From: Candidatus Bathyarchaeum sp.
GTDB taxonomy: Archaea > Thermoproteota > Bathyarchaeia > Bathyarchaeales > Bathyarchaeaceae
DNA: 36,753 nucleotides
Direction of reading: 5' to 3'
NCBI GenBank assembly: GCA_026014565.1
Contig: JAOZIB010000025.1
Coordinates: 1-36,753 of the forward strand
Shown one piece after another: positions 1 through 36,753 of the stretch. The stretch's first letter is position 1. The number at the start of each line of letters is the position of its first letter. The notes under the pieces were generated by a model. The model saw only the letters and a list, made by a program, of their open reading frames with translations. It was not told where the DNA came from and did not search any database. Made by a program: the position numbers and the translations under genes.

Positions 1-80
1 CCAACACATACTACCAAATTACGTTAAGCTACGGTTACAGATATTACGAACAAACCTTCAAAGTGATAACAAAAAACTAA
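1..80 (+). CDS. C-terminal end of a truncated, unidentified protein
   Basis: Reading from base 3, 25 codons are open to a TAA at 78-80, giving a tail rich in Tyr and Thr (NTYYQ ... SYGYRYYEQTFKVITKN). Alternating polar and aromatic residues suggest a beta strand at the end of a longer protein whose start lies outside the window. No family can be named. Another frame is also open across much of this stretch but has a less protein-like composition, so the call is tentative. Confidence 0.35.
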   Translation, partial: NTYYQITLSYGYRYYEQTFKVITKN

Positions 81-96
81 GATTAACGACCAAACA

Positions 97-549
97 ATGG
101 TTATGATTGAAATGGAATATGATTTTCCAGCAGAGGTTCATTTTGCATGTGAAAAGTGTGCTCGTTGCTGTGGGGACACTGAAGATACAGTTAGACATGT
201 TTTGTTGTTGAAAACTGAAGCAGAAAAAATATCCAACCAAACTTCAAAAGACATTCACGAATTTGCTGAAGAAGTTTATGGGTTTGAACCATATATCTAC
301 GAGATGAAAAAAACTGAAGGAAAATGCTGTTTTCTAGAAAACAACCGATGCACAATCTACGATACCAGACCAATAATTTGCAAGTTCTATCCCTTTGAAC
401 TAAAAAACCTAGGAAACGACAAATACTCCTTTTTGTTTACCACAAAATGTAACGGCATTAGGCAAGGCCCCAATTTAGAAAAAATGTTTTTTGAGGGTCT
501 TTTCGGCGTAGCCCTTAAAGCGATGGATGAAAACGCAAAATCAGATTAA
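97..549 (+). CDS. YkgJ-family cysteine cluster protein (putative Fe-S/zinc binding)
   Basis: This 150-residue protein has the layout of the YkgJ/UPF0153 family (CxxCxxCC-type metal-binding proteins). An N-terminal group CEKCARCC lies at residues 18-25. A second group follows in the middle: GKCCFLENNRCTIYDTRP and then IICKFYPFEL. The Cys-rich first motif and the C..Y..RP..C..FP second motif are diagnostic of the family, whose members probably bind an iron-sulfur cluster or zinc; the biochemical role is not established. The ATG at 97 is followed by in-frame ATGs at 103 and 112, and none has a clear Shine-Dalgarno, so the start could be a few codons later. It stands alone ahead of the creatininase gene in the same direction. 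Confidence 0.85.
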   Translation: MVMIEMEYDFPAEVHFACEKCARCCGDTEDTVRHVLLLKTEAEKISNQTSKDIHEFAEEVYGFEPYIYEMKKTEGKCCFLENNRCTIYDTRPIICKFYPFELKNLGNDKYSFLFTTKCNGIRQGPNLEKMFFEGLFGVALKAMDENAKSD

Positions 550-610
550 GTTATTCAGAGTAGGATTCAAATAATAGGCGTTATTAGAATGATTTGCAAA
601 CAATAGGAAA

Positions 611-1366
611 GTGAAAAAGAGCATGTGTGCTGAGTCAAAGGAAAAGATTTGGTTTGATGAATTAAATATGCCTCAAGCTGATAAGGCAGCCAAGGACGGA
701 AAAGTTGTGATTATTCCTTGTGGAAGCATTGAAGAACACGGTGACCATTTGCCTTTGAATACAGACAGTTTGCAAGCAGAATTTATAGCAGTAGAAGTTG
801 CCAAAAAAACAGGCAGTTTACTTGCCCCACCCTTGAGGTATGGTTTGTGCAATTCTACTCGCAATTTTCCAGGCACAGTAACCATTAGTTTTGATTCCTT
901 ACGGAGCATAATGACGGATATTCTGGACGATTTTATTCGAATAGGTTTTCGGCGGTTGCTGGTTCTTACGGGTCATGCAGGCAGTTCACATATGACGGCA
1001 ATCAAGCTTGCAGCAAAAGTAGTAGTAAACAAACACAAAAACGAAAAAAACAGACCTCGAATCATGGTTTGTTCAGATTACGATTTTGCCTTTGATTTAA
1101 AAGATAAAAACATAGATGACCGCGATTCCCATGCTGGAACAATAGAAACATCACGAGTTATGGCAATACGTCCTGATTTGGTCTTTGGAAAAGGTATCAG
1201 AAACTTTCCTGACATGCCGCGGTTTGAAATTAGTCCTGACCCTCAAAAGTACTTCCCCAGTGGGGTAATGGGAGATCCCACTATTGCTTCTGTAGAAATT
1301 GGTCAAAAAATTAACAATTACGTAATCGAACAAATTGCAAAATTAGTCAATGAACTAAAAAAATAA
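611..1366 (+). CDS. Creatininase-family amidohydrolase (ArfB/MftE-like)
   Basis: The 251-residue protein belongs to the creatininase superfamily of metal-dependent amidohydrolases. The N-terminal metal motif GSIEEHGDHLPLNTD (about residues 38-52) supplies Glu, His and Asp ligands. A central LTGHAGSSHM segment and a later SHAGTIETS segment supply the second His/Glu set. In archaea a family member (ArfB) deformylates a pyrimidine intermediate of riboflavin and F420 biosynthesis; other members act on creatinine or trim mycofactocin peptide. The sequence alone does not choose between these. The start is GTG at 611. The neighbour downstream (DJ-1 family) begins 20 bases after the stop, so the two are probably co-transcribed. 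Confidence 0.85.
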   Translation: MKKSMCAESKEKIWFDELNMPQADKAAKDGKVVIIPCGSIEEHGDHLPLNTDSLQAEFIAVEVAKKTGSLLAPPLRYGLCNSTRNFPGTVTISFDSLRSIMTDILDDFIRIGFRRLLVLTGHAGSSHMTAIKLAAKVVVNKHKNEKNRPRIMVCSDYDFAFDLKDKNIDDRDSHAGTIETSRVMAIRPDLVFGKGIRNFPDMPRFEISPDPQKYFPSGVMGDPTIASVEIGQKINNYVIEQIAKLVNELKK

Positions 1367-1386
1367 AGAACATGTTGGAATTTTAA

Positions 1387-1947
1387 TTGATCAAAGCATT
1401 AGTTTTTTTGGCAACCGGATTTGAAGAAATAGAAGCAGTTACAATTATTGACATTCTAAGACGAGCAGACATAACAGTAACAACAGCTGGATTAACCTCA
1501 AACCCTATCGAGGGCGCACATAAAGTGAAAATTGTTGCAGACAAATCTGTGGATGAAATGTTTGCCCATGAATTTGATGCAATAATTTGTCCGGGTGGCT
1601 CCCATGGATACAAGAACCTTAGACGAGACCCCAGAGTAATTCAAATAATCAAAAATGCACACAAACAAAACAAATTGGTTGCTGCGATTTGTGCGGCACC
1701 TGCGGTTCTTTCGGATGCAGCAATTTTGGAAAATAAAAACTGTACAATATACCCTGGAATGGAAAACGAACTCATCAAGGGCGGTGGAATTCCAAACCCT
1801 GACAATGTGGTGGTTGACGGCAACATAGTGACAAGCAAAGGACCCGCAACAGCTCTTGAGTTTGCTATTACAGTGGTGGAATTGTTGGCTGGAAAACAGG
1901 TAGCTGATTCGGTTTGCAGAAAAGTTCTAGCCGATAATAGGTGTTAA
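1387..1947 (+). CDS. DJ-1/PfpI family protein
   Basis: The 186-residue protein has a Rossmann-like DJ-1/PfpI fold. It starts IKALVFLATGFEEIEAV, where Glu15/16 matches the conserved acidic residue of the family. The nucleophilic elbow is VAAICAAPAVL with the reactive Cys at about residue 102. The segment DAIICPGGSHG (about 64-74) is the other family hallmark. Members act as glyoxalases/deglycases, chaperones or peptidases; without the third catalytic residue mapped, the activity stays open. The start is TTG at 1387, the only one that keeps the first beta strand intact. It follows the creatininase gene closely. Confidence 0.88.
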   Translation: MIKALVFLATGFEEIEAVTIIDILRRADITVTTAGLTSNPIEGAHKVKIVADKSVDEMFAHEFDAIICPGGSHGYKNLRRDPRVIQIIKNAHKQNKLVAAICAAPAVLSDAAILENKNCTIYPGMENELIKGGGIPNPDNVVVDGNIVTSKGPATALEFAITVVELLAGKQVADSVCRKVLADNRC

Positions 1948-1964
1948 AGAACAAAAAAAGAAAA

Positions 1965-1976
1965 GAAGGTTTTTTG
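1965..1976 (+). terminator. Oligo-T terminator candidate
   Basis: A run of six T (1970-1975) lies 23 bases after the DJ-1 gene stop, in the 44-base gap between two convergent genes. Archaeal RNA polymerase commonly stops at such tracts. Confidence 0.35.
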
Positions 1977-1991
1977 GGTATTCTGTAGTTT

Positions 1992-2741
1992 TTAATGGAT
2001 GTTGTGTTTTTGTTTCTTTTGTTTCCACAGGGTTGTTGCTACTGTTACGGCAACAACTAAACTAATTACTGTTATAATGTGGATTCCTTCAGGGATGTCT
2101 TCGGGGTTTACTTCTGCGACGGTCCATGTTGAAAAGTGGTCAGTGCTGCAGACAAGATAGCCGTTTTGGTCCATGTAGCTTTCTACAGGCGTCCATTGTT
2201 CTCGGGTTTGGTTCCAGTACATCCATGTTAATTGTGAAGCATTGACTTCTCTGCCTAGTTCGGTGCTTAGTTCAGTTTGGTTAATCAGTAACCGCAACTG
2301 AGCCTGTAACTGAAGTTCTGCATTAGGTTCCAATCCCAGGTAGAAATTAAGGGTGCGTTCCATCACTGCCTCGCCACTAGGGGGTTGAGCAGTGCAGTTC
2401 ATTGCTAGGGTCATTGTTTGATTCGGGTCAACATTTATCGCAACTACTTTGTTAGTGACTTGGGGGTCAATCGTTACATTCATTTCGCAGTTTTGGGTGG
2501 TGTTCATCATCATTGTTACGTTTTTGTAAAGGAACACCGACACGTTCATTGCTTTTACTTGTTCGATTTTGCCGGTTGGGGTCATGTCGCTTCTGTTGTA
2601 TTGCATTGCGTCATTTGGCATGTTGGGAGGCATATTATTTTGCATTGGTGTTTCAGGGGCGTAAACAGAAACAGAAAAGGTTAACATCAATGCGACAGCT
2701 AACAAGGTTAAGCTGGTTGTTAAGGTTTTTTTGTGTAGCAT
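1992..2741 (-). CDS. Secreted protein with C-terminal membrane anchor, unknown function
   Basis: The protein of about 249 residues begins with a signal peptide (MLHKKTL, then a hydrophobic stretch to SVSVYA) and ends with one transmembrane helix (about residues 218-238) followed by the basic tail KQKKQKH. The middle is an extracellular region with many Asn-x-Ser/Thr sites and stretches resembling beta sandwiches (for example MERTLNFYLGLEPN); it shows no family signature I recognise. ATGs at 2741 and 2747 and a GTG at 2756 are in frame; a GAGG sits nine bases ahead of 2741, which decides for that start. Gene direction opposes the DJ-1 gene. Probably a surface protein. Confidence 0.7.
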   Translation of the reverse strand: MLHKKTLTTSLTLLAVALMLTFSVSVYAPETPMQNNMPPNMPNDAMQYNRSDMTPTGKIEQVKAMNVSVFLYKNVTMMMNTTQNCEMNVTIDPQVTNKVVAINVDPNQTMTLAMNCTAQPPSGEAVMERTLNFYLGLEPNAELQLQAQLRLLINQTELSTELGREVNASQLTWMYWNQTREQWTPVESYMDQNGYLVCSTDHFSTWTVAEVNPEDIPEGIHIITVISLVVAVTVATTLWKQKKQKHNIH

Positions 2742-2851
2742 TTTCATTTTCCTCACTTATCGCATATAGTAATATATTCTAATGTTGTGAAAGATAAAGT
2801 ACATTGTGAAAAAAGCGTTTCAAAAAATGAAACACAAAATCAACAACAATT

Positions 2852-3709
2852 TTATTGCTTTTTTGGGGGTTCTACATGAATTGTTAAGTTCACGTTGGGT
2901 TGTTCCAAGCGTAACTCATCTGCTAAATGGTCGGTTAGGTCGTGTGCTTCTTTGACACTTAATGAGCCATCAACAGAAAGATGCAATTCCGCAAAAACTT
3001 GGTTTCCGTGCCTTCTTGTTTTAAGGTTATGAAAATCAATGAAATTGAAAGCGTGCCGGTTAAGGACTTCAATGATTTTTTCTTCTTCTGCGGTGCAGGA
3101 TTGGTCCATCAAACGGTTAGACGATTTTATTATAAGCTGTAATCCTACTTTTACGACTAAAGCTGAAACAAAAAAGGCTAAAACTGAATCCAAAAATGCC
3201 CAACCAGTTAACTGGGCAATTATTAACCCAATCCAAACCCCTGCAGTAGAAATTACATCAGAAAATAGATGTTTTGCATCGCCTTCAAGAGCTGTTGAGC
3301 CACAACTTTTTGCGGTTCGAATCAACAGTAACGACAACAATCCATTCAAAACAGTAGCAAAAACAGAGATACCAATTGCAAAATTTAGCTCAAAAAGTTC
3401 AGCAGGATCAAACAAACGCCCCGCCGCGGCGTAGACAATTAATGCTGCAGCAATAAGTATGAAAATGCCTTCTATGAGGCTGGATATGTCTTCGATTTTT
3501 TCGTGACCGTACTTGTGCTCGCTGTCGGGAGCGCGTTCGGAAACACAAACAGAAAACAGCATTAAAGCAGAAGCTGCAATATTAACAATAGATTCCAAAG
3601 CATCAGAAAGCAACGCAACAGAGTTTGAAAGAAAATACGCAACCAGTTTTATGGCAAAAATGACTACTCCGCAGAACACGGCTAGAATTGCTACTTGTTT
3701 TTTTTGCAT
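2852..3709 (-). CDS. Cation diffusion facilitator (CDF) family metal transporter
   Basis: The 285-residue membrane protein carries the CDF signature: LSNSVALLSDALESIVNIAAS in transmembrane helix 2 and GDAKHLFSDVISTAGVW in helix 5, the latter with the HxxxD metal site. About six helices span residues 8-190, and a cytoplasmic C-terminal domain (about 205-285) contains the usual RxHGN...AELHLSVD dimerisation fold. Members export divalent metals (Zn, Fe, Mn, Co, Cd) in exchange for protons. The helix 2 pattern SDALESIVN carries Asn where zinc exporters have a second Asp, which may point to iron or manganese; this is inference. The start is ATG at 3709, with only 45 bases to the start of the divergent flavoprotein. 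Confidence 0.93.
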   Translation of the reverse strand: MQKKQVAILAVFCGVVIFAIKLVAYFLSNSVALLSDALESIVNIAASALMLFSVCVSERAPDSEHKYGHEKIEDISSLIEGIFILIAAALIVYAAAGRLFDPAELFELNFAIGISVFATVLNGLLSLLLIRTAKSCGSTALEGDAKHLFSDVISTAGVWIGLIIAQLTGWAFLDSVLAFFVSALVVKVGLQLIIKSSNRLMDQSCTAEEEKIIEVLNRHAFNFIDFHNLKTRRHGNQVFAELHLSVDGSLSVKEAHDLTDHLADELRLEQPNVNLTIHVEPPKKQ

Positions 3710-3754
3710 ACCTGCTAGTTTCGGTTGCTTGTCGCTTTTAGGTGTTACCCCAAA

Positions 3755-4402
3755 ATGAGCAAATCAAAATTAGCAACACTTATTGACCTAAAAGAGCATA
3801 CAGCTTTGATGAAGCATATGATTGTTGGCATATGTGGCAGCCCTCGAAAAGCGGCAACAGAACACGTTTTATTACAAGCCCTTACAATGTTAGAAGAGAA
3901 AGGGTTTGAAACTGAACTTTTTACGGTAAGAAACAAAAAAATTGATTTTTGCACCCATTGCGATTATTGCCTCAAACAAAAAGAATGCATCAAAAAAGAC
4001 GACATGACCACAGTATACAATTTACTTAAAAAAGCAGACGGAATAATTGTTGCAACTCCAGTTTATAACGGCGCCGTCAGTGCCCAAATAAAAGCAGTAA
4101 TGGACCGAACCCGAGCGTTACTAGCTTCTGATCCAAACAGTCTAAAAAACAAAAGGGGCATGGCAATCGCTGTTGGAGGTGACCGAAGTGGAGGCCAAGA
4201 ACTCGCAATCCAGCAAATTCATACTTTTTACATTCTTAATGGGATTGTTCCCATAAGTGGAGGATTTTTTGGAGCCAACCTTGGAGCTAGTTTGTGGTCC
4301 AAGGATACCCTAAATGGGGTAAAAGAAGATACAGAAGGATTTAGAGGCTTGAAAAAAACAGTCAAACGCTTTGCTGAAGAATTAAACAAACAAAAGATGT
4401 GA
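3755..4402 (+). CDS. Iron-sulfur flavoprotein (Isf family, flavodoxin-like)
   Basis: A flavodoxin-fold NADPH-dependent FMN reductase relative. The FMN phosphate loop is GICGSPRKAATEH. The compact cysteine motif CTHCDYCLKQKEC (C-x2-C-x2-C-x5-C) is that of archaeal iron-sulfur flavoproteins and binds a 4Fe-4S cluster. A VATPVYNGAVSAQIKAVMDR segment is the second flavin-binding region. Isf proteins of methanogens take electrons from ferredoxin and have been linked to oxygen and peroxide detoxification. ATG at 3755 has a TAGGTG about ten bases upstream; ATGs at 3809 and 3818 would remove an atypical N-terminal extension, so the true start may be there. The stop overlaps the next gene by four bases, which marks a two-gene operon. 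Confidence 0.88.
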   Translation: MSKSKLATLIDLKEHTALMKHMIVGICGSPRKAATEHVLLQALTMLEEKGFETELFTVRNKKIDFCTHCDYCLKQKECIKKDDMTTVYNLLKKADGIIVATPVYNGAVSAQIKAVMDRTRALLASDPNSLKNKRGMAIAVGGDRSGGQELAIQQIHTFYILNGIVPISGGFFGANLGASLWSKDTLNGVKEDTEGFRGLKKTVKRFAEELNKQKM

Positions 4403-4983
4403 AAAAAGTGTCTGAATTACAAAAGAAAAAAAGAAAGCGAGTTACTTGGGGAATCACAGGCAGTGGAGATAGGATAAATGAAGTAATCGAGGTTATGAAG
4501 CAACTTAAAGAAGAATACCAAGACGACGTAAGAATAACTGTTTACACATCTAAAGCCGGAGAACAAGTAACAAAATTTTATCTGCTGTTCAAAGACATCA
4601 AAGACAGCTTTGAAAAGGTTAGAACCGAAGTTAACGCTAACGTTCCCACTCTTGCAGTTCAACTTCAAAGCGGAAAAATCGAGTTTTTGCTGATTGCACC
4701 AGTTACTTCAAACACTATTGCTAAACTGGCAAACGGCATCGCAGACACGTTACTAACAAACTCTGCAATAATGGCGCTGAAAACCTTCGTTCCGGTTTAC
4801 TTGTTGCCATGTGATCTAAAAGAAGGAACAACAATCACACAACTTCCCGACGGTAATGAAATGAAACTGCAAGTAAGAAAAGAAGAAGCCGAACAAACCC
4901 GAAAACTAGGCAAAATGGACGGCATTTTCATACTAGAAAAACCTGAAGACATAAAACAAGTATTCCAAAAACATTTCAAATAA
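4399..4983 (+). CDS. afpA: Archaeoflavoprotein AfpA-type flavoprotein
   Basis: The 194-residue protein matches the archaeoflavoprotein AfpA family (related to the DmrB and PPC decarboxylase flavoprotein folds). The N-terminus TWGITGSGDRINEVIEVM gives the flavin loop. LLIAPVTSNTIAKLANGIAD is the conserved flavin-contacting segment, followed by PVYLLPCDLKEG. In Archaeoglobus AfpA is an FMN protein reduced through ferredoxin and encoded beside an iron-sulfur flavoprotein, the same arrangement as here. The GTG at 4399 overlaps the preceding stop. The pair probably forms a soluble electron-transfer chain. No regulatory signal is evident inside the operon. Confidence 0.85.
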   Translation: MKKVSELQKKKRKRVTWGITGSGDRINEVIEVMKQLKEEYQDDVRITVYTSKAGEQVTKFYLLFKDIKDSFEKVRTEVNANVPTLAVQLQSGKIEFLLIAPVTSNTIAKLANGIADTLLTNSAIMALKTFVPVYLLPCDLKEGTTITQLPDGNEMKLQVRKEEAEQTRKLGKMDGIFILEKPEDIKQVFQKHFK

Positions 4984-4994
4984 TAAAACAATTC

Positions 4995-6050
4995 TTAGTG
5001 ACGTTCACGATAATTGAACAATCTTCTTTTGAAGGTCATCACAGATAAACTAGTAAGTAAGAAAACTAAACAAACCCATGATGAAAATTCTGGAACGGTT
5101 TGGATATCTGCTGGTTCCATTAATGGGTAGTTGTCTTGGTTTTTTTCGTTGATAATGTATGGTTCATCACCTATGTCGTCTCCATCAACATCTGTGCCGT
5201 CATAGTCGCTCCAGTAGTTTTTGTTGATTTTGTTTACAGAAACATTGTATCCAAAAGACATTGCATACGATTCGTTTGAATCAGAAACAAAATTCACTTC
5301 ATTATTAACATAATTGTTGTTTGATATTATATTCAAGTTTGACACACAAATAGCAGTTCCAAAACCTGAGGTTGATATTTCATTTCCACTGATTACATTG
5401 CAATCTGAGTACTGAAAACTGAGGGCATAATTCAAACAATTTGTTAATCTGTTTCCGGAAATTGTATTGTTACAGCTATCATACCAAATTTGTATTCCTT
5501 CAGTACACGATTTAATATGGTTTCCAGTAACTGCATTATAATCTGACTTGCTTAATTGGATGGCGCTTGAAAGCCCAATCTGTTCATAGTAATTCTCAGT
5601 TATGTTACTACACGATGTACCTACAAATAGTACACCTTGTTCAGTTCCTACTATTTTGTTTCCTTGGATGGTACAGAACTTTACTTCGCCTACCGCTATT
5701 CCTGAGGAGCCATAAAGAAGTTTAAAACCCGAAATTGAAACATTATCGCTCAATATTGTTATGATTGCACGGTATCCTTCAGGAGGTTTACCATCAATTA
5801 TTGTTGTGTCCAAGTTTTCTCCAATCAACGACAACGATTTGTTAATCACAAGGGTTTCATGATACTCTCCACTTCGCACATAAACAGTATCTCCAACTAC
5901 CGCAGTATCAATAGCTTCCTGAATAGAACCATAATCATCAGGAACAACATGGGTATTCTGTTCTGCAATAACATCTCCGATACGTGGAAACGAAACAGAA
6001 ACCACCACGAAAAGTAGTAGCAAAACAAACAAAAATGCCCGTTTTTTCAC
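4995..6050 (-). CDS. Secreted parallel beta-helix (NosD-like) protein with C-terminal anchor
   Basis: The 351-residue protein has a signal peptide (residues 1-28), then VPDDYGSIQEAIDTAVVGDTVYV, a standard opening of right-handed beta-helix proteins. A series of PbH1 repeats follows (about 70-260), seen as recurring N-x-I-S-x-N and G-N-x-I segments. The end is an Asp-rich KNYWSDYDGTDVDGDDIGDEPY segment, the triplet VPEFSSW, a transmembrane helix (about 320-338) and basic residues. Such surface proteins bind or cleave polysaccharides; no catalytic site can be assigned. The start is GTG at 6050, overlapping the stop of the upstream paralogue by one base (TAGTG), so the two are translationally coupled. 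Confidence 0.85.
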   Translation of the reverse strand: MKKRAFLFVLLLLFVVVSVSFPRIGDVIAEQNTHVVPDDYGSIQEAIDTAVVGDTVYVRSGEYHETLVINKSLSLIGENLDTTIIDGKPPEGYRAIITILSDNVSISGFKLLYGSSGIAVGEVKFCTIQGNKIVGTEQGVLFVGTSCSNITENYYEQIGLSSAIQLSKSDYNAVTGNHIKSCTEGIQIWYDSCNNTISGNRLTNCLNYALSFQYSDCNVISGNEISTSGFGTAICVSNLNIISNNNYVNNEVNFVSDSNESYAMSFGYNVSVNKINKNYWSDYDGTDVDGDDIGDEPYIINEKNQDNYPLMEPADIQTVPEFSSWVCLVFLLTSLSVMTFKRRLFNYRERH

Positions 6051-7066
6051 TATTTGTGACAGCTCCTTTGTTGTAATTTTCGTTTGTAGTTGACTGTTAC
6101 TGCCACGACAGCAACCAACAGGACAAACAGAAGTGTTAGTGATGAAAACTCAGGAATAGTTTCGATGGTTACTGGAGTTAGAAGCGGATAATTGTCTTGG
6201 TTTTTTTCGTCAATAACGTATGGTTCGTCTCCTATGTCGTCGCCGTTGTTGTCTGTGCCGTTGTAGTTGTTCCAGTAGTTTCCTTCTTTTCCGTCGTCCC
6301 ATATGTTAACTGAAAAGGGTAACTGAAAACACCAAGGTGTTAAACCGTAGTCCCAACAGTCGTTTATGTTGTTGTCAAAGTTATTATGATGAAAAATGTT
6401 AATTCCAGAGATTTCAAAGTAAACGCCTTTTTGATTGTTAGTAATGTGGTTGTAAATGATGCTATTTTCAGATGCTCCCAAGATACATATTCCGTAATTG
6501 TTTTTGGTTATGGTGTTTTCGCAAACAGTGTTTGAAGAACCAAGGTTTAAACGGATTCCAGTGTTGTTTTCTTTTATAACGTTCCCACTTACAGTGTTGT
6601 TACTTGCATACGAGTCAATGTAAGATTTGTCGACACCGCCCAGTTCGATGCCAATACTATTGTTAGTTAAGGTGTTTTGGTAAACATTGCAGTCGAAGGA
6701 ATTGGTTAAGCGAATGCCTCTAGTGAATTTTTTGATGGTTAGATTTTTTATTGTAACGTTGTTACATTCGACAAGTTCTACTCCCATTCCGCCAGCTTCT
6801 GTTGGACCATGAATTTGTCCATCGCCATACAGAATATAACCTGCGCCGTCAATAACAACGTTGTCGTTTTCAACCAAAAGTATTACATCATAAAGGTTGT
6901 CCGTAAAAGTGTAAACATCACCATCCCGTTGAATACTACTTGTTCCGTCAATGCTTCCATCTGCTCTGATACAGACACCATCATGGGCACTCATTACAGG
7001 TTGTGGAAACACAACAAACACTAAACAAAGAGCAAGTAACATAACGACTGATGACTGGACCCTCAT
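6050..7066 (-). CDS. Secreted parallel beta-helix (NosD-like) protein, first of a tandem pair
   Basis: This 338-residue paralogue has a signal peptide (residues 1-26), beta-helix repeats in the middle (NNVTIKNLTIKKFTRGIRL and successive N-x-I/N-x-ITKN turns) and the same C-terminal block: a GNYWNNYNGTDNNGDDIGDEPYV segment, then ETIPEFSSL, a transmembrane helix and NYKRKL. It probably folds as an extracellular carbohydrate-binding or lyase-like beta helix anchored in the membrane. ATG at 7066 is followed at once by AGGGTC. The gene is the promoter-proximal member of the pair, and two identical-type palindromes lie 46 to 106 bases upstream. Confidence 0.85.
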   Translation of the reverse strand: MRVQSSVVMLLALCLVFVVFPQPVMSAHDGVCIRADGSIDGTSSIQRDGDVYTFTDNLYDVILLVENDNVVIDGAGYILYGDGQIHGPTEAGGMGVELVECNNVTIKNLTIKKFTRGIRLTNSFDCNVYQNTLTNNSIGIELGGVDKSYIDSYASNNTVSGNVIKENNTGIRLNLGSSNTVCENTITKNNYGICILGASENSIIYNHITNNQKGVYFEISGINIFHHNNFDNNINDCWDYGLTPWCFQLPFSVNIWDDGKEGNYWNNYNGTDNNGDDIGDEPYVIDEKNQDNYPLLTPVTIETIPEFSSLTLLFVLLVAVVAVTVNYKRKLQQRSCHK

Positions 7067-7111
7067 TTTATTCGTTAATACTTAGTTTGGAATGCATGAA
7101 AAAAGGTTTTT

Positions 7112-7172
7112 GTCAAGAAATCTTGACTAAAGTGAACATAATTACCCGAAAAGTAAGTCAAAAAAGTTTGAC
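7112..7172. promoter_or_regulatory. Tandem palindromic operators GTCAA-N6-TTGAC
   Basis: GTCAAGAAATCTTGAC (7112-7127, 7-bp arms, 2-base centre) and GTCAAAAAAGTTTGAC (7157-7172, 6-bp arms) share the consensus GTCAA-N6-TTGAC and are spaced 45 bases centre to centre. They sit in the divergent region between the nosD-like pair and dtxR, nearer the former. Such paired dyads are typical sites of a dimeric winged-helix regulator. Which protein binds is unknown. Confidence 0.55.
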
Positions 7173-7230
7173 CTACTAAGATATTTTCATTTTTTAGTGT
7201 TTTCTGGCAAGTTAAAAACGCAAACGGGAA

Positions 7231-7291
7231 GGTTTATTTACACCAACAGCACCTCGGAGTTACGAGACCTCGTAATATACGAGTAATCGTA
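7231..7291 (+). promoter_or_regulatory. dtxR-feoAB promoter with two overlapping-type operators
   Basis: A box A-like TTTATTTA lies at 7233-7240. About 20 bases later comes a perfect palindrome TTACGAG-AC-CTCGTAA (7260-7275), followed by a weaker related dyad TACGA-GTAA-TCGTA (7278-7291), ending 7 bases before the ATG. The operators cover the expected transcription start, so binding would repress. The natural candidate is the DtxR-type protein encoded immediately downstream (autoregulation by iron). Confidence 0.6.
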
Positions 7292-7298
7292 ATTTCCT

Positions 7299-7997
7299 AT
7301 GGTGAACTTGATGAACAGCAAACAAGTTGCAGTTACAAACCAAGCCGAAGAATACCTAGAGGCAATCTATCGGTTAGAAAACAAAGCAGGGTTTGCTCGA
7401 ACAATGGAGCTTTCCCGAAAATTAGGAGTGGTTCCAGGTTCAATTACGAACACTGTAGAAAATCTTGAGCGCAAACAACTGGTTATTCGTGAACCATACA
7501 AAGGCGTGAAATTAACTCCAAGTGGCCGAAAAATTGCATCTAGCATATTAAGGCGACACCGCCTCGCAGAACGATTACTAACTGATTTTTTGCAAATTGA
7601 CTGGAGCGAAGTCCACGACCCTGCATGTAGCCTTGAACATGCACTTACGCCAGAAATACTCAAGCCGTTAGAGAAAGCTTTAGGTCATCCCAAAAGGTGT
7701 CCTCATGGCAATCCGATTCCTACAGATTGTGGAAGAATACAAGAAGATGAAACAGTAGCTTTAACCGAACTTGATGCACAAACTACCGGGAATATCATAA
7801 AAATTACTGAAGAAAAACCTGAAATTCTCAGGGAATTGGTTAAACTCAAACTTGTACCGGGAACTCAACTAAAAATTGTAAAGAACACGGGCAAAGCGGA
7901 GCAAATGGAAATCAAGGTTGCAGAAAAAAGCTGCACAATTGATCATGATTTAGCTTCAATTATTTATGTTAAAAAAATACAGGAAGGAAGCAACTAA
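7299..7997 (+). CDS. DtxR/MntR-family metal-dependent transcriptional regulator
   Basis: The 232-residue protein has the DtxR three-part layout. The winged helix-turn-helix (about residues 10-70) contains EEYLEAIYRLE and TMELSRKLGVVPGSITNTVENLER. The dimerisation and metal-binding domain (about 75-150) contains RRHRLAERLL, DPACSLEHALTPE and the signature GHPKRCPHGNPIP. A C-terminal FeoA/SH3-like domain (about 155-230) follows. The regulator represses metal-uptake genes when Fe(II) or Mn(II) is bound. It heads the feoA-feoB operon, overlapping feoA by one base (TAATG), and has palindromes in its own promoter. ATG at 7299 is used; a second ATG five codons on (7311) cannot be excluded. Confidence 0.93.
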   Translation: MVNLMNSKQVAVTNQAEEYLEAIYRLENKAGFARTMELSRKLGVVPGSITNTVENLERKQLVIREPYKGVKLTPSGRKIASSILRRHRLAERLLTDFLQIDWSEVHDPACSLEHALTPEILKPLEKALGHPKRCPHGNPIPTDCGRIQEDETVALTELDAQTTGNIIKITEEKPEILRELVKLKLVPGTQLKIVKNTGKAEQMEIKVAEKSCTIDHDLASIIYVKKIQEGSN

Positions 7998-8293
7998 TGC
8001 AATTACCATTAACAGAACTAAAGAACGGCGAAACCGGAATTATTGTTTCAACTGATTTTAAATTTAACGATGGACCAATGTGTCACCACCGCGCCCATAA
8101 AGGTTGGAAAAAGAAAGCCTCCATTGAATTGTGCATCAAAAGGCTTACAGATTTAGGTTTAACTCCAGGCACTGAAGTGACTGCAGTGAAGTCTGCACCC
8201 TTTCATGGCCCTTTAGAAATTTGTGTTCGAGGCTCCCGATTAGCCATTGGTCGGGGAATGGGCAGCCGAATACTAGTGGAGGTAAAACGATGA
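7997..8293 (+). CDS. feoA: FeoA ferrous iron transport accessory protein
   Basis: The 98-residue SH3-like protein contains the FeoA core LTDLGLTPGTEVTAVKSAPFHGPLEICVRGSRLAIGRGMGSRILVE. FeoA helps the FeoB GTPase-permease work in Fe(II) uptake at the cytoplasmic face. An uncommon His/Cys-rich stretch, MCHHRAHKGW (about residues 28-37), lies between the first strand and the core and could touch metal; this is inference. ATG at 7997 overlaps the dtxR stop; GGAAGGAAG upstream is the ribosome binding site. The stop overlaps feoB by four bases (ATGA). Confidence 0.92.
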   Translation: MQLPLTELKNGETGIIVSTDFKFNDGPMCHHRAHKGWKKKASIELCIKRLTDLGLTPGTEVTAVKSAPFHGPLEICVRGSRLAIGRGMGSRILVEVKR

Positions 8294-10227
8294 GCCAAAA
8301 ACATTACACCATTGCTTTAGCTGGAAACGCTAACGTGGGGAAATCTGTCATATTCAACCAGTTGACGGGTTTACATCAGCATATTGGAAATTGGCCCGGA
8401 AAAACAGTAGAAAAAGCAGAAGGTACATTGAACTTCAAGGGTTATACAATTGATTTTGTTGACTTACCTGGAATTTATTCTTTGTCTACGTACTCTATTG
8501 AAGAGATAGTTTCACGAGAATACATCGCAACTGAAAAACCTGACTTAGTAATCAACGTAGTAGACGCCACCTTACTAGAGCGAAACTTGTTTTTCACATT
8601 GCAACTCTTAGAGCTAGAAACACCAGTAATAATAGCATTAAACCAAAGCGACCTCGCCCAAAAGAAAGGAATAATAATCGACACAAACAAAGCAGAACAG
8701 GTCCTAGGAGTTCCAGTTGTTCCAACAGTTGCAGTTACTGGAAAAGGCGTTTCAGATATGCTAGAAACTGCTATTGCAGTTATCGAGAAAAAGCACAAGA
8801 TACAGCCACTTAAGCCCAAGTACGGACAAGAAATCGAGGAAAAAATTGACAAACTAATGGAACAGTTGAATAAAACCAAGTTAAAGTATCCTGCACGATG
8901 GATTGCAATAAAATTATTGGATGAAGACACAGAAATCGAAAAACTAGTTTTAGAAAAGAACCCACAAATCATTGAACTAGCCGAAAAGCTAAGGGCAGAA
9001 CTAGAACTGTTTCATGGTCATTCATGTCCTACCGTTGTTACTTCTGAGCGTTATCAAGTTGCAAACAAGATTGCCAAAGAGATTCAACAAATAACAGAGC
9101 CTCTTAAGACGCCCCTGCGAGAAAAACTGCACACCGCAACTACTCACAGGGTTTTTGGATATCCAATAATGCTTGTGACTATACTTGCGGTTTTTGTTGG
9201 AATATTCAGTTTCGGGGACTTTACCTCTGCTCTTGTGGGCGATTTCTTTATGGGTTTGCAACCGGCTTTCGAAAGTCTTGTTGGTCCCGGAATAGTAACT
9301 GACCTAATATGGGGTGGAATCATAGAGGGAATAATCGGCGGAGTCACAGTTGCATTGCCATACATTCTGCCATTCTATTTCATACTATACCTGTTTGAAG
9401 ACTCGGGATACCTCAGCCGAATTGCCTTTCTAATGGACAGGCTAATGCATCGCATGGGTTTGCATGGAAAAGCCTTCATTCCGGTTATGCTTAGTTTCGG
9501 CTGCAATGTTCCAGGTTGCCTAGGTTGCCGAATAATGGAAACCACCCGAGAACGACTGTTAACCGCCTTTGTTGTTACTTTGGTTCCCTGTGCCGCAACC
9601 TCAGTTATCATCTTGGGACTGGTTGGAACCCACGTAGGAATTGAATGGGCAATCGCCCTTTACATTGTTAACTTGATCATCATTTTCATCCTTGGACGAA
9701 TCGCCTTCAAAGCGCTCCCCGGAGAACCCACTGAACTAATAATGGAAATGAGTGACTATAAACTGCCCCACCTGAAAACAGTTGCCAAACAAACATGGTT
9801 CAGGCTACGAGAATTTATCGTCATGGCGTTCCCTCTTATCATTGCAGGCAGTTTTGTAATCAAATTAGCAGAAGTCGCAAACATACTAGAACCCATAGCA
9901 AACATATCTAGCCCCTTAACTGTTGCATGGCTTGGGTTGCCCGCAGTTACAGGAATTGCATTGATTTTTGGGGTCTTACGAAAAGAGCTTACCCTGATAA
10001 TGTTAGCAACACTACTGGGAACAACAAACTTTGCTGCAGTAATGACACCAATACAAATGATAGTGTTCACTTTAGTCGTAATGCTTTACATCCCATGTGT
10101 GGCCACCATCGGAGCTCTTGTTAAAGAATTCGGATGGAAAAAAGCAACAATAATAACAGTACTAGAAATTGCCCTTGCACTACTAGTTGGAGGCATAGCC
10201 TTCAGGCTACTTACGTTGTTTTGGTAA
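8290..10227 (+). CDS. feoB: FeoB ferrous iron transporter
   Basis: The 645-residue protein combines an N-terminal G domain and a polytopic permease. G1 is GNANVGKS (residues 12-19), G3 is DLPGIYSL (about 58-65) and G4 is NQSD (about 117-120). Regulatory helices follow (about 165-270). From about residue 290 come eight or so transmembrane helices with the two Gate motifs, including FIPVMLSFGCNVPGCLG and the C-terminal LRKELTLIML. It imports Fe(II) across the cytoplasmic membrane under anoxic conditions. The ATG at 8290 that overlaps the feoA stop is correct; an upstream in-frame start inside feoA would add a non-homologous tail. Confidence 0.96.
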   Translation: MSQKHYTIALAGNANVGKSVIFNQLTGLHQHIGNWPGKTVEKAEGTLNFKGYTIDFVDLPGIYSLSTYSIEEIVSREYIATEKPDLVINVVDATLLERNLFFTLQLLELETPVIIALNQSDLAQKKGIIIDTNKAEQVLGVPVVPTVAVTGKGVSDMLETAIAVIEKKHKIQPLKPKYGQEIEEKIDKLMEQLNKTKLKYPARWIAIKLLDEDTEIEKLVLEKNPQIIELAEKLRAELELFHGHSCPTVVTSERYQVANKIAKEIQQITEPLKTPLREKLHTATTHRVFGYPIMLVTILAVFVGIFSFGDFTSALVGDFFMGLQPAFESLVGPGIVTDLIWGGIIEGIIGGVTVALPYILPFYFILYLFEDSGYLSRIAFLMDRLMHRMGLHGKAFIPVMLSFGCNVPGCLGCRIMETTRERLLTAFVVTLVPCAATSVIILGLVGTHVGIEWAIALYIVNLIIIFILGRIAFKALPGEPTELIMEMSDYKLPHLKTVAKQTWFRLREFIVMAFPLIIAGSFVIKLAEVANILEPIANISSPLTVAWLGLPAVTGIALIFGVLRKELTLIMLATLLGTTNFAAVMTPIQMIVFTLVVMLYIPCVATIGALVKEFGWKKATIITVLEIALALLVGGIAFRLLTLFW

Positions 10228-10234
10228 CAAAATC

Positions 10235-10816
10235 TTATGGAGCCAGTTTAAGGGGTCCACGGTAGTAGCTCAAAGAAGGGCATCCAACACATTTTTCTTC
10301 TTTAAAGGACTGGCAACAATCACATTTGACCCCACAAGGTGCAATTTCAGCATTTTCATGTAGCGAGTTTGCTTTCAAAGGCAAAAAAGGGTAGTGATGA
10401 ACCCCGCCAATAAGATAAATTTCAGATCGTCGAACACCTTCGCCACTTCGTAGGGCGCATTTTTCTACGCATTCACTTTCTAGTGTGGCTTGGTCTTCTG
10501 CCATCATCAATGCAATTAGGTTGTATCCCCCCATTGCTGTAAAAAAGTTGATTATTCGGGGACATTTACTGTAGCGATCAATTATTTTTCTCATTGTTTC
10601 GGCATTTTCGATTTCTAACAAAATAAATGCGAGACGCAAATCAAGTTTATCAGTATTTACTAGAGCAGAAATATCGATTATGCCTTTTTTGACTAGTTTG
10701 TCAACCCGTTTTTTTGCACCCAAGCTAGTGAAACCGATAGCTTCGCCAAGGTCTTTGAAGGTTGTTCTTCCGTCTGATTGGAGTTGCATTATGAGTTTCC
10801 AGTCAATTGCATCCAT
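10235..10816 (-). CDS. Lrp/AsnC-type regulator with cysteine-rich C-terminal domain
   Basis: The 193-residue protein begins with an Lrp-type helix-turn-helix (MDAIDWKLIMQLQSDGR, then TFKDLGEAIGFTSLGAKKRVDKL; residues 1-50). A RAM-like ligand-binding fold follows (about 60-150, FFTAMGGYNLIALMMAED). The unusual part is the tail, APCGVKCDCCQSFKEEKCVGCPS (about 160-182), whose C-x3-C-x2-C...C-x2-C spacing resembles DUF3795-type metal or Fe-S binding modules. The protein may therefore sense a metal, a cluster or redox state. It is divergent from the Mrp gene, with 93 bases between them, and could regulate the metal-cluster locus. Confidence 0.8.
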   Translation of the reverse strand: MDAIDWKLIMQLQSDGRTTFKDLGEAIGFTSLGAKKRVDKLVKKGIIDISALVNTDKLDLRLAFILLEIENAETMRKIIDRYSKCPRIINFFTAMGGYNLIALMMAEDQATLESECVEKCALRSGEGVRRSEIYLIGGVHHYPFLPLKANSLHENAEIAPCGVKCDCCQSFKEEKCVGCPSLSYYRGPLKLAP

Positions 10817-10909
10817 GGCTGATCAGTAGTTAGTTTACATAACGAAACGTTTATTAAATGTTTTCATTTGTAAACAAATAGTGACCAATTAATTTAATTA
10901 GTGATTTAA
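10817..10909. promoter_or_regulatory. Divergent promoter between Lrp-like regulator and Mrp ATPase
   Basis: The 93-base AT-rich gap holds an inverted repeat ATTTGT-AA-ACAAAT (10866-10879) midway between the two starts, and a TTAATTTAATTA box A candidate (about 10888-10899) close to the Mrp ATG, suggesting a very short leader. The dyad is a plausible Lrp-family site. Confidence 0.45.
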
Positions 10910-11746
10910 ATGGAAAATCAATCCGCTACGCAAAAAGATCAAAATCTGAAACAGAACATGAGTAAAATCAAACACAAAATCGCCATAATTAGTGGAAAAG
11001 GCGGAGTGGGCAAAAGCACAGTGGCAGCAAACCTTGCAACCGCTTTTGCATTAGACGGATACAAAAACCGCGTAGGAATGCTTGATGTAGACATTCACGG
11101 TCCTTGCATACCCAAACTTCTTGGAGTTAAAGGGGCAAAACTTCAGGTTACACCTGACGGTGCTTACCCAGTAACAAACTCTGAAGGAATCAAAGTAGTA
11201 TCCATGGATTTTCTGGTAGCTAGCCAAGAAACCCCCATCGTATGGCGTGGACCATTAAAGATGCGAGCAATTAAACAGTTTTTGTCAGATTTCCTTTGGG
11301 GTGAACTTGATTTTCTATTCATTGACGCTCCTCCTGGAACGGGGGATGAGCCTCTTAGTACAATGCAACTCTTGCCCGAAATGGATGGCACAATAATAGT
11401 TACGATACCGTCGCAAGTTTCTGAAGACGTAGTAAAAAAGGCAGTTAGTTTCTCAAGACAGATGAAAATTCCCGTAATTGGCATAGTAGAAAACATGAGT
11501 GGGTTTGTTTGCCCAAAATGTGGCGAAACAATTAACATTCTTGGGGCAGGGGCAGGAAAAAGATTAGCAGAAGAATTGAACGTACCTTTCTTGGGACAAA
11601 TTCCAATGGACCCAAAAATCTGTGAAGAAGCAGACAAAGGAACATCATTCCTTAAAGAGTACCCAGATTCTACTGCAACTAAAGCTTTCAAGGAAATCGT
11701 AGAAAAAGTAAAAGATTTCTTGAAAAACAAAAAAGAAACAGAATAA
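10910..11746 (+). CDS. Mrp/ApbC/Nbp35-family Fe-S carrier ATPase
   Basis: The 278-residue P-loop ATPase has the deviant Walker A GKGGVGKST (residues 29-37), the switch LDVDIHGPCIPKLLG, the DAPPGTGD Walker B-like segment and the C-terminal FVCPKCGE pair (near residue 200) that bridges a 4Fe-4S cluster between two subunits. Mrp/ApbC proteins carry Fe-S clusters to target apoproteins. A second ATG at 10955 would shorten a polar N-terminus. Nineteen bases separate it from a NifX-fold gene, with AAAAAGGAG in between as ribosome binding site, and the remaining genes follow in the same direction. Here it is probably the cluster-delivery ATPase of the locus. Confidence 0.92.
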   Translation: MENQSATQKDQNLKQNMSKIKHKIAIISGKGGVGKSTVAANLATAFALDGYKNRVGMLDVDIHGPCIPKLLGVKGAKLQVTPDGAYPVTNSEGIKVVSMDFLVASQETPIVWRGPLKMRAIKQFLSDFLWGELDFLFIDAPPGTGDEPLSTMQLLPEMDGTIIVTIPSQVSEDVVKKAVSFSRQMKIPVIGIVENMSGFVCPKCGETINILGAGAGKRLAEELNVPFLGQIPMDPKICEEADKGTSFLKEYPDSTATKAFKEIVEKVKDFLKNKKETE

Positions 11747-11765
11747 AAAGGAGAAAAAAACCACA

Positions 11766-12140
11766 ATGAAAATTTGTATTTCAGCATCTTCAAACAGTCT
11801 GGATGCAAATGTAGATCCAAGATTTGGGAGATGCCCCTATTTCGTAATAGTTGATTCTGAAACCATGGAATCAAAGGTAGTTTTGAATGATTCTACAAAT
11901 GCAGCTCATGGTGCAGGAATCCAAGCCGCTCAAACAGTAGTGAACAGTGGCGCCACAGTTGTAATCACAGGTAATGTTGGACCTAATGCTTTCAAAGTTT
12001 TGTTCGCTACAGGAATTAAGATTATAACTGGTTTTTCGGGAAGCATAAAAGAAGCTATTGAAAAATACAAGAACGGTGAACTTCAAGAAACAACCAATCC
12101 AACTGTCGGCGGACATTTTGGAATGGGAAAAGGACAATAA
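11766..12140 (+). CDS. NifX/NifB-fold (COG1433, ORP-like) metal-cluster-binding protein
   Basis: The 124-residue protein is a dinitrogenase iron-molybdenum cofactor biosynthesis domain protein. It shows the family pattern MKICISASSNSLDANVDPRFGRCPYFVIVD, a central GAGIQAAQTVVNSGATVVITGN and the terminal IKEAIEKYKNGEL. The fold binds metal clusters: FeMo-co precursors in NifX, and a Mo-Cu-S cluster in Desulfovibrio orange protein. The glycine-rich end GGHFGMGKGQ is typical of free-standing members. It has a strong GGAG site and lies second in the Mrp operon. No nitrogenase genes are visible, so a nitrogenase role is not implied. Confidence 0.88.
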   Translation: MKICISASSNSLDANVDPRFGRCPYFVIVDSETMESKVVLNDSTNAAHGAGIQAAQTVVNSGATVVITGNVGPNAFKVLFATGIKIITGFSGSIKEAIEKYKNGELQETTNPTVGGHFGMGKGQ

Positions 12141-12174
12141 CACCCAAAAAAATGTATATGGAGGTGCAAGCGAA

Positions 12175-12549
12175 ATGAATACAAGATTAGTTATTCCAAT
12201 TTCAGAAGAAAAATGTTTAGATGCTAAACTTTCTCAGCATTTTGGTAGAGCCCCTTTCTACGCAATAATAGATTTAGACGATGACGGCAAGATCATCGGC
12301 AAAGGCACCATAGCAAATACTAGTGAACATTTTGGAGGAGTAGGTCTACCACCGGACAGAATTATGCAATTAAAACCAAAAGCATTAGTTACATATGGTC
12401 TAGGTTCAAGAGCACTACAAATGTTCCAAGCAGGCGGTGTTGCGGTGTTACGAACAGAAGCAAACACAGTCGAACAAGTAATCAAGGCATACAACAACAA
12501 CGAACTTCAAGAATTAACAACGGGTTGCAGTCACGCCCACGAACATTAA
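12175..12549 (+). CDS. NifX/NifB-fold (COG1433, ORP-like) protein with His/Cys tail
   Basis: The 124-residue paralogue of the preceding gene reads RLVIPISEEKCLDAKLSQHFGRAPFYAIID at the start, PPDRIMQLKPKALVTYGLGSRALQMF in the middle and EQVIKAYNNNELQ near the end. It finishes with TTGCSHAHEH, a Cys/His-rich tail that can bind a metal. ATG at 12175 is decided by the GGAGGTG at 12160-12166; upstream in-frame codons overlap the previous gene and are not homologous. It probably holds or passes on a metal cluster with the neighbouring MinD/ferredoxin ATPases. Confidence 0.87.
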   Translation: MNTRLVIPISEEKCLDAKLSQHFGRAPFYAIIDLDDDGKIIGKGTIANTSEHFGGVGLPPDRIMQLKPKALVTYGLGSRALQMFQAGGVAVLRTEANTVEQVIKAYNNNELQELTTGCSHAHEH

Positions 12550-12593
12550 AAGGGTACTAAAACGAGTGAACAGTCAAAAAGAAGAGAAAAATA

Positions 12594-13427
12594 TTGATTA
12601 TAACGGTTGCAAGTGGAAAAGGTGGAACCGGAAAAACAACAGTTGCCGTAAATTTGGCGCTGTCGTTAGATAATGTACAACTTCTTGACTGTGACGTTGA
12701 AGAACCCAACTCCCATATTTTATTACACCCAAAATTAACTCAAATAAAACCAGTTCACAGTAAGGTTCCAGTGATTTCGGATGACCTTTGTGTGCACTGT
12801 GGAAAATGTGCAGAATTTTGTGAATTTAATGCCTTATTTGTAGCACCAACAGCAACCATGGTTTTTCCTGAACTGTGCCACAGCTGTGGAGGTTGTATTC
12901 TGGTATGCCCAAAAGACGCCATAACTGAAACTCAACGACAAATCGGCGTCATCAAAATCGGAGAAGCAAACGACGTAGAGATAGCATACGGGGAACTCAA
13001 TGTTGGTGAAGCAATGGCTGTGCCGCTCATAAAAGCAGTAAAAAAAGAAATGAAACCTAATAAAAACGTAATAATAGATGCACCCCCCGGAACTGCTTGT
13101 TCTTTGGTTTCTTCGGTCCATAAAACTGATTACTGTATCCTTGTCACTGAACCCACGCCTTTTGGTTTGCACGATTTAAAAATAACTGTTCAAGTTCTAA
13201 AGGAGCTTCAAATTCCAATGGGCGTGGTAATCAATCGCGCAGGATTAGGCGACAGAAAAGTTTACGATTATTGTAAAGAAGAAAATATCCCAATTTTAAT
13301 GGAGATTCCTTTTAGTAAAGAAATTGCTGAACTGTATTCCCGTGGAGTTCCCTTTGTTACAGAAATGCCTGAATGGAAAAACAAGTTTCAGGAAATGCAA
13401 AAAACAATGCAAGGGTGTCAACGATGA
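12594..13427 (+). CDS. MinD-superfamily P-loop ATPase with inserted 2[4Fe-4S] ferredoxin domain
   Basis: The 277-residue protein opens with IITVASGKGGTGKTTVAVNLA (deviant Walker A at residues 7-15). A bacterial-type ferredoxin domain with two cluster motifs is inserted at about 60-112: CVHCGKCAEFC and CHSCGGCILVCP. The Walker B-like DAPPGTACS and the nucleotide-base segment VINRAGLG follow. This COG1149-type architecture occurs in pairs in the orange-protein (ORP) operons of sulfate reducers and in many methanogens, next to NifX-fold genes. TTG at 12594 is the only start that keeps the first strand. The stop overlaps the next gene by four bases. Confidence 0.9.
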   Translation: MIITVASGKGGTGKTTVAVNLALSLDNVQLLDCDVEEPNSHILLHPKLTQIKPVHSKVPVISDDLCVHCGKCAEFCEFNALFVAPTATMVFPELCHSCGGCILVCPKDAITETQRQIGVIKIGEANDVEIAYGELNVGEAMAVPLIKAVKKEMKPNKNVIIDAPPGTACSLVSSVHKTDYCILVTEPTPFGLHDLKITVQVLKELQIPMGVVINRAGLGDRKVYDYCKEENIPILMEIPFSKEIAELYSRGVPFVTEMPEWKNKFQEMQKTMQGCQR

Positions 13428-14299
13428 CCAAAGAAATCACAATACTAAGCGGAAAAGGTGGAACTGGAAAAACAAGTGTGACTGCGTGTCTTGCTGTTTT
13501 GACCAAAAATGCCGTAGTAACTGATTGTGATGTGGATGCTCCTGACCTTCACATGTTGTTAAATCCTCAAGTTTTGGAGAAACAAGAGTTCAAAGCATCC
13601 AGAGTTGCAATAATAGATTCGGATACTTGTGTGCAGTGCAAAAAATGTGAAGAACATTGCCGGTTTGGCGCTATAACAAACCAAATAGTTGACCCAATTT
13701 TTTGCGAAGGCTGTGGAGTTTGTGTATATGTTTGCCCAGTAGCGGCAATAAAACTCGAAAAGCGAGTTTCAGGACAAGCGTTCATTTCCAAAACAAAATA
13801 TGGGTTAATGTCTCATGCTTTGCTAAATCCCGGAGAGGAAAACTCGGGTAAACTTGTTGCGTTAGTTCGAAAAAACGCGAAAAAAATCGCTGAAACAAAC
13901 AAATGTAAATTAATCATAAATGATGGCCCACCTGGAATCGGATGTCCCGTGATTGCGTCTGTAGGAGGGACAAATGTCGGTTTGATTGTTGTTGAACCTA
14001 CTTTATCGGGAATTCATGACATGAAACGGGCTCTTGATTTGCTTGGACATTTTAAGATACCCGCCCTTGTTTGTGTAAACAAGTATGATTTAAACGAACA
14101 AAACACATCTGACATCATAGAATTTTGTAAAGCAAACAATGTAGATGTTGCAGGCAAAATAGTCTTTAATTCTGTAGTAACGGAGGCAATGGTTGCAGGA
14201 ATGCCCGTAATTGAGTATGCTCCAGATTGCGAAGTTTCAAAACAGATTAAAAATTTGCATAAAAACATCATGGATTATATGGCTGACAGTATTTCTTAG
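13424..14299 (+). CDS. Second MinD-superfamily ATPase with inserted ferredoxin domain
   Basis: The 291-residue paralogue of the previous gene starts at ATG 13424 (ATGA overlap), giving EITILSGKGGTGKTSVTACLA. The inserted ferredoxin region (about 65-120) has CVQCKKCEEHC and CEGCGVCVYVCP. The segment NDGPPGIGCPVIAS is the Walker B region and VCVNKYDLN the base-binding segment. Two such ATPases in tandem probably form a heterodimer that couples ATP hydrolysis to electron transfer or cluster insertion, as proposed for ORP complexes; this is inference. Longer starts upstream lie inside the previous gene and are not homologous. Confidence 0.9.
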   Translation: MTKEITILSGKGGTGKTSVTACLAVLTKNAVVTDCDVDAPDLHMLLNPQVLEKQEFKASRVAIIDSDTCVQCKKCEEHCRFGAITNQIVDPIFCEGCGVCVYVCPVAAIKLEKRVSGQAFISKTKYGLMSHALLNPGEENSGKLVALVRKNAKKIAETNKCKLIINDGPPGIGCPVIASVGGTNVGLIVVEPTLSGIHDMKRALDLLGHFKIPALVCVNKYDLNEQNTSDIIEFCKANNVDVAGKIVFNSVVTEAMVAGMPVIEYAPDCEVSKQIKNLHKNIMDYMADSIS

Positions 14300-14375
14300 G
14301 TCTACATTTGAAATAATTTTTGGAAATTTAGAAAATATTTTGTTAGAAATTCAAAATGATTCATTGATACCCACT

Positions 14376-14483
14376 ATGAAATTCAGGATTCTTAAAAACA
14401 AGAGAATAATGAGTCCAGCAATATCCGAAATAATTTTGGTTGATGTATCCATTAATTATGCTGTTGTGGCAACATCCTGTTAG
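14376..14483 (+). pseudogene. Remnant of an archaeal type IV pilin/archaellin-like N-terminus
   Basis: The gap 14300-14635 holds one protein-like piece: 35 codons reading MKFRILKNKRIMSPAISEII, then LVDVSINYAVVATSC and a stop. Basic residues, then a short x-SP-x-IS-x-I-I-LV hydrophobic helix, is the class III signal and assembly helix of archaeal pilins (compare the common RGISPVISxxILVAVTI form). The reading frame stops at the end of the helix and no pilin body follows, so it is probably a decayed or truncated copy. The rest of the gap shows nothing recognisable. Confidence 0.4.
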
Positions 14484-14635
14484 GAAAAATTACGTTAAAC
14501 GTTATTTCCCTTGAAGAGCAAAAGTAACTGAGTGCGAATGAGTTCAATATAAATCAATGACGTCACTCAAGACACCTGGCAAATCGATTCGGTTCTGTTG
14601 TATGGACCACGGTAGTTCATAAGACAGTTATGCAT

Positions 14636-14944
14636 CTACAAATCATTCGTTACTGCTAGCGGTCTTCCTTCAGTTAAAGCTTGGGCCACTTTTCTTCGCG
14701 CACTTTTTACAAGTCGCCAAATTGTTCCACGGGATACCCCCATTTTTTCTCCGGCTTGCTCTTGGGATAAGTCTTCAAGGTCGACAAGTCGCATTGCTTC
14801 TAGTTCTGCGGGTTCAATTGTTATTGTTCCACCGATTGTTGTGGGTTGGGGGACAAATTTTTGAGTTTTTGTAGGATTTGGTATGGTTACAGGCTTTGGA
14901 AGCCTTCCCCGTCGTCCTCTTCGGTATCTTCGTCCGCATGACAT
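14636..14944 (-). CDS. DUF134 (UPF0251) family DNA-binding protein
   Basis: The 102-residue protein starts with a Cys/Arg-rich end (MSCGRRYRRGRRGRLPKP), then the UPF0251 core ITIEPAELEAMRLVDLEDLSQEQAGEKMGVSRGTIWRLVKSARRKVAQAL. The latter is a sigma-70 region 4-like helix-turn-helix. The family is commonly found beside NifX-fold genes, and a regulatory role over them is inferred. It is divergent from the DUF5320 gene with 103 bases between, containing a perfect palindrome that it might bind. ATG at 14944 is used; a TATA-like AAATATATAAG on the minus strand about 35 bases upstream supports a short leader. Confidence 0.88.
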   Translation of the reverse strand: MSCGRRYRRGRRGRLPKPVTIPNPTKTQKFVPQPTTIGGTITIEPAELEAMRLVDLEDLSQEQAGEKMGVSRGTIWRLVKSARRKVAQALTEGRPLAVTNDL

Positions 14945-15011
14945 TGTTGTTCATTAGTTATTTTACAGCGCAACACTTATATATTTTTGTGCATTATCAA
15001 ATAATTGTAAA

Positions 15012-15027
15012 TTGTGCATATGCACAA
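15012..15027. promoter_or_regulatory. Perfect 16-bp palindrome in DUF134/DUF5320 divergent promoter
   Basis: TTGTGCATATGCACAA is a perfect, unspaced palindrome. One further copy of its half site, TTGTGCAT, lies 25 bases upstream (14987-14994) directly beside the TATA-like CTTATATATT (14976-14985). The position between two divergent starts is that of an operator controlling both, and the DUF134 protein is the nearest candidate. Confidence 0.6.
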
Positions 15028-15047
15028 AATATAGAGGTGAATAAAAA

Positions 15048-15434
15048 TTGCCAAGAGGAGATAGAACAGGACCAGAAGGTGTAGGACCCATGACTGGAAG
15101 AGGCGCAGGATACTGTGCAGGATATTCCGTTCCCGGATACGCAAATCCAGTAGGTGGATACGGCAGGGGATGGGGAAGAGGACGCGGAAGAGGTTTTGGT
15201 AGAGGATGGAGACGCGGCTTTGGAAGAGGCCAATTTGTTTATCCCGTACCAGCAGTTCAACCAGTTCCAGCCCCAGTAAATCAACCAGTTCCCCAAACAC
15301 AGCCACCAGAACAAGAAATCGCAGCCTTAGAAAACTACCAAAAGAATTTGGAAGCAGAAAAAGCAGATCTTGACCAAGAAATGGGTGGCGTCAAAGCCAG
15401 AATTGAAGAGCTAAAAGCCAAACTGGAAAAATAG
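15048..15434 (+). CDS. DUF5320 family Gly/Arg-rich protein with C-terminal coiled coil
   Basis: The 128-residue protein opens PRGDRTGPEGVGPMTGRGAG, the DUF5320 signature. A low-complexity stretch of GRGWGRGRGRGFGRGW type follows (about residues 38-65), then a Pro/Val/Gln linker and a coiled coil (about 85-128, EIAALENYQKNLEAEKADLD...). DUF5320 proteins accompany NifX-fold and MinD/ferredoxin genes in anaerobes; their function is unknown, and the Gly/Arg region could bind nucleic acid or a partner. The start is TTG at 15048 with AGAGGTGA seven bases ahead. Confidence 0.85.
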   Translation: MPRGDRTGPEGVGPMTGRGAGYCAGYSVPGYANPVGGYGRGWGRGRGRGFGRGWRRGFGRGQFVYPVPAVQPVPAPVNQPVPQTQPPEQEIAALENYQKNLEAEKADLDQEMGGVKARIEELKAKLEK

Positions 15435-15479
15435 TCATACCATCAACAAAAACATCAATGTTTAAGGGAGGTGAGGGCT

Positions 15480-15818
15480 TTGGATAAAATCAGGGTCGCA
15501 GTTGCAACCAACGGCAAAGACGGTTTAGATGACACTGTCTCAGACGTTTTTGGCAGAGCCAAAACCTTTACTCTCTTAGACATTGAAAACAATCAAATAA
15601 CCAATGTACATTTTTTAGAAAATTCAGCACTAGATTTTCATCATGGTACAGGCCCCATTACGGTTAAAATGCTGGTGGACAACAAAGTAAATGTTGTAAT
15701 TGCAAATCAGCTTGGACATGGGGCATCCGAATTAATAAAACAACATAACATCAAGTTGTTACCTGTCGAACCAGGAACAAAAGTTTCAGAGGCTACTAAA
15801 CAGGCAATCAAAAAATAA
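15480..15818 (+). CDS. Third NifX/NifB-fold (COG1433) protein of the locus
   Basis: The 112-residue protein follows the family pattern: KIRVAVATNGKDGLDDTVSDVFGRAKTFTLLDI, then HGTGPITVKMLVDNKVNVVIANQLGHGA, with SEATKQAIKK at the end. The strong ribosome binding site GGAGGTGA (15467-15474) sits five bases before TTG at 15480, which decides for that start over the in-frame GTG at 15471 that lies inside the site. It is the partner of DUF5320 in a short operon facing away from DUF134. A cluster carrier role in the same system is inferred. Confidence 0.87.
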   Translation: MDKIRVAVATNGKDGLDDTVSDVFGRAKTFTLLDIENNQITNVHFLENSALDFHHGTGPITVKMLVDNKVNVVIANQLGHGASELIKQHNIKLLPVEPGTKVSEATKQAIKK

Positions 15819-15819
15819 A

Positions 15820-16482
15820 TCACAACAATTTTGTTTGCTTGGTGTCGGCGTCTTTTTTAATGTTTTTTGAGGTTTTCCAAGATTTTCTTACAAAATCAGG
15901 GTAAGAACCGTATTTTTTAATCCAATTACTAAGAAACTTTCTTGTTTTTTGGTCTCCGGGATAACCACAGCCCATCTTGCCATGTTTGGCAGTTAATTTT
16001 GATATGATTTTGTCTCGTTCTACTTTAGCGATTATTGAAGCAGCAGAAACTATTGGATACTTTAAATCAGCCTTGTGCTCAGAAACGATTTCGGGATTAA
16101 TATCAAGATTTTCTGCAATGTGTTCCCCAAAACGGGCAGCATTAACGTCTGAAGCGTCAACATAAACCACATCAGGATTGAGAACCGAAATCACCTTCGC
16201 CATTTGCTGGGCTTCAAAACGGTTCAACTTGTGCAGTCTTGTTCCGGTTTCAACTACATGGTCAATTTCAACGGGTGACAAATGAACAACATAACAATTC
16301 GAAGCAAGTTCTCGTATCTGTTTAGCCAGAGTTTCTCTTTTCCAGGGAGTTAGCAGTTTGGAATCTTTTACCCCAATTTCGCTCAATTTAGGTAAATCCT
16401 CTTTTTCAATTGAAACGCCACCAATTACTAAGGGTCCAATAACACATCCCCGTCCTGCCTCGTCTACTCCAGCTACAAGCAT
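15820..16482 (-). CDS. rnhB: Ribonuclease HII
   Basis: The 220-residue protein is RNase HII, which cuts RNA strands and single ribonucleotides in RNA/DNA hybrids. It shows MLVAGVDEAGRGCVIGPLVI (catalytic Asp7, Glu8), VKDSKLLTPWKRE, NPDVVYVDASDVNAARFG (a further catalytic Asp) and KYPIVSAASIIAKVERD, then the C-terminal GCGYPGDQKTRKFL. ATG at 16482 has GAGGT eight bases upstream; a second in-frame ATG at 16506 lacks a site. The gene converges with the NifX-fold gene, with no space between them. Confidence 0.95.
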   Translation of the reverse strand: MLVAGVDEAGRGCVIGPLVIGGVSIEKEDLPKLSEIGVKDSKLLTPWKRETLAKQIRELASNCYVVHLSPVEIDHVVETGTRLHKLNRFEAQQMAKVISVLNPDVVYVDASDVNAARFGEHIAENLDINPEIVSEHKADLKYPIVSAASIIAKVERDKIISKLTAKHGKMGCGYPGDQKTRKFLSNWIKKYGSYPDFVRKSWKTSKNIKKDADTKQTKLL

Positions 16483-16560
16483 ATCTAAACCTCGTTGATA
16501 GCCCATTCAGTGATTTGCAAATTTGATGTTTTTGACAGTTGACGGTTGTGGATTAATTAC

Positions 16561-16579
16561 TTTACGGTTCAGCTTAAAA
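16561..16579 (+). repeat. 19-base repeat, copy 1 (other copy 19643-19661)
   Basis: TTTACGGTTCAGCTTAAAA here matches TTTACAGTTCAGCTTAAAA at 19643-19661 with one difference. In both places the frame reads FTVQLK and soon ends in a stop. The two copies flank the first beta-propeller gene. They may be remnants of one small gene duplicated with the flanks. Confidence 0.5.
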
Positions 16580-16777
16580 CTAAACGGTGAAGACAGCTCC
16601 ACTGACCAACCCAAACTACGACTTTTTTATTTTTGAGATAGTTACATGCCAATTTGGAAAGATCTTTGGTAAAAATTATTGAACTTCTTTAATGCATATT
16701 ATTATTGCTAAAAAAAGTACAAAATTTTAAATATTCACTAATATTTTATTATAAAATATTTCTTAAGGGGTGAAGGA

Positions 16778-19285
16778 ATGAAAAAAATTTTAAAAGCAAA
16801 AAAAATGATTGCCATAGTAATTTGTTTTATTATTGTCGCGACGGCAATTATTTCAACAACTATGGCTCAAACACTAAATGAAAAAATCACATATCCATTT
16901 ATTGGAGCCGTACCTAATCCTGTAGGCGTAAATCAAGAAGTTCTATTACATATCGGCATCTCTGATTATTTAATGGTGTATGATGAAGGCTGGGAAGGAC
17001 TTACTGTAACGGTAACTAGTCCTGATGGCCAACAGGAAACTTTAGGACCATACCGGACAGACTCAACAGGAGGAACTGGTGACATTTTTGTTCCAACAAT
17101 GACGGGAACATATCAATTCCAAACAAACTTTCCGCAACAAGATTACAATGGTGTCACATACCTAGCAAGTGTTAGCGAACCACTTGAATTAATTGTACAA
17201 GAGGAAAATATTGAGTTTTATCCAGGGCATTCACTTCCAACTGAATACTGGACTCGTCCCATAGATGCACAACTAAGAGAGTGGAATCAAATTGCTGGAA
17301 GTTGGTTAGTTCCAAACTCTTTAATGGGGGTTAGTGTCTCGCCAGCATGGATTGCTCCATACAATGACGGGCCAGAAACAGGACACATTTTGTGGACAAA
17401 AGAACTGACAATTGGCGGAGTTGGCGGTGGAGAAACAGGGGAACATTCTTTTCAAATGGGCGATGCATATGAAGGAAAATGGAGTAGCCCAATAATTGTT
17501 TGTGGAAAATTGTACTATAAACTATCAGGGTCACAAGGTCTTGAACCGGTACTGTACCATTGTGTAGACTTACATACTGGCGAAGAAATGTGGAGTAAAA
17601 CATTCTTGGACAATTGCTCAATAGCGTTTGGTCAACTACTTTATTGGGATGGAATGAATTCACACGGTGATTTCGCATATTTGTGGGTAACTTCAGGTTC
17701 AGATTACTACGTATTTGATGCTTACAGTGGGGACTGGAGGTTCACTATTAAAAATGCACCATCAGGAACAAAACTATTCGACGAAAATGGAGCATTTTAC
17801 GTACTACAGATTGATACCGCTAATTGCTGGATGGCATTATGGAGTTCAAATGTAATGTGTCTAAGTAAAGCAACAGGTTATGGTGTAGGCAGTTGGGGCA
17901 ATTCCGTTCATATGAATACTTTTGATGCGGCTGAAAATACGGCAGAAGCACAAAGTGCATGGATTTGGAATGTTTCAATACCACAAGAATTGACTGGAAG
18001 CTCATATGCTTCATTTTATGGTGACAAAGTTATTGGATCTGCAACATCCCAAAGTGAAGTGACACTCTGGGGCCTAAGCTTAGAAGACGGAAACGAAGGA
18101 AAATTGCTGTTCAATGAAACATGGGATGCACCTTCTGAATGGGCCGAAGGCAACTTAACTTTTCCAGGAAGGAGCGGAGGATGGGTTGCATTCAATAATC
18201 AAGACAATGTTGCAGTAATAGGCACAAAGGAAAAATGTGACTGGTACGGATTCAGTCTTGAAACTGGAAAATGTATGTGGGGTCCAACAGATCCACAAAA
18301 CTATTTAGACTCATATTTTGGTGACGGTCGATTTATTGCAAATGGAAAATTCTACTCCGTGGGAGTAAGTGGAATAGTATATTGCTACAATGTTCAAACT
18401 GGAACTCTGCTATGGACATATGAAGCAAGCGATCCATACTCTGAAATTTTATGGGCCAATAATTGGTGGCTAGAGCCAATGTTCCTAACAGACGGAAAAT
18501 TGTATCTTGGTCATGCTGAACATTCACCAATAAACCCAATGCCACGTGGTGCTCCATTCATCTGTTTGGATGCAGACACTGGAGACGTAATTTGGCGTGC
18601 AGATGGTTTGCTTCGTGAAACACACTGGGGTGCAATTGCAATAATTGGAGACAGCATAATTGCATCAATGAACACATACGACCAAAGAATATACGCTTTA
18701 GCTAAAGGACCAAGTGAGATAACGGTAAATTCTGAAACCAATGGTGTAAATGTTGGAAATTATGCTCTAGTTACTGGAACGGCATTGGACGTTTCTCCGG
18801 GAACTACGAGTACAGCATTATCAATACGTTTTCCGAACGGTGTTCCCGTTGTTGCTGATGAGCATATGACAGAATGGATGAAATATGTTTATCAACAATT
18901 TGAATGCCCCGCAGATGCTACAGGTGTTTCAGTGACTGTCGAAGCAGTAGACCCTAACGGTAATTATCAATATCTAGGAACAACAACAAGTGACATCTAT
19001 GGCAATTTTGGATTTAGCTTTAAGCCTGAAGTTGAGGGTCAATATACAATAATTGCTACATTTGGAGGATCAAAGGCATATTACGGTTCTACGTCAACAA
19101 CATATCTAGTTGTAAATCCAGCAACTTCAGCATCAATACCAATCGACACAGAGGAACCTATAGATTCTACAGAACCAGCGGAAGAGTCTGGAGCAATAAT
19201 CACCACAGAAGTAGCTATAGTTACAGCAATTACAATAGTCGCAATAATCGGAGTCGCAGCATACTGGTTCATAAAACGCAAGTAA
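16778..19285 (+). CDS. Large secreted PQQ-like beta-propeller protein with membrane anchor (paralogue 1)
   Basis: The 835-residue exported protein has a signal peptide (residues 1-30, ending STTMAQ). An immunoglobulin-like N-domain follows (about 40-135, with GAVPNPVGVNQEVLLHIGIS). A long propeller region (about 150-640) has repeated blade motifs such as YHCVDLHTGEEMW, YCYNVQTGTLLW and FICLDADTGDVIW. A second Ig-like domain (about 645-770) precedes a Thr/Glu linker, a transmembrane helix (about 805-830) and FIKRK. The DxxTGxxxW blades match PQQ-binding-like/BamB propellers, but no enzyme site is visible, so a binding or scaffold role at the surface is likely. GGGGTGAAGG lies just ahead of ATG 16778. 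A highly similar paralogue lies at 25794-28325. Confidence 0.88.
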   Translation: MKKILKAKKMIAIVICFIIVATAIISTTMAQTLNEKITYPFIGAVPNPVGVNQEVLLHIGISDYLMVYDEGWEGLTVTVTSPDGQQETLGPYRTDSTGGTGDIFVPTMTGTYQFQTNFPQQDYNGVTYLASVSEPLELIVQEENIEFYPGHSLPTEYWTRPIDAQLREWNQIAGSWLVPNSLMGVSVSPAWIAPYNDGPETGHILWTKELTIGGVGGGETGEHSFQMGDAYEGKWSSPIIVCGKLYYKLSGSQGLEPVLYHCVDLHTGEEMWSKTFLDNCSIAFGQLLYWDGMNSHGDFAYLWVTSGSDYYVFDAYSGDWRFTIKNAPSGTKLFDENGAFYVLQIDTANCWMALWSSNVMCLSKATGYGVGSWGNSVHMNTFDAAENTAEAQSAWIWNVSIPQELTGSSYASFYGDKVIGSATSQSEVTLWGLSLEDGNEGKLLFNETWDAPSEWAEGNLTFPGRSGGWVAFNNQDNVAVIGTKEKCDWYGFSLETGKCMWGPTDPQNYLDSYFGDGRFIANGKFYSVGVSGIVYCYNVQTGTLLWTYEASDPYSEILWANNWWLEPMFLTDGKLYLGHAEHSPINPMPRGAPFICLDADTGDVIWRADGLLRETHWGAIAIIGDSIIASMNTYDQRIYALAKGPSEITVNSETNGVNVGNYALVTGTALDVSPGTTSTALSIRFPNGVPVVADEHMTEWMKYVYQQFECPADATGVSVTVEAVDPNGNYQYLGTTTSDIYGNFGFSFKPEVEGQYTIIATFGGSKAYYGSTSTTYLVVNPATSASIPIDTEEPIDSTEPAEESGAIITTEVAIVTAITIVAIIGVAAYWFIKRK

Positions 19286-19297
19286 ACCAAAAAATCC

Positions 19298-19314
19298 CCT
19301 CCCCTCTTTTTTTG
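19298..19314 (+). terminator. Oligo-pyrimidine terminator after beta-propeller gene 1
   Basis: A C/T-rich stretch ends in seven T directly after the gene stop. The second paralogue has an equivalent pyrimidine tract in the same place (28333-28355). Confidence 0.45.
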
Positions 19315-19328
19315 AGAGCACATTGAAA

Positions 19329-19400
19329 GAAATGGGACAGAAGGCTCAACAGACTAAAATGAAAAAATAACCAAGTGATAGAACACAAAGTTTTCATAAC
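19329..19400. repeat. Conserved 3'-flanking element of the beta-propeller paralogues, copy 1
   Basis: About 72 bases downstream of paralogue 1 align with 28374-28450 downstream of paralogue 2. Both share GAAATGGG, GGCTCAA, an identical 19-base AAAATGAAAAAATAACCAA (19356-19374 and 28406-28424), GTGATAG and CAAAGTTTT...CAT. The duplication therefore extended past the stop codon, or the element has a function of its own. Confidence 0.6.
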
Positions 19401-19403
19401 GGA

Positions 19404-19666
19404 ATGAAAAAGTTAACGAACAAATATGACAACCCCAAGATTTCTAAAAATTCACTTGCCAATATGTTAGACTCCAAACAAATCTACAAAAATTCTAGAA
19501 AAAAACAGTTTGTAACTAAAATTGCTTCAACCAAAAAGAAAGAATTGCATTAAAAAATGAAGGCTGGGAATGTTGGGAAAAAGATGTGAAAGATTGGTAT
19601 TTCATTAAGCCGAAGCTAAAACGTTTAATTCTGGGGTTTTCGTTTACAGTTCAGCTTAAAATATAA
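19404..19666 (+). pseudogene. Frameshifted small ORF (about 88 residues), unidentified
   Basis: The 408-base gap between the propeller gene and cutA is not empty. ATG 19404 opens 49 codons (MKKLTNKYDNPKISKNS..., ending STKKKELH, stop at 19553). In the -1 frame a second open stretch (19520-19666) reads ERIALKNEGWECWEKDVKDW, then YFIKPKLKRLILGFSFTVQLKI. Both halves look like one Lys/Trp-rich protein broken near the A-rich CCAAAAAGAAAG at 19530-19541. It may be a pseudogene, an assembly indel or a programmed -1 shift (C AAA AAG resembles a slippery site). The end carries the 19-base repeat shared with 16561. Confidence 0.4.
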
Positions 19667-19668
19667 CT
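19652..19668 (+). promoter_or_regulatory. Box A candidate for cutA
   Basis: TTAAAATATAA (19656-19666) lies about 30 bases before the cutA ATG, so the transcript would have almost no leader. It overlaps the end of the small frameshifted ORF. Confidence 0.4.
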
Positions 19669-19693
19669 CAGACAATAACTCTAATGGAAAAAA

Positions 19694-20017
19694 ATGACAT
19701 TAATTATTGTTTTAATGACAGCCTCCAGCAAAAAAGAGGCAGAAAACATAAGTCACAAATTACTTGAAGAGGGGCTAATCGCTTGTGCTAACATTGTCGA
19801 TGGCGTTTCTTCCTTGTTTTGGTGGAAACAAAAAATTGAACATGAAAATGAAACATTAGTTATTATGAAATCCAGTGAAAAACTGTTCAAAGAGATTACC
19901 CAACGAATAGAAGAACTACACAGCTATGAAGTTCCAGAGGTTTTAGCATTACCAATAGTTGCTGGTTCTCAACGTTATTTGGATTGGATGAAAAGCAATC
20001 TTGAAAAGGTGAAATAG
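19694..20017 (+). CDS. cutA: CutA divalent-cation tolerance protein
   Basis: The 107-residue protein has the full CutA pattern: IIVLMTASSKKEAENISHKLLEEGLIACANIVDGVSSLFWWKQKIEHENETLVIMKSS and then HSYEVPEVLALPIVAGSQRYLDWM. CutA forms a very stable trimer with a ferredoxin-like fold. It binds copper in vitro and was linked to divalent metal tolerance in bacteria; its physiological role is unsettled. ATG at 19694 is used. The next gene starts directly after its stop (TTG at 20018) with AAGGTGA as site, so both are co-transcribed. Confidence 0.95.
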   Translation: MTLIIVLMTASSKKEAENISHKLLEEGLIACANIVDGVSSLFWWKQKIEHENETLVIMKSSEKLFKEITQRIEELHSYEVPEVLALPIVAGSQRYLDWMKSNLEKVK

Positions 20018-20731
20018 TTGTCAAAAAAGCCCGTAACCCGACCAGATCAAAAAGAGGTAATCTATAGTTCGGGTCGTTGGAAAACTCTAGAACAATTACG
20101 GAAAAGAAGTCTTGAAATAATGAAAAAACTGGAAAGTTCACACTTACTTTCTACTGTTCACGGTAGCATTGCTCGAGGTGATGTTACACAAACAAGTGAT
20201 ATTGACATATTCATTTCCAACCAGATATCCTCTTTTGCTGTTGAAACTGCCCTTGAAAGGTCTGGTTTTCAAGTTTTGGAGCGAAAAATCATTCAGGCAA
20301 CTCCTTTGTATGCTTTGAAAGGATATATTGAATTGGATAACCAGACTAGTATATCATTTCCGTTGGTTAAAATGCGCCAAGTAGAAAAAGAATTTTACAG
20401 ATTCGGAGGCGAGGCAACGGTTTCAGTTCTTGAAAAAAATAAACGGGTTTTAGGTGTTGATAAGCGGCTAATGTTAATTGAGCCAACTACTGAAGGTCAT
20501 ATAGAAACGACAATTATAAACAAAGAAAAAGAGGTTGCCAAATTACTAGCAATCGCACCTAGCACAGTTTTGGACCGTAAACGGGCTCTTTTACGCAGAG
20601 ACAAAGTGGGAAGAACCGGAGTTTACATCGAAAAAGACCTAAACCCAGAAGAAACTTTTGAGCAGGGCATGAAAAAATTAGCAGATAATAATCCTGCTGT
20701 TCGCAGAAGAATTAAATTTTTTCAAAAATAA
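20018..20731 (+). CDS. Archaeal nucleotidyltransferase-domain protein
   Basis: The 237-residue protein has a minimal nucleotidyltransferase fold. HGSIARGDVTQTSDIDIFIS (about residues 47-66) gives the GS motif and the two catalytic Asp residues. The conserved C-terminal region (about 130-230) contains VLGVDKRLMLIEPTTEGH and LDRKRALLRRDKVGRTGVY and is specific to an uncharacterised archaeal family. The last residues, NNPAVRRRIKFFQK, are basic and may contact nucleic acid. The substrate is unknown. The start is TTG at 20018, directly after cutA. The gene converges on pelota. Confidence 0.82.
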   Translation: MSKKPVTRPDQKEVIYSSGRWKTLEQLRKRSLEIMKKLESSHLLSTVHGSIARGDVTQTSDIDIFISNQISSFAVETALERSGFQVLERKIIQATPLYALKGYIELDNQTSISFPLVKMRQVEKEFYRFGGEATVSVLEKNKRVLGVDKRLMLIEPTTEGHIETTIINKEKEVAKLLAIAPSTVLDRKRALLRRDKVGRTGVYIEKDLNPEETFEQGMKKLADNNPAVRRRIKFFQK

Positions 20732-20734
20732 CAA

Positions 20735-21814
20735 TTAAGGCAAAGGAAAACGAAGAAGCGCAGCAACGCCCCCAAGAGAAAGCAGTTTTGTTCCGGCTTC
20801 GTGTTCAGTACTCATTACCATTATTTCTCCGCGGGCATCTTCAACACTTTTCATTATGGCTTCCAACGCGAACCGTTGTTCATCTTCTGTTTCCCGTAAG
20901 GTTAAATCCGCAACTAGCAGTTTTTCTACGGCACCAAAATTTGCAGCTTTTTCTACGTCATCTAATCCATAGCTTATGGTAGATTTTCCGCGTCCTAAAC
21001 GGGCTAAGAATTCTTCCATGGCTTTCATTTCGTCGGCTACTCGCATGTTCTCTAACATGTTTGTTAGGATCCCAGAGCGAAGGGATTCTTGTATTCCAGA
21101 GATTCCTGCACTGTTTACTCCTTTTACACCAATTATTGAAGCAGCCACGTCACGGGATTCTTTTTTTACGTAATCACAAAAGTCATCTTTTATGTATCCA
21201 GGTCCAAGAACAACTATCGGACTGTTAAGAGGACGCCAAGCATCACGCAAAGCCTTGAGAGCAATTTTGAAAAACTGTTGTTTTTCTTGGGCCCTTCTTT
21301 CTGCTTCATATTTTCCCGGAAGTTTAGTTCGTCCACCCGCTTTAACGTCAATTCCGTATTGCCTTAAAATTGCTACACAATAATCCTCGTCATCTATGGA
21401 AATAATTGTAAGAGGGGAAGCAGTGATTTTGCTGGCTCGTTTTAACCGGTCTAATTCGTGTTTTTGCCACTTCTTCTTAACAATTGTAACAGGTTTATTG
21501 ACAACAACATCCAAAGTATGCCGAGAACCATTTATGCTCAATTTTTCTGGAGAATCAACAACAATTCCATTAACCCTTAACCGATTAAGGACTTTATCCC
21601 AATACATTTTTTCAACTTGAACACCTAGATTAACGGGCACCCTCTTTGCTTTTGTTGGTCGTGAAAAATCCTGATCAGTTTTAACTTGGCGAGTAGTGCG
21701 AGCGTATACTTCATCTCGTTTGAGGATAATATTGTACAAATGCCAAAGATCGTCCATAGTTTCGGGCATAACTTTCACGTAATGCTTCTTGAGGTCAATT
21801 TTGTAAATTTTCAA
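20735..21814 (-). CDS. pelA: Pelota (Dom34) mRNA surveillance factor
   Basis: The 359-residue protein is archaeal pelota, the eRF1-like factor that with aEF1A rescues ribosomes stalled on mRNA. The N-terminal Sm-like domain (1-130) has MPETMDDLWHLYNIILKRDEVYARTTRQVK. The central domain (about 131-255) has VVLGPGYIKDDFCDYVKKE. The C-terminal L30e-like domain (about 260-355) has the FGAVEKLLVADLTLRE segment and VMSTEHEAGTKLLSLGGVAALLRFP. No GGQ motif is present, as expected for pelota. The start is TTG at 21814. Confidence 0.96.
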   Translation of the reverse strand: MKIYKIDLKKHYVKVMPETMDDLWHLYNIILKRDEVYARTTRQVKTDQDFSRPTKAKRVPVNLGVQVEKMYWDKVLNRLRVNGIVVDSPEKLSINGSRHTLDVVVNKPVTIVKKKWQKHELDRLKRASKITASPLTIISIDDEDYCVAILRQYGIDVKAGGRTKLPGKYEAERRAQEKQQFFKIALKALRDAWRPLNSPIVVLGPGYIKDDFCDYVKKESRDVAASIIGVKGVNSAGISGIQESLRSGILTNMLENMRVADEMKAMEEFLARLGRGKSTISYGLDDVEKAANFGAVEKLLVADLTLRETEDEQRFALEAIMKSVEDARGEIMVMSTEHEAGTKLLSLGGVAALLRFPLP

Positions 21815-21921
21815 AAAGATTCTATCCTTTCCCAGCAGATATAATGTAAACAGTCAATTAATCAACTAAAAAACATTTAAAAATAAAAATGTGGAGGCAA
21901 TAATTGCCTCTAAGTTTTTGT

Positions 21922-23133
21922 TTATTTTGACAAAATTTCGTCGAATGTCATCATCGTTACTTTCAAAGGCTGCTTTTTCATTGCTGTTGAAATTCGCGCA
22001 GCTACTAGATAACTGATGTTTCTTTCTGACGCGATGTCAACAAGTCTTTGAGTAATAACACCATCAAACACAACTATGTCTACGTCTTTCATTTGCTGTA
22101 ATTTTGCGGCAAGTTCTCGAACAGGCAATCGTACGATTTGTTTCATGTCTTTGTCTAGTAGAGCTGCTTCTAATGTGCCACCTAATTGCTGTGCTGTTTC
22201 AACGATTTGCTTTGGAACAATTTTCTTTTGGAGCTCTTTCTTCTTAGCAGGAGCTTTGACTGGAGCCTTCACTGGAACTGCTGATGGAGTAGGCGATGAA
22301 ACTTTTGATGAAATCCTCGCTTTTTCAACTGGAACTTTCATTTTCAGTGCTTTTTCGATTTCTTTGAAGGTTAGGTTTTCTACTTCTTTACCTCTAGGTG
22401 CACGTGCAACATATTTTATGTTAGTCACCTGTTTGAGTTCTTTAAGAATAAGGTCTCCACCGCGGTCGCCATCTAGAAATGCGATTGCTTCTCGTTCACG
22501 ACATAGTTTAATTATGCTTTGGGGTATTTTTGCTCCTTCTACGGCAATTGTGTTTTGTATTCCAGCACGAAGTAATGTGATTACGTCGGCTCGGCCTTCG
22601 ACAACTATTATTTGTTTTGCACTGTTAATTTCAGGTCCAGCAGTTAATCCTTCAGGTCCATAACTTTCAAGTCTTTGAAGCCTAAGCATTTCAGAGACTT
22701 CCCTGAAAATTTCGTCAGTTCCAGGCATTGTTTCAACGTTCCATTTTGTGAGAACGTCTTTAGCGCGGTCTATGATAACACGTCGTCTAGCATCTCTGAT
22801 GTCTTCTATTTTGTTTAAAACAACAGATGCTTTACAAGGCCCTACACGGTCGATGCTCTCGATGCTAGCTGCAATAATCGCAGTTGAAACACGGTCTAAG
22901 CTAGTTGGAATGTTAATTTTTCCATTCGTTTTATCTTGTTTTGAATCTAAACTAATTTCTATTCTTCCGATTCTACCAGATTTCTGTAGTTCGCGGAGGT
23001 CGAGCTCTGGTCCAAACAATCCTTCTGTTTGTCCAAATAATGCCCCGATCACATCCGGCTTTTCAACTACTCCCTCCACTTCGAACCGGGCTCGAATAAC
23101 ATACTTTATCGTAACTGTTTGTGCAGATTTCGT
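21922..23133 (-). CDS. dnaG: Archaeal DnaG-type primase/exosome subunit, apparent ACG start
   Basis: Archaeal DnaG has primase-like activity and anchors poly(A) RNA at the exosome. The N-domain shows VVEKPDVIGALFGQTEGLFGPELDLRELQKSGRIGRIEI. The TOPRIM domain (about residues 185-265 of the long form) has IIVVEGRADVITLL and FLDGDRGGDLILKEL. A Pro/Ala/Lys linker and a C-terminal domain follow. The first ordinary start codon (GTG 23079) would cut off the family's first strand. Eighteen codons upstream of it are open and encode the conserved KYVIRARFEVEG. The upstream frame meets TGA at 23140-23142, and the only well-placed start is ACG at 23131-23133, six bases after GAGGTGA. A sequencing error at this codon is the alternative. 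Confidence 0.9.
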   Translation of the reverse strand, partial: TKSAQTVTIKYVIRARFEVEGVVEKPDVIGALFGQTEGLFGPELDLRELQKSGRIGRIEISLDSKQDKTNGKINIPTSLDRVSTAIIAASIESIDRVGPCKASVVLNKIEDIRDARRRVIIDRAKDVLTKWNVETMPGTDEIFREVSEMLRLQRLESYGPEGLTAGPEINSAKQIIVVEGRADVITLLRAGIQNTIAVEGAKIPQSIIKLCREREAIAFLDGDRGGDLILKELKQVTNIKYVARAPRGKEVENLTFKEIEKALKMKVPVEKARISSKVSSPTPSAVPVKAPVKAPAKKKELQKKIVPKQIVETAQQLGGTLEAALLDKDMKQIVRLPVRELAAKLQQMKDVDIVVFDGVITQRLVDIASERNISYLVAARISTAMKKQPLKVTMMTFDEILSK

Positions 23134-23210
23134 TTTGAGTCACCTCAATCATGATAATATAATCTCCATTAAAACCGAGACTACAGGTTGAATTATCAGG
23201 TCAGTGTCTA

Positions 23211-23633
23211 TTATACTTTGCGACATGAGACTCTTTCTCTAAAATTTTCAACATACGTCGCTAAACCTTCAATATCTTTTACATCCCGACCAACAAGACC
23301 AATAAGCATCTTCCAAAAAACAAGATTTGGAGTAATTTTCATCTCCTCTAAGCAGTGAGCCAAACGGTTAGTCCATTCCTTTCCGCGTCTATCAAAATCA
23401 AATAGGAGTATTATTTCCCGTTTACTTGTTTGTTCAATTTCATCTTGAACATCAAAAAACGATTTTCCTGAAGTTTTAGCTAAAACTAGTTCTCCAGATA
23501 TTCCTAACCTACGTAATGCTTCAACATCGTTTTTTCCTTCAACAACAATTGGAATACCCTTGGCTGACTTTTGTTCTAGCCTATCAAGCAGAACCTGAAT
23601 TTTCTCTAACCGTTTCTCAGTTTTTGTCGACAA
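23211..23633 (-). CDS. Small TOPRIM-domain protein (UPF0292-like)
   Basis: The 140-residue protein is a single TOPRIM domain: IPIVVEGKNDVEALRRLGISGELV supplies the catalytic-type Glu, and REIILLFDFDRRGKEW the DxD. An N-terminal helix (EKRLEKIQVLLDRLEQ) precedes the domain. Free-standing archaeal TOPRIM proteins of this size are thought to act in RNA or DNA metabolism, but their substrates are unknown. It lies between tyrS and dnaG, upstream of another TOPRIM protein. The start is TTG at 23633, with AGGT some ten bases ahead. The preceding tyrS stop is only five bases away, so the genes form one operon. Confidence 0.82.
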   Translation of the reverse strand: MSTKTEKRLEKIQVLLDRLEQKSAKGIPIVVEGKNDVEALRRLGISGELVLAKTSGKSFFDVQDEIEQTSKREIILLFDFDRRGKEWTNRLAHCLEEMKITPNLVFWKMLIGLVGRDVKDIEGLATYVENFRERVSCRKV

Positions 23634-23638
23634 ATCAT

Positions 23639-24724
23639 CTACCTGGTTATTTCAATTTTTAACATTTTTTCTAAAGTTTCAGGATGTTTGCTGAAGTGCT
23701 CTCTCACAGGTTCTAAAATTTTAGTCAACGAATTAGTAACACCATTTTTCAGGTCAAGAGGATGAATTTTTCCTTCACTGTAAACCTTGGCCAAAGTTTC
23801 AAAGTTTTCAAAAGTTACTGGACCACCATACTTTGTAGGGCGAGGAATTTCTAAACAGTCAATTTCAGGATAAATTATGAGTCTAGCCAACTCTAAAACA
23901 GGATTATTCTTTACGATTTTTGCTGGGCAGTATGCATTTTTTATTTTTGAAGCAATGTCTTCTACTGAATCATGAACAAGTATACTGCTTTGAGGGATGC
24001 TCTTGGACATCTTTGAACTGATTTCCACGTTTAATTCTTTGCTTTCTCCAAATTCACGTTCTGCAGCTTGAGGCCCTTGAAGACCAATAAGAAGCGGAGT
24101 ATGAACACAAATTGGTTTTTGCCATTTTAGTTTCTCTGCAGCATCACGGGCTAACATATGGGCTTTTCTTTGGTCAATTCCCGAGCAGGCCACATCAATA
24201 TCCATTTCAAAAATGTCTGCAGCTTGCATACATGGATAAAAAACCCAAGCTGTTTCGATGTCTTTTAGGTTTGTTTCTCGACCCATTACAGGTAGGGCAC
24301 GCCATGTGCGATTAACTGAAACACTTTTTGCGATTCGAACAACTTTTTCCCAGTATTCAACATTGCCAGTAATTTCAGAAGCCCATCGATACTCGACTTT
24401 GTCTGGACCTAAACCAAGGGCGGTAAAAATCTGTTTGAGGTACTCTCCACAGGTGTGAATGTTTTCCATTTCGCCCCCGAGTTTGTTATTTATCCAAGAG
24501 TGCCAATCTGCCAAAAAAATTGTGTATTTGAATCCAGCTTTTACTAGATGTTTGATTTTTGCAGAACAGACTAAACCTATACCAATGTGTAAAAGTCCTG
24601 AACACTCAAATCCCCAGTAAGCTCGGGGTGTATTGTTAGTTTCTAGTAGACTTTGGACGTCTTGGGGGGTTACTACTTCTGCGGTGTTGCGCATAACTAG
24701 GTCGATTCTTTTTTGTAGGTCCAA
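23639..24724 (-). CDS. tyrS: Tyrosyl-tRNA synthetase
   Basis: The 361-residue class I synthetase is of the archaeal/eukaryotic TyrRS type. The HIGH motif appears as CSGLLHIGIGL (about residues 41-51) and the KMSKS motif as ISSKMSKSIPQSSI (about 236-249). The tyrosine pocket is seen in the YTIFLADWHSW and YPCMQAADIFEMDIDVACSGIDQRKAHMLARD segments. The gap between HIGH and KMSKS is normal, and no anticodon-binding S4 domain is present, as usual in archaea. The start is TTG at 24724. It leads an operon with the small TOPRIM gene and dnaG. Confidence 0.92.
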   Translation of the reverse strand: MDLQKRIDLVMRNTAEVVTPQDVQSLLETNNTPRAYWGFECSGLLHIGIGLVCSAKIKHLVKAGFKYTIFLADWHSWINNKLGGEMENIHTCGEYLKQIFTALGLGPDKVEYRWASEITGNVEYWEKVVRIAKSVSVNRTWRALPVMGRETNLKDIETAWVFYPCMQAADIFEMDIDVACSGIDQRKAHMLARDAAEKLKWQKPICVHTPLLIGLQGPQAAEREFGESKELNVEISSKMSKSIPQSSILVHDSVEDIASKIKNAYCPAKIVKNNPVLELARLIIYPEIDCLEIPRPTKYGGPVTFENFETLAKVYSEGKIHPLDLKNGVTNSLTKILEPVREHFSKHPETLEKMLKIEITR

Positions 24725-24828
24725 TTTGGTGCCCTCTTATCATCTCATTTAAAGTATTAACTTAAAAAGTTCTTGCCAGCAAAACTTGGTTAAAAAAGAA
24801 AAGGGTGAATGAAAGAGTTTGAGTTGTG

Positions 24829-25029
24829 CTATTCTTCGTCGTCAAACAAGAACAGTTCATCTATTGTAGTTTGCAAAACTTTTGCAACATGATGAGCAAG
24901 TTTGAGAGAGGGATTGTATTTTCCTTTTTCTAAGTAGAGTATGGTTTCCCGTCTCACTCCAACTTTTTTTGCTAAGTCATCTTGGGTGAAATTGTGTCTG
25001 GCCCGCAGTTCTTTGATTTTTGTTCGCAT
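24829..25029 (-). CDS. XRE-family helix-turn-helix regulator
   Basis: The 66-residue protein is a Cro/C1-type DNA-binding domain: [60 protein letters not shown], with the acidic end LFDDEE. It is the YvaO/PBSX-like short regulator commonly paired with DUF2178 membrane proteins. The ATG at 25029 overlaps the stop of the upstream membrane gene by one base (TGATG), which decides the start. It presumably represses its own operon through the inverted repeat at 25609-25625. Confidence 0.93.
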
Positions 25030-25364
25030 CACAGGTCCTCTTTTTTGCGGTAATACCAGCTTAACAAAGCATTCGAAACCGCCATGACAAGCATTATTGT
25101 AATAGTTGCCCATCCAGCTTCAAGATCAGGCAAATCTAGAAACTCAGTTCCAAATATTATGAACAAATTCAGAGAAGTCATGAAAGCTAGACTGATATAG
25201 TAAGTTCCAATTGCTGCTTTTCCACTAATCTTCATTGTGCGCTCATCTTTAACGGGGTAACCCGATTTTTTATCCTTATGAATTTTCCACAAAACAAGCA
25301 CGCCAACAAGAACCACAAGAACAGCATTCAAGACCAAAATTGTAGGCCAAACAAAATCAGACAT
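25029..25364 (-). CDS. DUF2178 family membrane protein
   Basis: The 111-residue membrane protein has about three or four helices: residues 5-24 ([20 protein letters not shown]), about 45-65, and 80-105. The cytoplasmic segment [28 protein letters not shown] carries the DUF2178 signature KDER. Function is unknown; in archaea it is nearly always next to a short XRE regulator, as here, suggesting a sensor or toxin-like membrane partner. ATG at 25364 is preferred; a GTG at 25376 would overlap the upstream gene further. Confidence 0.8.
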
Positions 25365-25366
25365 TT

Positions 25367-25564
25367 TTACATACACGCCTCTTTGTGACTTTTATTCGAT
25401 CTTTTGTTGCCAGCTGTTATCAGACACAGTCCAAGTATTCCAATAACTGTTGCAACACCGGTGTGGATTAGGCCCAGAATTGGTTCTCCAAAAGCCATTA
25501 AAACAGCTCCAATCAAGCAAGTTGTTACACCCAAGGTGTGAACTAGATTTTTTTGAGAGTTCAT
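25367..25564 (-). CDS. Small two-helix membrane protein, unknown function
   Basis: The 65-residue protein contains two predicted membrane helices (about residues 9-26 and 30-50: LGVTTCLIGAVLMAFGEP and IGILGLCLITAG) and a basic tail with NKRSNKSHKEACM. No family is recognised. GGAG nine bases ahead supports ATG 25564; an in-frame ATG at 25579 is also possible. It is the first gene of the membrane/DUF2178/XRE operon, directly abutting the DUF2178 gene. Confidence 0.6.
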   Translation of the reverse strand: MNSQKNLVHTLGVTTCLIGAVLMAFGEPILGLIHTGVATVIGILGLCLITAGNKRSNKSHKEACM

Positions 25565-25608
25565 TTTATTGTTCTCCATTATTTATTTCTCACATTTTAT
25601 TAACTATT

Positions 25609-25632
25609 TCTAACTCTATGTTAGATATAAAT
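25609..25632 (-). promoter_or_regulatory. Promoter and inverted repeat of the XRE operon
   Basis: TCTAAC-TCTAT-GTTAGA (25609-25625) is an inverted repeat with 6-bp arms. On the minus strand a TATA-like ATTTATATCT (25623-25632) adjoins it, so the repeat sits between box A and the start of the operon. This is the expected place for an XRE repressor site. Confidence 0.5.
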
Positions 25633-25676
25633 AACATTTGTGTATTTAAAACTTCTGGAAAGCATCCAACTAAAAA

Positions 25677-25692
25677 GTCAAAAAAATTTGAA
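25677..25692. promoter_or_regulatory. Imperfect GTCAA-N6-TTGAC site upstream of beta-propeller gene 2
   Basis: GTCAAAAAAATTTGAA differs from the consensus of the paired operators at 7112-7172 only in the last base. It lies about 100 bases upstream of the propeller gene, ahead of the box A-like CTTAAATATG (25753-25762). It may put this secreted protein under the same regulator as the NosD-like pair. Confidence 0.3.
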
Positions 25693-25793
25693 GCAAAAAC
25701 GATGAAAAAACTACTTTTTTTCCACAAAAAAACAGGAATTTGTAACAAATCTTAAATATGTTTTACAAACAAAAGGTATCAGAAGGTGAAAAA

Positions 25794-28325
25794 ATGAAAA
25801 AACTAGATTTAAATCCGAAAATTGCTACTTTGACTTTAATTTTAGTATTAGCTATTTCAGCAATAGCCATTACTTTACCGACAGTTAACGCACAACAAAC
25901 AAAGGCATCAGTTGCTTATCTTGGTGCAATGCCTAATCCCGTGGGTGTTGGACAAGCAGTACTATTGCACATTGGAATCACAGAGTCATTAGCAAGTTCT
26001 GATATGGGTTGGGAGGATATGACCGTTGAAGTCACAAGACCAGACGGCACAACCGAAACCTTAGGCCCATTCACAACAGACTCAACCGGAGGAACCAGCG
26101 ACGTGTATACCCCCACAATGGCGGGTACATATGAGATGTACAGCGTTTTTCCAGAACAATCAGTAATCACGGGTGGAGGATTCTTCGGTCCAGAGGTTGA
26201 AGTAACATACAAAGGAAGCCACAGTGAAACGCTATATCTAGAAGTACTAGAAGACTCAATACCATACCATCCTGGACACCAATTACCAACCGAATACTGG
26301 AGCCGACCAATAGACGCACAACTTCGAGAATGGTACAGCATTTCCGGAAGCTGGACCCACGACCCAGACAACCTAATTGCACCATACAATGACGCCCCAG
26401 AAACAGCGCACATTCTATGGGAAAAAGAACTGGCAACAGGCGGACTTGCAGGAGGCGAACTGGGCGGTTACAGCTACGGAATAGGTGACGCGTACGAAGG
26501 AAAATGGCCAAGCCGATTCATCATTGCAGGAAAATTGTACTACACTGAAGGGGGAACCAGTTCAGATCTTCCAAGAACCTATCATTGTGTGGACTTACAT
26601 ACTGGAGAGGAAATTTGGAACAAAGTCTTCATGGATAATCAATCAATTTCCTTTGCCCAAATTCTATATTGGGACGGAATGAACTACCACGGTGCTTTTC
26701 CATACTTGTATGTTTCTACTGCAGGCAACTGGTATGCCTATGATGCTTACAGTGCAGATTGGAGATTTACTATTGAAAACGTTCCCTCAGGAACTACACT
26801 TTACGATGAAAATAACCAAATATACATACTCCAAGTTGATACAACGAATGGTTGGATGGCATTTTGGAGCATGAAAGACTTAGTAATTGCCTCATCAGGT
26901 GGATTCTATTCGGGCAGTTGGGGTAATTCAGCTCATGGCAACATAATTGATGCTGAAGCTGAATCTCCAGGTGCTGCAGCTGCATGGCTTTGGAACGTTT
27001 CCATTCCAAGCGGTTTAGTTGGAAGTGTTCAAGCAGCCAGCTATGGTGACCGAGTTATCGGTGGAAGTATCAGTACAGAAGAAGTTTCTCTTTGGGGCTT
27101 AAGCCTAGAAGCTGGAGATGAAGGTGATGAAATCTTCACTAACACATGGGACGCACCTGCCTACTGGGGTGAACTAAACATCACAGTATCAGGCTTTGCT
27201 GGCGGTTGGGTTGCATGGAGTTTTGAAGACCAAGTCGCAGTTCTATATACCAAAGAAACAAGAGAAAACTTTGGATTTAGCCTTGCTGATGGAGATAACA
27301 TTTGGGGCCCAACAGATTCTGAACAATACCTGAACGCACTAGAAGATTCAAGCGCATATGTCAAAAACATTGCTTACGGTAACTTCTATTCAGTGAGTGT
27401 TAGCGGTATCGTTTATTGCTATGACGTTCAAACTGGAGCCTTGAAATGGACATATGAAGTAAACGATCCTTACTCTGAAATGCTTTGGTCCAATAATTGG
27501 TGGGTTAAACCATTGTTCTTCAGTGATGGAAAATTATACATTTCCCACACAGAACACTCACCTGTAGACCCAAGACCAAGAGGTGCACCTTTCGTTTGTC
27601 TTGACGCTAAGACCGGAGATGTGATTTTCCGAATCGATGGCGCATTCCGTACAACCCGATGGGGTGGACGCGGCATCATTGGCGATAGCATAATCGCATT
27701 GATGGACACCTATGATCAACGTATTTACGCAATCGGTAAAGGCCCAACAGAACTCACAATGGAAGCACCACTGAGCGGAGTTACAGTAGGATCAAGCGTA
27801 ATACTCAGAGGAACAGTAATGGACGTTTCTCCAGGAACTCAAAGTCCAGAAATTGCATTAAGATTCCCGAAAGGAGTCCCAGCAGTTGCAGATGAAGATA
27901 TGAGCGATTGGATGCTTTATGTCTACAAACAGTTCGAACAACCAACAGTCAACGGAGTTACAGTAATCTTTAGCGCAATCAATCCTAATGGTGAATACCA
28001 AGACCTCAACCGTGTAACAAGCGACGGAGCTGGATTCTACAGCTTTAGCTTCAAACCCGAAATGGAAGGAGTATACACTATCTTCGCTACGTTTGAAGGC
28101 TCTGAAGGATACTATGGTTCATGCGCAGAAACAGCAATCGTCGTAGATGCAGCACCCACACCAGCGGCACCAATGGAACCAGAAGAACCTGAACCCGAAG
28201 CACCCGTAGAAGAACCAACTGAACCAGCAACACCACTGATCACCACAGAAATTGCACTCGTAATCGCAGTCGTAGCAATCGCAGTAATAGTAGTAGTATT
28301 CTTTGCCCTACGAAGGAGAAAATAA
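25794..28325 (+). CDS. Large secreted PQQ-like beta-propeller protein with membrane anchor (paralogue 2)
   Basis: The protein of about 843 residues shares its plan and most of its length with the gene at 16778. It has a signal peptide (1-33, ending PTVNAQ), an N-terminal Ig-like domain with GAMPNPVGVGQAVLLHIGIT, a propeller of WxxD/TGxxxW blades (YHCVDLHTGEEIW, YCYDVQTGALKW, FVCLDAKTGDVIF), and a second Ig-like domain. A Pro/Glu-rich linker (EPEEPEPEAPVEEPTEP), a transmembrane helix and ALRRRK complete it. ATG at 25794 is decided by AGAAGGTGA just ahead; the upstream in-frame ATG at 25758 lacks a site. It is probably an abundant surface protein; the ligand is unknown. Confidence 0.88.
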   Translation: MKKLDLNPKIATLTLILVLAISAIAITLPTVNAQQTKASVAYLGAMPNPVGVGQAVLLHIGITESLASSDMGWEDMTVEVTRPDGTTETLGPFTTDSTGGTSDVYTPTMAGTYEMYSVFPEQSVITGGGFFGPEVEVTYKGSHSETLYLEVLEDSIPYHPGHQLPTEYWSRPIDAQLREWYSISGSWTHDPDNLIAPYNDAPETAHILWEKELATGGLAGGELGGYSYGIGDAYEGKWPSRFIIAGKLYYTEGGTSSDLPRTYHCVDLHTGEEIWNKVFMDNQSISFAQILYWDGMNYHGAFPYLYVSTAGNWYAYDAYSADWRFTIENVPSGTTLYDENNQIYILQVDTTNGWMAFWSMKDLVIASSGGFYSGSWGNSAHGNIIDAEAESPGAAAAWLWNVSIPSGLVGSVQAASYGDRVIGGSISTEEVSLWGLSLEAGDEGDEIFTNTWDAPAYWGELNITVSGFAGGWVAWSFEDQVAVLYTKETRENFGFSLADGDNIWGPTDSEQYLNALEDSSAYVKNIAYGNFYSVSVSGIVYCYDVQTGALKWTYEVNDPYSEMLWSNNWWVKPLFFSDGKLYISHTEHSPVDPRPRGAPFVCLDAKTGDVIFRIDGAFRTTRWGGRGIIGDSIIALMDTYDQRIYAIGKGPTELTMEAPLSGVTVGSSVILRGTVMDVSPGTQSPEIALRFPKGVPAVADEDMSDWMLYVYKQFEQPTVNGVTVIFSAINPNGEYQDLNRVTSDGAGFYSFSFKPEMEGVYTIFATFEGSEGYYGSCAETAIVVDAAPTPAAPMEPEEPEPEAPVEEPTEPATPLITTEIALVIAVVAIAVIVVVFFALRRRK

Positions 28326-28373
28326 ACAACCATTTTCTCTCCCTTTTTCTTTTTTGGGAGTAAAGTTCAGAGA

Positions 28374-28450
28374 ATGAAATGGGGCTGAAAAGGGCTCAAA
28401 CACGAAAAATGAAAAAATAACCAAAGTGATAGTAGCAAAGTTTTTTCATT
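28374..28450. repeat. Conserved 3'-flanking element of the beta-propeller paralogues, copy 2
   Basis: This is the counterpart of 19329-19400, at nearly the same distance behind the propeller gene. The shared core AAAATGAAAAAATAACCAA is at 28406-28424. The sequences diverge after about 28450. Confidence 0.6.
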
Positions 28451-28572
28451 TTTTATCCTCAATTGCCTGTGCACGAGCCTCAGCAAACCCATTTCTTCTT
28501 CAATTTGTTCTTTTAAAGTTATTATTTGATTCTTATTTTTGATTTTTGAAACAATAAAAATTCTTAAGTCTT

Positions 28573-28800
28573 GTATCGCGGGCGTGTGTCCCACGCAACT
28601 AACTCTCATCCTCACAGTCGGAGCAAGACGCTCTTCTCAGATGAGCTCTCTCAAACGTGGGTTGGGTTTGCCCGCGCCCACCGTGTCCCACACCTGGGTA
28701 AACCCGTCGTCAATGGTAGATGGAACACATCATCCTCTGTTGGGTCCGTCGGCGTGAGCCCGCATAAGGTTCCGGCAGGATTATGCTCCAGCGAACCATC
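28573..28800. ncRNA. GC-rich structured RNA candidate, unidentified (strand uncertain)
   Basis: A GC-rich island of about 230 bases in an AT-rich 526-base gap. Nested helices are visible: CGCGGGC/GCCCGCG (28577-28583 with 28670-28676), CCCACG/CGTGGG (28590-28595 with 28656-28661), CTCATC/GATGAG (28605-28610 with 28640-28645) and GAGC/GCTC at the tip. Further hairpins follow: GTGT-CCC-ACAC (28683-28693), GGG-TAAA-CCC (28696-28705), GATG/CATC (28719-28731) and GGTTC/GAACC (28768-28797). Codon use is not protein-like. I could not find the SRP helix 8 GGAA loop or the RNase P CR-I/CR-V motifs. A plus-strand box A candidate (AATAAAAATT) lies just upstream; the minus strand would end in a T tract there. 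Confidence 0.5.
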
Positions 28801-28851
28801 ATTGCAACTAAACAAACAACTCGCAAGAACATAAAACTTGCTAATTGCAAA

Positions 28852-30519
28852 TCATTTCAGAATTTCAATGATTTTTTGCAGGTCTACCTCGAAGGCTCCA
28901 GTAGGATTTTCCAATTCAAAATTGTTCAAAACTTCGGGGTGAATTTCTCCAACCACACCAAGCTCCACGTCCCCTAAACAGATGGTTGCTGCCCGTCCTT
29001 GTAGAAAACTGGAATGGTCTGTTTCTTTTACGGTCCAGTCTTTGAATCTTAGGTTCGTTAGTAAAGATTCAAGAAAAGATTTGATTTCCGTGAAGTTTGC
29101 AGTAGGATGAGATGAAACTGCGGCGAGGTTGATTCTTCGTTCAGTGTATGTTTCTGATTCTTTGTTTAATTTTATTACGTCAGAGACTTCAAACATTCTT
29201 TGGGGAAACACATGGTGCTTACTCACTGCTAGGTTTTTCATTAAACTGGGCAATAATTCATTTCGTATTATTGAATAATCTGTCGAAACAGGGTTAGCTA
29301 ACATTACGAGACCTTTGGGCTCCTGGCGCATCTTTTGGAAATGGTCAATCTCGTTGGTTAAAACAAAATTGAGGGCTTCAGAAAAACCTAATCCCACTAG
29401 TATTTGCCGTACTGCATCTGCTACTTCGGTTACTTTGTGCTTTTTGCCTGTAGTTACTGTTGCAGGTTTGGTGGGCTCCAACCTGAAAATTCCATAACCC
29501 ACAGCGACTTCTTCAACTAAATCAATTTCATGTAAAATGTCTGTCCGATAAGCAGGAATAGAAACTTCCAAAACTCCAGAGTCTACTGCTTTTGCGTCAA
29601 GTCTTGCCTTTTGCAGTGCCTCAATTGTTTGTTTTTCTGAAAAGTCTAGACCTAACCGGTCGTTGGAAAAGTCTACGTTAAGTTTCATTTTTTGAGGCGT
29701 CAGGGTGGGAGTAACACAAACGTGGTCAGAATATTCCACAGTTACAGTTTCAATTGTTCCACCCATATCTGCTAAAGCACAAACCAGAACAGTCAAGCTT
29801 CGTTGGACAGAGTTTAAGTCCGTTCCGGTGACTTCTATGAAAAGATCTCTTGTGCTTTCATCAACTTTTGTTAATTCACCATTAATTATTGGCGGAAAAG
29901 AAAGAATCTGCCCTTTGCAATCAACAACTAAAGGATAACGAGAAGCCCAGTCAACCTGACTTTTGTAGGCTATGCCTTTTTCGTGTTTTTCCAGTACTTC
30001 TTGGGGGGTCATTTTTTCGGTTTTGTCTAAAGGAACAAACTGTACACCATCGGGAGTGCAAGTCAGATAACTAAATGGAGCTTCAACTGCATCCAGTTTA
30101 TGAACCCCAATTGAGGCTTTCTTGCGGTCTCTACCTATCATCCAGTGCAGGGCTTCTTGGAGTTCCATGAGTTCTTTGATTATATTTGAGTCAATGTCTA
30201 GTCCTCGAACAGTAGCCGCAACAATGTATGGTCGTACATCTGCTACGCTTTTATCCACCTTGAGGGTGATGCTTCCTTGTTTTACTGAATACTTTGGCAT
30301 ACCCGTTTTCCAGTCCATGAGCCCACAAAAGGCCCGGGCTACGCCAATGCAGCTAGAGAAGTCTACACGATTGGGGTTGTATTCGATTTTTAGGTAATCT
30401 TCTGTTACGTCTTCGATGTCTGTTCCCAGCCATGGAAGCCATTTTGCCATTTCTTCCACAGACATTTCATGTCCAACATACGAAGAAAACAGAGCTTTGT
30501 CCAAGTTTATTGTTGGCAT
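28852..30519 (-). CDS. pheT: Phenylalanyl-tRNA synthetase beta subunit
   Basis: The 555-residue archaeal-type beta subunit begins MPTINLDKALFSSYVGHEMSVEEMAKWLPWLG. It has the B3/B4 editing domain (about residues 80-270), a B5 domain (about 270-345, VTPTLTPQKMKLNVDFSNDRLGLD) and the catalytic-like fold (about 360-555, IDLVEEVAVGYGIFRLEPTKP, LGFSEALNFVLTNE, RMFEVSDVI). It pairs with PheS in an alpha2beta2 enzyme and proofreads tyrosine. GGAGG eight bases ahead decides for ATG 30519, which overlaps the end of pheS by 13 bases. Confidence 0.97.
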   Translation of the reverse strand: MPTINLDKALFSSYVGHEMSVEEMAKWLPWLGTDIEDVTEDYLKIEYNPNRVDFSSCIGVARAFCGLMDWKTGMPKYSVKQGSITLKVDKSVADVRPYIVAATVRGLDIDSNIIKELMELQEALHWMIGRDRKKASIGVHKLDAVEAPFSYLTCTPDGVQFVPLDKTEKMTPQEVLEKHEKGIAYKSQVDWASRYPLVVDCKGQILSFPPIINGELTKVDESTRDLFIEVTGTDLNSVQRSLTVLVCALADMGGTIETVTVEYSDHVCVTPTLTPQKMKLNVDFSNDRLGLDFSEKQTIEALQKARLDAKAVDSGVLEVSIPAYRTDILHEIDLVEEVAVGYGIFRLEPTKPATVTTGKKHKVTEVADAVRQILVGLGFSEALNFVLTNEIDHFQKMRQEPKGLVMLANPVSTDYSIIRNELLPSLMKNLAVSKHHVFPQRMFEVSDVIKLNKESETYTERRINLAAVSSHPTANFTEIKSFLESLLTNLRFKDWTVKETDHSSFLQGRAATICLGDVELGVVGEIHPEVLNNFELENPTGAFEVDLQKIIEILK

Positions 30520-32012
30520 ATTGGGTTCCTCCGTATCCAACCTAAATCGTTCTTGTATAACAGTCGAATGTCTTCAATGCCCATCTTCAACAAAATCAAA
30601 CGCTCCAAACCTCCACCCCATGCTAAAACGGGATGTTTTACACCCAGAGGTGCCAAAACTTCTGGTCGAAAGATTCCCATTCCACATAATTCAACCCAGT
30701 TGTTTAGTTCGGGAACAAAAACAGTAGACTGCAACGAGGGCTCGGTGTAAGGGAAATAACTAGGCCAGAACTGCACCTTGTCTAAGCCCAGTTTTTGATA
30801 AAATTCTTTAAGGGTGCCCATAAGGTCCCGCAGGGTAACTTTGCGGTCCATGATTATGCCTTCAATTTGGTGGAATTCGGCAAGATGCTTGTAATCTAAT
30901 TTTTCATTGCGGTAAACACGGTCTACCGAGAAAACTTTGACGGGGGGTTCTTGATGTTCGGTCAGGTAACGAATAGTAGTAGCGGTGGTGTGAGTTCTAA
31001 GAACAAGTTTTTTTGCTTCTTCGGGGCTCCATTTGTATTCCCAACCCCTCGAACCAGTAACCCAACCGTTTTCGTGGGTCTGGCACACCCCATTTACTAT
31101 GGATTTTTTGGGTAATTTTCCCTCTTTGGGGTCAAACAAGTAAAAAGTATCCACCATGTCTCGTGCAGGGTGGTCTTGAGGCTGGAACAAGGCATCAAAG
31201 TTCCAAAAGGCAGTTTCCACCATGTCACCCCTGATCTCGGTGAAACCCATTTCTAAGAAAATCTCTTTGACTTGCTGAATTACTTGTTGAACGGGATGAA
31301 TCTTTCCTGGATAACTAACAGGACCAGGAGCAGTTACATCAAAACGTCGAAGCTTCACGTTTCGCCAGTTTCCGGTTCGAATAAGTTCAGGCGTTAGTTG
31401 GCTGACTTCTTTCTGAATAGTAATGCCCTTTTTGACCAAGGCCCAACCTATATCAGTTAGTTCTAATGTTCGATTGGTTTTTTCTTCTACTTCTATTAGT
31501 CCCCGCCCCTTGAGATTATCGATGCTTCTTTGTATACCTGAATCTAGTTCTTCAACAACTAGGGGGCTGTTCTTTGTCAAAAGTTCTAGAAGTTTTTCAT
31601 CTGTTCCAACTGACGCATTTTGTAAGACAATAAGTTTGCCTTGTTTAATAATTGCCCATTTTTTGCGGTTTAGCCACCCCAAGGCAACTGAAATGAATTT
31701 TTTTTCTAAACCTGAATCTTTAACAACTGCATTAACCGAGGCTTCTCCTCCAAGTTTTTCTACAGAATTTAGGAGTCGGCGTTCGGGAAGCCCATGTTTT
31801 GCGTGGAAACTGCCTTCTTCAGTTACGGTAACTAGAGTTTGTTTTTGTTCATGTGTTACAATCAAGTTGTTTTCTTCTAAAGAAAGCACACCCCTCATTA
31901 CTGCAGCGTGGGCTAATCCACTTTCTTTGACAATTTCTTTTACTGGCGCTTTTCCTTTGAGTTGTTCAAGCGCAAGCAATGTTTTTTGTTCATTTTCCCG
32001 AAGTTCAGGCAC
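30507..32012 (-). CDS. pheS: Phenylalanyl-tRNA synthetase alpha subunit
   Basis: The 501-residue class II catalytic subunit has N-terminal winged-helix modules (about residues 1-170) that recognise tRNA-Phe, typical of archaeal and eukaryotic PheS. The class II core follows: HPVQQVIQQVKEIFLEMGFTEI (motif 1), FYLFDPKE, FSVDRVYRNEKLDYKHLAEFHQIEG (motif 2) and APLGVKHPVLAWGGGLERLILLKMGIEDIR (motif 3). It makes phenylalanyl-adenylate and charges the tRNA together with PheT. ATG or a near start at 32012 keeps the first winged helix intact. Confidence 0.97.
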   Translation of the reverse strand: MPELRENEQKTLLALEQLKGKAPVKEIVKESGLAHAAVMRGVLSLEENNLIVTHEQKQTLVTVTEEGSFHAKHGLPERRLLNSVEKLGGEASVNAVVKDSGLEKKFISVALGWLNRKKWAIIKQGKLIVLQNASVGTDEKLLELLTKNSPLVVEELDSGIQRSIDNLKGRGLIEVEEKTNRTLELTDIGWALVKKGITIQKEVSQLTPELIRTGNWRNVKLRRFDVTAPGPVSYPGKIHPVQQVIQQVKEIFLEMGFTEIRGDMVETAFWNFDALFQPQDHPARDMVDTFYLFDPKEGKLPKKSIVNGVCQTHENGWVTGSRGWEYKWSPEEAKKLVLRTHTTATTIRYLTEHQEPPVKVFSVDRVYRNEKLDYKHLAEFHQIEGIIMDRKVTLRDLMGTLKEFYQKLGLDKVQFWPSYFPYTEPSLQSTVFVPELNNWVELCGMGIFRPEVLAPLGVKHPVLAWGGGLERLILLKMGIEDIRLLYKNDLGWIRRNPICQQ

Positions 32013-32110
32013 TAGTTTTGCCTCCCATCCCAGTTACAGCAGGGAACAGAGTTTGGTTAATGGTTTATAACAAAACCGAATTTAAGGTTTCAACAAAAAG
32101 AAAGGTTTGT

Positions 32111-33223
32111 TTAGTTAACTCCAAGGATTTCTCTTGCGTGGTCAACCAGTTTTTCTCGTTTTCTTTGGTGTTCTTCAACAAACTTCATGACAATTTGTTT
32201 TGTTTTCGCTTTATGTTCTCCACAAAGCAAACTTCCACATTTGCAGCATTGGTAGGTTTCACAGACTTCTTTGTCGTCTTCTACGAAATGACACATCTCA
32301 ATTTCGTAAATTGGACAAATCTCAGGAATACCACCTTGCTCTTTTTGTTCTTGGACTGTTGCTCTGCCACCGGTGAAGGCGCTTGCAATTTTTTTGCCGA
32401 TGGCTTTTGGGGTTTCATTCAAAGTAAAGTAACTCATAGGGTTACGTTTAGACATCTTTGGAGATCCATCTAAGCCTTTCAAAATCTTGTGATAAGTTGA
32501 AGCGGGGGGGATAAAATTGAACTGTTTTCTGAATTTATTAGCCAAATCACGAGTCAAACGCAAGTGTGCATCTTGGTCGACGCCCACTGGAACTACAGTT
32601 GGTTTAGGTCCACCAAAATCTTTATGCTGAGGTAACAGAATGTCCCCTGCTTGAATAAGGGCAGAAAGATACAAACCAATATGACGTTCACCATAAATTG
32701 CCTTCATAGTTGCTAGGGTTACTCCTGCACCAAAATGAACTGCAAAGTCACGCACTCTTTGCTCTTTGTACTGCCTGTAGATATGACCTTTTTTCGGGTC
32801 AAAACCCAGAGCCAACAAATCTGCAACGTTACCTACTGCAATTTTTTCTGTTTCTTTAAAGGGCAATCGGTTGTCTTCGTAAGCTTCTATATCTGCGATC
32901 GCGTAGAAGGCTTGAGCACCTTGTTGCTGGAAATAGATTATTTCCTTTGCAGTCATGAGAGTCCCCATATGGAATTCTCCAGTGGGTTTAATTCCACTCA
33001 TTACTGCAAACTGGTCACCTTCTTTCATGGCATGCAAGATACGGCCAAAGTCGCGATGACCAAAAATTACTCCTCTGCGCATGTACACATTGGGGTTAGG
33101 AACCTGAGAATTAAATGCATCAAATTTTTGTATTCCAAATTCTTCATAGAGGTGACTGTAGTCTTTAACTACTGTTGTGCCCCAAGGGTCCAGAACTTCC
33201 TTTTCTTCATCTGCAGCGGTCAA
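32111..33223 (-). CDS. trpS: Tryptophanyl-tRNA synthetase
   Basis: The 370-residue class I enzyme is the archaeal/eukaryotic TrpRS type: MSGIKPTGEFHMGTLMT (HIGH motif as HMGT), FYAIADIEAYEDNRLPF, GVDQDAHLRLTRDLA and KMSKRNPMSYFTL (KMSKS motif). It charges tRNA-Trp, whose candidate gene lies 3 kb away at 36138. The C-terminal part carries seven or more Cys (CPIYEIEMCHF, CETYQCCKCGSLLCGEHK), likely a zinc site. The start is TTG at 33223, with AAAGGTTG upstream. It is divergent from the MetAP gene. Confidence 0.96.
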   Translation of the reverse strand: MTAADEEKEVLDPWGTTVVKDYSHLYEEFGIQKFDAFNSQVPNPNVYMRRGVIFGHRDFGRILHAMKEGDQFAVMSGIKPTGEFHMGTLMTAKEIIYFQQQGAQAFYAIADIEAYEDNRLPFKETEKIAVGNVADLLALGFDPKKGHIYRQYKEQRVRDFAVHFGAGVTLATMKAIYGERHIGLYLSALIQAGDILLPQHKDFGGPKPTVVPVGVDQDAHLRLTRDLANKFRKQFNFIPPASTYHKILKGLDGSPKMSKRNPMSYFTLNETPKAIGKKIASAFTGGRATVQEQKEQGGIPEICPIYEIEMCHFVEDDKEVCETYQCCKCGSLLCGEHKAKTKQIVMKFVEEHQRKREKLVDHAREILGVN

Positions 33224-33357
33224 ATTTTACGACAACCTTTTGGTTAATCGTAGAGTTTACATGTTTAAAGTTTTTCGAAAGCCAAATTCAAACTATTACA
33301 AAAAATAAGCTTAAGTTTTTAACCTTGAAAAATATGTTAATGAAGAAGGTTGTATTC

Positions 33358-34260
33358 ATGTCACTACCAGAAGAAGATTTGCAAAAATATCTACAAGCAG
33401 GCAAGATCGCAAAAGAAATACGATTGGAAATCAAAAAAACCCTTAAAGAAGGAACGCCAATAATCGACGTTTGTGAAAAAGTAGAAAGCATGACCCGACA
33501 AAAGGGGGCAAAACCTGCATTTCCATGCAATGTTTCAATTAACGATGTGGCAGCCCATTACACATCACCCATCGGCGATAAAGAAATAATACCTGAAAAA
33601 GCCGTAGTTAAAGTTGACATCGGAGTTCATGTTGACGGCTACATTGCAGACACAGCAACGACGATCTGTTTTGACCCAGAATACGATGACATGGTCGACA
33701 CCGCAGAGCAGGCTCTTGCCCATGCCACAGAAATTTTGCGTCCGGGCTTGTCTGTTACTCGTTTTGGTTCAGAAATTCAAAAAGCCATAAAGACCAGAGG
33801 CTACAAACCAATTTCTAACCTTACGGGGCACTTGATTAGACGATACATAATACATGCTGGAAAATCTTTGCCTAACTCATTTAACCTTTCAGTAGCTAAA
33901 ATTAAAGAGGGAGAAATCTATGGGGTTGAGCCTTTCGTTACTGTTAGGGATGCGACGGCACGAGTAGAAGATATCAAACAACAGTGCATTTTCCGCTACC
34001 AAAAAAACAAGTCCATAAAGAATCCTTATGCAAAAAAGATGTTAAGTTACATCAGAAAGAATTTTCTAACATTACCTTTTACAGAAAGATGGTTAACAGA
34101 TTTTTCAGCATCTAATGATTACAGAAGTGCCTTTTCTGAGTTACTAAAATCTAAAGCTGTAATAGGATATCCTGTTTTTGTTGAAGCAAGCAAAAAAACA
34201 GTAGCTCAAGCAGAATACACGATTATGATTGAAAAAGACGGTTGCACCGTCTTAACATAA
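33358..34260 (+). CDS. map: Type II methionine aminopeptidase
   Basis: The 300-residue protein removes initiator methionine. It is a pita-bread metallopeptidase with the ligands in order: FPCNVSINDVAAHYTSP (substrate His), VKVDIGVHVDGYIADTATT (two Asp), GHLIRRYIIHAG (His), YGVEPFVT (Glu) and QAEYTIMI (Glu). A helical insertion between the last two blocks (about residues 215-275) places it in type II, as in other archaea. ATG at 33358 has AAGGT seven bases before it; ATGs at 33334 and 33340 are alternatives. The box A candidate CTTAAGTTTTTA lies at 33309-33320. Confidence 0.95.
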   Translation: MSLPEEDLQKYLQAGKIAKEIRLEIKKTLKEGTPIIDVCEKVESMTRQKGAKPAFPCNVSINDVAAHYTSPIGDKEIIPEKAVVKVDIGVHVDGYIADTATTICFDPEYDDMVDTAEQALAHATEILRPGLSVTRFGSEIQKAIKTRGYKPISNLTGHLIRRYIIHAGKSLPNSFNLSVAKIKEGEIYGVEPFVTVRDATARVEDIKQQCIFRYQKNKSIKNPYAKKMLSYIRKNFLTLPFTERWLTDFSASNDYRSAFSELLKSKAVIGYPVFVEASKKTVAQAEYTIMIEKDGCTVLT

Positions 34261-34263
34261 TTT

Positions 34264-34659
34264 TCAATCCTTTTTCTTGGGTTCCCGGTAAATACCTGTT
34301 ATGGTCATGGGTTCATTGCATTTTTGGCAAGTGCCTTCTTTTTTGAAGATATAATCTTCACGTTGGAATTCACGAATATTTTTGAAGTCACATTTTGGAC
34401 ATTCTAGAGTGGTTAACACTCGGGGTACTTCAAGGATTGGGTTTGTGGGTTTTGAACGAGTCTGGAACAACATGTATACTGAAAAAGCTAATCCAACTAG
34501 ACCAATAGCCAAAAAAGAGTAAGCGTCCAAGGCTTCTGTTTGGGCCACTATTTCTTCAAAGGCCATGTAAAGGGCAGTTAAGGATAAAATGAAGGCTATC
34601 AACAGTAAAGCAAGATAGAAAGGAGAAATCCTTCGGGCTTTGTTTACTTCATTCGTCAT
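34264..34659 (-). CDS. Two-helix membrane protein with C-terminal zinc ribbon
   Basis: The 131-residue protein has two transmembrane helices (about 14-33 ALLLIAFILSLTALYMAF and 46-64) and then a cytoplasmic zinc ribbon, with CPKCDFKN at about residues 90-97 and CQKCNEPM at about 114-121. No family name is known to me. It starts 12 bases after DUF1512 ends, so both are co-transcribed; conserved pairing would suggest a joint function. It converges with the MetAP gene with three bases between. Confidence 0.8.
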   Translation of the reverse strand: MTNEVNKARRISPFYLALLLIAFILSLTALYMAFEEIVAQTEALDAYSFLAIGLVGLAFSVYMLFQTRSKPTNPILEVPRVLTTLECPKCDFKNIREFQREDYIFKKEGTCQKCNEPMTITGIYREPKKKD

Positions 34660-34670
34660 TTGTTATTCAC

Positions 34671-35795
34671 CTATTGTCCTACACCTATTGTGTTTCCAAT
34701 TCCAGCAATGATTATGTTATCGCCTTCTTTGGTTCGCTCTTTAATCAGACGTTTTATTCGTTCAATAACGGGGTCGGCTGCTTCAAAAATCTCTTTACGC
34801 ATTGGAGAAACAGCGTCACCAAGGTCCTGCTTAACGATAACTGCATTCAATGGAATTTTGTGTTTAAGTATTGATTCTTCAATCTTGAACTGTTCAACTC
34901 CAGGTCCACCAATAGCAGCACCAACACCTTCTGCTACATCACCAGGTTTTTCCCCTTCAAGTTTCAGGGCTGCATCAACCATAATTACAGTTGCAATATT
35001 ACCATTTTTCTCTTTGATGATTTCTGTTATGCCGTCTCCGGGTTTGCCAACATTTCCACCAGGGCCTTTTGCTTTCAAGACAAAAGCGATTCGCCCGTCT
35101 ATGGGAACTTCAGCTACTACCACGTCTTTGGCTATTTCTCTTGTTTCGTGACCTTGCATGAGTTTAGCTGCAACTAAAGGTCCAACCCCATCTCCAATAG
35201 GTTGACCAACAGAGAAAGCATGTAAAGCGTGAGCGTATGCTTCGGCTTGTTGCATAATAATGGGCAGAACCATCTGGACCTGCATTATAACATATAAGCT
35301 CATGGTTTTTTTGCCTAACAAGTAGTAGTGACGAATAATCTTGTAGATCGTGTGCAAAGCCATTGCCGCTTCAAGAGTGTTTTCGATGTTGTTGAGTTGG
35401 GTCTCGTTGGCTTCTGGTGCCATTAGTTTTACATCATCTTTGAATCGGGTGTCTCGCACATCAAGGATGTGTTCAAGTTTCCACACTACGCCTGAAGGGT
35501 CCATATCTTGTGGACTTATTGCGATGTAATCCATGAATTGGTCAATTCTTTCTGATGGGTCAGTTGCAGGTTTACCTAACTCGGTTAAGGTTTTTATTGC
35601 GACTTTTCGGCCATTTTCTTTTATGTGTTTTAGTTTGCGCAGACTTGTTTCTACGTCACGTATCATGACCATCATTTGTATTCGTTGGCTGTAGAACATA
35701 AAGATAACAAAGACTATGATGTATCCGAACTGGAAAATCCATGTAAGCGCATTATCCCCGCCACCACCTAACAGTCCTGCAATTTGGGGAACCAT
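34671..35795 (-). CDS. DUF1512 family archaeal membrane protein
   Basis: The 374-residue protein has one N-terminal membrane helix (about residues 18-38, WIFQFGYIIVFVIFMFYS), then a long soluble region. Family landmarks are MMVMIRDVETSLRKLKHIKENGRK, the MDYIAISPQDMDPSGVVWKLEHILDVRD block, and a C-terminal half (about 200-374) with KAKGPGGNVGKPGDGITEIIKE and GVGAAIGGPGVEQFKIE, which looks like a nucleotide- or phosphate-binding Rossmann-like fold; the latter is inference. DUF1512 is almost confined to archaea and has no assigned function. ATG or near start at 35795; it is upstream of the zinc ribbon gene. Confidence 0.9.
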   Translation of the reverse strand: MVPQIAGLLGGGGDNALTWIFQFGYIIVFVIFMFYSQRIQMMVMIRDVETSLRKLKHIKENGRKVAIKTLTELGKPATDPSERIDQFMDYIAISPQDMDPSGVVWKLEHILDVRDTRFKDDVKLMAPEANETQLNNIENTLEAAMALHTIYKIIRHYYLLGKKTMSLYVIMQVQMVLPIIMQQAEAYAHALHAFSVGQPIGDGVGPLVAAKLMQGHETREIAKDVVVAEVPIDGRIAFVLKAKGPGGNVGKPGDGITEIIKEKNGNIATVIMVDAALKLEGEKPGDVAEGVGAAIGGPGVEQFKIEESILKHKIPLNAVIVKQDLGDAVSPMRKEIFEAADPVIERIKRLIKERTKEGDNIIIAGIGNTIGVGQ

Positions 35796-35918
35796 AAATA
35801 TTCACATCCTCAAAAACATCACAGTTGGTAATAAATTTTGAGTATTTCCAAGATACAGAAATTCAACATTACTTGTACCATATATAAAAGCAATAAATGG
35901 ACAAGAAATTGAAAAGTG

Positions 35919-36037
35919 ATTGCCAGCTTTCTCGGTTTCACGTGGCCGAAGACCACACTAGCGCCATGAACGGAACGTGGTTTAACTTCTGAGTTCGGAA
36001 TGAGATCAGGTGGGACCCGCGCCCTATGGCCGGCAAC
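35919..36037 (-). rRNA. 5S ribosomal RNA
   Basis: On the minus strand the sequence contains the invariant 5S core CCGAACTCAGAAGTTAAACC, and its ends pair (GTTGCCGGCC with GCTGGCAAT) to give a 119-base molecule. It stands alone: no 16S or 23S genes are in the window. A box A-like CATTAAAAAAG lies about 25 bases upstream (36061-36070). Isolated 5S genes are common in this part of the archaeal tree. Confidence 0.93.
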
Positions 36038-36060
36038 CTTCTCTGATACTGCTGTCTTGC

Positions 36061-36112
36061 TTTTTTAATGTTTCGCTTGTTGCTAAGGGTTATTCAAGAA
36101 ACGTATATATTG
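36061..36112. promoter_or_regulatory. Divergent promoters of 5S rRNA and tRNA-Trp
   Basis: The minus strand carries CATTAAAAAAG (36061-36070), correctly placed for 5S. The plus strand carries CGTATATATT (36102-36111), about 27 bases ahead of the tRNA 5' end at 36138. The gap is fully accounted for by the two boxes. Confidence 0.6.
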
Positions 36113-36155
36113 GAAACCCGTAAATTGTGTTGGATGTGGGGCCGTAGTCTAGCCA

Positions 36156-36184
36156 CGCCCTGTCTTTCGACTTGGCGCTAGAAA
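36156..36184 (+). other. tRNA-Trp intron 1 (D loop), 29 bases
   Basis: TCTAGC of exon 1 pairs with GCTAGA at the intron end (36148-36153 with 36177-36182). An inner hairpin GCC...GTC-TTTC-GAC...GGC closes it. Cuts after the second base of the bulges CA^C and AA^G leave a normal D loop. The central helix can be drawn as four to six pairs, so the 3' cut may lie two bases earlier. Confidence 0.55.
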
Positions 36185-36195
36185 GGGATGACGAC

Positions 36196-36224
36196 AGTCG
36201 TACCGGCAACGGTTCTACCGTTAA
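36196..36224 (+). other. tRNA-Trp intron 2 (anticodon stem, 28/29), 29 bases
   Basis: The central helix GACG/CGTT (36190-36193 with 36219-36222) is flanked by three-base bulges ACA and AAG. Cutting AC^A and AA^G joins AC to GGG and restores a perfect anticodon stem. Inside lies ACCG-GCAA-CGGT, a GNRA-tetraloop hairpin (36202-36213). Confidence 0.6.
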
Positions 36225-36233
36225 GGGCTCCAG

Positions 36234-36293
36234 AAACAAGCAATGGGTTTGCTGACCAGAATCTGGGATGACGAAATTCTGGAGCGAGGAGAA
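36234..36293 (+). other. tRNA-Trp intron 3 (canonical 37/38), 60 bases
   Basis: The canonical bulge-helix-bulge: central helix CTCC/GGAG (36228-36231 with 36288-36291), 5' bulge AG^A (36232-36234), 3' bulge AA^A (36292-36294), outer helix the anticodon stem. Inside are hairpins AGCAA/TTGCT and CCAGAAT/ATTCTGG. An alternative helix CTCCAGAA/TTCTGGAG (36228-36235 with 36277-36284) competes. Confidence 0.75.
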
Positions 36294-36300
36294 ACCCGTA

Positions 36301-36329
36301 GGGACAGAAAATGATCTGTTTCGGGTAAA
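36301..36329 (+). other. tRNA-Trp intron 4 (variable loop, 44/45), 29 bases
   Basis: Helix ACCCG/CGGGT (36294-36298 with 36322-36326), then bulge TA^G and inner helix GGACAGA/TCTGTTT (36302-36308 with 36315-36321). The 3' cut lies in the AAA at 36327-36329; cutting after 36329 leaves the standard five-base variable loop, cutting after 36328 leaves six. Confidence 0.6.
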
Positions 36330-36406
36330 GGTCGTCGGTTCAATTCCGGCCGGCCCCACCATTTTCCCTGCATTGGTTCTTTCTATTTAGGTCTCAATAT
36401 TTTATG

Positions 36407-36422
36407 TTGAAAATATTTTCAA
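36407..36422. promoter_or_regulatory. Palindromic TATA region ahead of hairpin RNA
   Basis: TTGAAAATATTTTCAA is a perfect 16-bp palindrome containing a box A-like core. A start about 25 bases downstream would fall at 36440, just before the inverted repeat at 36449-36524. Confidence 0.45.
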
Positions 36423-36439
36423 AGTACATCCCATCAATA

Positions 36440-36525
36440 ACATGATGAAGGTGCACAGGATACTTGTGTCATTCAGTCGTTTGATCGGGGTCCTTCCAAT
36501 TTAGAGTTTTTGCTCCTGTGCACCA
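36440..36525 (+). ncRNA. Candidate small hairpin RNA
   Basis: An exact 11-bp inverted repeat GGTGCACAGGA/TCCTGTGCACC (36449-36459 with 36514-36524) encloses 54 bases, preceded by ATGATGA (36441-36447), which resembles a box C. No open reading frame covers it. The form, a long closing stem with a large loop, could be an H/ACA-type or other small RNA, but no ACA box is visible. Between 36525 and 36651 I see nothing recognisable. Confidence 0.4.
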
Positions 36526-36651
36526 TTCATTCCTTCATTGATTTGCAACAACTTTTTGTGTCCAAAAAGCAGTTAATTACAGGTTTAGTTTTCAAATGAA
36601 GTGTTTTTTGAAGTATGCAACACAGCAATTCTCCAAGATTCAAAAGAAATA

Positions 36652-36753
36652 TCAATAAAATAAAGGGGTCCGGCAAGGAGTTAAACACAATTTTTTCTGT
36701 TTAATCAAACACCGAGGACAAGCCTTCACACATTTCATACAAAGATTACACCG
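36652..36753 (-). CDS. C-terminal part of a 4Fe-4S ferredoxin-like protein (cut by window end)
   Basis: On the minus strand, 33 codons run from the window edge to TGA at 36652-36654, beginning RCNLCMKCVKACPRCLIK. The C-x2-C-x2-C-x3-CP motif is that of a 4Fe-4S ferredoxin domain; two further Cys follow (KLCLTPC). The start of the gene lies beyond the window, so its size and role cannot be judged. Confidence 0.65.
   Translation of the reverse strand, partial: RCNLCMKCVKACPRCLIKQKKLCLTPCRTPLFY

Follow-up and report, generated by a model that had tools for sequence, protein, structure and literature searches.

The window, the whole 36,753-nt stretch of Candidatus Bathyarchaeum sp. DNA analysed here, carries on its forward strand a 221-nt tRNA-Trp(CCA) gene (36138-36358) divided into five exons by four introns. 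The explanation that best accounts for the data as a whole, and in which we have high confidence, is a working single-copy gene with a TATA promoter, spliced by EndA in an ordered series of cuts and holding a methylation guide in its 37/38 intron. Removal of the four introns (Table 1) leaves a 74-nt tRNA-Trp with the sequence GGGGCCGTAGTCTAGCCAGGGATGACGACGGGCTCCAGACCCGTAGGTCGTCGGTTCAATTCCGGCCGGCCCCA. The original prediction of four introns is borne out, for a single-copy tRNA-Trp(CCA) gene, by 117 orthologues, by bulge-helix-bulge (BHB) cores at all four sites, by the TATA box and by a broad-specificity EndA.

The gene begins with GGGGCCG and finishes with CGGCCCC-A, and in its T arm a stem of five pairs carries the loop UUCAAUU. 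Acceptor arms, T arm, CCA anticodon and inserts of 29, 29, 60 and 29 nt are all present, as first described. In the spliced tRNA the acceptor, anticodon and T stems are fully paired. The earlier statement that every stem is paired was slightly too strong, because the D stem forms three of its four pairs, with U13-U22 unpaired, an arrangement shared by many relatives. The proposed intron sites in the D loop, in the anticodon stem and at 37/38 hold; the last intron, previously placed in the variable loop, lies at 43/44, on the border between anticodon stem and variable loop. ARAGORN makes no tRNA call on the raw window and, with introns allowed, misreads the precursor as tRNA-Arg; from the spliced 74-mer it returns tRNA-Trp(CCA), in line with the predicted product. 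Rfam gives nothing convincing at this locus. A second GGGATGACGA at 36265 was considered as a D arm and rejected, as no Trp anticodon lies downstream; it corresponds to box C' of the 37/38 intron.

Table 1 Features of the tRNA-Trp(CCA) locus in window coordinates.
Feature	Position	Strand	Remarks
TATA box CGTATATATT	36102-36111	+	probable promoter of the tRNA gene; role inferred
Exon 1, tRNA positions 1-17	36138-36154	+	from comparison with single-intron relative L070
Intron 1, 29 nt, 17/17a (D loop)	36155-36183	+	BHB core CUAG/CUAG, slidable by 1 nt; missing from many relatives
Exon 2, tRNA positions 17a-28	36184-36195	+	
Intron 2, 29 nt, 28/29 (anticodon stem)	36196-36224	+	BHB core GACG/CGUU, unique register; missing from many relatives
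Exon 3, tRNA positions 29-37	36225-36233	+	anticodon CCA at 36230-36232
Intron 3, 60 nt, 37/38	36234-36293	+	BHB core CUCC/GGAG; probable box C/D methylation guide
D' guide GGGUUU	36245-36250	+	antisense to 36292-36297 (AA of intron 3 end, A38-C41); D'+5 faces C39
Box D' (CUGA)	36252-36255	+	CUGA or CGGA in nearly all orthologues
Box C' (AUGACGA)	36268-36274	+	AUGAAGA or AUGACGA in 100/109 genes
Second antisense UUCUGGAGC	36277-36285	+	complementary to 36227-36235 (tRNA 31-37 plus two intron bases)
Degenerate box D (AGGA)	36287-36290	+	follows second antisense; would put C34 at +5
Exon 4, tRNA positions 38-43	36294-36299	+	
Intron 4, 29 nt, 43/44	36300-36328	+	BHB core ACCC/GGGU, slidable by up to 3 nt; missing from many relatives
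Exon 5, tRNA positions 44-73	36329-36358	+	
Acceptor stem strands	36138-36144 and 36351-36357	+	
Encoded CCA	36359-36361	+	directly 3' of exon 5

A DNA search gave matches in 54 of 61 related genomes, the weakest of them merely T arms of other tRNAs, and a pattern based on the 37/38 intron found matches in 121 of the 257 genomes of the class. A pattern scan of the wider phylum was discarded, the pattern being its own reverse complement and matching by chance. The spliced product of L070, a 140-nt gene of the relative G041 that has the 37/38 intron only, served as the reference in an alignment of 117 distinct orthologous genes. The window's 74-mer differs from that product by a single base, in the T loop; across the genus the mature sequence is constant except for one T-loop base, while the introns diverge. 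Four introns are present in 13 of the orthologues, three in 16, two in 69 and one in 19 (two parses corrected by hand); the 13 are the window gene and 12 further distinct orthologues. The nearest named genomes, Candidatus Bathyarchaeum tardum M17C-73-01 and the M17C-01 MAG, both have a 222-nt four-intron version. The 37/38 intron occurs alone, with one of the three others, with each pair of them (17/17a and 28/29; 17/17a and 43/44; 28/29 and 43/44) or with all three; no gene among the 117 has five introns. A few orthologues (L046, L078 and L212) have a different intron, of 31-34 nt at 25/26, in place of the 17/17a and 28/29 introns. The survey is our strongest evidence, because each short intron occurs both present and absent around a near-constant tRNA, and homologues without individual inserts fix the exon limits.

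At each of the four introns, one register combines four out of four central pairs, 3-nt bulges and AA just 5' of the 3' cut. Shuffling the introns (200 shuffles) produced an equal or better motif in 0, 0, 3.5 and 0% of cases for introns 1-4, respectively. The flanking helices are relaxed at some of the sites: in the window the 37/38 motif has a weak intron-side helix, and the 17/17a and 43/44 motifs have a short exon-side helix or none. All 29 genes that carry a D-loop intron retain the CUAG core at a fixed 5' position, the 3' end having been picked within a few bases for best pairing, and the adjacent intron helix varies on both sides. At three of the four introns the cut register is ambiguous by 1-3 nt with the same mature tRNA; since these cuts can slide without altering the product, the exact bonds cut are predicted from the motif. 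This freedom is the point in favour of a gene with fewer than four introns, in which one 29-nt stretch is retained in the mature tRNA, or removal in another register. We regard such a structure as very improbable, because each short stretch is missing in relatives around the same exons, and any one of them, if kept, would enlarge the cloverleaf in a stem or at its border. Judged from the sequence comparisons, the locus is a case of four introns in one tRNA-Trp(CCA) gene, and we predict EndA cleavage at the four BHB sites followed by ligation.

The window's genome encodes two EndA paralogues. One of these has a T where the M. jannaschii enzyme has its catalytic His, a position assigned from the printed alignment and the catalytic triad. 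The other, catalytic paralogue aligns nearly end to end with chain B of Aeropyrum pernix EndA (E 4e-37), and its K39 falls in the column of A. pernix K44, a lysine of the crenarchaea-specific loop reported to be needed for broad specificity (PMC6379350). The pair fits a heterotetramer that would assemble from both paralogues and cut relaxed and non-canonical motifs.

An intact tRNA-Trp gene elsewhere, which the original prediction had named as a possible refutation, was not found: a single tRNA-Trp match is present in the window's genome, and likewise in each of the single-contig relatives G002 and G007. A second copy is improbable rather than strictly impossible, since the assembly is a draft of 43 contigs with 95.7% completeness. 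The draft state could also shelter a working gene in the missing part of the genome, the window locus then being a decayed pseudogene. This is barely credible in view of a mature tRNA that stays constant throughout the genus except for the one T-loop base while its introns diverge, the single match in both one-contig relatives and the conserved promoter. The TATA box stands at about the same upstream distance throughout the genus and much of the family. We therefore keep to a working single-copy gene.

The gene for TrpRS lies in the same window, and a 5S rRNA gene (35918-36037, minus strand) is the divergent neighbour of the tRNA gene. From ORF reading only, positions 10910-15818 hold a series of genes for Mrp-like P-loop ATPases, for two ferredoxin-type MinD-like ATPases and for small proteins that resemble nitrogenase-cofactor accessory domains. 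In two genomes of the order, G165 (L185/L186) and G188 (L198/L199), the tRNA-Trp guide-intron pattern has two matches each; one of the two copies in G165 has an altered D' guide, and one of the two matches in G188 may be contamination or a true second copy. The window's genome also contains a 142-nt tRNA-Arg(CCU)-like gene (L229 195-336; G000:C19:18814-18955) with seemingly three introns of about 25, 21 and 18 nt, near 9/10, 29/30 and 37/38, which points to multi-intron tRNAs in this genome beyond tRNA-Trp.

The conserved 37/38 intron, 57-81 nt long across the orthologues, probably acts in the ribose methylation of tRNA-Trp as a box C/D guide. These guide features of the 60-nt intron go beyond the original prediction. 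In the window it contains, in order, GGGUUU-G-CUGA, AUGACGA and UUCUGGAGC. Exceptions to the box D' consensus among 109 genes are seven CAGA calls, most of them apparently misplaced boxes. The nucleotide five before box D' forms a G-C pair with C39 in 107 of the 109, and the guide pairs with positions 39-42 in 95% of cells, a figure that drops to 1-50% once the register is shifted by one to three bases. Changes in the D' guide are matched in its target: GGGUAU occurs with AUACCC in L080-L082, and ACAGGUUU with AAACCUGU in L049. In nearly every gene the second antisense is complementary to positions 31-37 plus one or two bases of the intron, although the search pattern already demanded the first part of this match. 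Five bases past the partner of C34, many genes have a box D-like GUNA, and the window has AGGA. No box C was seen within the 37/38 intron. A candidate box C in the exonic D arm (AUGACGA) is found in most genes and is missing in L207 and L208, which retain the intron; its assignment is suggestive. The tRNA-Trp intron guide of Haloferax volcanii has two targets, nucleotides 34 and 39 (PMC4090602). Given this precedent and the pairing pattern, C39 is a good and C34 a fair prediction for the methylated nucleotides.

A different view of the same intron would accept all four introns and assign the antisense stretches to folding or splicing instead of guidance. The missing box C and the degenerate box D of the window speak for it, and a 9-bp GCUCCAGAA/UUCUGGAGC helix does form in cis in the predicted fold. 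We nevertheless think it unlikely in view of the conserved boxes D' and C', the exact placement of nucleotide 39 opposite D'+5 of the guide, the matched changes of guide and target in L080-L082 and L049, and the fact that nucleotides 34 and 39 are the two known targets of the Haloferax tRNA-Trp intron guide (PMC4090602). A guide function is the reading that we carry forward.

In the processing scheme that we propose, the precursor would be transcribed from the conserved TATA promoter, a two-subunit, crenarchaeal-type EndA would cut each BHB, and a ligase would join the exons into the 74-nt tRNA. From its conserved boxes and antisense pairing, the 37/38 intron is predicted to guide ribose methylation of C39, and probably of C34, in the precursor before its own removal. 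The 17/17a, 28/29 and 43/44 introns would be dispensable insertions, gained and lost. The 43/44 motif uses A38-C41, the same bases that pair with the D' guide, and the exon helix of the 37/38 motif joins 29-31 with 39-41. Both of these motifs and the D' guide thus draw on nucleotides 38-41, so splicing must be ordered. One D-stem strand is also occupied by the 28/29 motif and one by the 17/17a motif, and the full set of structures cannot exist simultaneously. Folding prediction for the entire precursor gives hairpins near the 17/17a and 43/44 motifs, and in this fold the second antisense holds the anticodon loop, hiding the 37/38 motif. Base-pair overlap and folding together suggest that the short introns would be removed first, followed by methylation, with the 37/38 cut made last. 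In the pre-tRNA-Ile of C. merolae the anticodon intron is likewise removed last (PMC9602550).

The equal size of the three short introns had been taken as a hint of common origin. Pairwise alignments of the three 29-nt introns are no better than those of shuffled sequences, and in relatives the lengths vary, from 20-31 nt at 17/17a to 22-45 nt at 28/29 and 28-45 nt at 43/44. No common origin is detectable at the level of sequence, and the equal lengths in the window are best read as coincidence. No copies of the introns elsewhere were found in 26 genomes except for weak matches, apparently due to chance; one in G031 (80%, E 0.014) was rejected as an intron copy, its locus not resembling a tRNA gene. 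Intron transposition has been reported in Thermoproteales (PMC4033280), and we found no sign of it at the introns of the window gene. The 37/38 intron was recovered in 115 of the 117 genes as parsed, and the remaining two are parsing errors; its occurrence in every parsed orthologue suggests that it is probably the oldest, although the survey pattern itself required its presence.

Three introns per tRNA is the archaeal maximum given in reviews (PMC4033280, PMC8450103, PMC4390854), in agreement with the figure quoted in the original prediction, and is reached by tRNA-Glu(UUC) of Pyrobaculum calidifontis and tRNA-Pro(UGG) of P. islandicum (PMC4390854). The multi-intron genes of Thermoproteales resemble the bathyarchaeal gene in combining several short BHB introns at canonical and non-canonical sites of one gene. 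They differ in having at most three, whereas the bathyarchaeal gene has four, one of them a probable methylation guide. Like the Haloferax volcanii guide, the bathyarchaeal one lies in the 37/38 intron of tRNA-Trp(CCA) and has antisense stretches aimed at 34 and 39. In contrast to Haloferax, the bathyarchaeal tRNA has C at position 39, its 37/38 intron reaches only 57-81 nt, box D is degenerate, no box C is evident, and the window's gene has three further introns. The pre-tRNA-Ile of C. merolae (PMC9602550) likewise has BHB introns in the D arm, at the anticodon and elsewhere within a single tRNA, but it belongs to a eukaryotic nucleus, has three introns and contains no methylation guide. Multiple introns, often at non-canonical positions, are shared with soil Asgard archaea, in which more than half of the tRNA genes are multi-intron; the main text of that report gives no per-gene maximum, and four-intron genes may occur among them (PMC11291895).

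Our literature search for an archaeal tRNA gene with four introns found none, and this is likely the first. We lean, by a modest margin, towards the fuller statement that the bathyarchaeal tRNA-Trp is the first with four introns, that motif overlap fixes the order of guiding and splicing, and that the orthologues retain states from one to four introns. The archaeal limit on introns per tRNA gene appears to be raised from three to four, and a high intron number is not confined to hyperthermophilic Thermoproteales. The many intron combinations within one class provide a natural series for the gain and loss of tRNA introns. Because a standard finder misses tRNA-Trp here, such genomes can seem to be without it. 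Since guide pairing and splice motifs overlap, the order in which the precursor is modified and spliced can be tested directly.
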